Assembly: GCA_024274695.1 (NCBI GenBank)
Contig: JAJSAI010000025.1
Location: forward strand, 1 to 45,488
Source of the DNA: an archaeon
GTDB taxonomy: Archaea > B1Sed10-29 > JAJSAI01
Direction: 5' to 3'
Length of the DNA: 45,488 bases
The notes under the pieces were generated by a model, which was given only the letters and a program-made list of their open reading frames with translations, ran no database searches and was not told the origin of the DNA. Shown here one piece after another: positions 1 to 45,488 of the stretch (positions are counted from its first letter, which is position 1; the number at the start of each line of letters is the position of its first letter). The translations under genes were made by a program, and so were the position numbers.

Positions 1-666
1 AAAGAACTTGAAAAGGCGGTCAAGAACGTGCTCAAGCCCGAGTACTACAAGATAATCACAAGACCCCCCGCCCTGTACAGAGGAGGAGTGCCGTTCATAG
101 TAGAGGCCGCAATAGCCTACGGCGGCGGCCTTGAAACAGAGTCACAAAAGCATAACGGGAACGACGTAAGCATCAAGATAATGAGGTTCGCTAACAGGGT
201 CCCTCTCCTGTTCGACGCGGGAGGCTGCGCGATAACAAAGGCGGTTAACAGTATTGACTGGAAAAGGTACGGTGTGACCCCTCAGACTCCCGTCACCGTG
301 ATCGTGAACTTTACATCAATCCACGTTCCTTACACAGGAGCAGGAAAAGAGGCGATAGCGGAAGAAGAGGAAGTAATGAAAGAGATAAGACTCGCCCTAC
401 AGGACGCGGGCAGAAGGGTTTCAGCATACCTGTCCGGAAAGAGAAGAAAAGCTGAAATGGAAAAGAAGAAGAGGACCCTGGAAGTGTACGCAATACCAGT
501 GGCTCAGTCCATCGCAGCAGTCACTGGCGCTGACTACGAGGACATACTGAACAGGCTTAGAAGAATCGTGGAATCAAGGTACCATGAGATAACGGAAGAA
601 CCTGAACCTGAAGAGCCCGTGCCAGAAGAAGAGTTGGAGGAAGATGCTGATGCCGAAGACGTCTGA
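1..666 (+). CDS. top6B: DNA topoisomerase VI subunit B, C-terminal part (5' end outside window)
   Basis: The frame is open from base 1 and ends at 666, so only the last 221 residues are here. Top6B is the GHKL-ATPase subunit of the A2B2 type IIB topoisomerase, which relaxes and decatenates DNA. The visible part matches the end of the transducer domain (RPPALYRGGVPFIVEAAIAYGG, then the RVPLLFDAGGCAITKAV region) followed by a helical segment and a very acidic tail rich in EPEEP. The ATPase motifs lie upstream of the window. The next gene, subunit A, overlaps its end by 17 bases, the usual archaeal B-A order. Identification is confident; the acidic tail is poorly conserved and may be lineage-specific. 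Confidence 0.93.
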   Translation, partial: KELEKAVKNVLKPEYYKIITRPPALYRGGVPFIVEAAIAYGGGLETESQKHNGNDVSIKIMRFANRVPLLFDAGGCAITKAVNSIDWKRYGVTPQTPVTVIVNFTSIHVPYTGAGKEAIAEEEEVMKEIRLALQDAGRRVSAYLSGKRRKAEMEKKKRTLEVYAIPVAQSIAAVTGADYEDILNRLRRIVESRYHEITEEPEPEEPVPEEELEEDADAEDV

Positions 667-1756
667 AGAACTCAGGAGAGAACAAGAACTGCGCAGCATG
701 AAAAGGATAGAAGAGATGATGCGCAGGATACAGGACAGCATATACAAGGGGATGCCTCCTGAGTTTGAAATGCCTGTGAGGAAGGGAGTTTTTGACCCTG
801 AAAAGAAGAGACTGGTGCTTGGGACTTCCAAGACCAGGCGGAGATACATGAACGTAGCCCATACCAGAAAATTCATGCAGACCCTCAAGGTCGCAGAAAC
901 CTGCTATAACGAACTGCTGAAAAAGCACAAGACCACCACCATCAGAGACCTTTTCTATAGTGTTCTGGGAACCATACCAGGAACAAAAATACAGACGTTC
1001 AACGACCAAACAGAATCCAACCTCGTGTCCACAGACCTTGAAGTGGCACTTGGGCTCGCAAGAGAAGACCTGAACCTCGTGGCCGAAAGCAGCGGGTCAG
1101 TAGTTGGGGACGTGGTAATAGAAGATAACGGGGACATAATAGACTGGAGCAAGATGGGTTCAGGGGGCTGGAGCGTCCCCAGCGTGGTCGACCACATTGT
1201 CTTCAAGAAGGTTAACGCCAAGTTCATACTGTACGTGGAGAAGAAAGCAGTCTGGAACCGTCTCAGGGAGGACAACGTGTGGAAAAAGTACAAGTGCGTG
1301 CTCGTGGCCACGAGGGGACAGTCTGACAGAGGAACCAGAAGGCTCATAAAGCGTATGAGCGACGAGTTCGACCTGCCCGTGTACGTGTTCACGGACAGCG
1401 ACCCCTACGGGTGGTACATTTACTCTGTCATAAAGTACGGGTCAATGGCACTACCGCACACCAGCGAGTACCTTGCCACCACCAGGGCAAAGTTCGCGGG
1501 CATGAGCATGGATGACCTGGAAAAGTACGACATACCCAAGAGCCACACCCTGCCCAGGAAACCCGCTGACATAAAGAGGGCCAAGGAAATGCTGAAGTAC
1601 CCGTGGTTCCAGTCAGAATTCTGGCAGAGGCAGTTGAAGAAGGCAATACAAACCAAGAGAAAAGCAGAACTGCAGTCTCTTGCGAAATACGGTATTGAGT
1701 TCATTTCAGAAAAGTATATCCCTGACAAGCTCAAGAACCAAGACTTTGTAGACTGA
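650..1756 (+). CDS. top6A: DNA topoisomerase VI subunit A (Spo11-like)
   Basis: This is the DNA-cleaving subunit of topoisomerase VI. Numbering from the ATG at 644, the catalytic tyrosine is Y105 in TIRDLFY (winged-helix 5Y-CAP domain). The Toprim domain follows, with E199 in ILYVEKK and the metal-binding D251-x-D253 in FTDSDPYGWY, then the SxYLATT region. The length (368-370 residues) is normal for the family. There are ATGs at 644 and 650. GGAGG at 636-640 lies 3 bases from the first and 9 from the second, so 650 is preferred. It overlaps top6B and is almost certainly co-transcribed and translationally coupled with it. Confidence 0.96.
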   Translation: MPKTSEELRREQELRSMKRIEEMMRRIQDSIYKGMPPEFEMPVRKGVFDPEKKRLVLGTSKTRRRYMNVAHTRKFMQTLKVAETCYNELLKKHKTTTIRDLFYSVLGTIPGTKIQTFNDQTESNLVSTDLEVALGLAREDLNLVAESSGSVVGDVVIEDNGDIIDWSKMGSGGWSVPSVVDHIVFKKVNAKFILYVEKKAVWNRLREDNVWKKYKCVLVATRGQSDRGTRRLIKRMSDEFDLPVYVFTDSDPYGWYIYSVIKYGSMALPHTSEYLATTRAKFAGMSMDDLEKYDIPKSHTLPRKPADIKRAKEMLKYPWFQSEFWQRQLKKAIQTKRKAELQSLAKYGIEFISEKYIPDKLKNQDFVD

Positions 1757-1772
1757 AAGGGGGATGGAAGTC

Positions 1773-2168
1773 ATGAAGGTATACCGGGAAAGAAAGCCTG
1801 AAAAACTCTTCAGAATACTCGCCCAAGAAAAGAAGGGCCAGCCGCACGATGAAGTGTACATAAGCGCGAGGCCCACGATCCCGATCCTGGACAGGATACT
1901 TGAAGTGCACCCTAATCTGAAGAAGCTTTACTGCCCGCCGAGCTTGTACCTGCAGACAGGGAAGCATACTTTCGCGAGAGCAAGAGAGCTTGGAGTGGAG
2001 ATACTCGGAGGCCCTTTCCAGACGGGCAGGCCTCCAAAGTATTCCAAGGAGGACATTAGCAGGATCATCTCAAAATGGAAAGCGGGCGTGCCTGTCAAGA
2101 GGATCTCGGAAGAACTCGGCATCCCCCTCAGGACCGTTTACTTCTACATCCAGGAGGAGAGAGCCTAA
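1773..2168 (+). CDS. DUF1699-like domain with C-terminal HTH
   Basis: A 131-residue protein. The N-terminal ~85 residues (YISARPTIPILDRILEV, HPNLKKLYCPPS, ELGVEILGG) resemble the archaeal DUF1699 family as I remember it, whose function is unknown. After a GRPPKYS linker, the last ~40 residues form a resolvase/Hin-type helix-turn-helix (DISRIISKWKAGVPVKRISE, then LGIPLRTVYFYI), so sequence-specific DNA binding is likely. The start at 1773 is chosen because GGGGG at 1759-1763 is 9 bases upstream; the ATG at 1764 abuts that site. It lies 16 bases after top6A and probably shares its transcript. The family assignment is tentative; the HTH is more secure. Confidence 0.7.
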   Translation: MKVYRERKPEKLFRILAQEKKGQPHDEVYISARPTIPILDRILEVHPNLKKLYCPPSLYLQTGKHTFARARELGVEILGGPFQTGRPPKYSKEDISRIISKWKAGVPVKRISEELGIPLRTVYFYIQEERA

Positions 2169-2857
2169 GAGGCTTTCTTCCTCCGTTCAATTCTTTTTTT
2201 GATGTTGACTATAACCGTCTGCTCTGCAGGAGTTAGTTTTTCTCCTCTGTTATACCTCTCAACGAGCTTCAGCTCCCTCTCAGAGAGAGGGGTGTCCTCT
2301 GGCACTATAAGCAGTTCTCTGGGGCGGGCGAGCTTGGAGTACTTATACTCTTCTTCCCTCGCCATTATCCTTCCCGGGCCTCCAAGCTTTTCTATCAGGG
2401 CATGGTAAGCGCCAAGGCTTGTCTCAGGCTCTGGAGGAGAGTACTTTTCCAGCCGCCTCCGCAGTCTTCCTATTATCCTGTACTCTCCCGCGCTGAGCCT
2501 ATCCCCCAGGTTCCAGGCCTCCACCGCGCGCAGCTCTTCCTCGGAAACCTCAAACCCCTCTGGGAGGGCTATCTTTTCGCGGAAGGCTTTCTCACGGGTC
2601 CTGCCCTTTTCCCACCGTTCTATCCGGCCCTTGACAGACCTTACCCGGACAAGCTCGTCACCAGAAACCCTCTTGCCCGAGTTCCACTTCCTAACCGCTT
2701 TTTCCTCTTCCTCGGAAAGAGAAAATCCTTCAGGAACAAGGACAAGGATTCTCTTGCGCCCGGTCTCGGCCCTGATAACCCCCGGACCGCCCATTTTCCT
2801 GAGCAGGGAGAAAAACCTGCCCAAACGCCTTTCCTTCGCTCTCCTTCTGAACCCCAT
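2165..2857 (-). CDS. unknown protein built of three tandem repeats
   Basis: I do not recognise a family. The 230-residue product is highly charged and contains three copies of a ~45-residue unit with the pattern (L/I)xVPEgfxLSEeElkaVexWNxGxrLSxxEyxxIxxLxxRiE. They begin near ILVLVPEGFSLSEEE, KIALPEGFEVSEEE and LLIVPEDTPLSERE. A second motif, KxGGPGxI, occurs twice, before the first and third units. The start at 2857 (MGFRRRAKE) is chosen because a TATA-like box (TTTTTATA, read on the minus strand at 2888-2881) lies 24-31 bases upstream, implying a leaderless message. An ORF start at 2899 would lie upstream of that promoter. Its stop overlaps the convergent upstream gene by 4 bases. Confidence 0.75.
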   Translation of the reverse strand: MGFRRRAKERRLGRFFSLLRKMGGPGVIRAETGRKRILVLVPEGFSLSEEEEKAVRKWNSGKRVSGDELVRVRSVKGRIERWEKGRTREKAFREKIALPEGFEVSEEELRAVEAWNLGDRLSAGEYRIIGRLRRRLEKYSPPEPETSLGAYHALIEKLGGPGRIMAREEEYKYSKLARPRELLIVPEDTPLSERELKLVERYNRGEKLTPAEQTVIVNIKKRIERRKKAS

Positions 2858-2956
2858 GCAAAAGAAAAGGAAGAGCATGTTATAAAAACGTTCCAGCAAG
2901 AAGGGAAAACTTTTTAAGCTGCCCGGGCTAAAAAAGGTTGGCGGTTTTTCTTTGTT

Positions 2957-3029
2957 GCCTCGGTAGCTCAGTGGCTAGAGCGCGTGGCTGTTAACCACGA
3001 GGTCGCCGGTTCGAATCCGGCCCGAGGCG
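2957..3029 (+). tRNA. tRNA-Asn (anticodon GTT)
   Basis: The acceptor stem GCCTCGG (2957-2963) pairs with CCGAGGC (3022-3028). The anticodon arm is CGTGG-CTGTTAA-CCACG, giving anticodon GTT. The T arm is CCGG-TTCGAAT-CCGG. The discriminator is G at 3029 and CCA is encoded at 3030-3032. There is no intron. A T-rich TATA-like element, TTTTTAAG at 2911-2918, lies ~40 bases upstream and could start a short leader. Confidence 0.97.
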
Positions 3030-3049
3030 CCAAACCAAAAGTATAAAAT

Positions 3050-4615
3050 TTACCTGCGCCACGTTTTCTTTACCGCGCACGCCAGACAAGCGCAGGCGAA
3101 CAGCACCAGAACGATTACCAGATCAACTTCCGGCGCTGACACGAATGAGACCGTGACGCGGACCGGGCTCACTTCCACGGCTCCCGAGTGCGTCAAGCCG
3201 GATAAGACGTAGTATCCTTGCGATGCGTTAAGGTCCAAGAGAACTCCTCCTGCAGACGTGCAGTTGTCCCGGGTTACGCTCGTGAGAACGGTTTCTTGAA
3301 CAGCCCCGTCAATAACGCAAAGAGACCCTGTGTTTCTAGCCGCGGGCACGTAGAGGGTTTTCGCTCCAGACTGCACAATCCCTGCTGGGACCTGAACATA
3401 CGCGTACCCCCTGCCGTCAGAGGTTACGTTACTAGTCCCGTTAAGGCCTGAGGCGCTGGGACCGGCGGTAAAATTCACTGGAATAACCATCAGGAGCTTT
3501 CCTGTCCTGAGGTCATGCACCGTTACGTTGTGCACTCCTATGAAGTAGCTCTCGTTGGCCAGTGTGCCGTTCACCGTGAAATTGAACATGGTGCCAACGC
3601 CGGTCACGTCCAGCTTGTTTCCTATGAACGCGCTCAGGGGAAGGTTATCCACGTTGCCTGTCTCCAAGGAGAAGGGAGAGTCGCATATCCCGTTCAGGTC
3701 AGCATCAACACAGGTGTTACTGTACCCTCCGCCCGTGGAGTTAATGTAACAATTGCCGCCTATTTGATTCCCTAAGCCGCACACCGGCTCGCCCGCCTGA
3801 GGGGTGCCTGTGTCCCACGTGTTCGAGTTTAGAGTGCCTGAAAAAAGAACATGTGTTGTGGCATTGAAGAGGTTATTGTATATCGTGTTAGAGTATGAAG
3901 AATACAACTCTATTCCCACGGCTGTCCCGTGTACCCTATTGCCTATTATTTTGCAGTTGTTATAGGACCCGAGGTATATCCCTTCACTAGAGCCCGATCC
4001 CCGTACTATGTTGTCCCGGACCGTACAGTAACTCCCTACTATCTGAAGCCCTGTTCCTGTCCCCACGTTCACGATAGTGTTACCCTGGACAGTATTCCAG
4101 GCAGTGACATATATCCCGATCCCAGCGCTTGACTTTAGGTCAAGATAGTTTGAGTATACCCTAAGGTCCGAGGGTTGCACAAGAGCAGCGGTGGAAGGTC
4201 CGCTTATCAGGGTGTTATTGATAATATTTCCAGAACTTGTTGTTCCGTATACTGCATAGTACCCTGGACCAGAGACGGTGTTATTGAGTATGTTCACGTT
4301 AGTGCATGACTGAGAGTATAGTCCATAGTAATATCCTGTAATGCGTGAGTCCCTGATGGTAATATTGTCCGCGCCATTACACCACACGCCAGAACCTGAT
4401 GTGCCTCCGGTGAGCGTGTATCCGCTCCCGTAGAGGGTAACATTATCCGAGAGGATCCCTATACAGTAATTCTGCCCTGTCTGGAGGCCTGACAGGTCCG
4501 CGGTGAGGTAGTACTCTCCGGGAGAGGTTATGTTAGAGCACGCGGTTATGCTTACCGCGATCGCGGGGTTCAGCAGCAGAACTGTTATGATAATTTTTTT
4601 GCTCTGGCAGGTCAA
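3050..4615 (-). CDS. secreted, membrane-anchored NosD-type beta-helix protein
   Basis: This surface protein has an N-terminal signal segment (KIIITVLLLNPAIAVSITAC), then ~250 residues of short repeated beta-helix coils with NNT/NTI/NxV turns, typical of the NosD/PbH1 right-handed parallel beta-helix. The domain ends in the archaeal NosD signature NQIGGNCYINSTGGGY...DADLNGICDSPF. About 190 residues of probable beta-sandwich follow, and the protein ends with one membrane helix (VDLVIVLVLFACACLACAVK) and a basic KKTWRR stop-transfer. The start is TTG at 4615, with GGGGTGA about 8 bases upstream and a TATA-like box near 4652-4660. It likely faces the cell exterior; a sugar or surface-adhesion role is inference only. 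Confidence 0.85.
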   Translation of the reverse strand: MTCQSKKIIITVLLLNPAIAVSITACSNITSPGEYYLTADLSGLQTGQNYCIGILSDNVTLYGSGYTLTGGTSGSGVWCNGADNITIRDSRITGYYYGLYSQSCTNVNILNNTVSGPGYYAVYGTTSSGNIINNTLISGPSTAALVQPSDLRVYSNYLDLKSSAGIGIYVTAWNTVQGNTIVNVGTGTGLQIVGSYCTVRDNIVRGSGSSEGIYLGSYNNCKIIGNRVHGTAVGIELYSSYSNTIYNNLFNATTHVLFSGTLNSNTWDTGTPQAGEPVCGLGNQIGGNCYINSTGGGYSNTCVDADLNGICDSPFSLETGNVDNLPLSAFIGNKLDVTGVGTMFNFTVNGTLANESYFIGVHNVTVHDLRTGKLLMVIPVNFTAGPSASGLNGTSNVTSDGRGYAYVQVPAGIVQSGAKTLYVPAARNTGSLCVIDGAVQETVLTSVTRDNCTSAGGVLLDLNASQGYYVLSGLTHSGAVEVSPVRVTVSFVSAPEVDLVIVLVLFACACLACAVKKTWRR

Positions 4616-4713
4616 CTTATTTCACCCCTACCACCAAAAAGTGAAGGAACTGTATAAAAATCTTCCGGCTGCCGCCCTAGCCCGGTCCACGCGCCCATTA
4701 CCGCGGGAAAGGA

Positions 4714-5319
4714 TTAATTTCTTCTAACCGGTCCTCTCCGGACCTTCTTCCTTATCTTCTTGAATTTTTTGGGCTCCTGTGAAGGCTTTTTGATTATCAC
4801 CCTAACGTACTTCCTCCAGAACCTTGCTCCGAGAGACATTTTGGAGGATGTTTTGCCCTCAAGCACTTTAGAAATTTCTTCACCCTCTTCTTCGTGCGGC
4901 GCGTTCCTAAACCTTCTTATCTCAACCTTGTATCCTGCTTTTTCTAGAGCCCTTTTGAGGTTCTCAAAATAATCTACTATTCTTTTGTTGGTTGAGTCAA
5001 AATAGACGGTTTCTTTGCGTATCACTATTTTTCCCCCCGGCTTAAGCTGGGACAAAAATTTTGTTCTGAACAGGTCTGGGACTGCCTCCTGAAAGTTGAA
5101 GATGATCATGTCCGCTTTGTACGGGAGTTTCATCGTGTAGTAGTTTCCTCTCACTAGCCTTACGTTTGGAGGGGCGTTTTGGGGGAGTGAGACTTTCCTA
5201 GAGTCTACTGCGATCACGAGAGTGTCCGGGTGCTTTCTGGCGTAGTTGACCGCGTCAAGGGCCCACGGCCCGCAGCCGAGGTCGTAAACAACCTTCTTGT
5301 ACCTTATTTTTTTGACCAT
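4714..5319 (-). CDS. class I SAM-dependent methyltransferase
   Basis: A Rossmann-fold methyltransferase of 201 residues. Motif I is VVYDLGCGPWALDAV near the N-terminus, strand 2 ends in VIAVDSRK, and motif IV is DMIIFNF, followed by LSQLKPGGKIVIRKET. The last ~45 residues are strongly basic (KKPSQEPKKFKKIRKKVRR), which suggests an RNA or ribosome substrate, but the substrate cannot be named from sequence. A TATA-like element at 5342-5350 lies 25-30 bases before the ATG, so it is probably monocistronic and leaderless. Confidence 0.85.
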   Translation of the reverse strand: MVKKIRYKKVVYDLGCGPWALDAVNYARKHPDTLVIAVDSRKVSLPQNAPPNVRLVRGNYYTMKLPYKADMIIFNFQEAVPDLFRTKFLSQLKPGGKIVIRKETVYFDSTNKRIVDYFENLKRALEKAGYKVEIRRFRNAPHEEEGEEISKVLEGKTSSKMSLGARFWRKYVRVIIKKPSQEPKKFKKIRKKVRRGPVRRN

Positions 5320-5368
5320 TGGGAAAAAGAGGGGGTGCGGCTTTTTTAATCTTTTCCAAGGAAGGACC

Positions 5369-5788
5369 TCAATCTTTTTTCAGGGCTTTGAGTCTTTCCT
5401 TCAGTTTCTTGATTTTCTTTTCCTTTTCCAGCTGTTCTAGGGCGAAGAGGGCTTTGTCAAGCTCTTCCCCTTCCAGACTGGCGAGATACTCCCAGAATTT
5501 CAGCTGGTCTTTCACAGGGTCCCGCAGCACTTCCTTGACGTACTCTGGAGCTGCGTCAGCAGCCTGTTTCATTCTCTGCAGGATTCTCAGTTGTTCGCCT
5601 ATCGGTTTCTGAGATAGGTCCAGCTTGAGCTGTACTGGGGCCCTCCGGAAGTACTCGTTGGCCTTTTCCATTTCGCGTACTGTGGTTTCAAGAACCTTTT
5701 TCAGCGTTCCTTTTTCTTTGAGTGATTCAAGTTTTTTCTTCAGTTCTTTTAACTCTTGCCCGGAGAGGGCCTTCCGAGGTTTCTGCAT
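5369..5788 (-). CDS. unknown charged helical protein
   Basis: I do not recognise this 139-residue protein. It is predicted almost wholly helical, with heptad-like Leu spacing at both ends (ELKELKKKLESLKEK at the start, ALEQLEKEKKIKKLKERLKA at the end), so coiled-coil pairing is likely. An AGGTGA Shine-Dalgarno site lies a few bases before the ATG. It is the last gene of the minus-strand operon that begins with eL21, 23 bases after the acetyltransferase gene. Confidence 0.7.
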   Translation of the reverse strand: MQKPRKALSGQELKELKKKLESLKEKGTLKKVLETTVREMEKANEYFRRAPVQLKLDLSQKPIGEQLRILQRMKQAADAAPEYVKEVLRDPVKDQLKFWEYLASLEGEELDKALFALEQLEKEKKIKKLKERLKALKKD

Positions 5789-5811
5789 TTGTTCACCTGT
5801 GTTTTATTTTG

Positions 5812-6312
5812 TTAGAGGTTTTTCTTAAAAGATTCTATTAATGGCGAATATCCTCTGGATAGGTAGAACTGTCTTGCCTTGCTATTGTTGGAGTATACGA
5901 TCACCGAAGCGGCAGAGCATCCTTTCTCTTTTAGGCGGGTCTCGGCTTCTTTCAGGAGCAGTGTTCCCACTCCCTTTTTCCTGTGGTCCTTTTTAACGAA
6001 GATCGTTTCTATTTCTCCTTCCTTGAACCCGTCCTGGGCTACTGTCACCCTTGCTGACAGGAATCCGGTCGCTCCACCGTCAGGATCTTTCGCTATCAGG
6101 ACAACCCTGGACGGGTCTGCTATCATTCTCGCTATCTTTTCAGGAGTCGCTCCTTTTTCCCAGTGTTCCTGTATTCTTTTCGCCCACTTGGGGAGTAGGG
6201 ATAGTTCGTATTCTCTCAGTTCTTGGCACATTCTCGCGATGCTGATAGCGTCATCAGGGCCTGCCAGCGTGACGCGCGTCTTACTCTTTTCTTTTGATCC
6301 TACGGACTTCAA
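5812..6312 (-). CDS. GNAT-family N-acetyltransferase
   Basis: This protein transfers an acetyl group from acetyl-CoA; the substrate is unknown. The fold is recognisable from TRVTLAGPDDAISIARMCQ at the start, strand 4 EIETIFVKKDHRKKGVGTLL (motif A, R/Q-x-x-G-x-G/A-like RKKGVGT) and the closing NNSKARQFYLSRGY motif (motif B). A longer frame begins at TTG 6351 but would overlap the upstream gene by 71 bases. TTG at 6312, with GGGGGAG about 9 bases upstream, gives a natural start just before beta-1, so it is chosen. It belongs to the eL21 operon. Confidence 0.83.
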   Translation of the reverse strand: MKSVGSKEKSKTRVTLAGPDDAISIARMCQELREYELSLLPKWAKRIQEHWEKGATPEKIARMIADPSRVVLIAKDPDGGATGFLSARVTVAQDGFKEGEIETIFVKKDHRKKGVGTLLLKEAETRLKEKGCSAASVIVYSNNSKARQFYLSRGYSPLIESFKKNL

Positions 6313-6757
6313 GAATTTCCGCTCCCCCGATCTTTTTTGTTGAGTACTCAAGAATGTAGGGTGTGTCCCGGTACTTTGCGGCTAGTAGTCTCACCGTTTC
6401 CATGGCCTCCACTGAGGGGTTCACGAACCGCACCGTCCCGTTCCCGTCCCTCAAGAGCTTGAGCAAGGCCTGTTCTCTTATCTTCTGCACGCCCCTCACG
6501 GGAGAGAAATGGAAGTGGACCACGTTGTCTTTTGTCTTTTCTATTACTCCCACTGGCTCTCCTTCGCCTACCCTCACGAGCAGGATTCCTCTGTCTTCTT
6601 TCACGCTCGGGATTCCTTTCAGTATTCCCCTCTGCCTGTAGGACCGCACCATCAGGTGGACTGCCCTTACCTTGTCCTCCCCTGTTTTCAATCGCGAGAA
6701 TCTCACGCTTTTTTCTAGGAGGGTCTCTTTTTTCAGCACCCTAAGTTTCCTTGCCAA
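6281..6757 (-). CDS. unknown basic protein of the eL21 operon
   Basis: A 158-residue protein of mixed alpha/beta character that I do not recognise. It has a basic N-terminus (MARKLRVLKKETLLEK), a central beta-rich part (EDRGILLVRVGEGEPVGVIE) and a region VHFHFSPVRGVQKIREQALL that could bind nucleic acid. The TTG start at 6757 has GGAGGGA about 7-8 bases upstream and overlaps the end of the radical SAM gene by 17 bases, so it is translationally coupled to it. Context suggests a link to RNA modification or ribosome biogenesis, but that is only inference. Confidence 0.7.
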   Translation of the reverse strand: MARKLRVLKKETLLEKSVRFSRLKTGEDKVRAVHLMVRSYRQRGILKGIPSVKEDRGILLVRVGEGEPVGVIEKTKDNVVHFHFSPVRGVQKIREQALLKLLRDGNGTVRFVNPSVEAMETVRLLAAKYRDTPYILEYSTKKIGGAEILEVRRIKRKE

Positions 6758-8060
6758 GTTCCTGTCCCTCCAGCAGTCTTTTCACGCCTGCCGTGAGGCT
6801 TGCAAGGGCTTCCCTTTGAGCGACAGGGTTTTTCTTGTCTTTTACGGCCTCCCAAGCTGATTCCCCAAGTAGGTTGGGTATGCTCATCCCAAGCTCTTCC
6901 GCAGCCTCTTGTATTGCTTTGTATGTCTCGGAATCGTGCTTGAAGTAGCATGCGATCTTCTCGTACCTGTGCGCGTGGGCTTCCAGGAATTTTTTAACCC
7001 TCTCTTTAGTGACCTTAATGTACTCCTCCTTTATTTCAGGGGTCTCCTCCCACTCAGGCCAGTCGTATGAGTTGAAGGGATAGTAGTCCGAGAACTCTAT
7101 GGGCACCACTCCAGGTGTTGATACTACCACCCTGTGTATGTCGCGCAGGTGCCCTGTCCTCTTGAGCGCCTGGAATATTTTTTGGTGGGTCTGGCTTTTC
7201 GGGTAGGGTTTTCGGTACGAGCACGGGAGGAATAATAACAGTTTTTTGGGCTTTGGCTCGTAGAACCTCTGAAAGTAGTCCTGCCATACTTCAAAGTGAG
7301 GGTGCCTGAGGGACTGGGACGTGGCCCCCACTATCTTTTCTCTTTTTTCAGGAGGGAACTTTGGAACGAACAGGTAATTCTGGAAGTCAACTTCTACCTT
7401 GGGGTTGGACTCCCACTTTTCCACCCATTCCTTGAACTGTTTCTTGTCAAGGGGACTCCATTCTCCCCTGATCCACATGTCAAACAGGGGGGCCTTAGAA
7501 TGAGGAAACGTGTTTATTGCGACGACTTCGTCGGAGTGCTCCAGTGCGAACTCCATTGTCCGGTCAAAGTCTTCTCTTGTCCCAAAGGGTATGTTAACCA
7601 TGACGTACGTTCTGATCCTCGCGCCGAAGTCCCTGAGGACTTTGACCGCTTTCAGGTAATCCCGGACCGTGAATCCTTTCGCGTACTTTTTGAGGATCTC
7701 GTCATTTGCTGACTCCAGGCCTATGGCTACTGTGAGTTTGAGTCCCTTGAAGGGCTCCAGCGCCTCAGGGGTTATGAACTCTGGCCTGGACTCTATCACT
7801 AATTCTTTTACTCCTTTTTCCTTGAGGTATTCCGCGAGCCACTTTCTAAACTCCGGGGAGAACTGGTTGTCGTCAAGCAGTGATCCTGACGCGAAGATCT
7901 TGAGCTTGTCAACCCCTGACAGGTTCCTCTTTTTTATGATTTCTTTCGCTTCTTCCTCAGTGTACTTTCCCTGGATTCTTCCCCAGCCGCAGGCGTAGCA
8001 CTTCCCCCAACTGCACTTTCCAACGCTGAGTATCAGTGTTTCTGTCCTCATGTTTTTCAC
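6741..8060 (-). CDS. RaSEA-like radical SAM protein fused to ArcS core (DUF5591) domain
   Basis: Residues 1-~265 form a radical SAM domain with an unusual cluster motif C16-x4-C21-x2-C24 (KCSWGKCYACGWG), as in archaeosine-biosynthesis radical SAM proteins (RaSEA, TIGR01210 type), followed by GLESANDEIL and MVNIPFG strands. Residues ~270-425 match the DUF5591 core of archaeosine synthase ArcS: LPCSYRKPY (278-286), S289-x2-H292 and STPGVVPIEFSDYYPFNSYD. In known archaea ArcS attaches lysine to preQ0 at tRNA G15 and RaSEA cleaves that adduct to archaeosine, as two proteins. Here both catalytic units sit in one chain and the TGT-like and PUA parts of ArcS are absent. The ATG overlaps the ksgA stop as ATGA. 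Domain calls are from remembered motifs. Confidence 0.8.
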   Translation of the reverse strand: MKNMRTETLILSVGKCSWGKCYACGWGRIQGKYTEEEAKEIIKKRNLSGVDKLKIFASGSLLDDNQFSPEFRKWLAEYLKEKGVKELVIESRPEFITPEALEPFKGLKLTVAIGLESANDEILKKYAKGFTVRDYLKAVKVLRDFGARIRTYVMVNIPFGTREDFDRTMEFALEHSDEVVAINTFPHSKAPLFDMWIRGEWSPLDKKQFKEWVEKWESNPKVEVDFQNYLFVPKFPPEKREKIVGATSQSLRHPHFEVWQDYFQRFYEPKPKKLLLFLPCSYRKPYPKSQTHQKIFQALKRTGHLRDIHRVVVSTPGVVPIEFSDYYPFNSYDWPEWEETPEIKEEYIKVTKERVKKFLEAHAHRYEKIACYFKHDSETYKAIQEAAEELGMSIPNLLGESAWEAVKDKKNPVAQREALASLTAGVKRLLEGQELGKET

Positions 8061-8815
8061 GATATCCGGTTGTAGACTCCCTTCAGCTCAAGAGGAGAGA
8101 GGCTTCGCACTTTTCTCTCGTCAGCTAATTCTTTTCCGTAAAGGTCTTGAACGACCCTCCCAATGTTTTTGTTGGGGTGCCTGAAGACCTGCTTGACGAA
8201 TTCTTCAAAGCCCTTGTCCTTTGCAATATCCTTCTTTTTGAGGATCACCACCGCCGCGTCCACCTTCGGCATAGGGTGGAACGCGCCTCTTGGCACGGTT
8301 TCCTTTATTCTGCCCTCGTAGTAGTACTGGGTTATGACCGAAACATGCCCGTAGCCAGGCCACCCTGGATCGGCGAGCAGTTTTTCCGCGAACTCCTTCT
8401 GGAACGTGAGCACGGCGAGGTCAGGGGCCTCCTGGACTATTTTCATTATGATGTCAGAGGATGAGGAGAAGGGAATGTTTGAAACGGTCTTGTTGTACTC
8501 TGGCACCTGTGTTTTCAGGTAGTCCTGGAACACGAACGTGATGTTGTTGTATTCTGAGAGCTCTGACGTGAGAAGTTTTTCCAGTCTCCTGTCTTTCTCA
8601 ACCGCTATTACCCTGCCCGCCCTCTTGGCAAGTTCTTTCGTGAGAAATCCGGGGCCCGGGCCGATTTCTAGCACGGTGTCTTCTCTGGTTATTTCAGCGT
8701 ATCTTACCATTCTTTCTATGATGCCGAAGTCTATCATGAAGTACTGGTCGAGCGCGTGGGATTGTCTGAAGTGGTACTTGGCGCAGAGTTTTAGCAGTTG
8801 TGGGCGAAGGTTCAT
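8057..8815 (-). CDS. ksgA: 16S rRNA N6,N6-dimethyladenosine transferase KsgA/Dim1
   Basis: The enzyme dimethylates two adjacent adenosines in the 3'-terminal hairpin of 16S rRNA late in small-subunit assembly. It has the family opening (HFRQSHALDQYFMID in place of the usual KKxLGQxFL), motif I VLEIGPGPGFLT, VIAVEKDRRL, and the substrate-binding motif NIPFSSSS where most members have NLPYxIS. FHPMPKVDAAVV is typical. The 252-residue length is normal. It starts 1 base after the DUF655 gene and overlaps the next gene by 4 bases. DUF655-KsgA-RpoF-eL21 linkage is a conserved archaeal cluster. Confidence 0.95.
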   Translation of the reverse strand: MNLRPQLLKLCAKYHFRQSHALDQYFMIDFGIIERMVRYAEITREDTVLEIGPGPGFLTKELAKRAGRVIAVEKDRRLEKLLTSELSEYNNITFVFQDYLKTQVPEYNKTVSNIPFSSSSDIIMKIVQEAPDLAVLTFQKEFAEKLLADPGWPGYGHVSVITQYYYEGRIKETVPRGAFHPMPKVDAAVVILKKKDIAKDKGFEEFVKQVFRHPNKNIGRVVQDLYGKELADERKVRSLSPLELKGVYNRIS

Positions 8816-8816
8816 T

Positions 8817-9404
8817 CTACCGCCTGAAGTGCCTTCTCTCGGTGCGCTCTCTGTACGGCCGGGTGAACAGGTAGTACTTTTCGTTTCCCTTCAGTTCTTC
8901 TATTATTCTTTCTACTATCATCTTTTTAGGGTCAGGGAGGAGGGGGACTCTCTCCGCCAGGTCCTTGAAGCTTTCAAAAGGCTTTTTCTCCCTCTGGGCC
9001 AGGATGTCCCACATGTGTTTTTTACCTATTCCTGGGAGGAGTTCCAGGGAATGCTGGCGTACTGTGATGCTTCCTGCCTTGTTGAAAAAGTTCACGAAAT
9101 AGTCTTCTTTTTCTTGGACAAGTTTTTCCAGCGTGTCCTTGAGTTCCTTCTGGGCGAGGTTCGTCAGCTTGTCGTACTTTATCCTGCCTTTTATGAACAG
9201 GACCTTGTCCCTTTTCTCCGGGCCTATGTACACTTTTTCTCCCGGGCTCACCTTAGCCTCTTTTTTTATTATAAGTTCTAAGAGGGTGAAGTGGTCAGTG
9301 CCTATAGCCTGGGCTATCGGTTCCTTCTTAAAACTGCCTGGATATCCTGCGGGAAGATAGTCCAGCACTATGGCGTATTCTTCCTTCAACGCTAACACCT
9401 TCAC
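8817..9404 (-). CDS. DUF655 nucleic-acid-binding protein
   Basis: An archaeal DUF655 protein of 195 residues. The N-terminal half is a small beta-barrel-like unit (EYAIVLDYLPAGYPG, then KVYIGPEKRDKVLFIKGRI). The second half contains a helix-hairpin-helix (LELLPGIGKKHMWDIL) and ends in a basic RERTERRHFRR tail. It is thought to bind RNA; no reaction is known. The GTG start at 9404 overlaps the rpoF stop by 4 bases (GTGA). Its fixed position next to ksgA and rpoF in many archaea suggests a role in ribosome production. Confidence 0.9.
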   Translation of the reverse strand: MKVLALKEEYAIVLDYLPAGYPGSFKKEPIAQAIGTDHFTLLELIIKKEAKVSPGEKVYIGPEKRDKVLFIKGRIKYDKLTNLAQKELKDTLEKLVQEKEDYFVNFFNKAGSITVRQHSLELLPGIGKKHMWDILAQREKKPFESFKDLAERVPLLPDPKKMIVERIIEELKGNEKYYLFTRPYRERTERRHFRR

Positions 9405-9718
9405 AGTTTTGAGAGTATTTCAAGGATTTTGTCAACGTTTTCTATTTTTCTTTTCTCAAACATTGCCTGAACCTGCTCGGGTATCTCAGGTTTCACGTTG
9501 ACAAGGTATACTGCTTCTTCTTCAGTGAAGCCGAGTTCCATGAGCTCTTTCTTCGCTTTTTCTGTCTTGGTCGGTGCGGCCGCAAACTTGTTCAGGTAAG
9601 TGTACGTGACCTTTTGCTCGTACGTCTGCTCTTCTCTCTCCTTCTTTTCAGCGGCTATTATCTCCTTTGCTTCCGCGAGTGTGAGGGGCTTTTCCGAGAT
9701 TATTCTTTTCCCTATCAT
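9401..9718 (-). CDS. rpoF: RNA polymerase subunit Rpo4/RpoF
   Basis: This is the archaeal Rpb4 homologue, which with Rpo7 forms the stalk of RNA polymerase. The 105-residue protein has the typical start (KRIISEKPLTLAEAKEII), a helical linker (TYEQKVTYTYLNKFA) and the closing HRDC-like part (ELGFTEEEAVYLVNVKPEIP...VDKILEIL). Translation is coupled to DUF655 by the GTGA overlap. The 46-base gap from eL21 carries a Shine-Dalgarno-like GGTGA before the ATG. Confidence 0.95.
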   Translation of the reverse strand: MIGKRIISEKPLTLAEAKEIIAAEKKEREEQTYEQKVTYTYLNKFAAAPTKTEKAKKELMELGFTEEEAVYLVNVKPEIPEQVQAMFEKRKIENVDKILEILSKL

Positions 9719-9764
9719 TATCCATCACCATGTGATCCTTGCATTTGAAAGAAAAGCAGGTTTT

Positions 9765-10064
9765 TTAGGTTTCCTGTTTCTGCAGGTGTACCGGGTGCAC
9801 GATTATGTTCTTCCTGGCGTTCATGTCCCTTACTCTAACGATGTAGCAGGCCCCCTGCACTCCCACGACTTCTCCAGTGCGGCCGTGGAATCTTCTGTGC
9901 GGGAGTCCAGAGTGCACGCTGGGCTCTGGCTTTATGTGCACCCTGTCCCCTATTTCAAAGGATTTCAAGAAAGAGTTAACATTAGGCATGCCCCTTTCTC
10001 TGGGCGATTTGGACATTTTGCCCCTTGTCTTTGACCTAGGGCCTTTGTGCTTGTACTTGACCAT
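9765..10064 (-). CDS. rpl21e: ribosomal protein eL21
   Basis: Large-subunit protein eL21 of 99 residues with the family signatures KHKGPRSKTRGKM, FEIGDRVHIKPEPSVHSGLP and RRFHGRTGEVVGVQG. It is the first gene of an eight-gene minus-strand operon running to 5369. The palindromic A/T box at 10108-10115 lies 44-51 bases upstream, giving a short leader with a GAGGGCGAT Shine-Dalgarno site just before the ATG. Confidence 0.97.
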   Translation of the reverse strand: MVKYKHKGPRSKTRGKMSKSPRERGMPNVNSFLKSFEIGDRVHIKPEPSVHSGLPHRRFHGRTGEVVGVQGACYIVRVRDMNARKNIIVHPVHLQKQET

Positions 10065-10107
10065 TCTGATCGCCCTCTTTTTTCCTTATTTTTTCAAACA
10101 TACACAT

Positions 10108-10115
10108 ATTTAAAT
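10108..10115. promoter_or_regulatory. palindromic TATA-type element between divergent genes
   Basis: ATTTAAAT is a perfect palindrome located 28-35 bases before the GTG of the plus-strand membrane protein (10143) and 44-51 bases before the eL21 ATG on the minus strand. It is the best TATA-like sequence in this 78-base gap and could serve both directions. This is inferred from position and composition. Confidence 0.5.
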
Positions 10116-10142
10116 TAATACCCATAATATAACTACCGGAGA

Positions 10143-10457
10143 GTGGTGCTCTTGGGAGATGACAAGAAGGCTTGGCTGACAGAGGATAGCCTCACCCATC
10201 TTGCCATGGGCTTTTTCGTGGTACTGGTCTTCCTGAACTCCACTAGCCCTGCCGCTCTCGGACCTCTCCTCATGGTCTTGGGCGGTTTTTCTGTGTTCTT
10301 GATGGCTGTAGGAGTTTACAGGTACTTCACGCAACAGGACCAGTTCACCGTGGCTGCTGGATTCGCTCTGGCGTTTTTAATATCCTTATTCTTTGGGCCC
10401 CAGCACGTTATAAACCCCTTGTTATTGCTGTTGAGCCTGCTCGCCAGAGTGATTTAA
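10143..10457 (+). CDS. small membrane protein, three helices
   Basis: I do not recognise this 104-residue protein. After a short charged N-terminus (GDDKKAWLTEDSL) there are three hydrophobic segments: THLAMGFFVVLVFLNS, AALGPLLMVLGGFSVFLMAV and FTVAAGFALAFLISLFFG, then a hydrophobic tail. GTG at 10143 is used because the A/T box at 10108-10115 is ~30 bases upstream; TTG at 10152 is an alternative. It is divergent from the eL21 operon and sits just before the TBP-like gene. Confidence 0.7.
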   Translation: MVLLGDDKKAWLTEDSLTHLAMGFFVVLVFLNSTSPAALGPLLMVLGGFSVFLMAVGVYRYFTQQDQFTVAAGFALAFLISLFFGPQHVINPLLLLLSLLARVI

Positions 10458-10467
10458 AAAGGCAAGC

Positions 10468-10494
10468 TTTATAAACTTTATAAAGGTATATAAA
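10468..10494 (+). promoter_or_regulatory. three stacked TATA boxes upstream of the TBP-like gene
   Basis: TTTATAAA at 10468-10475, TTTATAAA at 10477-10484 and TATATAAA at 10487-10494 are spaced 9 and 10 bases apart, about one helical turn each. The ATG of the TBP-like gene is at 10525 with GGGAGGT at 10511-10517. One box would suffice for a promoter, so the array may allow side-by-side binding of TBP-family proteins. That function is inference. Confidence 0.75.
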
Positions 10495-10524
10495 GAGTGG
10501 ATCAAGTAAAGGGAGGTTTTTCTA

Positions 10525-10869
10525 ATGCCTGCTAAGAAAACCGCGAGAACTTCTAAAACGAGCAAAAAGCCTGCCAAGAGAACAACCAAAAAGGGCAGGA
10601 AGAAAATAGAGTACCGGATTGAGAACATTGTGGCCTCAGCAAGCCTTAACGTGGAACTGGACCTGTACGCGATAGCAAGGGAAGTCCCGAACGTGGAGTA
10701 CGAGCCGGAACAGTTCCCAGGAGCTATACTCAAGCTAAAAGAACCGAGAATAACCCTGCTGTTGTTCAAGAACGGCAAGCTAATATGCGCTGGGGCGAAG
10801 AGCGAGAAGCAAGTAGAGGAAGCAATTCAGACCGCGTACAACATGGTAAAGCACTGCGTCAAGAAGTAG
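10525..10869 (+). CDS. single-repeat (half-size) TATA-binding protein homologue
   Basis: TBP recognises the TATA box and nucleates archaeal transcription initiation. Normal TBP is ~180 residues made of two similar repeats forming a saddle. This protein has 114 residues: a basic tail (1-28, MPAKKTARTSKTSKKPAKRT...) and one TBP repeat (29-111). The repeat is well conserved: IENIVASASLNVELDLYAIA, EYEPEQFPGAILKLKEP, ITLLLFKNGKLICAGAKSE. Both phenylalanines expected to kink DNA are present (F64 in QFPG, F81 in LLLFKNG). No second repeat follows in any frame; a convergent gene overlaps its last 11 bases. A homodimer would rebuild the saddle. Whether a full-length TBP exists elsewhere in the genome cannot be seen. 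Confidence 0.88.
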   Translation: MPAKKTARTSKTSKKPAKRTTKKGRKKIEYRIENIVASASLNVELDLYAIAREVPNVEYEPEQFPGAILKLKEPRITLLLFKNGKLICAGAKSEKQVEEAIQTAYNMVKHCVKK

Positions 10870-11572
10870 GAGAACCTTTTACCCCCTCTTTTTCTTCATT
10901 TTCATCTTCTTCCCCGAGGCTGATGCCCGCCTCTTCAGCGAGCTTTTCCATTGTCTCTAGCACGGGAACGCTTTCCTCGGGAAGGGTCGTGGTTTCTTCC
11001 TCTTCTCCCTCTTCTTTTTGTTCTCCTATCCCTTGCAGCACTGTATCAATGTTCATCAGAAGCATGAGCAGTTCCAAAACGAGCATCAGCTTCATCGGGT
11101 CCTTCTTGTAGTAGTCATAGTAGACCTTGAGCAGGTTAACGTACTTGCGCTCAATGTACCTGCCCTTGTAGGACCTCAGGAGCTCCCGCAGTTCTCTTTT
11201 GAGGATCCTTGGGTCCTGAACTTCTTCAGGGACCTGTATGTTCTGCACGCAGAACTGAGCGATCTGGTGCAGCACCTCAGGGGGCATGCTAAGGACAATG
11301 TCTGGCTCCGGCAGCTTGTACATGTTCAGGTAGTAGTCTTTCTCAGGGAACTTCCCGAACAAGTCCACGGTAAACCTTCTTATTATCATCGCCCGCGCGC
11401 TGTAGTGCGTGGCATAGTACTGTTCTCCTTTCTTTAGCGCTTCCTCGGCGATTTTGCTGTTCTGCTCGTAAAAGTAGCCAAGGGCAAAGTAGATTATCGC
11501 GAGCTTGTCAGGCCTGCCGTACTTGAGCTTGCTCTTGAACTCTTTGAACTTGCTCGCAAGATCAAGACCCAT
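10859..11572 (-). CDS. unknown helical protein with acidic C-terminal tail
   Basis: I do not recognise this 237-residue protein. It is mainly helical, with aromatic-rich segments (KLAIIYFALGYFYEQNSK, YEQ/YYATHYSARAMIIRRF) that resemble TPR-like helical hairpins, then EVQDPRILKRELRELLRSYK and LMLVLELLMLLMNIDTVLQG. The last ~45 residues are very acidic (EEGEEEE, GEEDENEEKE). The stop overlaps the convergent TBP-like gene by 11 bases. The ATG at 11572 is the first in the frame. Cytosolic location is likely, as there is no signal sequence. Confidence 0.75.
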   Translation of the reverse strand: MGLDLASKFKEFKSKLKYGRPDKLAIIYFALGYFYEQNSKIAEEALKKGEQYYATHYSARAMIIRRFTVDLFGKFPEKDYYLNMYKLPEPDIVLSMPPEVLHQIAQFCVQNIQVPEEVQDPRILKRELRELLRSYKGRYIERKYVNLLKVYYDYYKKDPMKLMLVLELLMLLMNIDTVLQGIGEQKEEGEEEETTTLPEESVPVLETMEKLAEEAGISLGEEDENEEKEGVKGSPTS

Positions 11573-11592
11573 CAGGTCCTGAAGAGGAGGGG

Positions 11593-12438
11593 CTAGTATA
11601 AAACCTTTTGCATGCGCTTCCTCGCCTCTTCTTCAGAGAACGCCGAAAGGGGCACGAACACAGGGAACCCTTTCCCGAAGTACTCAAAGGAGTCCCTAAT
11701 TTTTTCCTTGGTCTGCGGGACCACCACCGCAAGCGCGTTCTCCTCTTCTGCCGCTTGGAACAGGCCTGACTGCACGTGCTTCAGCCCCTTACCTGAGGAC
11801 CACTCTTCAAGAACAGCGGGGTTAGCGGAGCCCACGAGCACGGTCTCGACCCCCCTGCGCATTATCATCCACGCGGCGAACAGCCCGAGATCATCATCGG
11901 CCAGCGCAACAGCCCTTCCCCCTGCAGTCCCGTACGGCAGGCCCCCGGGCCCCTTCAGCGTACGGGTGAAGACGTACGCCTTGCCCTTGAATATTTCCAC
12001 GTTCACCTGCTGTTCTGGGTTCTTGAGCCTGACCTTCAGCCCCAGCCTCTTGACTATCTCGGCCCCTACCCTCTCGTTCACCTGCTGGGATGTTAGGGGG
12101 AAGGCTTTGTCAAGCCTCTGGGTCCTGACCGCGAAGGTCTTTCCTGGCTCGCACGCCCTGACAGCCGCCTCTGTTATCTCGTCCAACTCCGCGTCCACTT
12201 CCTTCGCGGGAGAAAAGGATGACACCCCGAAAACCTTGGACAGCTTTTCCAGGGCCTCTTGCACGTTTCCCCTGACCACTATCCTCCAGTACTTGTTGCT
12301 CACCTTGTGCCCGGGAAGCACCCTCTGGATGTTGGAAGTCAGGATCTTGATGAACTGGCTCCTGACGGGCTCTGCCTTCGTGTAAATCTCAGCGTGCCTG
12401 ACTATCACAACATCCAGCGAGAAGGTTTCTGGGACCAT
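11593..12438 (-). CDS. THUMP protein, ThiI N-terminal half with degenerate PP-loop remnant
   Basis: Residues 1-~165 match the N-terminal ferredoxin-like plus THUMP region of tRNA 4-thiouridine synthase ThiI (VVIVRHAEIYTKAEPVRSQF, then KTFAVRTQRLDKAFPLTSQQ and ERVGAEIVKRLGLKVRLKNP). The ThiI junction GGLPYGTAG follows. Where ThiI has the PP-loop SGGIDSPVA, this protein reads ALADDDLGLFA, so the ATP pyrophosphatase site is lost, though MIMRRGVETVLV keeps the family pattern. The true start is ATG 12438; TATA-like ATATAAAA at 12461-12468 is 23-30 bases upstream. The frame stays open much further upstream but there it is antisense to PAN. A separate catalytic PP-loop protein is at 40672-41286. Confidence 0.85.
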   Translation of the reverse strand: MVPETFSLDVVIVRHAEIYTKAEPVRSQFIKILTSNIQRVLPGHKVSNKYWRIVVRGNVQEALEKLSKVFGVSSFSPAKEVDAELDEITEAAVRACEPGKTFAVRTQRLDKAFPLTSQQVNERVGAEIVKRLGLKVRLKNPEQQVNVEIFKGKAYVFTRTLKGPGGLPYGTAGGRAVALADDDLGLFAAWMIMRRGVETVLVGSANPAVLEEWSSGKGLKHVQSGLFQAAEEENALAVVVPQTKEKIRDSFEYFGKGFPVFVPLSAFSEEEARKRMQKVLY

Positions 12439-12511
12439 CCTTGTTATGTGAGCTGGAAAAATATAAAAAGGAGGCCGGTAGAAAGACATACTGTAAGGGA
12501 CGTGAAGTGTT

Positions 12512-13657
12512 ATGCCCGCCGCGCTCGAGGACGAACTTCTTTCGGTTGAGGAGAGGCTTAAGATTCTGGAGCTGGAGAACAGGATGCTCCAGCAGGAGGC
12601 AGAGGACCTGCAGAGGCAGCTTGCTGCTGCCAGGAGCGAGCTTGACAAGCTCAAGAAGCCTCCCCTGATAGTGGCTACTGTCCAGGAGAAGATAGGGGAG
12701 GAGAGGGCTGTTGTGAAGAGCCCTACTGGGATGACTGTCCTGATAGACGTTCCCAGGGAAATAAAAGCAGGGGACAGGCTCTTGCTGAACCAGCACACTC
12801 TAGCGTACGTTGGCAAGCTTCCTCCGGAGAAAAACTCGCTCGCCTTGGGCGCGGAGGTCATTGAAAAGCCGAAGGTTTCTTTCAAGGACATCGGAGGGCT
12901 TGACGAGCAGATAAGAGAGATAAGAGAAGCGATAGAGCTTCCCTTGCTCAAGCCGGAGCTGTTCAAGAAGGTAGGAATAGTGCCTCCCAAGGGAGTGCTC
13001 TTGTACGGGCCCCCAGGGTGTGGTAAGACAATGCTCGCCAAGGCAGTGGCGAACGAGACCAACGCCACGTTCATCCGGCTCGTGGGCTCAGAGCTCGTGA
13101 AAAAGTTCATAGGAGAAGGAGCCCGGCTGGTCAAGGACGTGTTCGCGCTCGCCAGAGAAAAAGCACCCAGCATACTCTTCATTGACGAGATTGACGCCGT
13201 GGCAGCCAAGAGGCTTGAGGAGACCACGGGAGGAGACAGGGAAGTGAACCGGACGCTCATGCAGTTGCTGGCAGAGCTTGACGGTTTTGACGAGCTCGAA
13301 AACGTTAGGATCATCGGGGCCACTAACAGGATGGATATTCTTGACCCTGCCCTGATAAGGCCTGGAAGGTTTGACAGGCTCATAGAGATCCCTGCCCCTG
13401 ACGAGAAGGCAAGGGAAGAAATATTCAGGATTCATATGAAGGGAATGAACGTGAGGGGAGTGGACCCCAAGTGGCTCGCGAAACAGTCTGACGGAGCAAT
13501 AGGATCAGAGATAAAGGCTATATGCACTGAAGCAGGAATGTTCGCCATACGCGAGGGCAAGGATACCGTGACGAGAAAGCACTTCAAGATGGCCTTGGAC
13601 AAAGTCCTGGGCCCCGTTATTGAGGAATCAGGGGAAGAAAAGAAGAGTTACTTGTGA
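12512..13657 (+). CDS. pan: proteasome-activating nucleotidase PAN
   Basis: PAN is the hexameric AAA+ unfoldase that feeds the archaeal 20S proteasome. The order is right: N-terminal coiled coil (residues ~7-50), OB domain (~52-115), then the AAA+ module with Walker A GPPGCGKT (166-173), Walker B ILFIDEID (221-228), sensor ATNRMD and arginine fingers in IRPGRFDR. The 381-residue length is slightly short for the family. The C-terminus is KKSYL: the penultimate Tyr of the HbYX proteasome-docking motif is kept, but Ser replaces the hydrophobic residue. It is divergent from the THUMP gene, and its stop overlaps the next gene by 10 bases. Confidence 0.94.
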
Positions 13658-14100
13658 ACAGCAGACCATACTCTCTCGGCCTGTTCTTTGGTCAGGCCCC
13701 TCTTGACCATCTCTCTCACAAACTCGTCCTTGGCCCCTTTTCTCACGAGTTCCATCATACGCTCTTCCTGAGACTCCACCTGCTCCGGGCGGAACCCCTC
13801 TTCTATCCAGGCCTTCCTCATTTCTTCCCTCACGCTCCCGCGGACGGGCATCCTGGAAAGCAGTGACGCGAAGATCTGCACTCCCCCGTACTCCCTGTAG
13901 ATTATGCTGGCTATTGCCCTGCGGCTTACTTTCAGCCCCTTTTCCTCAAGCCTCTTCTGGATCAAGGGGATTATGTCCATGTACGACATCGTCCGGAGAA
14001 CCCTCATTTTCCCCAGGTTGACCCTTTTCTCAGGCCCTTGGATAAGAAGCTTGGCCAGCTCTTCTCTCACTGCTCTTGCTTTCTCGCTCGGCCTTCCCAT
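13648..14100 (-). CDS. unknown helical DNA- or RNA-binding-like protein
   Basis: I do not recognise this 150-residue protein. It is basic and helical. Residues ~38-75 ([35 protein letters not shown]) look like a winged-helix/HTH with a recognition helix, and the C-terminus has two short helices of UBA-like length ending in [16 protein letters not shown]. The start at 14100 ([11 protein letters not shown]) is preferred because a TATA-like element at 14124-14130 is 24-30 bases upstream; the longer frame from 14124 would begin inside that box. It converges on PAN. Confidence 0.72.
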
Positions 14101-14168
14101 GATCGTGAAAAGAACGGAATGCATTAAAAGGCTTTTGGGCTAAAAAGAATGAGGTTCGGTGACCCAGG

Positions 14169-16889
14169 ATGAACCCAGTGAAGCAGAAACTGAAGCGGAT
14201 GGCTGACCAGAATCCTGAAAAGTTTTATCCAGTCAGCGTGCTCAAGGAACTTGGGTACGAGAGGCACCAGTGCAAGAATTGCGGCACTTTCTTCTGGTCC
14301 CAGGAGCCCTCGGACGTGTGCGGAGAGCCAGAATGCTCCGGCGGGTACAAGTTCGTAGGAAACCCGGTCGGGAAGAGGATGACGTTCATCCAGGGTTGGT
14401 CGTGGTTCCGAGACCACATGGCCAAAAGGGGCTACACGCCCATCAAGAGGTATCCTCTGGCAGCAAGGTGGAGGGATGACACCGACTTCGTGCAGGCAAG
14501 CATCTATGACTTTCAGCCGCACGTGGTCACAGGAGAAGCAGACCCCCCGGCCAACCCTCTCGTGGTGCCGCAGTACTGTGCCAGGTTCAACGAGATAGAG
14601 AACATCGGGATAACCGGCAGGCACAAGACAGGGTTTGTCATGATAGGCCAGCACGCGTTCAAAAGCCCCGCAGAGTTTGAGCAGGAAAAGTATTTCAGGG
14701 ACTACCATGACTGGTTCACGGTCACCGCGGGAATACCGAAAGAAGAGCTCAGGATTCACGAGAGCCAGTGGGCAGGAGGAGGGAACGCTGGCACGAGCAT
14801 GGAATTCTTCGCCAGGGGCCTGGAACTAGGGAACCAGGTTTACATGACCTACGAAGTAAGAGAGGAGGACGAGCTTGTGCCCCTGTCCCTGAAGGTCCTG
14901 GACATGGGAATGGGGCAGGCCAGGACCCCCTGGCTCACTCAAGGAGCGTCCAACATTTTCGAGGTAAGCTATCCCGACGTGTGCCAGAAAATCTACCAGA
15001 AAACAGGAGTAAGGCCCACGAGCTTGTACGAGAGGTTCATCCCGTACGGGAGTGTTCTTGACGTTGACTCTGACGTGGAACTGGAAAAAGCGTGGCAGGA
15101 GATCGCCAGCAAGCTGGGAGAAGACGTGAAAACACTGAAAGAAGAAGTGCTGCCCGTTGCAGCAGTGTTCTCGGTAGCAGACCACGCTCAGACCCTGCTG
15201 GTGGCGCTGAACGACGGGGTGCTACCCAGCAATGCGGGAGGAGGATACAACCTCAGGGTCATCCTGAGAAGAGCCCTCGGATTCATCTACCGGTATGGGT
15301 GGAACCTGAACCTGCCTGAAGTGTGCTACTGGCATGCAGAGTACCTGAAACCCCAGTACCCCGAGTTAACGGAAAACCTTTCCGAGGTCGCGGAGATCCT
15401 GGAGCACGAGGAAAAGAAGTACAAGGCGAGCAGGGAAAAAGCACGCCGGAAGGTGGAGGCACTGCTCAGGGTAAAGGAGGAGTTCTCGTTTGAGGACCTC
15501 AGGAGACTGTACGAGTCAGACGGCATAACTCCTGAAATGGTAAGAGAGGCTGCGGAAAGACAGGGCAAGAGGGTGAATATTCCTGACGATTTTTACCTCA
15601 GGCTGGAGGAGGTCAGAGAAAAAGAAAAGAGAGAGGAAGCCAGACAAAAAGAGTACTATCCTGTGGAAGGACTTCCGCCGACCGAGAAACTGTTCTACGA
15701 GCCAGTCAAAGAGTTTGACGCGAGAGTGCTCAAAACATTCGAGCAGGAGGGCAGGCACTTTGTGGTCCTGGACAGGACCGCGTTCTACGCGGTGGGAGGA
15801 GGACAGGACTGTGACCACGGGACCCTGAACGGGATCCGCGTCCTCCACGTGCTAAAACAGGGAGAAGTAATAATACACGAAACAGAAAAACCAATAACCA
15901 GCGAGACCGTGCACGGTGTCATAGACTGGGAAAGGAGAATGCAGCTCACTAAAAATCATACGGCCACCCACATAATAAACGGGGCGGCCAGACAACTGCT
16001 CGGAAACCATGTGTGGCAAGCTGGGGCAGAGAAAACGGTTGAAAAAGCAAGGCTGGACATAACACACTATGAGCAGCTCTCAGAAGAACAGGTAAAAAGA
16101 ATACAGGAGATAGCCAACCAGATCGTGAGAGAAGGAAGGCCTGTGATCAAAACATGGATGCCCAGAACACAGGCAGAACAGAAGTACGGGTTCAGGCTTT
16201 ACCAGGGAGGAGCAGTACCTGGGAAGATGATAAGAGTAGTGGAGATAAAAGACTTTGACGTTGAAGCGTGCGCTGGAACTCACCTGGATAACACGCGGGA
16301 AGCAGAGGAGATACTGATCCTGCGGACCAATAAAATCCAGGACGGGATAGTCCGGATAGAGTTCGTGGCAGGCCGCGCGGCCGTTGAAAGAGAAAAACGG
16401 AGGATGAAGGAAGAAGAGGAGAGGAGGAAGGACTCTCTTCTCAGGAGAGCAGTAAAGCTCACGAACGAGATACTCAAACTCGGCGGGAGACTGCCCGAAG
16501 AAAACCTGCGCGAGCTGGAACCAGAACAGATAGCAAGAAAGGTAAGAGAACTGGAGAAACAGCTTGAGAGACTCAAGGAAAGGAAGACCGTGAAAGAAGA
16601 GTACGAGTCCCCACTGGTACGTGTGGACGAGCCTGACATGAAGATCCTTGAAAAGATCGGCAGAAAACTCCTGGAAAAGTTCGGGTACGGGGTAGTGATA
16701 GGCCCGGGAATGGTCTTCGGTACCAAGAGGCCAGACTCACCTGCCGAAGTAGAAGAAGCCGTCAAAAAAGCCGCGGAAGTGATGGGAGGAAAAGCAGGAG
16801 GAAAGCACAACGAGTGGAAAGGAGGAGGGCCAGCAAAGCACAAGACCAAAGAAGCCTTTGAAGCAGCCAAGCAGGTGCTGGAATGCTAA
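14169..16889 (+). CDS. alaS: alanyl-tRNA synthetase
   Basis: Class II synthetase that charges tRNA-Ala and edits mischarged Ser/Gly. The archaeal form has a Cys-rich N-terminal zinc insertion (CKNCGTFFWSQEPSDVCGEPEC), the catalytic core (AGTSMEFFARGLELGNQVY, TSLYERFIPYGSVLDVDSDV), and an editing domain with the HTATH and CAGTH zinc/active-site motifs. A coiled-coil and a C-terminal C-Ala domain (GGGPAKHKTKEAFEAAKQ) follow. At 906 residues it is full length. GGTGACC upstream of the ATG is the Shine-Dalgarno site. The stop overlaps the DUF72 gene by 7 bases. Confidence 0.97.
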   Translation: MNPVKQKLKRMADQNPEKFYPVSVLKELGYERHQCKNCGTFFWSQEPSDVCGEPECSGGYKFVGNPVGKRMTFIQGWSWFRDHMAKRGYTPIKRYPLAARWRDDTDFVQASIYDFQPHVVTGEADPPANPLVVPQYCARFNEIENIGITGRHKTGFVMIGQHAFKSPAEFEQEKYFRDYHDWFTVTAGIPKEELRIHESQWAGGGNAGTSMEFFARGLELGNQVYMTYEVREEDELVPLSLKVLDMGMGQARTPWLTQGASNIFEVSYPDVCQKIYQKTGVRPTSLYERFIPYGSVLDVDSDVELEKAWQEIASKLGEDVKTLKEEVLPVAAVFSVADHAQTLLVALNDGVLPSNAGGGYNLRVILRRALGFIYRYGWNLNLPEVCYWHAEYLKPQYPELTENLSEVAEILEHEEKKYKASREKARRKVEALLRVKEEFSFEDLRRLYESDGITPEMVREAAERQGKRVNIPDDFYLRLEEVREKEKREEARQKEYYPVEGLPPTEKLFYEPVKEFDARVLKTFEQEGRHFVVLDRTAFYAVGGGQDCDHGTLNGIRVLHVLKQGEVIIHETEKPITSETVHGVIDWERRMQLTKNHTATHIINGAARQLLGNHVWQAGAEKTVEKARLDITHYEQLSEEQVKRIQEIANQIVREGRPVIKTWMPRTQAEQKYGFRLYQGGAVPGKMIRVVEIKDFDVEACAGTHLDNTREAEEILILRTNKIQDGIVRIEFVAGRAAVEREKRRMKEEEERRKDSLLRRAVKLTNEILKLGGRLPEENLRELEPEQIARKVRELEKQLERLKERKTVKEEYESPLVRVDEPDMKILEKIGRKLLEKFGYGVVIGPGMVFGTKRPDSPAEVEEAVKKAAEVMGGKAGGKHNEWKGGGPAKHKTKEAFEAAKQVLEC

Positions 16890-17593
16890 AGGTGGGAACG
16901 TGCGGCTGGTCAAGCTTTCCCGCCAAACAGGTCTTGGGAGACTGGAGAAAAAAGTACAAGAGCAAGCTCCAAGCGTACGCCACGGTCTTTCCGGCCGTGG
17001 AGATCAACTCCACTTTTTACAAGCTACCCCTAAAAAAGACAGCATCAAGGTGGAGAGAAGAAGCGGATGAGGCGAACCCTGAGTTTGAGTTCACAGTAAA
17101 GGCGTCCAGGATAATAACGCACGAAGATAGGTTCAGGACTGACAAGAGCATCTCCTTCTTCAACAAGACAGCTGAGATAGCCAGGCTGGTCAGGGCAAGA
17201 CTGCTCCTCCTCCAGACCCCTGCAAGCTTCAAGCCCTCCAGCGAAAACGCTGGAACACTTGAGCGATTCCTGAGAAAAATAGAGTGGGAAGGCAGAATAG
17301 TCTGGGAACCGCGTGGCGCGTGGCTCTCAGAAGGCCTTTCGGAAGTAAAGAGGATATGCGCGGAACATGATCTGATACACTGCGTGGACCCGTTCAGGGC
17401 ACGCTCAGTCACGTCAGGAGAAGTGTACTACAGGCTCCATGGCCTGGGAAAAAAGAACATGTATTACTACAAGTTTTCTGATGATGAACTGAAGAACTTG
17501 GCGAAAAAGACCGAAGAGAGAGCCGGGCATGTTTTCTTCAACAACGTGTGGATGGGAGAAGATGCCCTGCGGTTCCTGAAACTGGTAAAGTAA
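16883..17593 (+). CDS. DUF72 (YecE-like) protein
   Basis: A DUF72 protein of 236 residues with a TIM-barrel-like fold. Signatures are VGTCGWSSFPAKQ at the N-terminus, FPAVEINSTFYKLP, FEFTVKASRIITH, LLLLQTPASFKPS and YYRLHGLGKKNMYYYKFSDD near the end. The biochemical role of the family is unknown. It overlaps alaS by 7 bases, so translation is coupled. Confidence 0.92.
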   Translation: MLKVGTCGWSSFPAKQVLGDWRKKYKSKLQAYATVFPAVEINSTFYKLPLKKTASRWREEADEANPEFEFTVKASRIITHEDRFRTDKSISFFNKTAEIARLVRARLLLLQTPASFKPSSENAGTLERFLRKIEWEGRIVWEPRGAWLSEGLSEVKRICAEHDLIHCVDPFRARSVTSGEVYYRLHGLGKKNMYYYKFSDDELKNLAKKTEERAGHVFFNNVWMGEDALRFLKLVK

Positions 17594-17630
17594 AAAGGTT
17601 TATAACTCGCGAAAACAATACAGACTATTA

Positions 17631-18662
17631 ATGGGTCTTCTCAGCATACTTCGCAGGAAAGCGCGAAAGGCTCTTCCAGGATACCAGGGGTCAAGGATAT
17701 GGAGCGTTCACAAAAAGGTTGAACGCAGCAGGCCAGTGCAGAAAGCAACCAGGTTCTTCAGAGAAGGGCAGAAAAGAAAGCTCGCCGACCAGAACAGCCT
17801 GTACGCTAAGTGGGTGAAGTATTCTGAAGAGAGGATAAAACAGATTGAACAAGGAAAAATTCCTAAAGACGTGTACGCGAAAGCGTTCGCGGTAGGAGCG
17901 CTGGAGTTCTTGAAAGAGGCTGAAATAGGCGGTGAGGCTCAAAAGTATGTTGACGGAGCAATACTCGCGCTCCAAGCATACCTCGCGTTCTCAGCAGCAA
18001 AAGACTATGTGAAAGCGGAAAAGGCCAGAAAAAGGATAGAAGAGAACCTCGCGGCGCTCAGGAGGAAACAGGAGGAGGATCTCTCAAGACTAAGGAGAAG
18101 ACTTGAAATAGCAGAGGGAGTGCAAGCAGGAGAAAGACCATTTTACACTATTGAACGCCTCCCCCAAGGAGGATACATGATAGTCCACGAGAAAGACGCT
18201 CTGATGAAGTACGCTGCCACCCTTGACACGTACGGAGCAATACTCCTCAGCGAGCTTGAGACCAAGAAGAGACCAGTGAAACTCAAGAAAAAGGTCAAGG
18301 TAAAGAAGGTTAAGAAGGTCAAAAAGCCTACGGCGGGATACGAGCAGTTGTTCTACACGGTGCTAGAAAAATCACCTCATTATGCTGAAGAGATGATGGG
18401 AGTCATGAAGCACATTGTCTCACACCCCGAAAAGTATCCCAGGATAGTCGTACAGTCCGCTGAAAAGGTGCTGTCCCTTGGCGAGGCCGTTGGGCTGAAA
18501 CCAGCCAGAGAAATAAGCCCCTCGGAACACTTCCGGAGAATGCTCCAGTTTGAGGATCTCTTCAGGCCTACAGGACAACTACAGGAAAGGGTGGACGACA
18601 CAACAAGCCTGACAATAATAAGAACCCTGGCGGAATTGGGCAGGAAAAGGAAGAGGAACTGA
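17631..18662 (+). CDS. unknown basic helical protein with Lys-rich linker
   Basis: I do not recognise this 343-residue protein. The N-terminus is strongly basic (MGLLSILRRKARKALPGYQG). Long charged helices follow (AKAEKARKRIEENLAALRRK-type heptads, residues ~120-165), then a low-complexity KKxxK/V linker near residues 215-232, and a globular C-terminal ~100 residues (EQLFYTVLEKSPHYAEEMMG). No membrane segment is seen. TATA-like GTTTATAAC at 17598-17606 is 25-33 bases before the ATG, suggesting a leaderless single-gene transcript. Confidence 0.72.
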   Translation: MGLLSILRRKARKALPGYQGSRIWSVHKKVERSRPVQKATRFFREGQKRKLADQNSLYAKWVKYSEERIKQIEQGKIPKDVYAKAFAVGALEFLKEAEIGGEAQKYVDGAILALQAYLAFSAAKDYVKAEKARKRIEENLAALRRKQEEDLSRLRRRLEIAEGVQAGERPFYTIERLPQGGYMIVHEKDALMKYAATLDTYGAILLSELETKKRPVKLKKKVKVKKVKKVKKPTAGYEQLFYTVLEKSPHYAEEMMGVMKHIVSHPEKYPRIVVQSAEKVLSLGEAVGLKPAREISPSEHFRRMLQFEDLFRPTGQLQERVDDTTSLTIIRTLAELGRKRKRN

Positions 18663-18717
18663 ACACGATCCTCCTAAGGAGCAATGTTTAAAATAGTCCC
18701 GTTCTTTTTCTTTCTTC

Positions 18718-20070
18718 ATGAATGGAAGATATGCTTTGGCTGTGCTAGCGTTGTCACTCCTCGTCACACAGGTGTATGGAATACTCAACGTCAACGACGC
18801 CTTGGAGATTGCTGTGGAGTACAAGACCTCAGAGGTTGAGGATCTTGGCATAGTGCCGCAGCAGGAGGTCTATCACAAGTCAACCCCATACTGGGTCATA
18901 GAGATCAAGAGAGGCAACGAGATATACGCTATGATCCCAATAAACGCTGAAACGGGAGAAGTAGAATACAAGGAAGACGTGGCAAAAGAAGTTATGAAAG
19001 TGCACCTCACTGCAAACTTCCTGAAGTCCAACAAGGGTATTCTTGATTTCGTGGAATCAAAAAAAGAGGCCGCAGAGGGGATAGAATCAGAAGTCAAGGA
19101 CAAGAAATCATTCCTTGACGAGATCAAGATCAACCTTCCTGAAAACGTGTCCCTCACTTCCCTCTCCGCGTACCGTAACGCGCTCGTCACAGCAGAATCT
19201 GCAGCCTCAAAAGTGCAGTCCGCGGCAATAGAAGTCAAACAGGCGATAAACCCTGCTAACATAAAGAGGGTGGACGACATAACCGCAGCACGGGCCAGGA
19301 TATCCTCCTTTGTTCTGGCGCAGTCCAAGTTAAACTCTGACCTGGAAAAGCTCTTGAAAAAAGCAGAGGACCTGAGGCTGGAGGCAGGAAGCAAAAGAAA
19401 CGAGATCGGAGAGGACACATATGCCGCGATATACACTGCCACACGGTTCAGCTCGTTTGACAACTCAAGACTCATCTCCTGGAAGAATGATCTGACAGAA
19501 TGGAGTGCTGAAGTGGACGGATTCTTCTCAGGAATAGAGGATAAAATGGATGACTTTTACGCAGAACTCATCAGGAGGACGCCTTCAAGCAATACTGGAA
19601 AGAGCATACTCGAGCACTATCTTAACTACACCGAAACGTACAATGCGCTTCTGGCGAACTACTCCCAGATGAGCGCCGAAAAACAGGAGAAGATGAACAC
19701 CCTTTCAGCGCTACTCAACGCACTCTATTCTGATTACCTAAAAGGTGATCAAGAGGCTGCAGAACAGAAGTATCCTGAGATAGAGAAATTCCTTTCAGAA
19801 ATTCAGAAACCTGAAGAGACCGCTCAAGAATGCCTGTCTGGACAGACGAGAACCTGCGGGGACAACGGAGTGCAGGAGTGCTCTGGAGGGAAGTGGGGCC
19901 CGTGTATAGAAACACCCCCTCAGGGACTGTCAGTAAACCCTGTGCTGCTGGCAAGCATTATATTATTAATCCTGGCAGTAGTAGTATACAAGTTCAAGGA
20001 TAGAATATTCGGAGGAGAAAAAGGTGAGGAAGAAACTGTTCCTCCTTATTATGATCTTTACGGCAAGTAG
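18718..20070 (+). CDS. secreted membrane-anchored coiled-coil protein with Cys-rich module
   Basis: The 450-residue product has a signal peptide (ALAVLALSLLVTQVYG), a PepSY-like segment (LEIAVEYK...YWVIEIKRGNEIYAMIPINA, with AETGEV), and ~250 residues of helical coiled coil. A small module with four cysteines spaced C-x8-C-x7-C-x7-C (beginning CLSGQTRTCG) comes next, then one membrane helix (PVLLASIILLILAVVVYKF) and a short cytoplasmic tail. The Cys module resembles short G-x-CG...GxxxCSGGxWGxC repeats of surface proteins. A TATA-like box at 18686-18694 fits leaderless expression. It overlaps the next gene by 47 bases, so the two envelope proteins are probably co-made. Confidence 0.78.
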   Translation: MNGRYALAVLALSLLVTQVYGILNVNDALEIAVEYKTSEVEDLGIVPQQEVYHKSTPYWVIEIKRGNEIYAMIPINAETGEVEYKEDVAKEVMKVHLTANFLKSNKGILDFVESKKEAAEGIESEVKDKKSFLDEIKINLPENVSLTSLSAYRNALVTAESAASKVQSAAIEVKQAINPANIKRVDDITAARARISSFVLAQSKLNSDLEKLLKKAEDLRLEAGSKRNEIGEDTYAAIYTATRFSSFDNSRLISWKNDLTEWSAEVDGFFSGIEDKMDDFYAELIRRTPSSNTGKSILEHYLNYTETYNALLANYSQMSAEKQEKMNTLSALLNALYSDYLKGDQEAAEQKYPEIEKFLSEIQKPEETAQECLSGQTRTCGDNGVQECSGGKWGPCIETPPQGLSVNPVLLASIILLILAVVVYKFKDRIFGGEKGEEETVPPYYDLYGK

Positions 20071-20794
20071 CCTGGCAGCGGTAAACGCTCAAATAGACCT
20101 TGGCAAGGGAATCGCATACACGGGAGAAGACGTCAAGATCTCCGTGATCCTAACAAATCCCAGCCATCTTGCAGAGAGGGACATCACTGTTACCCTTCTT
20201 CTACCACAGGAACTGGGAGGAAACAGGCAGAGGAACATATCTGTTTTAGAGTACCAGACCCGGCGTACTGAAACATCTACTATTAAAATACCGTCAGACG
20301 CTGAACCGGGGAACTACCCTGTCAATGTAGAGGTGGCATATTCTGGGATATCCTACACCCTAAGAGAGCCTAAGATGCTGCAGGTGCTCAAGTTCCCTCT
20401 GGAGCTTGAGGTGTCCCTGGACCCTGACACCGTACAGAGCAGGAAAGAATCCTCTCTTCACATCACCCTCAGGAACACAGGATCCATTGACCTGGAGAAC
20501 GTGAGCGTGCAGGTTGACGCCGGAGATGTAGTGAGCGTGGAACACTCAAAAATACCTATAGGCCTGCTGTTAAAGGGCCAGGAGAATTCCTTAGTCATAC
20601 CAGTTAAGGCACCGAACACTCCAGGGAGTTATGTGCTGACAGTGGTAGTAAGGTTTGACGATGTCACAGGAAGCCACATGGAGTACAAGTCGGTAACGCT
20701 CAACGTCAGCAGAGGGTTCAGTTTGACATCCCTTATTCTGGCGGCAGCGGTCGCGGCGCTGATCATCTTCTTGTACAAAAAGTTCAAGGGATGA
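20024..20794 (+). CDS. secreted CARDB/NEW3-like protein with C-terminal membrane helix
   Basis: A 256-residue envelope protein. It has an N-terminal signal peptide (KKLFLLIMIFTASSLAAVNA), then two Ig-like beta-sandwich units of the archaeal CARDB/NPCBM-associated type (AYTGEDVKISVILTNPSHLA and SSLHITLRNTGSIDLENVSV), and a final membrane helix (LTSLILAAAVAALIIFLY) with a KKFKG stop. The GTG start at 20024 is preceded by GGAGGA. It overlaps the preceding coiled-coil protein gene, and the pair may form a complex in the membrane, which is inference. Confidence 0.8.
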   Translation: MRKKLFLLIMIFTASSLAAVNAQIDLGKGIAYTGEDVKISVILTNPSHLAERDITVTLLLPQELGGNRQRNISVLEYQTRRTETSTIKIPSDAEPGNYPVNVEVAYSGISYTLREPKMLQVLKFPLELEVSLDPDTVQSRKESSLHITLRNTGSIDLENVSVQVDAGDVVSVEHSKIPIGLLLKGQENSLVIPVKAPNTPGSYVLTVVVRFDDVTGSHMEYKSVTLNVSRGFSLTSLILAAAVAALIIFLYKKFKG

Positions 20795-20801
20795 TCGCCC
20801 T

Positions 20802-21635
20802 ATGCCCACCAACGTAGGGTACGAGTATGCCCTTGCGGAAAAGAAGTATCTTGAAGCAAAAACAGTGGAAGAGAAACTGAAAGCTCTTGACGAGATGCTG
20901 GCAGCAGTCCCTAAGCACAAGGGAACAGAAGTTCTTAGGATGCAGTTACTCCAGAGGAGGGCCAAACTCAAGAAGGAGCTGGAGAGACAGAAAAGGGCTG
21001 GAAAAAGGGGAAAGCAGACCGGAGTGAAAAAGCAGGGATTTCAGATAGTCATAATCGGGCCTCCGAACTCAGGGAAATCAACCCTGCTGTCAAAGCTCAC
21101 TCCGGCCAGGCCTAAAATAGCAGATTATCCCTTCACAACACAAAAACCAGAAGTTGGGATGATGGATCTGGAAGGCGCGAAGATACAGATAGTAGAAGTT
21201 CCAGCCCTACTTCCAGGAGCCTCAGAAAACCAGGCAGAGCTTCTTTCCATAGTCATGAACGCTGACGCGATAATAATGATAGTTGAAAAGGAAGAGGACA
21301 AGGAATACCTGCTTAAGGAACTAGAAGAATTTGGGATAAGCAAGCCCATGCTGGTCATCAAGAAGGGAGAGGATCTGGACAAGGAAAGGATCCTGGAAGC
21401 CTTCGGGCTGATAAGAGTGTACACTAAAGAGCCATCAGAAGAACCTAAACTTACGGAGCCCCTTATCCTGAAGAAAGGAGCCACAGTGCTTGATGCTGCC
21501 AAAAAGATCCACAAGGACTTTTACAAGAACCTCGCGTACGCGAGGGTCTGGGGATCTTCAAAGTTCCCCGGTCAAAGAGTAGAAAAGGAGTACGTCCTCC
21601 ACGACGGGGACATAGTAGAATTTCACGCCAAGTAA
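20802..21635 (+). CDS. DRG/Obg-like GTPase with TGS domain, degenerate G3 and G4
   Basis: The 277-residue protein is related to DRG translation-associated GTPases. An N-terminal helical part (1-75) is followed by G1 GPPNSGKS (86-93), the G2 region YPFTT (109-113), and a TGS domain from ~205 to the end (IRVYTKEPSEEPKLTEPLIL, VLHDGDIVEFHAK). Normal DRGs have DLPG at G3 and NKxD at G4. Here these read EVPA (132-135) and IKKGED (186-191), so base specificity and hydrolysis may be altered or lost. It starts 7 bases after the CARDB-like gene. A ribosome-linked role is inferred from the family. Confidence 0.85.
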   Translation: MPTNVGYEYALAEKKYLEAKTVEEKLKALDEMLAAVPKHKGTEVLRMQLLQRRAKLKKELERQKRAGKRGKQTGVKKQGFQIVIIGPPNSGKSTLLSKLTPARPKIADYPFTTQKPEVGMMDLEGAKIQIVEVPALLPGASENQAELLSIVMNADAIIMIVEKEEDKEYLLKELEEFGISKPMLVIKKGEDLDKERILEAFGLIRVYTKEPSEEPKLTEPLILKKGATVLDAAKKIHKDFYKNLAYARVWGSSKFPGQRVEKEYVLHDGDIVEFHAK

Positions 21636-21671
21636 AAAAGCATAAAAAATTAGAGGAGGTAGGAGGGCTCT

Positions 21672-22082
21672 TCAGCGCCTCCTTTTCTTTGTGGTTTTCT
21701 TCTTCTTAGCAGTCTTCTTTTTGGCTGTTTTCTTCTTGGCAGTCTTCTTCTTTTTCTTAGCAGCCTTCTTCTTAGTGGTCTTTTTCTTCTTCTTTGCAGT
21801 AGCCTTCTTTTTCTTCTTCTCTTCAAGTTTTCTTATTCCGATCTTCCTCACTCTCGGCTTCCATACCTTGGAACCCATCCACGCAGGGGCATTTTCCGGA
21901 GCAGGAACTCTCTCCCTAGAACCTATGTAAATGTGGATCTTCTTCGTTCCCCTCTCCCTGAGCTCAATCCTTTTTATTCCCCTGCTCGCTGCCTTCAAGG
22001 CCGCCTGCCTCGGGCTCCTTCCAGTGAACACGTGCTCCGTGTCCTTACCATTTTTGACAAGTACGAAGTACCTCTTTTCCAT
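21672..22082 (-). CDS. chromosomal protein MC1 with histone-H1-like Lys tail
   Basis: MC1 is a small monomeric archaeal chromatin protein that bends DNA. Residues 1-~88 match MC1: RYFVLVKNGKDTEHVFTGRS, PRQAALKAASRG, RIELRERGTKKIHIYIGSRE and APAWMGSKVWKPRVRKIGI. Usual MC1 stops near residue 93; this one continues with ~48 residues made almost only of K, A, T and R in KKKTAKK-like units, resembling the tail of histone H1. GGAGGT lies just before the ATG, and TTTATAAA at 22133-22140 gives a leader of ~25 bases. It converges on the DRG-like gene. Confidence 0.92.
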   Translation of the reverse strand: MEKRYFVLVKNGKDTEHVFTGRSPRQAALKAASRGIKRIELRERGTKKIHIYIGSRERVPAPENAPAWMGSKVWKPRVRKIGIRKLEEKKKKKATAKKKKKTTKKKAAKKKKKTAKKKTAKKKTAKKKKTTKKRRR

Positions 22083-22239
22083 TCACACTACCTCCGCAAG
22101 TTTTTTCGCTATGTGAAGAAAACCCCTTTCCCTTTATAAACCTTTCGCTCAAAACCATTAGCCCGGAAAGAGGGGTTGCTTTGCTTGTGCAGTTTTATGG
22201 AGCGCAAAATATAATAACCTTAAAATTATTGAAAAACAC

Positions 22240-22758
22240 ATGAAGCCATGGATGATGCTCGTTTTTCTGGCGGCCGTGGTCCTCGTAGGATGCGTTTCCG
22301 GCACCGAAAACAGGATAGTAGTAACCAGCCCGGCGTTTAAAGACCATGCCATAATACCCGAAAAGTATTCCTGTGCCGGGCAGGACAAAAGCCCTCCCCT
22401 GGAGATAGCGGTAGTTCCTGAAGGAACAAAAAGTTTGGCCATCATAGTCACAGACCCCGACGCACCAGCAGGAGAATTCGTCCACTGGACCGCATGGAAC
22501 ATACCCGTGACCAGCAGGATACCAGAGGGAAGCCTGCCGCAAGGCGCGGTGGAAGGAACCAACGACTTTGGCAGCATAGGGTACGGTGGCCCCTGCCCGC
22601 CTCCGGGAAGCGTTCACAAGTACATGTTTAGAGTGTACGCGCTTGACACAACAATAAACCTGCCAATGGGAGCAGGGAAGACTGAACTGGAAAAGGCGAT
22701 GGAAGGGCACGTGCTAGCAGAGGGGAAACTAGTCGGGATCTACTCCCGCACGGCCTGA
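22240..22758 (+). CDS. PEBP/YbhB-family lipoprotein
   Basis: A phosphatidylethanolamine-binding-protein (Raf kinase inhibitor-like) fold: TSPAFKDHAIIPEKYSCAG, SLAIIVTDPDAPAGEFVHW, and GYGGPCPPPGSVHKYMFRVY are the family signatures. The N-terminus is a hydrophobic signal with lipobox LVGC (cysteine near residue 18), so it should be lipid-anchored on the outer face of the membrane. Its ligand is unknown. A TATA-like AAATATAATAA at 22206-22216 is ~30 bases upstream of the ATG. The gap 22083-22239 holds the divergent MC1 promoter and nothing else I can identify. Confidence 0.92.
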   Translation: MKPWMMLVFLAAVVLVGCVSGTENRIVVTSPAFKDHAIIPEKYSCAGQDKSPPLEIAVVPEGTKSLAIIVTDPDAPAGEFVHWTAWNIPVTSRIPEGSLPQGAVEGTNDFGSIGYGGPCPPPGSVHKYMFRVYALDTTINLPMGAGKTELEKAMEGHVLAEGKLVGIYSRTA

Positions 22759-22795
22759 CAAAACGTTAATAATCTCCGGGGAGAGAAAAATACTA

Positions 22796-23644
22796 ATGAT
22801 AACAAAAAAACAGGTTGAAGCGCTTAAAAAGGCTAAAAAGGAGGAGATCAAGAAACTTGCAAGAAAGGCAGCCATAAGAGCAAAACTTGACCCTGGAACT
22901 CTCCTTCTACAAAAGACACTAAAGGAAAAGAACAAAATGCTGTACGAGATGTACAAGTCAGGCGACCTGTACGTATACCTTCCAAGGGTAGAGGGAAGGC
23001 CCATCCCTGAAAAAGAACTGCTTAAAAAGCTTCTTGATATCAACCACTTCTTTCAGAAGATGAAGTATGCCCCGAGCGAGAGAGAAGCGTTCGGCCTCGT
23101 GGCAGTCGTATACAAAGCGAACGTGCCCCTAAAAGATCTGGAAGAAGCGGTAAAAGAAATAGACAAGAGGGTAAAAGACCCTGAAGAGAGAAGGGCAAGA
23201 AAGAGCGCTTTCCTGCGCAAGATAATAGTGGGTTACAAGACAACAGGATACCGTAAAGAAGATCTAGTAAAGTATGCTCTGGAGCAGACTCTCAGGATAA
23301 GAGGAGAAAAGACAACCGCGAGAGAGGGCCTCTGGAGAACCTCTGTGGAGGGCGCGGCGCAGAGAATGGAGAAACTTGGCATTGAGGACAGAGAACTTGA
23401 AAGGCTCACAGCAGCAACGCTCTCGCGAGGGAAAGAGGTTAACGTGGACAAGGTGGCAGAAAGCGTTGAAAGGATATCCCGGATGAACCCGGCGTACGGG
23501 GAGCAGGCAAGGGAAATGGTAAAAGACGTGCTCTCCTCATCCATGGCGTCAGGCAGGTACACTGAAGAAACAATGCAGGCCCTTGAAGAAAGACTTGAAG
23601 AAATGGAGGAAGAAGTCAAGAAAAGAACTAAAAAGAGGGAGTAA
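22796..23644 (+). CDS. unknown charged helical protein
   Basis: I do not recognise this 282-residue protein. It is lysine- and glutamate-rich and predicted helical throughout, opening with KKQVEALKKAKKEEIKKLAR and ending with a coiled-coil-like ALEERLEEMEEEVKKRTKKR. A region SGDLYVYLPRVEGRPIPEKE is the only likely non-helical part. It has no signal or membrane segment. It begins 37 bases after the PEBP gene and 13 bases precede the next, so it may be in one transcript with them. Confidence 0.7.
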   Translation: MITKKQVEALKKAKKEEIKKLARKAAIRAKLDPGTLLLQKTLKEKNKMLYEMYKSGDLYVYLPRVEGRPIPEKELLKKLLDINHFFQKMKYAPSEREAFGLVAVVYKANVPLKDLEEAVKEIDKRVKDPEERRARKSAFLRKIIVGYKTTGYRKEDLVKYALEQTLRIRGEKTTAREGLWRTSVEGAAQRMEKLGIEDRELERLTAATLSRGKEVNVDKVAESVERISRMNPAYGEQAREMVKDVLSSSMASGRYTEETMQALEERLEEMEEEVKKRTKKRE

Positions 23645-23657
23645 TCTTCTTTAGATC

Positions 23658-24587
23658 ATGCGGGTAGAACTCATCGCTTTTGATTCCTACGGGGTAAAGT
23701 CCAGTTGCGTGAAGATAACATCTGAGGACACCAGCGTGCTCATAGACCCGGGAGTTGCGTTCGAGGCAGGATCGTTCCCGTGGAGCCTGCCCAAGAGACT
23801 CGCCATGGAAGCCAGGTACTCCAGGACAATCGAAAAACACATCCGAGAAAGCGATGTGATCGTCTTATCCCACTACCACTACGATCATCATATTCCCTCC
23901 CCCTCCTTGTACAAGAACAAGGTCCTCCTTGTCAAGGACCCTGAAAATAAGATAAACAGATCACAGAAGTCCAGAGCAAGGAGTCTTCTGTCAGGACTGA
24001 AGGCGGACGTTAGAATAGCTGATGGAAACGAGTACGAGATCAACGGGATCAGACTGCGCTTCTCAGACCCTGCATGGCATGGTGTCCCCGGAACCAAGTT
24101 AGGATGGGTTATCATGACAACCCTGGAAACAGAGGGGGTTAGGATACTTCACTCCAGCGATGTGGACGGACCAGTATCAGAAGAACAGGCAGAGTACATA
24201 ATAAAACAAAAGCCAGATCTCCTTTTCCTGGACGGGTTTCCCACGTACCTCCTGGGATACCTTACCTCTTATTACAATCTGGCGAGAGCCGTGCTGAACA
24301 CTGAACGGATTGTGAAAAAAGTGGAAAAAACGATCCTGGATCATCACCTGCTCAGGGACTACAGGTACCCTGACTTGTACAAGGTAGTGTACGAGACCGC
24401 CGCAAAAAAAGGGTACATCGTCAGGACAGCCGCGGAGGAACTTGGCAAAGAGCCTGCGGTGCTGTCAGCGTACAAAAAGAACGGGCCCACAAAGTGGACC
24501 GAATGGAGCTCCCTGACAAGAGAAGACCTGCAAGGATTTATAGAACGGGCTGAAGAAAAGAACCTACTAAAGAGAGGGTTCGGATGA
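23658..24587 (+). CDS. UPF0282-type metallo-beta-lactamase-fold hydrolase
   Basis: A metallo-beta-lactamase-fold protein of 309 residues. The metal motif HYHYDHH (HxHxDH) is seen near residue 75, a further ligand is in DPAWHGVPG, and HSSDVDGP and ILDHHLLRDY supply the later metal ligands. The opening RVELIAFDSYGVKSSCVKI and the length fit the archaeal UPF0282 family, whose substrate is unknown. It shares an ATGA overlap with the following kinase-like gene. Confidence 0.88.
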   Translation: MRVELIAFDSYGVKSSCVKITSEDTSVLIDPGVAFEAGSFPWSLPKRLAMEARYSRTIEKHIRESDVIVLSHYHYDHHIPSPSLYKNKVLLVKDPENKINRSQKSRARSLLSGLKADVRIADGNEYEINGIRLRFSDPAWHGVPGTKLGWVIMTTLETEGVRILHSSDVDGPVSEEQAEYIIKQKPDLLFLDGFPTYLLGYLTSYYNLARAVLNTERIVKKVEKTILDHHLLRDYRYPDLYKVVYETAAKKGYIVRTAAEELGKEPAVLSAYKKNGPTKWTEWSSLTREDLQGFIERAEEKNLLKRGFG

Positions 24588-25720
24588 AGAAAAAGAGAAA
24601 GAAGATTCAGACACGGTTAGAACACTTTGACGAAAAAGGAAGAAAGCAGAAGATGCTTGAAGAGTACGGTGTAGAGATAACAGAACCCAAGACCAGAAAG
24701 GCTGATGAGAGAAAGGCTCTTGAATGGATCAGAAGTCATCCCGGCAAGCCCGTTCCACTACAGTTCTACCGGATACTCAAAAGAATGGCGGGCCTGAAAA
24801 GAAGGGCAGGAGAACACCCAGAAAAAAGGCAGACCGTCCTGGAAGACTTTGGAGTGGAAATACCCAAACTGCTGGAAGAACAGGAGAAAACGCTCCGGGA
24901 GTACCGCAGGAATAAAAGGGAATTCGAGAGAGAACTCAACTTCAAAAGGGAACTTGCGGACGCTATACTAAAGGGAGAGTACCATACTGAGATCCTTGGG
25001 CAGGGAAGACAGTACAAGACAAAAGTGATCAAGTACAAGTACGGTAGGAAAGCGGCAGTCATCAAAATAAGCGAGCCATGGTTTCCTGAAAAGGGGATAG
25101 AGGGAGCGTCCAAAGAAGAGTGGGATGAGAAGATACGGCAGACCCAGGAGGCCATAGAAATTCATAAAAGAATAGAAAAAGCGCTTGGGCCGTACGCTGC
25201 AAGATACTACGGCACGCAGATTTCCTTCGGAAAGAACGGGGAGGTTGTCGCGGTCCATGTTATGGAAAGAGGACGTCCCCTGCAAAGGTACGTCTACGAA
25301 AAAAGGGACGGCAAGTGGGTGAAAGTAGGGGAAGTGCCTGTAAACTATGATGACATAAGAAATTCTCTCCCTGATGCTGTGCGCATTATATTTGACGAAT
25401 GCAGGGCAGGAATCCACCCAGATCCTCACCCGAGCAACCTCGCAAAACGAATAGAGGTCAGGAAAAAAGAGCCGGAGTACATGGTAATAGACACTTTCCA
25501 CGACGAGCCACTGTACGCGGGCAGGCCCAAGTTCGAGGCGTACATGGCAGTATACCTCCGCAGGCTCGCGGAACTGTTCCCAAAAGAGTACAGGAGACTG
25601 CACGAGGAAGCGTACAAGTTCATTGAAAAAGAGTACGGCAGGTACGTCATGGAGAAAGTAAAAACCCGGACAGAAGCAGAGCTCGAGAAACTCAGGAAGG
25701 CAGGAGAACTTCCTGAGTAG
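24584..25720 (+). CDS. divergent protein-kinase-like protein (ABC1/RIO-like motifs)
   Basis: I recognise a kinase-like core but no named family. In the first 95 residues a short unit (mLEEYGVEI / vLEDFGVEI) occurs twice. The core has ILGQGRQYKTKVIKYKYGRK, then K161 in AAVIKIS as the likely ATP-binding lysine. The catalytic-loop motif is H278-P-D280-P-H-P-S-N285, very like ADPHPGN of the ABC1/UbiB kinases, and D303 in MVIDTFHDE would be the metal-binding Asp. D-to-N spacing (5) equals that of canonical kinases. The ATG overlaps the upstream stop (ATGA). Substrate unknown. Confidence 0.7.
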   Translation: MKKKRKKIQTRLEHFDEKGRKQKMLEEYGVEITEPKTRKADERKALEWIRSHPGKPVPLQFYRILKRMAGLKRRAGEHPEKRQTVLEDFGVEIPKLLEEQEKTLREYRRNKREFERELNFKRELADAILKGEYHTEILGQGRQYKTKVIKYKYGRKAAVIKISEPWFPEKGIEGASKEEWDEKIRQTQEAIEIHKRIEKALGPYAARYYGTQISFGKNGEVVAVHVMERGRPLQRYVYEKRDGKWVKVGEVPVNYDDIRNSLPDAVRIIFDECRAGIHPDPHPSNLAKRIEVRKKEPEYMVIDTFHDEPLYAGRPKFEAYMAVYLRRLAELFPKEYRRLHEEAYKFIEKEYGRYVMEKVKTRTEAELEKLRKAGELPE

Positions 25721-25734
25721 AGGAGGAAGCTTAA

Positions 25735-26634
25735 TTGGTCACGCAGTGGATAATCCCAAAAGACTTCGTGAGCAAATACTCAAAGATACTTGGGGACGAG
25801 GTACGCGAGTTCATAAAATACTGTAAGATACCGACAAGACCAGCGGTCCGGATCAACACCCTGAAAAAAAGAGTGGAAGAAGTGCTGCGAGAGATAGACT
25901 TCATGAGCCCAGAAAAGATCCCCTTCTGCGACTACGCGTTCAGAATAAACTACGACAAGCCAGGCAATACCCTCTCTCACTTCCTAGGACACTACTACGT
26001 GCAAGACCCTGCATCCCTCGTGCCAGTAATACTGCTGGCACCAAAACCCGGCGAGAAGGTGCTTGACATGACAGCAGCCCCCGGAGGGAAAACAACCCAC
26101 ATCGCGCAACTCATGGAGAACAGGGGAACAGTGGTCGCTAATGACGTGCGGCTGGAGAGAGTGAAGATGCTGCGGAGCAACCTTGAGAGGATGGGAGTTC
26201 TGAATACCATCGTGACGATGAACGACGCGATGAGCCTGGGATACAAGAAATCTTTTGATAAGGTCCTTCTAGATGCTCCCTGCTCCAGCGAAGGAGAAGT
26301 GCGAAAACGATGGAACGCGCTGTCAGGCTGGAGTCAGCGCAGGGTGGAACAGTTCTCCAGAGTGCAGAAGAGAATGATCAAAAGGGCTGTCGCCGCGGCA
26401 AAACCCGGAGGGACCATAGTATACTCAACATGCACTCTCAGCCCAGAGGAAAACGAAGAGGTCATTCAGTATGCTTTGGAGAATCTTCCTGTGAAAATCG
26501 TGCGGCAGAGGATAAAAGGGTTAAAGCACAGGCCCGGGCTTGAGGGATACGATTGCAGGGACTGCCTGAGGATATGGCCTCAGGATAATGACACCATAGG
26601 ATTCTTTGCATGCAAGATGGTGAAAACAGCATGA
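25735..26634 (+). CDS. NOL1/NOP2/Sun-family RNA m5C methyltransferase
   Basis: The enzyme methylates cytosine-5 in tRNA or rRNA. The 299-residue protein has RPAVRINTLKKRVEEVL, the SAM motif VLDMTAAPGGKTTHIAQL, motif IV DAPCSSEG with one catalytic cysteine and motif VI YSTCTLSPEENEEV with the other, and closes with IGFFACKMVK. The start is TTG at 25735 behind GAGGAGG. It overlaps the next gene as ATGA. That gene encodes a separate PUA-like RNA-binding domain, a part often fused to such enzymes. Confidence 0.94.
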   Translation: MVTQWIIPKDFVSKYSKILGDEVREFIKYCKIPTRPAVRINTLKKRVEEVLREIDFMSPEKIPFCDYAFRINYDKPGNTLSHFLGHYYVQDPASLVPVILLAPKPGEKVLDMTAAPGGKTTHIAQLMENRGTVVANDVRLERVKMLRSNLERMGVLNTIVTMNDAMSLGYKKSFDKVLLDAPCSSEGEVRKRWNALSGWSQRRVEQFSRVQKRMIKRAVAAAKPGGTIVYSTCTLSPEENEEVIQYALENLPVKIVRQRIKGLKHRPGLEGYDCRDCLRIWPQDNDTIGFFACKMVKTA

Positions 26635-27071
26635 GGTTCAAAAAGATTGATCCCGAACAGGTCATAGAATTCCTGTCAAGAGAGTATGGAGTGCCCGAAA
26701 AAGAGCTTGCTAACCTCTCTTTCTGGTCTTCAGGCAAGAGGGTGTGGGCATCGTCTGACGTGATCTTGCCAAAGGGAGTGAACATTCAAGGGATTGGGAT
26801 AGTGATAGGCAAAATGAAGGAAGGGAGGATCATTCCATCAAACGCGCTGTTCAAGAATTTCACGATAACCAAGAAGAAGATAGAACTAAGATCAGAAAAG
26901 GAAGTGAGAACCTTCATGTCAGGGGGGACTATCAAAATAGACAACGGCCCGAGGGGAATCGTGTGCGCCTCGTACAACGGAGAGAATATTGGAAAAGGGC
27001 TCAGCAACGGGAAAGAGGTATTAAGCCAGGTTCCAAAAGAGTTTAGGGCCAAGGGAATTCACATCCCCTAA
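26631..27071 (+). CDS. PUA-like RNA-binding partner of the m5C methyltransferase
   Basis: A 146-residue protein beginning MRFKKIDPEQVIEFLSREYG. The middle (VILPKGVNIQGIGIVIGKMK) and RIIPSNALFKNFT pattern resemble the C-terminal RNA-binding/PUA part of NSUN and RsmF-type methyltransferases and related archaeal stand-alone proteins. The ATG at 26631 forms an ATGA overlap with the methyltransferase stop; the frame also opens at 26610 but that would lie inside the upstream gene. Translation coupling supports joint action on the same RNA, as inference. Confidence 0.78.
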   Translation: MRFKKIDPEQVIEFLSREYGVPEKELANLSFWSSGKRVWASSDVILPKGVNIQGIGIVIGKMKEGRIIPSNALFKNFTITKKKIELRSEKEVRTFMSGGTIKIDNGPRGIVCASYNGENIGKGLSNGKEVLSQVPKEFRAKGIHIP

Positions 27072-27092
27072 CCCAAAAAGAAAGGAAAAGAT

Positions 27093-27512
27093 TTATTCTA
27101 TTTTTATTAGGTGTCCTCCGGATTCCTTCTTTTTCTTAGGGAGCCGTATTTCCAGCACCCCGTTCTTCAGAGTGCTCTTGGCCCTCCTGCAGTCAACTTC
27201 AACAGGAAGAGAGATTCCCCTCTTGAAGGAAGACGCGGTCCTCTCAGAGTAATAGTAATTCTCCTTCCTCTTCGTCTTCTTCTCCGAAACCTTGGCGCTT
27301 ATCTCAATATAGTCCCCCATGCACCTTATCTTGACATCCTCCTTTTTTACACCCGGAAGGTCCATTGTTATGACTATCTCTTTTCCGTTGTCAAACATAT
27401 CCATCGCGGGTATGGAAACAGTGCCTGAGACAGAAGATGCCATCCTCTTGTACGAGGAAAACAGCCTGTTCAAGTCCCTCTGTATCTCCTCAAAAGGATC
27501 CCAGTACATCAT
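27093..27512 (-). CDS. hsp20: small heat-shock protein Hsp20
   Basis: An alpha-crystallin-domain chaperone that holds unfolding proteins. The 139-residue product has the N-terminal YWDPFEEIQRDLNRLFSSY, the core (IVITMDLPGVKKEDVKIRCM, YYSERTASSFKRGISLPVEV, STLKNGVLEIRLPKK) and a C-terminal IKIE in place of the usual I-x-I/V. The start at 27512 follows a perfect nine-base Shine-Dalgarno GGAGGTGAT (27522-27514, minus strand); the ATG at 27509 is equally possible. The promoter is shared with the divergent gene. Confidence 0.95.
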   Translation of the reverse strand: MMYWDPFEEIQRDLNRLFSSYKRMASSVSGTVSIPAMDMFDNGKEIVITMDLPGVKKEDVKIRCMGDYIEISAKVSEKKTKRKENYYYSERTASSFKRGISLPVEVDCRRAKSTLKNGVLEIRLPKKKKESGGHLIKIE

Positions 27513-27542
27513 GATCACCTCCAAAAATTGAGAAGGATTAGG

Positions 27543-27552
27543 TATAATAAAA
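27543..27552. promoter_or_regulatory. shared TATA element of hsp20 and the divergent kinase-like gene
   Basis: TATAATAAAA lies ~28 bases before the plus-strand ATG (27575), and its complement, TTTTATTATA, lies ~35 bases before the hsp20 ATG (27512). It is the only A/T-rich box in the 62-base gap, so both promoters probably use it. Inference from position. Confidence 0.5.
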
Positions 27553-27574
27553 GCGTTTGCTCTAACAGTGATTG

Positions 27575-28588
27575 ATGGCTCGTGGAAAAAAGTGCAGGGC
27601 TCTCGCGGAAAGCCTGAAACGGAAGAAAGAACGGCTTAAAAGGAGAGTGGTCCTCATAAGAGAAAAATGGAACAAGGCCAGTCCGGACTCAGGATTTCTC
27701 GTGATAAACAAGAAGTACGAACCATACTTTTCCTCAGGGGCCTGGAAACTCCCTCATGCCTTAACCAAGGTGGAAGAAGGGACCCGGCTGAAGGAGAAAA
27801 GCACTCACGGGGTATTCCCAACCTATGCGATGAAACCCCTGAAACAAGAACAGGAAGAGGCAGACTACACCCGGGGCCAAGGAGTTATAGGCGCTCCCCT
27901 TGTAGTAAAGCCTTACTCTTTCAAGGACCCTCGCGCCCAGAAGATAAGAACAGAATTCGAGAACACCCTTAAAGCCTACGAGAAGGGAATAAGCACAGTA
28001 GAACCTGTAGCAGTATACGTAGACCCCAAAACCAGGACAGGTTACCTGTACACCCTCGCTAAACCCGCAGGAGTTCCCCTGTCCAAGATAAGGTATAACA
28101 GGATGTCAGAGAAAAAGAGAAAAACGATACTATCTGAGACCGCCAAGCAGATGAAATCCTGGCATGACAAGGGATTCCTGCACAATGACGCGAAACTAAA
28201 GAACTTCTTGTATGATAATATCGAGAGCAAGCTCAAACTTCATCTTAACGAGCTCGCAAAAAAAGACCGTGAAGCCCTTCAGCTTAGGATAGGAGAACAA
28301 GAGGTCCGGCCAAAGGGCAAGGCAAAAGTCCGGATAGAGCCTGTAGACCTGGAGAACGCAAAGTTCCTGACCAAAAGCGCGAGCCCGAGGGACAGAGGGT
28401 TTGATCTTGCCATGTTCCTCGGGGACGCGGTGTATCACGGGCTTGTCAAGAACGAACAGGATCTGAGACTGTTCCTGGAAAGCTATGACCCTGGAAACTC
28501 GGAATTCTGGATTCAGGAACTCAAGCACAGAATAAAAGAGCACAAGAAGGATCCTGTGATCCAAAACCTTAGAAAAGTGCTGAAATAA
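27575..28588 (+). CDS. divergent kinase-like protein with HNDxKxxN motif
   Basis: I recognise only kinase-like motifs in this 337-residue protein. After a basic N-terminus (MARGKKCRALAESLKRKKER) the likely N-lobe includes GAPLVVKPYSFKD and VEPVAVYVDPKTRTGYLYTL. The catalytic loop is H203-N-D205-A-K207-L-K-N210 in WHDKGFLHNDAKLKN, close to canonical HRDLKPEN, and D258 in IEPVDLENAKF could be the metal-binding Asp after a ~40-residue insertion. ATG 27575 is preferred over TTG 27572. It has its own TATA-like box and is the second of three such proteins in the window. Confidence 0.7.
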   Translation: MARGKKCRALAESLKRKKERLKRRVVLIREKWNKASPDSGFLVINKKYEPYFSSGAWKLPHALTKVEEGTRLKEKSTHGVFPTYAMKPLKQEQEEADYTRGQGVIGAPLVVKPYSFKDPRAQKIRTEFENTLKAYEKGISTVEPVAVYVDPKTRTGYLYTLAKPAGVPLSKIRYNRMSEKKRKTILSETAKQMKSWHDKGFLHNDAKLKNFLYDNIESKLKLHLNELAKKDREALQLRIGEQEVRPKGKAKVRIEPVDLENAKFLTKSASPRDRGFDLAMFLGDAVYHGLVKNEQDLRLFLESYDPGNSEFWIQELKHRIKEHKKDPVIQNLRKVLK

Positions 28589-28630
28589 CAATCTTAAAAT
28601 TTTATAAATATATCTTCTTTTGTTTTCCTT

Positions 28631-29758
28631 ATGAAATCAGCTTTGGCTATGTTCATCGTACTTTTAGTAATAATCCCTCCTGCTCTCTCGGACGGGTTTG
28701 GGTACAGTACATTAACAAGAGAAGTTCTTCCTATGAAACAGACTTCCCAGGTAGCATTCATAGACTGGAATGAAAAAGAGTATACGCTGGATCTGTACGT
28801 GACAATAGGCCCCAGCGAAGGCGAGTTCTATTGGATCATCCCCTTTGACAGGATCCCTGAAGAAGTGTCCGTGAGCAAGTACTCCTCTTCTGACTATCAG
28901 CAGAGGATAGACTGGTACAGGAACAGGGTATGGAAAGTTAAAAACTCAGAATACCTGGTTGATGACGCGTTCAACAAGCAAAAGTTTGTGATCCTGGCGA
29001 ATCCCGTCCTGGTCCCACTCATGGCCCTATACCCTCTAGGGCAATTGAGCGGCCTGGTAGGAATCAACATCGGCGGGGGCTGGAAAACCACCACCTCCAA
29101 AACAGTCAAACCTCTGAAATCATTTTCTCTGGGAGAATTCGGGACAGCGGAAGTGTACGATTCCAAAGGAATGAGTCTGGACCAGTTCTTCGAAGAAAAG
29201 GGGCTACCTATACCAAAGGAGCTGGAGAAGTACTCTAACAAAAAGATCGTGGTTTTCAGGCTGAACAAACTTGACAGCCCCACGAACTTGCTCGTGTCAT
29301 TCAAGTTCAAGAGCAACGGAAGCCTGTTCTATCCTTCCAGCACCACGAGCTTGTGGTCTGACTACGAACAAGAAGACTTCGTAGTGTACATCCTACTCCC
29401 AAGGGACTTTTCAGTAAGCAATGCCAGCGTACGCCCCTCAGGAGAGGTGACTGGTCCGGAACACACTTACGTTTACTATTACGGAAGTAACAAAGTGTTC
29501 AATAATGACATCAGACTGGAACTGGAAAAGGAAAACAAGCCATTCCGACTCTCTACCTGGATTAACCTGTACATTCCCCTGGACTGGGTTACCACAATAC
29601 TCATGGCATGCATAATGTGGCTTTCACCTTACTGGATTCTCAAAAAAATGGGAGCGTGGTCTGGGCTTAGCATTGAAATGTTTTTGAGATATTGCGTTTA
29701 TGCACTCATGATAGGCCTTTTCATATGGCCGTTCATGCTCATCTTGTGTATGGTGTAA
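28631..29758 (+). CDS. exported membrane protein, DUF2330-like ectodomain
   Basis: A 375-residue envelope protein: signal peptide (LAMFIVLLVIIPPALSDG), a ~290-residue beta-rich outer domain, and two C-terminal membrane helices (VTTILMACIMWLSPYWIL and CVYALMIGLFIWPFMLILCM). The outer domain opening (TSQVAFIDWNEKEYTLDLYV, then GEFYWIIPFDRIPEEVSVSK) is reminiscent of DUF2330, whose function is unknown; I am not certain of the match. TTTATAAATA at 28601-28610 precedes the ATG by 21-30 bases. The next gene follows after 10 bases and also encodes a membrane protein. Confidence 0.75.
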   Translation: MKSALAMFIVLLVIIPPALSDGFGYSTLTREVLPMKQTSQVAFIDWNEKEYTLDLYVTIGPSEGEFYWIIPFDRIPEEVSVSKYSSSDYQQRIDWYRNRVWKVKNSEYLVDDAFNKQKFVILANPVLVPLMALYPLGQLSGLVGINIGGGWKTTTSKTVKPLKSFSLGEFGTAEVYDSKGMSLDQFFEEKGLPIPKELEKYSNKKIVVFRLNKLDSPTNLLVSFKFKSNGSLFYPSSTTSLWSDYEQEDFVVYILLPRDFSVSNASVRPSGEVTGPEHTYVYYYGSNKVFNNDIRLELEKENKPFRLSTWINLYIPLDWVTTILMACIMWLSPYWILKKMGAWSGLSIEMFLRYCVYALMIGLFIWPFMLILCMV

Positions 29759-29768
29759 GGTGGGAAGG

Positions 29769-30611
29769 ATGGAGAAAGAAAAGTGGATCATGCTCGAGCT
29801 CGTGATCGTAACAGCCATAAGTGTCCTCTTTGTTGTTGCCATTTCATCCCTAAAAGGCTCCACAGGATTTCTTGGCGTTATCCTGCCCTGGCTGGTGGTA
29901 CTCTCTGCTGTCCTCCTGCCTTTCTCGATGCAAGGGGATAACAAAAGAACAAGATTGCTCGCAGCAGCAATATTTATGGTTGGGGCTGCAGGAATCGTGT
30001 GGCAGATCAGACTGCTAATATTCCTCGGCGCAGGATACCTTTTGATAGGGATGGCAGCAAGTATATTGTACCTAACTCCTTTCATTGTGAGAAAGCTTTC
30101 TCCTGCGCGTGATCCTATCATGAACTGGTACAAGAACCTGCCCGAAAAAAAGAAACTGAAAGTTGCTCTTGGGATAATAATACTCGCGTTGGTGTGGGTT
30201 TTGGCCATTTTCTGGATGGCTAACCTAAGCCACACAGAATGGAAGCCACGGACGGTTAATGTTATCGTAGGCCCCTTTAGGACAACGATGCTAAACACAT
30301 TAATGAAAGCTCGTGCGTATCCTGGAACGATATTCTCTCGTGCCGAAACACCCTTTCAGTTCAATGCACTAGAAGAAATCTCTGGAGAGGAATTTAAAGA
30401 AACCGGAACGCCGGTTTACTTTGCTTGCTCTGAAGACCTGCAAACTGAAGGCATGTGTAGCATAGAAGGAGAAAACGAGAGCATCCCCTCTGGCTTTGGA
30501 ACAGAATTAAACGTGAAGGAGACCTTCGAAGAGAAAGTGTATGCCATGTGCACCAAGGAGTACTGTTGTGTGAGCGTAGGAGATGTAGAACTGCTGAAAG
30601 AATGTGAGTAA
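29769..30611 (+). CDS. multi-pass membrane protein with Cys-containing outer tail
   Basis: Not recognised. About five hydrophobic segments (LELVIVTAISVLFVVAISSL, GVILPWLVVLSAVLLPF, LAAAIFMVGAAGIVW, LLIFLGAGYLLIGMAASILY, VALGIIILALVWVLAIFWMA) are followed by a ~115-residue soluble tail with six cysteines (YFACSED, GMCSIE, AMCTKEYCCVSVG, LLKECE). These could form disulfides outside the cell. ATG 29769 is used, with GGTGGGA upstream; GTG at 29760 is an alternative. The stop lies 3 bases before the opposing tRNA-Thr discriminator. Confidence 0.72.
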   Translation: MEKEKWIMLELVIVTAISVLFVVAISSLKGSTGFLGVILPWLVVLSAVLLPFSMQGDNKRTRLLAAAIFMVGAAGIVWQIRLLIFLGAGYLLIGMAASILYLTPFIVRKLSPARDPIMNWYKNLPEKKKLKVALGIIILALVWVLAIFWMANLSHTEWKPRTVNVIVGPFRTTMLNTLMKARAYPGTIFSRAETPFQFNALEEISGEEFKETGTPVYFACSEDLQTEGMCSIEGENESIPSGFGTELNVKETFEEKVYAMCTKEYCCVSVGDVELLKECE

Positions 30612-30614
30612 TGG

Positions 30615-30687
30615 AGCCTCGGGTGGGATTCGAACCCACGGCCTGCGGTTTACGAGACCGCCGCTCCACCAGCTGAGCTACCGAGGC
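30615..30687 (-). tRNA. tRNA-Thr (anticodon CGT)
   Basis: Read on the minus strand: acceptor GCCTCGG (30687-30681) pairs with CCGAGGC (30622-30616). The anticodon arm is GCGGT-CTCGTAA-ACCGC, giving anticodon CGT, and the T arm is GTGGG-TTCGAAT-CCCAC. The discriminator is U at 30615, usual for archaeal tRNA-Thr, and CCA is encoded at 30614-30612. Its first 10 bases are also the last codons and stop of the upstream Nudix gene. Confidence 0.96.
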
Positions 30688-31139
30688 TTTCGGCCGCAGA
30701 TCTGATCTTCTTTTAGGAACAAAAAGAATTTTAATGCTTCCTTTTGATCATCGTACGTGAGCCGTTTAAGAGCTTCTTCTGGGCTCACCCAAGCGTAACC
30801 AGAGTGCTCTCTCTCGTCTATCCTGACAGGGCTCCCGTCGTGCTCTACAGAGTAAAGCATTAGCCTGACACCTTCCCACGTGTCACCGTCCTTCGGAAGG
30901 GGCCTTGACCACTTGTACTGGAGGATATAGTCCAGCTTCTCGTACTTGGGGTTCTCTATGCCCACTTCTTCCCTAAGTTCCCTGAGCAGGCAGTCCTCCT
31001 CTGTTTCCCCAGGAAGCATTCCTCCCTTTGGGAGCTCCCAGCCTACCCAGTTCAAGTGCCTGTGCAGCAGGAGCACCTCCATTCCATCCTTTTTCTTGCG
31101 CCACACGACAGCACAGACTCCTGGACGGTACTTGACCAT
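30678..31139 (-). CDS. Nudix hydrolase
   Basis: A Nudix hydrolase of 153 residues, probably acting on diadenosine polyphosphates or similar nucleotide substrates (AVVWRKKKDGMEVLLLHRHL, VGWELPKGGMLPG). The Nudix box GGMLPGETEEDCLLRELREE-VGI is complete. The final three codons and the TAG stop (CCT CGG TAG preceded by AAG) fall inside the 5' end of tRNA-Thr, so RNase P cleavage at the tRNA 5' end would remove the stop from any joint transcript. The exact substrate is unknown. Confidence 0.9.
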   Translation of the reverse strand: MVKYRPGVCAVVWRKKKDGMEVLLLHRHLNWVGWELPKGGMLPGETEEDCLLRELREEVGIENPKYEKLDYILQYKWSRPLPKDGDTWEGVRLMLYSVEHDGSPVRIDEREHSGYAWVSPEEALKRLTYDDQKEALKFFLFLKEDQICGRKPR

Positions 31140-31206
31140 ACCAAAACCCCCTCATCCCGAACAAACTGGAGAGTTTAATAAGCATTCCCTCTTTTATTAT
31201 GATGGG

Positions 31207-32070
31207 ATGGCGAAGATAAAAAAGAGGAAGATAGGCAGCTGGTACGAGACAGAAGTGTCAGGGAACAAGGTGCTGAAAAGGCTTAAAGAGAGTGTGCTGG
31301 CGGACTACAACAGACGACTGGAAAGGATTCTAGAGTGGGAAAAAGAGGAAATTCTGAGAGAGTTCAGAAAGCATTTTAAGAGAAAACCAAGGTATTCTGT
31401 CAAGATATCAAAAGACGGGAAGGTCATCGTGAAAACGAATCTGCCGGACAAGGAAGAGAAGATCCTGAAAGACATAATAAAGAGCAGGATAGAAAAGGCC
31501 ATGAGCATCATCCCCGAAGTGAACAAGGTGGTGTACGAAAGCGTTAAAAAGGCCCTTCCTGAGAACGTTCCGAAGAGGTTCGCGCCTGAAAAGATTGATG
31601 AGGTCTACGAGTACGGCGGGCGGACGCTGTACACCCTGCACAGGGACGCGCCCATAAAAGAGGTGCAACAGGATTACTCCAGGATACTGGACCTTTCCTT
31701 CAAGGCGTTCAAGAAGGGAGTTATCCTTGACACTCATTCTGGAAACTGGACAAAAACAAAGGACGGAAGGATATTGTACGTGGATTTTGAACCTCACTCC
31801 GTGACACTGGCGAGAGGACTGTTCCACGAGAGGATCCCCCAGCAGGATCTTGCCCTGAAAAGGTTTGTGGACTCTCTGGAGGAGATGATCTACTTCGCCG
31901 CGCTAGAGCGCCAGGGAAAAGAAAGCGAGAGGATGATCAACCACCTGCTCAAGGAGATACGCGAGAAAGCATACTCCGAACTGCCCGCCGAACAGGCAGA
32001 CAGGCTGGTTAACGATGTCCAAACATTCGTCGGCAGGCTCAAGGCAAGAAGAAAGTTAAGGGGGTCTTAA
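31207..32070 (+). CDS. small divergent kinase-like protein
   Basis: Not a named family, but the C-lobe motif is plain: D175-T-H177-S-G-N180-W then D193-F-E in ILYVDFEPHS. D-to-N spacing (5) and N-to-D spacing (13) equal those of canonical protein kinases. The 287-residue chain has a basic helical N-terminus and a possible N-lobe around VYEYGGRTLYTLHRDAP. The true start is ATG 31207; TATA-like GTTTAATAA at 31173-31181 is 26-34 bases upstream. The frame extends far upstream but there it is antisense to the Nudix gene. It overlaps the convergent DUF457 gene by 15 bases. Confidence 0.68.
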   Translation: MAKIKKRKIGSWYETEVSGNKVLKRLKESVLADYNRRLERILEWEKEEILREFRKHFKRKPRYSVKISKDGKVIVKTNLPDKEEKILKDIIKSRIEKAMSIIPEVNKVVYESVKKALPENVPKRFAPEKIDEVYEYGGRTLYTLHRDAPIKEVQQDYSRILDLSFKAFKKGVILDTHSGNWTKTKDGRILYVDFEPHSVTLARGLFHERIPQQDLALKRFVDSLEEMIYFAALERQGKESERMINHLLKEIREKAYSELPAEQADRLVNDVQTFVGRLKARRKLRGS

Positions 32071-32544
32071 CCACACCACCACAAGCCCTAGTACAAGGAA
32101 CCCGCTAACGTACAATGCCTTCGTCCACCCGAAAGAGAGGTGGTGGAACAGCAAGGCGAACGCTGCAAAGAACATCAGGAGAGTGACAGAGTACTCCAGC
32201 ATACCCCCCGTTTTCATCTTTCCGGCCTGGAGTTTTTTCTTTCCCGGCCAGAGCAGATGCACGCCCTCAGGAGTAAGCGCGTCTCCCAGCACGTGCGTGG
32301 CAAACCCTATTAGGAACAACTGCGCCGGAAGAGTGCCGAGGTTGTCCGCGATCAGGAGGCCCATTATTACCGCGAACCATATGTTATGGAAGAGCTTCCT
32401 GTGCAGCCCTTTCATGGGAAGATCGAAATCAGGGAGCATGGCGCCCAGGAGCACGAAAAGATAATAGGATAGAGGTATCGGCTGGAACGCCAGGGCTAAA
32501 GAGAACGCGAACAAACTGAGCGAAAGATGGCCTGCTCTGTTCAT
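32056..32544 (-). CDS. DUF457 membrane-bound metal-dependent hydrolase-like protein
   Basis: A 162-residue four-helix membrane protein of the DUF457/YbcI-YdjM type, predicted to be a metal-dependent hydrolase of unknown substrate. Conserved polar residues lie in the membrane: NRAGHLSLSL, GAMLPDFDLP, HRKLFHNIWF, GFATHVLGDALTPEGVHLLW. The start ATG at 32544 is the family's natural beginning. It converges on the kinase-like gene. Confidence 0.88.
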   Translation of the reverse strand: MNRAGHLSLSLFAFSLALAFQPIPLSYYLFVLLGAMLPDFDLPMKGLHRKLFHNIWFAVIMGLLIADNLGTLPAQLFLIGFATHVLGDALTPEGVHLLWPGKKKLQAGKMKTGGMLEYSVTLLMFFAAFALLFHHLSFGWTKALYVSGFLVLGLVVVWLRPP

Positions 32545-32619
32545 GCTCTCCCCCGTGTTTTCTTAAGGCAGCAAAACCAATAAAAAGCATTCAGTGAGAA
32601 AAAGAGGATGGTGGGATTC

Positions 32620-33300
32620 ATGGTGAAGATAGTGTTCTTGGGAGCTCCTGGTTCTGGGAAGGGAACCTACTCTGAAAGAATAAGCCCGAAACTGGGCGTC
32701 CCTCACATCAGCACAGGAGACATTTTCAGGGAGGCGGTCGCCAAAGGAACGGAACTTGGGAAGAAGGTGAAAGAGTACCTGGAATCAGGCTCGCTCGTTC
32801 CTGACGAGATCACGATCCAGGTGCTGAAAGAGAGGATATCCCAGCCCGACTGCGAGAAGGGATTCATACTGGACGGATTCCCGAGAACGCTCGAACAGGC
32901 CAAGGCACTTGACCAGATAACAGACATAGACATAGTTATCCTCTTGAACCTGCCTGAGGAACTGATAGTCAAGAAACTTGCAGGAAGGAGGGTGTGCGAG
33001 AAGTGCGGGAAGATCTACAACGTTGCAGACATATCCTACGGGAAACTGAGGCTGCCGCCCATGCTCCCTAAGAATCCTGAGGGCGTATGCGACGAGTGCG
33101 GCGGCAGGCTGGTCCAGAGAGAAGATGATAAAGAAGAAGTGATCAGGGAGAGGCTGAAAGTGTACCACGAGCTGACAGAACCCATAATAGAATACTACAA
33201 GAACCAGGGCAAGCTCGTCACCGTGGAAGTTGACGCTCCAGCGGACGAGATGGCCGAAAAAATCCTGAAGATTATTAGGGAAAAGACAGGGAAGGAATGA
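32620..33300 (+). CDS. adk: adenylate kinase, zinc-finger LID type
   Basis: Interconverts ATP+AMP and 2 ADP. P-loop [11 protein letters not shown] is at the N-terminus, followed by [28 protein letters not shown] and the LID with two CxxC pairs (CEKCGKIYN and CDECGGRL) that bind zinc. This is the long bacterial-like form of 226 residues. ATG 32620 is chosen with GGTGGGA just upstream; the ATG at 32608 lacks a well-placed ribosome site. It is followed directly by ftsZ. Confidence 0.95.
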
Positions 33301-33362
33301 GAAACGGTTATAAACACCTTAAGATAAAAAAGAACAAGAACGGGGAAAAAGGAGGCCTTAAC

Positions 33363-34490
33363 TTGAAGTCCATGATCACCGCGTCACTCAAAAAGGCTAA
33401 AAAGAAGCCCAAGCAGGCTGGCACTAAAAAGACTGGCAAGAGCCAGCACATTGAAGGGATAACAGACGAAGAACTTGAAAAGACCCTGCGGGAAAGCTCT
33501 GCCAGGATAAAGGTCGTCGGAACCGGAGGGTCGGGGAACAACACCATCGCGAGAATGAACGAGATCGGAATCTACGGGGCTGAACTCATAGCAGTCAACA
33601 CTGACGCGCAACACCTGCTGAACACCCCCGCAGACAAGAAGGTGCTCATAGGAAAAAAGCTCACCAACGGGCTTGGGGCAGGATCCAACCCTGAAATAGG
33701 AGAGGCTGCCGCAAAGGAGTCAAAGGCAGAGCTTGAAAAGGTGCTCAAAGGAAGCAACCTGGTGTTCATAACCTGCGGTCTCGGAGGAGGGACAGGAACA
33801 GGCTCTGCCCCCATAATCGCGCAGGTCGCGAAGGAGCTTAACGCCCTAACAATAGGGATCGTCACCCTCCCGTTCTCGGTGGAAGGCAGGAAAAGGCTTG
33901 AGAACGCTATCGGAGGGCTGAAAAAGCTCAAGAAGGCCTGTGATACAGTCATAGTCATACCTAACGACAAGCTTCTGGAGATAGTGCCGGAACTGCCCCT
34001 AAACGCGGCGTTCAAGGTGGCTGATGAAGTGCTCACCAACGCTGTGAAAGGCATTGCAGAGATGATAACCAAGCCAGGCCTCGTGAACCTTGACTTTGCC
34101 GACGTGAAAACAATACTCGAGAACGGCGGCGCGGCAATGATCGGCCTAGGAGAGTCCAGTGCAGACTCCAGCTCAGAAACAAGGGCTCTCGAGGCCATAG
34201 AAGAAGCGCTCAATTCCCCGCTTCTGGACGTTGACATATCCGAAGCGGACAGGGCACTCATCAATGTGGTGGGAAGCCCGGACATGACCCTAAAAGAGGC
34301 TGAGATAATCTGCGAGGCCGTAGCTAGCAAGATTCACTCTAACGCGCACATAATCTGGGGAGCGATGATATCAGAGGACATGCCCAGGAACACCATAAGA
34401 GCAATGATAGTGATCGCAGGAGGCAAGGTACCATACTTTGACATAGAACCAGGAGCAGGCCCCGACCTGGACATAGAGTACGTAAAGTAA
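33363..34490 (+). CDS. ftsZ: cell division protein FtsZ
   Basis: The tubulin-like GTPase that forms the division ring. It contains [15 protein letters not shown], the tubulin signature [10 protein letters not shown], the T5/T6 region [14 protein letters not shown] and the T7 loop [10 protein letters not shown], and ends with FDIEPG...DIEYVK. An N-terminal Lys-rich extension of ~45 residues precedes the core. The frame opens at 33297 (ATGA with adk), but TATA-like GGTTATAAAC at ~33306-33315 and GGAGG at 33351-33355, 7 bases before TTG 33363, favour the later start. It heads the ftsZ-secE-spt5-L11 group. Confidence 0.94.
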
Positions 34491-34505
34491 AAAAAGGGAT
34501 GAGCG

Positions 34506-34676
34506 ATGAGACTGAAAACGTTCTTAGACAACGCTATCAGGATTCTCAAACTGGCAAGAAAACCCACTAAAGAAGAGTTCAAACTAGTAGCCAAGATAAC
34601 AGGGCTGGGAATACTGCTCATAGGGGCAGTAGGGTTCATGGTGCTCGCCATAAAACACATTTTCCCATCAATATGA
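34506..34676 (+). CDS. secE: preprotein translocase subunit SecE (Sec61 gamma)
   Basis: A 56-residue reading frame beginning MRLKTFLDNAIRILKLARKP with the SecE/Sec61-gamma pattern: an amphipathic helix (ARKPTKEEFKLVAKITGLG) and one membrane helix (GILLIGAVGFMVLAIKHIF). SecE is the clamp subunit of the SecYEG channel. GGGATGA lies just before the ATG, 15 bases after ftsZ. Its place directly before spt5 is the conserved archaeal order, which supports the call. Confidence 0.92.
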   Translation: MRLKTFLDNAIRILKLARKPTKEEFKLVAKITGLGILLIGAVGFMVLAIKHIFPSI

Positions 34677-34694
34677 ACAGGACGGTGGAAGGTA

Positions 34695-35132
34695 ATGGCT
34701 TTGTACGCTGTCAGGACCACTATAGGCCAAGAGAAGACAGTAGCCGAGTCCCTGAAAACAAAGCAGAAAAAGCACGGGGAGGACATATACTCAATAGTGT
34801 ACATTGACTCCTTCAGAGGGTACCTGCTCATAGAAGCTGAAAGCGAGGAAGAAGTCAAGAAGGTTTCGTACGGAGTACCCCACGTCAAGGGTGTTGTGAA
34901 AGGAGAGATGGACTACTCCGAAGTAGAGAAGTTCCTGGAACAGAAGCCGCTAATAGAGGGAATAAGCAGGGGAGACATCGTCGAAATCACCAGCGGAGCG
35001 TTCAAAGGAGAAAAGGCAAGGGTTATAAGAGTAGACGAGAGCAAAGAAAAGGTTACCGTGGAGGTCATAGAAGCCACGGTGCCAATCCCGATAACAGTGA
35101 ACGCGTCGGCAGTAAGAAAGACAACACTATAA
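34695..35132 (+). CDS. spt5: transcription elongation factor Spt5/NusG
   Basis: Binds the RNA polymerase clamp and supports processive elongation. The NGN domain (YAVRTTIGQEKTVAESLKTK, FRGYLLIEAES, VPHVKGVVKG) is followed by a KOW domain (SRGDIVEITSGAFKGEKARV). The length of 145 residues is typical. It starts 18 bases after secE, and GGTGG precedes the ATG. Confidence 0.96.
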   Translation: MALYAVRTTIGQEKTVAESLKTKQKKHGEDIYSIVYIDSFRGYLLIEAESEEEVKKVSYGVPHVKGVVKGEMDYSEVEKFLEQKPLIEGISRGDIVEITSGAFKGEKARVIRVDESKEKVTVEVIEATVPIPITVNASAVRKTTL

Positions 35133-35146
35133 AAAGGTGGTATGAT

Positions 35147-35740
35147 ATGGCTGAAAAAAGGATCAGCGCACTAGTAGAAGGAGGGAAAGCAACCGCAGGA
35201 CCACCGATAGGACCTGCACTAGGACCCCTTGGAATAAACGCGGGTAAAGTAGTTGCTGAGATAAACGAGAAAACCAAGGAGTTCGCGGGAATGACAGTCC
35301 CGGTAACAATCATAGTAGACACTGACACTAAAGAGTACAGGATAGAGATCGGAACACCTCCCACTTCAGCGCTCATAAAAAAGGTCATAGGAGTAGAGAA
35401 GGGATCTGGAAACCCCAAGGAAGTCAAGATAGCTGACCTGCTAATAGACGAGGTCATCCAGATAGCAAAGTCAAAACAGGAAGCATCACACGGCAAGGAC
35501 CTAAGGGCTATAGTAAACGAGGTTCTTGGAACCTGCCTGAGCATGGGAGTGACGGTAGAAGGGAAAGACCCCAGAGAAGTACAGAAAGAAGTAAAGGAAG
35601 GCAAGTACGACGAAAAAATAAAAGGAATCACACCACTGAAAGAACTTTCTCCAGAAGAAAGACAGAAAAGAGCCCAAAGAGCAAAACAGCTTACAGAAAA
35701 GAAAGAAGAAACAACCGGTAAGGGCAAGAAGAAAAAGTGA
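35147..35740 (+). CDS. rpl11: ribosomal protein uL11
   Basis: The protein of the GTPase-associated centre. It shows the proline-rich N-terminal ATAGPPIGPALGPLGINAGK signature and the C-terminal RNA-binding domain (PTSALIKKVIGVEKGSGNPK, HGKDLRAIVNEVLGTCLSMG). The family normally ends near residue 160; this one has ~35 more residues, mostly charged (SPEERQKRAQRAKQLTEKKE). It is 14 bases after spt5 and is the last gene before the L1 promoter. Confidence 0.97.
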   Translation: MAEKRISALVEGGKATAGPPIGPALGPLGINAGKVVAEINEKTKEFAGMTVPVTIIVDTDTKEYRIEIGTPPTSALIKKVIGVEKGSGNPKEVKIADLLIDEVIQIAKSKQEASHGKDLRAIVNEVLGTCLSMGVTVEGKDPREVQKEVKEGKYDEKIKGITPLKELSPEERQKRAQRAKQLTEKKEETTGKGKKKK

Positions 35741-35754
35741 CCCTTACCAAAACC

Positions 35755-35828
35755 TTTATATACCCAAACAAGAGATAAGATTAAAAGCGTCTCCCGCAAG
35801 CACTATCCCTTTTGGGGATAGGAGGGGC
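35755..35828 (+). promoter_or_regulatory. L1-P0-L12 operon promoter and leader hairpin
   Basis: TTTATATA at 35755-35762 is a clear TATA box; transcription should begin near 35785-35790. The leader carries a stem-loop TATCCC (35804-35809) / GGGATA (35815-35820) with loop TTTTG, and GGAGGGG (35821-35827) directly follows as the Shine-Dalgarno site for GTG 35836. Known archaeal L1 operons are autoregulated by L1 binding its mRNA; that this hairpin is such a site is inference. Confidence 0.6.
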
Positions 35829-35835
35829 ATTCTAA

Positions 35836-36471
35836 GTGGATTGGGTTAAAGCAATAAAAGAGGCCAAAGAAAAGTCAAAGAAGAGAAACTTCATCCAGTC
35901 CCTAGAGTTAATACTCAATTTTGAGAGGGTTGATTTTTCCAAGACAGAAAACAGGATAAACATGGACGTTCTCCTGCCCAAGGGCAGGGGCAAGGACGTC
36001 AAGGTAGCAGTCATAGCGGGAAAAGAACTTCTTCCTGAAGCGAAAAAGACCGCTGACAAGGTACTAACAGAAGAGGATGTCGTGAAACTAGGCAAGGACA
36101 AGAAGGAAGCTAAAAAGCTGGCCAGCCAGTATCATGCGTTCATATGCCAAGCGAATCTCATGCCTTTGGTCGGTAAGGAGCTCGGCCAGGTTCTCGGACC
36201 AAGAGGCAAGATGCCCACTCCAGTTCCACCCAACGCGAAACTGGAGCCTATAATCAAGAGGCTCAAGAACAGCGTGAAGATAAGGACTAAAGGAAAGTTC
36301 CTGCCCACCCTGCACGCTCCGATAGGAACAGAGGACATGAGCGACGAGGACCTAGCGGAGAACGCAAAGGCAGTATACAACGCGGTAGTGCAGAAACTGC
36401 CTCAGAAGGAGGCTAACGTCAAGTCCGTGTACATTAAGACGAGCATGGGCCCCAGTGTAAAGGTGGTGTAG
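35836..36471 (+). CDS. rpl1: ribosomal protein uL1
   Basis: L1-stalk protein, and in archaea a repressor of its own operon. It has RNFIQSLELILNFERVDFSK, KVAVIAGKELLPEA, LGPRGKMPTPVPPNAKLEPI and VKSVYIKTSMGPSVKV. The 211-residue length fits. The start is GTG at 35836 behind GGAGGGG. The next gene follows 1 base after its stop. Confidence 0.97.
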   Translation: MDWVKAIKEAKEKSKKRNFIQSLELILNFERVDFSKTENRINMDVLLPKGRGKDVKVAVIAGKELLPEAKKTADKVLTEEDVVKLGKDKKEAKKLASQYHAFICQANLMPLVGKELGQVLGPRGKMPTPVPPNAKLEPIIKRLKNSVKIRTKGKFLPTLHAPIGTEDMSDEDLAENAKAVYNAVVQKLPQKEANVKSVYIKTSMGPSVKVV

Positions 36472-36472
36472 A

Positions 36473-37303
36473 ATGCCAGCAGAATGGAAACAAAGGGTAG
36501 TGCAAGAAGTCAAGGAGATGGTCTCCGGCAGCAAGGTAGTTGGGATCGTAAGCCTGCTTAACCTGCCTTCTGCACAGTTCCAGGAAATAAAGAAAAAACT
36601 AAGGGGCTCTGCGACCATCAAGGTGTCACGATCACGCTTGCTCAAGATGGGCCTAGAACAGGCTGGAGAAGAATACAAAGTTCTCGAGAAATACATCGAA
36701 GGACCCTGCGCGATAATCGTCTCTGAAAAAGACCCGTTCGAACTGTACCAGGTAATAAAGAAGAACAGGACCAAAGCATACGCCAAGCCAGGGATGATAG
36801 CAGAGGATGACATAATAGTGGAAGCAGGAGACACTGGAATACCAGCAGGCCCTGCTCTCGGAGAACTGAAGGCAGCCGGCCTGCCTGTCAAGCTTGATCA
36901 GGGCAAGATCGCCGTGCTCAAAGATACTGTGTTCGTGAAGAAGGGGGAGATAGTAACCCCTGAAAAAGCAGCGATCCTAGCCAAGCTGGACATAAAACCC
37001 ATGGAAATCGGCCTGAAGATAAAAGCATTGTACGCTGACGGCATCGTGTACGAGCCAAGCGTGCTGGACATAGACACTGAAAAGGTGTTCAACGACTTTA
37101 TCACAGCACACTCTCAGGCAGTCAACCTGTCTGTTAACGCAGGAATCATAAACAAGTACTCAATACAGCCTCTGTTAACCAAGGCGGTCTCTGAAGCCAG
37201 GGCCCTGGCCTTGGAGGCCAACGTGTACACCAAAGAAACAATAAAAGACATAATAATCAAGGCCCACAGGGCCGCAGAAGCGCTCAAGACAAGAACAGGA
37301 TAA
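36473..37303 (+). CDS. rpl10: ribosomal stalk protein P0/uL10, short C-terminus
   Basis: Base of the stalk that anchors L12 dimers. The uL10 domain (WKQRVVQEVKEMVSGSKVVG, PCAIIVSEKDPFELYQVIKK) and the archaeal insertion (TGIPAGPALGELKAAGLPVK) are present, as is a helical spine of three L12-binding helices at the end. Most archaeal P0 proteins continue with an acidic hinge and a conserved phenylalanine-containing tip; here the chain stops at EALKTRTG (276 residues), so that tail is absent. It lies between L1 and L12. Confidence 0.95.
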   Translation: MPAEWKQRVVQEVKEMVSGSKVVGIVSLLNLPSAQFQEIKKKLRGSATIKVSRSRLLKMGLEQAGEEYKVLEKYIEGPCAIIVSEKDPFELYQVIKKNRTKAYAKPGMIAEDDIIVEAGDTGIPAGPALGELKAAGLPVKLDQGKIAVLKDTVFVKKGEIVTPEKAAILAKLDIKPMEIGLKIKALYADGIVYEPSVLDIDTEKVFNDFITAHSQAVNLSVNAGIINKYSIQPLLTKAVSEARALALEANVYTKETIKDIIIKAHRAAEALKTRTG

Positions 37304-37324
37304 TGCTTTAAGGAGGTATGAAAA

Positions 37325-37633
37325 ATGGAATACGTGTACGCAGCACTCTTGCTACACTCTGCCGGAAAAGAGATAACAGAGGACAACGTGAAGAACGTCC
37401 TCAAGGGAGCAGGAATAGAGCCTGACGACGCGAGAGTAAAAGCGCTGATAGCCAGCCTCAAGGAAGTGAACATAGAAGAAGCGATCAAGCAGGCTGCAGT
37501 CGCACCAGCCGCAGCACCGGCAGCACCAGCAGCTGCACCGGCAGAAGAGAAGAAAGAGGAAAAGAAGGCTGCAGAAGAGGAGAAGAAGAGCGAGGAAGAA
37601 GCAGCGGGAGGACTAGCATCCTTGTTCGGATAA
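37325..37633 (+). CDS. rpl12: ribosomal protein P1/L12
   Basis: The mobile stalk protein that recruits translation factors. The N-terminal dimerisation domain ([40 protein letters not shown]), an Ala/Pro hinge, an acidic stretch and the conserved tip GGLASLFG are all present in 102 residues. GGAGGT is just before the ATG. It is the last gene of the L1 operon. Confidence 0.97.
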
Positions 37634-37681
37634 ACCTTTTTATACCCCCTCTCCCTCTCTTAGATGCAAGGGTGAACAAGG

Positions 37682-37978
37682 ATGCCTGCAAAAAAAGCTG
37701 CCAAGAATAGTAATGAGAAGGTATTCAACTACCTTCTGGTACAGTACTTGAAGGAAATGTCCAACGAGCTCACTTACTTGCTCCTGGTAGTCGCTGCTCT
37801 CTTCCTGTTCATGATCCTGGATGTACTGCCGGAGATAACAGGCAGGCCGCCCATAGAATCATACTCTGCTGTCAGGACAGTGTTCATAATCCTGGTGGTA
37901 GGAGGATTTTTCCTTTTCGGAATATCCAACGCAACCAAGAAGAGGATTGAAAAACAGATGATCAGGATCCTGTCCTGA
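37682..37978 (+). CDS. small two-helix membrane protein
   Basis: Not recognised. A basic N-terminus (MPAKKAAKNSNEKVFNYL) is followed by two hydrophobic helices (LTYLLLVVAALFLFMILDVL and VRTVFIILVVGGFFLFGISN) and a basic tail (KKRIEKQMIRILS), suggesting both ends are cytoplasmic. TTTTTATA at 37637-37644 gives its own promoter with a short leader containing GGGTGA. Confidence 0.75.
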   Translation: MPAKKAAKNSNEKVFNYLLVQYLKEMSNELTYLLLVVAALFLFMILDVLPEITGRPPIESYSAVRTVFIILVVGGFFLFGISNATKKRIEKQMIRILS

Positions 37979-37992
37979 GAACATTACTTCTT

Positions 37993-39078
37993 TCAGTGGT
38001 TTATTCTAGCATAGGCCGCGGGCTGTTTCAGCCCGTGTCCTGTAACCAGTAGCACTATTCTCTCGTCAGTCCTGCCTATTTCCTTCTCCACCGCGGCAAG
38101 GGTCGCGGCACTGGCCGGCTCGGCGAAAATGCCTTCAGCAGCCAGTTTTTTCATGGCCCTGAGAATCTGGTTGTCTGTGACAGAGCAGAAGAAGCCCTTA
38201 GACTCGTTGACCGCGTCAATTGCTGTCCAGCCGTTAAAAGGTTCTTTGACTGCTATGGACGAGGCGATAGTGTGCCTGCCTGGGTCTGGCATCGGGAACC
38301 GGTCAAGCCCCTCTTCCCACGCTCTCACGATCGGAGAAAAGCCCTCGGCCTGGACTCCAACCATGACAGGAAGTTTTTTAGACGCTCCCGCCTGCTTGAG
38401 TTCCTTGAACCCCTTCCACACCGCGGTGAAAAGGCCGCCTGTCCCGACAGGCACTACCACAGTGTCAGGCACGCCTATTTCTTCAAATATCTCGAACGCG
38501 ACAGTCTTTTCTCCTTCAAGGTAGTAAGGATTCACTCCTGTCATGGCGATGTAGTATTTTCTCCTGTTCTCCCAGAGTTTTGAGAAGCACTCTGAGAACG
38601 TTCCTTTAACCTTTCTCACCCTCGCACCATACGCTATTATCTGGGTTATCTTCTGAGGGGGAGTGTCTTCGGGCACGAAAACTTCCGCGCTGATGTTCGC
38701 ATAGGCAGAGTACGCGGCAACGCTCGCGCCCATGTTTCCTGTGCTCGCGACACCCACCTTACCGTACCCTTCTCCCAGCGCGTGGGAGATGACCAGAGCA
38801 GTGCCCCGGTCTTTAAATGAGCCAGTGGGATTATCTCCCTCGAACTTGTAGTACATTTCAGGATACTTTCTGACAAAATCCCTGTTCTTGACGAGAGGAG
38901 TCCATCCTTCTCCCATGCTTATTCTTTCCTTGACCGGAGGGAGCATTCCAGAATACCGCCAGACGCCCTCTCCCTCGGGATTCCAGAGCGTTTTTCCTTT
39001 CCACAGGAGAACTGACCCGCAGCGGCAGAAGTACCTGAACCTGGAGTAAGTCTTCCCGCATTCAGGACACTCAAACAT
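37993..39078 (-). CDS. thrC: threonine synthase
   Basis: A PLP enzyme converting O-phosphohomoserine to threonine. The N-terminal zinc ribbon is CPECGKTYSRFRYFCRCG, the PLP lysine is in NPTGSFKDRG, and ASTGNMGASVAAYSA and PVGTGGLFTAVWKG bind the cofactor phosphate and substrate. The 361-residue length is the archaeal class. The ATG at 39078 is 1 base after the stop of the lipoprotein gene, so they share a transcript although their functions seem unrelated. A cysteate synthase or related paralogue is a less likely alternative. Confidence 0.92.
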   Translation of the reverse strand: MFECPECGKTYSRFRYFCRCGSVLLWKGKTLWNPEGEGVWRYSGMLPPVKERISMGEGWTPLVKNRDFVRKYPEMYYKFEGDNPTGSFKDRGTALVISHALGEGYGKVGVASTGNMGASVAAYSAYANISAEVFVPEDTPPQKITQIIAYGARVRKVKGTFSECFSKLWENRRKYYIAMTGVNPYYLEGEKTVAFEIFEEIGVPDTVVVPVGTGGLFTAVWKGFKELKQAGASKKLPVMVGVQAEGFSPIVRAWEEGLDRFPMPDPGRHTIASSIAVKEPFNGWTAIDAVNESKGFFCSVTDNQILRAMKKLAAEGIFAEPASAATLAAVEKEIGRTDERIVLLVTGHGLKQPAAYARINH

Positions 39079-39079
39079 T

Positions 39080-40627
39080 TCACGGACACCCTACCGAGTA
39101 CTTCTGGAAACTGAACCTCATTTCCTGCGGCAGCACGTTCTGTCCGCCGCCAACCCCTCCGTAGTAAACTTGGCTGGCGTTTTCTTTCCCGCACGTTGCC
39201 CACACTCTCGTATAGTAGTAGTCAGCCGGGCTTAACGAGAACGTGACCTCGCCTGTTTCGTTGGTGTAGTACGTCTTTTCGTACCCTGTGAACTTTCTTA
39301 GCGTGATGGCCACATTGTCTAGGGGGTTGTTGTCTGCTCCTACGGCAGTAACGTGGTACTCTATCTTGTCGGATGGCACGCAGTTGAAGATTATCGTGCT
39401 CGGGACAGGGTCGTAGCCCACTCTCGGCAGGGAAACGTTCCACGCCTGGCAGTAGTACTTCTCGCCGTCCGAGGTGGTGCCGTACCCGTAGACCCACGCC
39501 CAACCTGGGGTCATGTTTATCTCGTAAAACCGAGAGTACCAGGGTGGATCGTACCTGAAAGTCTTTGACCCGTCAACAGAGTGCTTGAAATACACTACCC
39601 ACTTTGACAGTAGGGAACTGCTCTGATCTTTCTTGAACTGGACTTTTATCGGGCGCTTGTAAAGGCTGCAGTTCAGTTTAATCCTTTCCCCGCCGTACAG
39701 GTACGTGTTGTACAGTGTGACGTTGTACCTTTCTCCGCAGTAAATGCCCAGCTGGTACTTCAGATGGGGCCAGGTGTAATCACTTGGTATTATCTTGAGT
39801 TTCGCGGTTTTCTTCTCCGTGACGTTCACGTACTCGTACACGCTCTTGTTCACGGAGGCAGTTGCCTTGAAGGTTATGTTCCCTTTAACTTTTTTTTCCG
39901 GTTTTACCGTTACAGTAACCTCTACGAGAGCCCAGCTGGGTATTGCGCTCTGGTTGCCTATAAGCTCCACTGGAATGGAGGGAATGCATTTTACTTCCAC
40001 GGTCTTGCCGAATGGGTCAAAGTCCACTTCCTTCGGGATGCCCACATCCTTCCTATTCTCCCCACAGTCTAGTTTCAGCTTGTAGGGAGCATCGGCCTCT
40101 GAAAGGTCTTTTACCGTGACAACCCCTGAGGGTCCTTTGTACAACAGGCTCCCGTCACGGGAGTACAGTTCTATCGTGCCATTCTCATACGTTTTACCGA
40201 AATGGTCTAATACTCTCACGACAAGATCCATTTTAGCGCCTGTTTCCAGGGGGTTGCATACAACCTCCACTTGAACAGGGGTCTTGTTGGATATTATCAC
40301 CTGTTCCTTCTTTGTCCCTTCATACCCTTCTGGGCACGTTACCGACACCAGGTACGGTTCTTCTGAAGCGGGAAGATCCTTGACGTGCTGAACTTCGTAA
40401 ATGTCCTTGTCAAAAACGTTCTTTTTGCCGTGAGTGATCGTCAGGTGCGCTCCGCCAACAGGACTTCCGTCAGGGGCCTGCACGCTCACCACTATTTCCC
40501 CTTTCACTACTGCCTGCTGGACAGGTTTTTCCTCAGGCTTGGTCTGGTTCCCTTGGGGTCCTGGACCTCCAACGCATCCCAGCACCAGAATAATCAGGGC
40601 CACAATCAATAGGATTGCTTTCTTCAC
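39080..40627 (-). CDS. large secreted lipoprotein with carboxypeptidase-regulatory-like repeats
   Basis: Signal segment AILLIVALIILVLGC with lipobox LVLGC, then ~495 residues outside the cell. At least three beta-sandwich units begin with a pattern like VVSVQAPDGSPVGGAHLTIT, LVVRVLDHFGKTYENGTIEL and HVTAVGADNNPLDNVAITLR, typical of CarboxypepD_reg/Ig-like repeats; each ends in a single cysteine such as VTCPEG, LDCGEN or ATCGKE. Many N-x-S/T sites suggest glycosylation. GTG 40627 is preceded by GGTGAT and a TATA-like box at 40661-40669. Role unknown; structural or adhesive is a guess. Confidence 0.78.
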   Translation of the reverse strand: MKKAILLIVALIILVLGCVGGPGPQGNQTKPEEKPVQQAVVKGEIVVSVQAPDGSPVGGAHLTITHGKKNVFDKDIYEVQHVKDLPASEEPYLVSVTCPEGYEGTKKEQVIISNKTPVQVEVVCNPLETGAKMDLVVRVLDHFGKTYENGTIELYSRDGSLLYKGPSGVVTVKDLSEADAPYKLKLDCGENRKDVGIPKEVDFDPFGKTVEVKCIPSIPVELIGNQSAIPSWALVEVTVTVKPEKKVKGNITFKATASVNKSVYEYVNVTEKKTAKLKIIPSDYTWPHLKYQLGIYCGERYNVTLYNTYLYGGERIKLNCSLYKRPIKVQFKKDQSSSLLSKWVVYFKHSVDGSKTFRYDPPWYSRFYEINMTPGWAWVYGYGTTSDGEKYYCQAWNVSLPRVGYDPVPSTIIFNCVPSDKIEYHVTAVGADNNPLDNVAITLRKFTGYEKTYYTNETGEVTFSLSPADYYYTRVWATCGKENASQVYYGGVGGGQNVLPQEMRFSFQKYSVGCP

Positions 40628-40671
40628 GCGGAATCACCGGATAAGAAGGAAGAAAAGAGCGTATAAAAAGG

Positions 40672-41286
40672 TTACAGGTGCACTTTTCTCGCAGAGGAGA
40701 GGGTCTTGTTAACAAGGTCCTGGAGGTCTATCTTCTTTTCTTCTTCCTCTATTCTTTTGAGTCTTGCCCTGGTGGCCGGCTTGGGGGGCACGATCATACA
40801 ACACGCGGCCGGTCTTATGGAAATATCGTAAGTGCCTATCTCCTTGGCCACCGCGATTATGTCTTCTTTATCCCAGCCTATGAGCGGCCGTATGATCGGG
40901 ACCTTTAACGCAGAGGATTCTGTGTAAATGTTCTGCAGGGTCTGGGAGGCCACCTGCGCAAGGTTTTCTCCGGTTATCAGGAAGTCATACCCTTCCTTCA
41001 GAGCAAGTTCTGAGGCTGTCCTGAACATCATCCTCCTGCAGAGTACGCACTGGAACTTCCTGTCACAGTTTCTGGCGAACTCTGCAAGGTTCTGCCCGTG
41101 AGGGAGCACGTACGCGTGCTTGAACCCCAGCACCCGCATGCAGTCGAGCGCTCGCTCGCGGGTGTCATCCCCTGCGAATGGGAAGTTATCAAAGTATACT
41201 GGCATCTGCTCGTAATCCCTGAGAACGTATGACGCAACCGGAGAATCTATTCCCCCGGATATCAGTGTGAGTGCTCTGGGCCTCAT
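40672..41286 (-). CDS. thiI: stand-alone ThiI-type PP-loop ATP pyrophosphatase
   Basis: This 204-residue protein is the catalytic half of tRNA 4-thiouridine synthase. The PP-loop S10-GGIDSP-16 follows directly after MRPRALTLI, and later ThiI signatures are present: QCVLCRRMM, FLITGENLAQVASQTLQNIY, IRPLIGWDKEDII and ISIRPAACCMIVPPKPATRA. No THUMP domain is attached; a matching THUMP protein with a dead PP-loop is at 11593-12438. The ATG at 41286 forms an ATGA overlap with the Cgi121 gene stop. A thiazole-pathway role is a less likely alternative. Confidence 0.85.
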   Translation of the reverse strand: MRPRALTLISGGIDSPVASYVLRDYEQMPVYFDNFPFAGDDTRERALDCMRVLGFKHAYVLPHGQNLAEFARNCDRKFQCVLCRRMMFRTASELALKEGYDFLITGENLAQVASQTLQNIYTESSALKVPIIRPLIGWDKEDIIAVAKEIGTYDISIRPAACCMIVPPKPATRARLKRIEEEEKKIDLQDLVNKTLSSARKVHL

Positions 41287-41699
41287 GATCTCATCCAAAA
41301 AACTGCTGTTTTTTCCATGGCCTCCAGCAGAATGCTCTTGTCAGGATCGGTGAACAACACCTCTTTTTTGACAAACTCTTTCTTAAATTCTTCCCAAGTC
41401 CTGCTGCAGTCCTCGTTCCAGCAGATGAAGACCGCTTCGTCTCCCTTAACCCTCGCCTTTTCCAGAGCCCTGCTCACTTGACGTTCTCCTGAAAGCCGCA
41501 CCAGAAGCTCCATTTCAGGACTCCGGGAGATATTGTTCTGCTGCTCGAAAGCTTTTAAAACCTCTAGCACGGAATGTTTTGCGTGGGTAGGGCCCGCCAC
41601 AACTTCCGGGCTTACTACCTGCACTAGATTATGGTTTCCTATCCAGTCAGCAAGACCCTGACTGGTCTTCAGGAAAACCTTTTTAACCAAAATGTTCAT
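41283..41699 (-). CDS. cgi121: KEOPS complex subunit Cgi121
   Basis: Subunit of KEOPS, which makes t6A at tRNA position 37; Cgi121 binds the tRNA 3' CCA end and Bud32. The 138-residue protein has SPEVVAGPTHAKHSVLEVLK, NNISRSPEMELLVRLSGERQ and VSRALEKARVKGDEAVFICW, which match the family (ISR...E.LL...SGERQIS.A...). An element at 41716-41731 lies ~25 bases before its ATG. It is co-translated with the PP-loop gene, placing two tRNA-modification functions in one operon. Confidence 0.85.
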   Translation of the reverse strand: MNILVKKVFLKTSQGLADWIGNHNLVQVVSPEVVAGPTHAKHSVLEVLKAFEQQNNISRSPEMELLVRLSGERQVSRALEKARVKGDEAVFICWNEDCSRTWEEFKKEFVKKEVLFTDPDKSILLEAMEKTAVFWMRS

Positions 41700-41715
41700 A
41701 AGAATGCTTACGATC

Positions 41716-41731
41716 CTTTAGAATATTAAAG
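41716..41731. promoter_or_regulatory. near-palindromic promoter element between cgi121 and eS8
   Basis: CTTTAGAATATTAAAG is a near-perfect inverted repeat centred 24-25 bases from the minus-strand ATG (41699) and 27-28 bases from the plus-strand ATG (41752). Both distances are right for a TATA box of a leaderless message, so one site may direct both genes. Inference from spacing and symmetry. Confidence 0.6.
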
Positions 41732-41751
41732 TTTATTGAAAGGGTGTTAGG

Positions 41752-42144
41752 ATGGCAGTATCTCACGCGAGAGACAGGAAGAAGATCACTGGAGGAAGGG
41801 TAGGCAAGAAAAGAGACAAAAGGAAGAGCGAACTGGGAAGAGAGCCCACCATGACAAAGGTCTCGGAAAAGCAGAAAGTGAAGAAAATCAGGGTCAGAGG
41901 CGGGAACGTGAAGGTCAGAGTAATGCACGCCGCTTACGCTAACGTCATGGACCCTGAAACCAAGAAGGCCCAGAAAGTCAAGATACTGACAGAAAAGAGC
42001 AATCCTGCGAACAGGAACTTCGCGAGGAGGAACATACTAACCAAGGGAGCGATAATAGAGACCGAACTGGGGACCGCCAGGATCACCAGCAGGCCCGGAC
42101 AGGACGGCACAGTGAACGCAATCTTGATAGAAAAGAAGGCCTGA
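41752..42144 (+). CDS. rps8e: ribosomal protein eS8
   Basis: Small-subunit protein eS8 of 130 residues with [60 protein letters not shown] and [19 protein letters not shown]. It appears to be monocistronic, with the near-palindromic box at 41716-41731 as promoter and AGGGTG close to the ATG. Confidence 0.97.
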
Positions 42145-42204
42145 ACATCCACTCTCTTTTTCTATGTCTCGCGGCCGAAACCAAAAGGACTGTACGTCAG
42201 AAGA

Positions 42205-43686
42205 TCAGCAGCAGTACCACTCTGTTATCTTGCCTTCAGGCTTGCCGAACGGGTTCCCGTACCTTCTCACGTTCTCTATCATTTTCCTGTTGGCCTCTGT
42301 CTCTATTCCCTTGGACACGAGCTCCTTGCGCTTCCTCAGAATCTCTTCCGAGAGGGTGATGCCTGCAGGGCATGCCTCGTCACATGCCTTGCACAGAGTG
42401 CAGGAGTAGAACGCTTCGAGATCGTCCAGTCTGCCGTGCAGGACAGCCCTCCCTCTTGCGCCTGTTGATTCCAGAAGCTCTGCGAGGTATACCGAACACG
42501 TTTTGCACATCCCGCACTGCACGCACCCGATACTGTTCTTGGATTCAGAGTACTTGGACGAGTCTATTACTTTGCCTGGGTTCATTATCCCTTTAGGGTC
42601 ATATTCTTTCTTCAGCCTTTCCAGCTTCTGCCTACGTTCTTCTGGAACATACTTTACTTTCTTTATCCCGTAACCGTGTTCTCCAGAAGCCAAGCCTCCT
42701 AAGGACCTGACGAGCTCGTGCATTTCTGGGATCAGGTGCTTGTTTTCTTCTGAGAACCGAGGGTGTAGAATACCATACCCGATGTGTGCTGCTGTGGGCA
42801 CATTTCTCTCCAGGAGCCAGCCGAGGACCTTATCTAGCCCGTCTTCAGGGACCCACGGATCTTCTATTATCGTGTATCCTGCTGCCGCCCTGGCTGGTCC
42901 AACGTTTTCCCTGAGCTCTACTAGTTCTTTTAGCCTGTCACGGGTTTCTCCCCTTTCGTCAGCGTACCCTATCAGAAGGTGATGCGCTTCTGGAAGTCCA
43001 ACGAGCTTGCTGGAAATGGGGCACAGGTACTCCATGAAAGTTGCGTGTGGTTTTTCTTTTTTCATCACGGCCAGAAGGTCTGGAATGGATTCGAACTTTA
43101 GCAGGCTCATGCTCTTTTCTTCAAACGCTTCGGCAAGCGCGAGTACTGCTTCAAGGACTACTCCCAACGTTCCCTCTGCACCGCAGAAATCCTTGACCTT
43201 TTCTCCCGAAAGACGCCTGAGCTCTCCTCTGCCGTCCACGATGGTAAGCTCTTTAACCCAGTCAGAGGTCCTGCCGTACTTCATTGCTCTAAGTCCTGCT
43301 GCATCGGTGCTTATCATCCCCCCAATTGTGCATACTTTTTCGCTAGAAGGGATTACTGGAAAGAAGAGGCCATGTGTTCTGGCAAGATGGTTCAGGTCTG
43401 CAAGGATGGTTCCAGCTCCCGCGACCGCTGTTTTTTCTTCTGGAATGATATACACATCGTTTATCCTGCTCAGGTCAACCACTACTCCTGTGGGAACCGC
43501 TCCTCCCGCAAGTCCTGTTCCCGCACCCCGTGGTGTTACTGGGATATCATTCTCGTAGCAGAACCGAACTATTTTCTGCACTTCCTTCTTCTCTTTTGGA
43601 AAGAAGACAAACTGTGCGGGCCTTTCCACTAGGGACGCGTCTGTCCCGTACGTGATTTTTTCTCTCTCCGAGCAAGAGCAGTCCAC
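42205..43686 (-). CDS. GlcD/DLD-type FAD-linked oxidase with C-terminal 4Fe-4S domain
   Basis: A VAO/PCMH-fold flavoprotein that oxidises a 2-hydroxy acid such as D-lactate or glycolate. The FAD domain shows VTPRGAGTGLAGGAVPTGVV, IGGMISTDAAGLRAMKYGRT and CGAEGTLGVVLEAVLAL; the C-terminal flavin-cap ends ASGEHGYG...YDPKGIMNPGK. Residues ~385-450 add two iron-sulfur motifs, CVQCGMCKTC and CTLCKACDEACP. The 493-residue start is GTG 43686, 19 bases after the CCG gene, so the two form a GlcDF-like complex. The substrate cannot be fixed from sequence. Confidence 0.88.
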   Translation of the reverse strand: MDCSCSEREKITYGTDASLVERPAQFVFFPKEKKEVQKIVRFCYENDIPVTPRGAGTGLAGGAVPTGVVVDLSRINDVYIIPEEKTAVAGAGTILADLNHLARTHGLFFPVIPSSEKVCTIGGMISTDAAGLRAMKYGRTSDWVKELTIVDGRGELRRLSGEKVKDFCGAEGTLGVVLEAVLALAEAFEEKSMSLLKFESIPDLLAVMKKEKPHATFMEYLCPISSKLVGLPEAHHLLIGYADERGETRDRLKELVELRENVGPARAAAGYTIIEDPWVPEDGLDKVLGWLLERNVPTAAHIGYGILHPRFSEENKHLIPEMHELVRSLGGLASGEHGYGIKKVKYVPEERRQKLERLKKEYDPKGIMNPGKVIDSSKYSESKNSIGCVQCGMCKTCSVYLAELLESTGARGRAVLHGRLDDLEAFYSCTLCKACDEACPAGITLSEEILRKRKELVSKGIETEANRKMIENVRRYGNPFGKPEGKITEWYCC

Positions 43687-43705
43687 GCCAAGTGATTTCA
43701 GGCGC

Positions 43706-44434
43706 TCAACTTGTTTTTTGCTTAAGCGCGTCCAGGATCACCTCAGAGATTTCTTTCACCTTCAGGTCAGTGTTCTGAGCAGTTTCCTTTAGCTGCAAAT
43801 AGCACATTGGGCATGCGGTGGTGAGAAGTCCTGCCCCAGTCTCTTCTGCCTCATCAATCCTGATCCTACTTACTTGCTTGCTCTTCTCAGGGTAGTTTGA
43901 CCTAAGCCCTCCGCCTCCTCCACAGCACAGGCTGTTTTCTCGTGAGTGCCGCATTTCGATTATTTCGTAGCCGAGTAGTGTCAGGAGTTTTCTGGGGAGA
44001 TCGTACTCGCCAGAGTACCTTCCAAGATGGCAGGGATCATGGAATGTTATCCTACCCTTCTTGGGGAAATCGCTCTCCCGCTCTTCCAGTTTGTCCAGGA
44101 TCTCTCGTAGGATTAGCTTCGGCTGGAACTCAGGGTAGTATTTTTTGAACATCGTGTAGCAGGAGGGACAACTAAACAGAACCGTTTCAACCCCGTATTC
44201 TTTGAGCGTGTTAACGTGCTTCTCCCGGAGTTCCAGGAAGTCTGCCTCGTATCCCGCGTTCAGCACTGGAGACCCGCAACAGTAGAATTCCGGGACTTCA
44301 ATGAACTTGATCTTGAATTTCCTGAGCAGGTTTTCATAGTTTCCCTGTACTTCAGGTAGCACGAATTTTGTCAGGCAACCTGGATAGTATGCTGTTTTTC
44401 CCTTTCCTGAGAGTATCTTTTCCAGCAGGCCCAA
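43706..44434 (-). CDS. CCG-domain iron-sulfur oxidoreductase subunit (GlcF/HdrB-like)
   Basis: Two CCG domains of the heterodisulfide-reductase B/GlcF/LutA type: the first has YPGCLTKFV, EFYCCGSPVLNAGYE and FSCPSCYTMFKKYY, the second HDPCHLGRYSGEYD, LCCGGGGGLRSNYP and ACPMCYLQLKE. The 242 residues carry no ferredoxin domain; that part is fused to the neighbouring flavoprotein instead. It starts 1 base after the thioredoxin-CcdA gene. It probably passes electrons from the FAD subunit to a membrane or soluble acceptor. Confidence 0.88.
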   Translation of the reverse strand: MGLLEKILSGKGKTAYYPGCLTKFVLPEVQGNYENLLRKFKIKFIEVPEFYCCGSPVLNAGYEADFLELREKHVNTLKEYGVETVLFSCPSCYTMFKKYYPEFQPKLILREILDKLEERESDFPKKGRITFHDPCHLGRYSGEYDLPRKLLTLLGYEIIEMRHSRENSLCCGGGGGLRSNYPEKSKQVSRIRIDEAEETGAGLLTTACPMCYLQLKETAQNTDLKVKEISEVILDALKQKTS

Positions 44435-44435
44435 G

Positions 44436-45488
44436 TCACACCACCAGGATTACTGCCGCGAGGATCAACAGTCCTATCCCCATCACGAGCCTGAATTGCT
44501 TCCTGTGGGCTAGCCTGAACTTTTCAATGCTCTGCACGCTCTTGCCTTCCGCCACCGCCAGGGTTATTACTATCAACGGGAGCACGAACACTATGTTATA
44601 GATTATAAGGTATGTTATGAACAGGATGGGGTCTATTCCGCTCGAGACGAGGTATGTTATGATCCCGAGGTACATCATTCCAGAACAGGGGAACTCAACT
44701 ATCGTGACGAAAACGCCTAATACCAGCACGGCGGGTATGCTCATCCTTTTTATGAGGCGCATGACCTTCTGCTTTTGTTTCTCGTTGAGTGCGAATGAGA
44801 CCCCTTTCCCGTACCAGAAGTAGTCTTTTATGTTCACTGCAGCGGCTATTACTATGAATACTGCCACGAGGGTTTTTGCGATTCCCATTATATTCATGGC
44901 AAAGAAGCTGAACTGGTTAACAAGCATCATCGCGCCCGCGAATATTATCAGCCCGATTATGAAGTACGAAACGTAAACGCAGAAAGTGTAGATAGATCCT
45001 AGGATTATCAGATCTCTTTTGCCCGCCTTCATGTTCGTGAGGGTGGCCAGCAGTAGGCCGAGCACGGCCATTATGCAGGGGTTCACTGAATCGGCGAGGC
45101 CTGTGCCTATAACAAGGGCTAAGTCAGAGAGAATGTCTCTTTTTACCGGAGTGACTCCTCCGTTGTGAATGACCTGGGTCTTGTTCCCTTCCTGCACTGT
45201 CTCGTTCTGAGAAGCATTAACAGCAGGCACTGGATTCGGGTTGTTAACCTTGTCTACCACCTGAGAGAGGGTCTCTATTATGGGTTTGTCTCCTTGTATT
45301 ATTGTTCCGTTTCGCCAGTCTCCGCTGAAAACAAGGACTGTGGGAACTCCTGCACCCACGTGATAGTATTCAACCACCTGCAAGAACTTTTCTTGGTTTT
45401 GGGAGTTAAAGTCTAGCATGTATTTTTCAACACTCGCATTTACACTATCCAGCACTCCTGAAGAAAGCACTGCGTGACAGTGAGGGCA
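44436..45488 (-). CDS. thioredoxin domain fused to CcdA/DsbD-like membrane protein (5' end outside window)
   Basis: The frame is open to the window edge: the bases upstream of GTG 45470 encode CPHCHA, a thioredoxin CxxC motif, so the real start lies outside. The visible ~90 residues after it complete a thioredoxin-like fold (NQEKFLQVVEYYHVGAGVPT, VLVFSGDWRNG). Then six hydrophobic helices with the CcdA/DsbD signatures SVNPCIMAVLGLLLATL and VEFPCSGMMYLGIITYL move reducing power across the membrane. The two membrane cysteines are the exchange pair. It is followed directly by the CCG subunit gene, hinting at a redox operon. Confidence 0.88.
   Translation of the reverse strand, partial: CPHCHAVLSSGVLDSVNASVEKYMLDFNSQNQEKFLQVVEYYHVGAGVPTVLVFSGDWRNGTIIQGDKPIIETLSQVVDKVNNPNPVPAVNASQNETVQEGNKTQVIHNGGVTPVKRDILSDLALVIGTGLADSVNPCIMAVLGLLLATLTNMKAGKRDLIILGSIYTFCVYVSYFIIGLIIFAGAMMLVNQFSFFAMNIMGIAKTLVAVFIVIAAAVNIKDYFWYGKGVSFALNEKQKQKVMRLIKRMSIPAVLVLGVFVTIVEFPCSGMMYLGIITYLVSSGIDPILFITYLIIYNIVFVLPLIVITLAVAEGKSVQSIEKFRLAHRKQFRLVMGIGLLILAAVILVV

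Follow-up and report, generated by a model that had tools for sequence, protein, structure and literature searches.

The TATA-binding protein (TBP) is treated as universally two-lobed and asymmetric, the product of a single ancient duplication. Brindefalk's 2013 paper on the TBP-domain superfamily reportedly mentions single-TBP-domain proteins of some archaea in its abstract, and it is presumably reference 37 of a later paper. That later paper notes single-lobe TBP proteins in some archaea, consistent with its reference 37 (PMC7221094), so the single-lobe form itself is not new. Elsewhere, separate first-repeat and second-repeat clades across 34 species were taken to satisfy the criterion for a single duplication (PMC4910066). 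RNase HIII and DNA glycosylases also contain TBP-like domains; like the protein described here these have one copy of the fold, but they are parts of enzymes and remote in sequence, with Foldseek reaching the glycosylases only at E ~0.2. Surveys of DPANN record the presence of TBP without remarking on it, and literature searches, which covered few subscription papers, found no functional study of a single-lobe TBP in DPANN.

The window analyzed here is a 45,488-nucleotide stretch from an archaeal genome (G000; 825-kb assembly, 91% complete, 0.25% contamination). Its TBP gene is confirmed as real, conserved and single-lobed (Table 1). The open reading frame is intact and, as read directly, begins with ATG behind a GGAGG-like ribosome site. 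A sequence-only reading had described the product as a basic tail followed by one conserved TBP repeat instead of two, and both points were borne out. The N-terminal tail is lysine-rich, and the Pfam TBP model matches in one stretch at residues 30-110 (101.7 bits, E 2e-29, curated cut-off 22.9 bits), which removes the failure in profile searches that had been named as grounds for dropping the claim. Both intercalating phenylalanines, F64 and F81, are present and are invariant in an alignment of relatives, while all PDB sequence matches of the 114-residue protein are TBPs. E60 and E62 align with the YEPE motif of the canonical C lobe and are conserved at 98-100% in single lobes; their counterparts are the C-lobe glutamates that contact TFB (PMC7221094). 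In the AF2 model most of the lobe reaches a pLDDT of ~90-93 and the tail is disordered, and a Foldseek search with the lobe retrieves single TBP lobes at an rmsd of ~1 Å. Canonical archaeal and eukaryotic TBPs (PF00352; 1mp9, 1pcz, 2z8u) share with it the lobe fold, both phenylalanines, the EPEQFPG stirrup and the TFB-contacting glutamates, in a genome with TFB and TATA/BRE promoters. They differ in carrying two tandem lobes per chain rather than one, in having N- and C-type lobes where this lobe is neither, and in reading FPGLV and FSSGK where it reads FPGAI and FKNGK. No remnant of a second lobe was found downstream in any frame by six-frame Pfam and profile searches; as the earlier reading had noted, a convergent gene is found there instead, its span beginning within the 3′ end of the TBP gene.

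Table 1. Features at and around the single-lobe TBP gene, in coordinates of the window.
Feature	Coordinates	Strand	Details and basis
KsgA-type rRNA dimethyltransferase, conserved neighbor	8057..8815	-	tblastn synteny; type presumed from family knowledge of the sequence
DUF655 protein, conserved neighbor	8817..9404	-	Pfam PF04919; synteny
RNA polymerase subunit Rpo4 (RpoF), conserved neighbor	9401..9718	-	Pfam PF03874; synteny
Ribosomal protein L21e, conserved divergent neighbor	9765..10064	-	Pfam PF01157; synteny
TATA-like boxes TTTATAAA, TTTATAAA, TATATAAA upstream of the TBP gene	10468..10494	+	Read directly; fit the genome-wide TTTWWAWA box
Probable ribosome-binding site aagggaggt	10508..10516	+	Read directly
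Single-lobe TBP gene	10525..10869	+	114 aa; basic tail 1-28, TBP lobe 30-110; Pfam PF00352 2e-29
Convergent ORF, 237 aa	10859..11572	-	Follows the TBP gene also in G001, G003 and the doubles G004 and G005
ThiI-like THUMP protein	11593..12438	-	Pfam PF02926, PF22025; follows in G004 too

A six-frame, stop-read-through Pfam search of the whole 825-kb assembly finds TBP at this gene alone, and N-lobe, C-lobe and mixed-lobe profiles found no other TBP lobe in 671 kb of the same genome, the next best match having an E-value of at least 0.15. In most of the relatives examined, whether their TBP is single or double, the L21e-Rpo4-DUF655-KsgA block, complete or as a subset, is divergent upstream of the TBP gene. 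The 237-residue convergent ORF, which has no Pfam match but is conserved beside TBP in several genomes of the order, lies downstream of both kinds. Because the neighbors match around singles and doubles, it is at an orthologous gene that lobe number shifts. In two relatives (G002, G006) the TBP and TFB genes are 3 kb apart.

Single-lobe TBP is the rule in the phylum of the window genome and common in Micrarchaeota. The phylum sample comprised 19 genomes of one class of Diapherotrites-type DPANN, all of which were searched. TBP lobes were detected in 17 of the 19; none was found in G010 or G018. Eight genomes have one single-lobe gene (G000, G001, G002, G003, G006, G015, G016, G017), counting as one the gene of G003, which is split by a contig break with overlapping ends. 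Another six have separate single-lobe genes: G008, G009, G013 and G014 each have an A gene at the conserved locus plus a B gene at another site, and G011 and G012 have three genes. The remaining genome, G007, shows only TBP gene starts, at contig ends. Two of its contigs (C36 and C7; L047, L057) end in an identical 121-bp stretch that spans the first ~30 codons of a TBP lobe, and their upstream sequences differ; they may represent two copies of the TBP gene whose 5′ ends are nearly identical, or a fork in the assembly. A search for a standard TBP in the genome and its relatives, proposed in the sequence-only reading, returned none in the window genome, and within the phylum fused two-lobe TBPs of standard type occur only in G004 and G005, which belong to the same order as the window genome. 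Among 196 Micrarchaeota genomes, many families are single-lobed and others double, and family f16 mostly has two matches, apparently to single-lobe genes. Exactly one lobe match is found in 24 Micrarchaeota genomes at least 90% complete, including G116, a single contig with a 140-aa frame, and G134, which is 100% complete. The 'monopartite' archaeal TBPs already reported are likewise stand-alone single TBP domains in an archaeon; here, the single lobe is the sole TBP of its genome, the rule across a phylum and encoded at a locus orthologous to that of two-lobe TBPs. Such a lineage-wide replacement, together with recent re-fusion, appears undescribed in the papers searched, few of them from subscription journals.

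The two-lobe TBPs of Micrarchaeota and of G004 and G005 occupy the same locus and belong to the same lobe clade (99-100% support) as the window protein, but their two lobes are fused. Within these proteins the lobes are 48-81% identical, against 36-58% in canonical TBPs. In G004 identity is 79% at both the protein and the DNA level, with an identical run of 98 nt; in G005 the values are 81% and 85%, with a run of 78 nt. The two lobes of G005 pair in the tree (97/90). The AU test rejects a clade uniting the first lobes of G004 and G005 (p 0.01) but not one uniting their second lobes (p 0.21). These comparisons suggest that both doubles arose by recent internal re-duplication or conversion, with gene conversion within an older double as the alternative to fresh duplication. 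A Micrarchaeota double with lobes 79% identical is predicted to form a TBP saddle (pLDDT 94, TM 0.86-0.87 to 1mp9); according to this model, near-identical lobes of the Diapherotrites/Micrarchaeota clade could make a saddle when linked.

The window lobe also resists classification as an N or C lobe. Its profile scores are near-equal (N 104.6, C 102.5), giving a log-odds of +2.2, compared with ranges of 34 to 100 in canonical N lobes and -98 to -33 in canonical C lobes, a spread flattered by profiles trained on those canonical lobes themselves. In a tree of 181 lobes, the canonical N and canonical C lobes each lie on one side of a branch, all Diapherotrites/Micrarchaeota lobes lie past a 99% branch, and the window lobe falls with neither N nor C. 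A smaller, more careful tree, which is unrooted, recovers the Diapherotrites/Micrarchaeota clade at 100/99 and canonical C at 100/96. Nesting with the N or C lobes of DPANN costs 3-13 log-likelihood units, with AU p-values of 0.21-0.43 over 85 alignment columns. The proposal that a homodimer would recreate the presumed pre-duplication ancestor of TBP stands for the functional analog; as history it is left with a distinct clade outside canonical C and an N or C origin that is not rejected over the 85 columns. An unspecialized lobe would fit service in both positions of a dimer and would equally fit a pre-duplication lobe. It is rather unlikely that the Diapherotrites/Micrarchaeota single-lobe TBP is a surviving pre-duplication form that never passed through the N/C duplication common to all other archaea and to eukaryotes, with two-lobe TBPs re-arising several times in that group.

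The promoters of the window genome have the signals expected of a TBP-TFB system. A TTTWWAWA box peaks 30 bases ahead of starts in ~41% of intergenic upstream windows (motif LLR 136.5, compared with 26.4 when shuffled), with A-enrichment 3-5 nt upstream of the box, as expected of a BRE. Both halves of the 8-bp box are conserved. The ratio of symmetric to free fit, a measure of TATA palindromy considered as a possible sign of a symmetric dimer, is 0.89 in the window genome, 0.93 in G116 and 0.75-0.80 in two canonical genomes, but a canonical pool has the same value, 0.89, as the window genome. One TFB gene is present. This gene has an in-frame TAA within its second cyclin repeat (L149:1846-1848; G000:C29 about 9592-9594), past which TFB homology carries on in frame, so that the stop may be an error or real; a search of the rest of the class showed no interruption in the TFB genes that it found.

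A sole TBP, the presence of TFB, TATA/BRE promoters and a phylum-wide distribution support the suggestion that the gene encodes the general TBP of the cell. We infer, with a probability of roughly 80%, that it is the cell's only and general TBP and that two lobes associate as a symmetric homodimer recreating the saddle. A homodimer is the simplest answer because the full 8-bp box needs two lobes, both supplied by a single gene. Each lobe would intercalate both of its phenylalanines in one half-site of the TATA box, and the dimer would bend the DNA. With the TFB-contacting glutamates on both halves, it would offer TFB two equal sites, which would leave direction to the BRE, an element established to orient TBP-TFB (PMC7289017). 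Dimerization, bending and an essential role are all probable properties of the single-lobe TBP. The lineage retains an unspecialized lobe; sister families have it either as two separate genes, with possible heterodimers, or as a re-duplicated and fused two-lobe TBP.

The best-surviving alternative, though unlikely, is a heterodimer of the window lobe with a second, divergent single-lobe protein whose gene falls in the missing 9% of the genome. Sister genomes with A and B genes (G008, G009, G013, G014) or with three genes (G011, G012), and the separate clade of the B lobes (100/99), are consistent with such pairing. However, no B-type gene is present in G000, G001, G002, G003, G006 or G015; from the completeness figures, the chance that G000-G003 and G006 all miss one is roughly 1e-4, and one-contig Micrarchaeota genomes with a single gene exist. 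A monomer occupying half of a TATA site, with TFB supplying the rest, is very unlikely: the stand-alone lobe folds alone in the AF2 model and single TBP-like domains of RNase HIII bind nucleic acid (PMC4132731, PMC7221094), but the promoter box is a full 8 bp with both halves conserved, and the presence of fused doubles at the orthologous locus implies that the working unit has two lobes. Also very unlikely is the role of TATA competitor or auxiliary factor beside an unassembled standard TBP, which the sequence-only reading had also entertained. A second TBP could be absent from the assembly because the genome is 91% complete; this role is nevertheless disfavored because a standard TBP is missing from the window genome and most relatives, no canonical-type TBP occurs among the 19 phylum genomes besides the re-fused same-locus forms and two divergent membrane or lipoprotein forms, and one-lobe-only Micrarchaeota reach 100% completeness. 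An artefact of assembly or of a frameshift, or a pseudogene whose second lobe has been lost, has negligible probability and is refuted as far as sequence goes: the TAA in the TFB gene indicates that point errors or decay occur in this genome, but no lobe remnant lies downstream in any frame, the convergent neighbor starts at once, and independent assemblies of relatives carry a single-lobe gene at the same locus.

Whole lineages relying on one lobe, together with re-fused near-identical doubles, break the rule of a single duplication. Single-lobe lineages with a few re-fused copies offer a living model for the origin of the two-part TBP. Because members of a single order differ in lobe number at the same locus, natural proteins, in place of reconstructed ones, allow tests of how a symmetric dimer becomes a fused TBP and of what lobe asymmetry contributes to promoter direction.

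Other TBP-fold proteins were encountered in these genomes. The two divergent forms are a 726-aa ORF of G005 (C8; L150:1464-3641, +) and a lipoprotein-like ORF of G012 (C1; L151:1288-1941, +). The former has four divergent TBP lobes (Pfam TBP 9.7e-72, in four stretches), then a transmembrane segment, and ends in a long C-terminal part; it is predicted from its sequence to be a membrane-anchored TBP-like protein. The latter joins a LAGC lipobox signal to two divergent TBP lobes (Pfam 6.4e-19) and is predicted to be an exported or lipid-anchored TBP-fold protein. A canonical, Nitrosopumilus-like two-lobe TBP in a Micrarchaeota bin (G164:C43; L141) is likely contamination, possibly transfer. The B-type single-lobe TBPs of G013 (L054) and G012 (L060) have long lysine-rich N-terminal tails, to which the basic tail of the window protein is similar, though much shorter.
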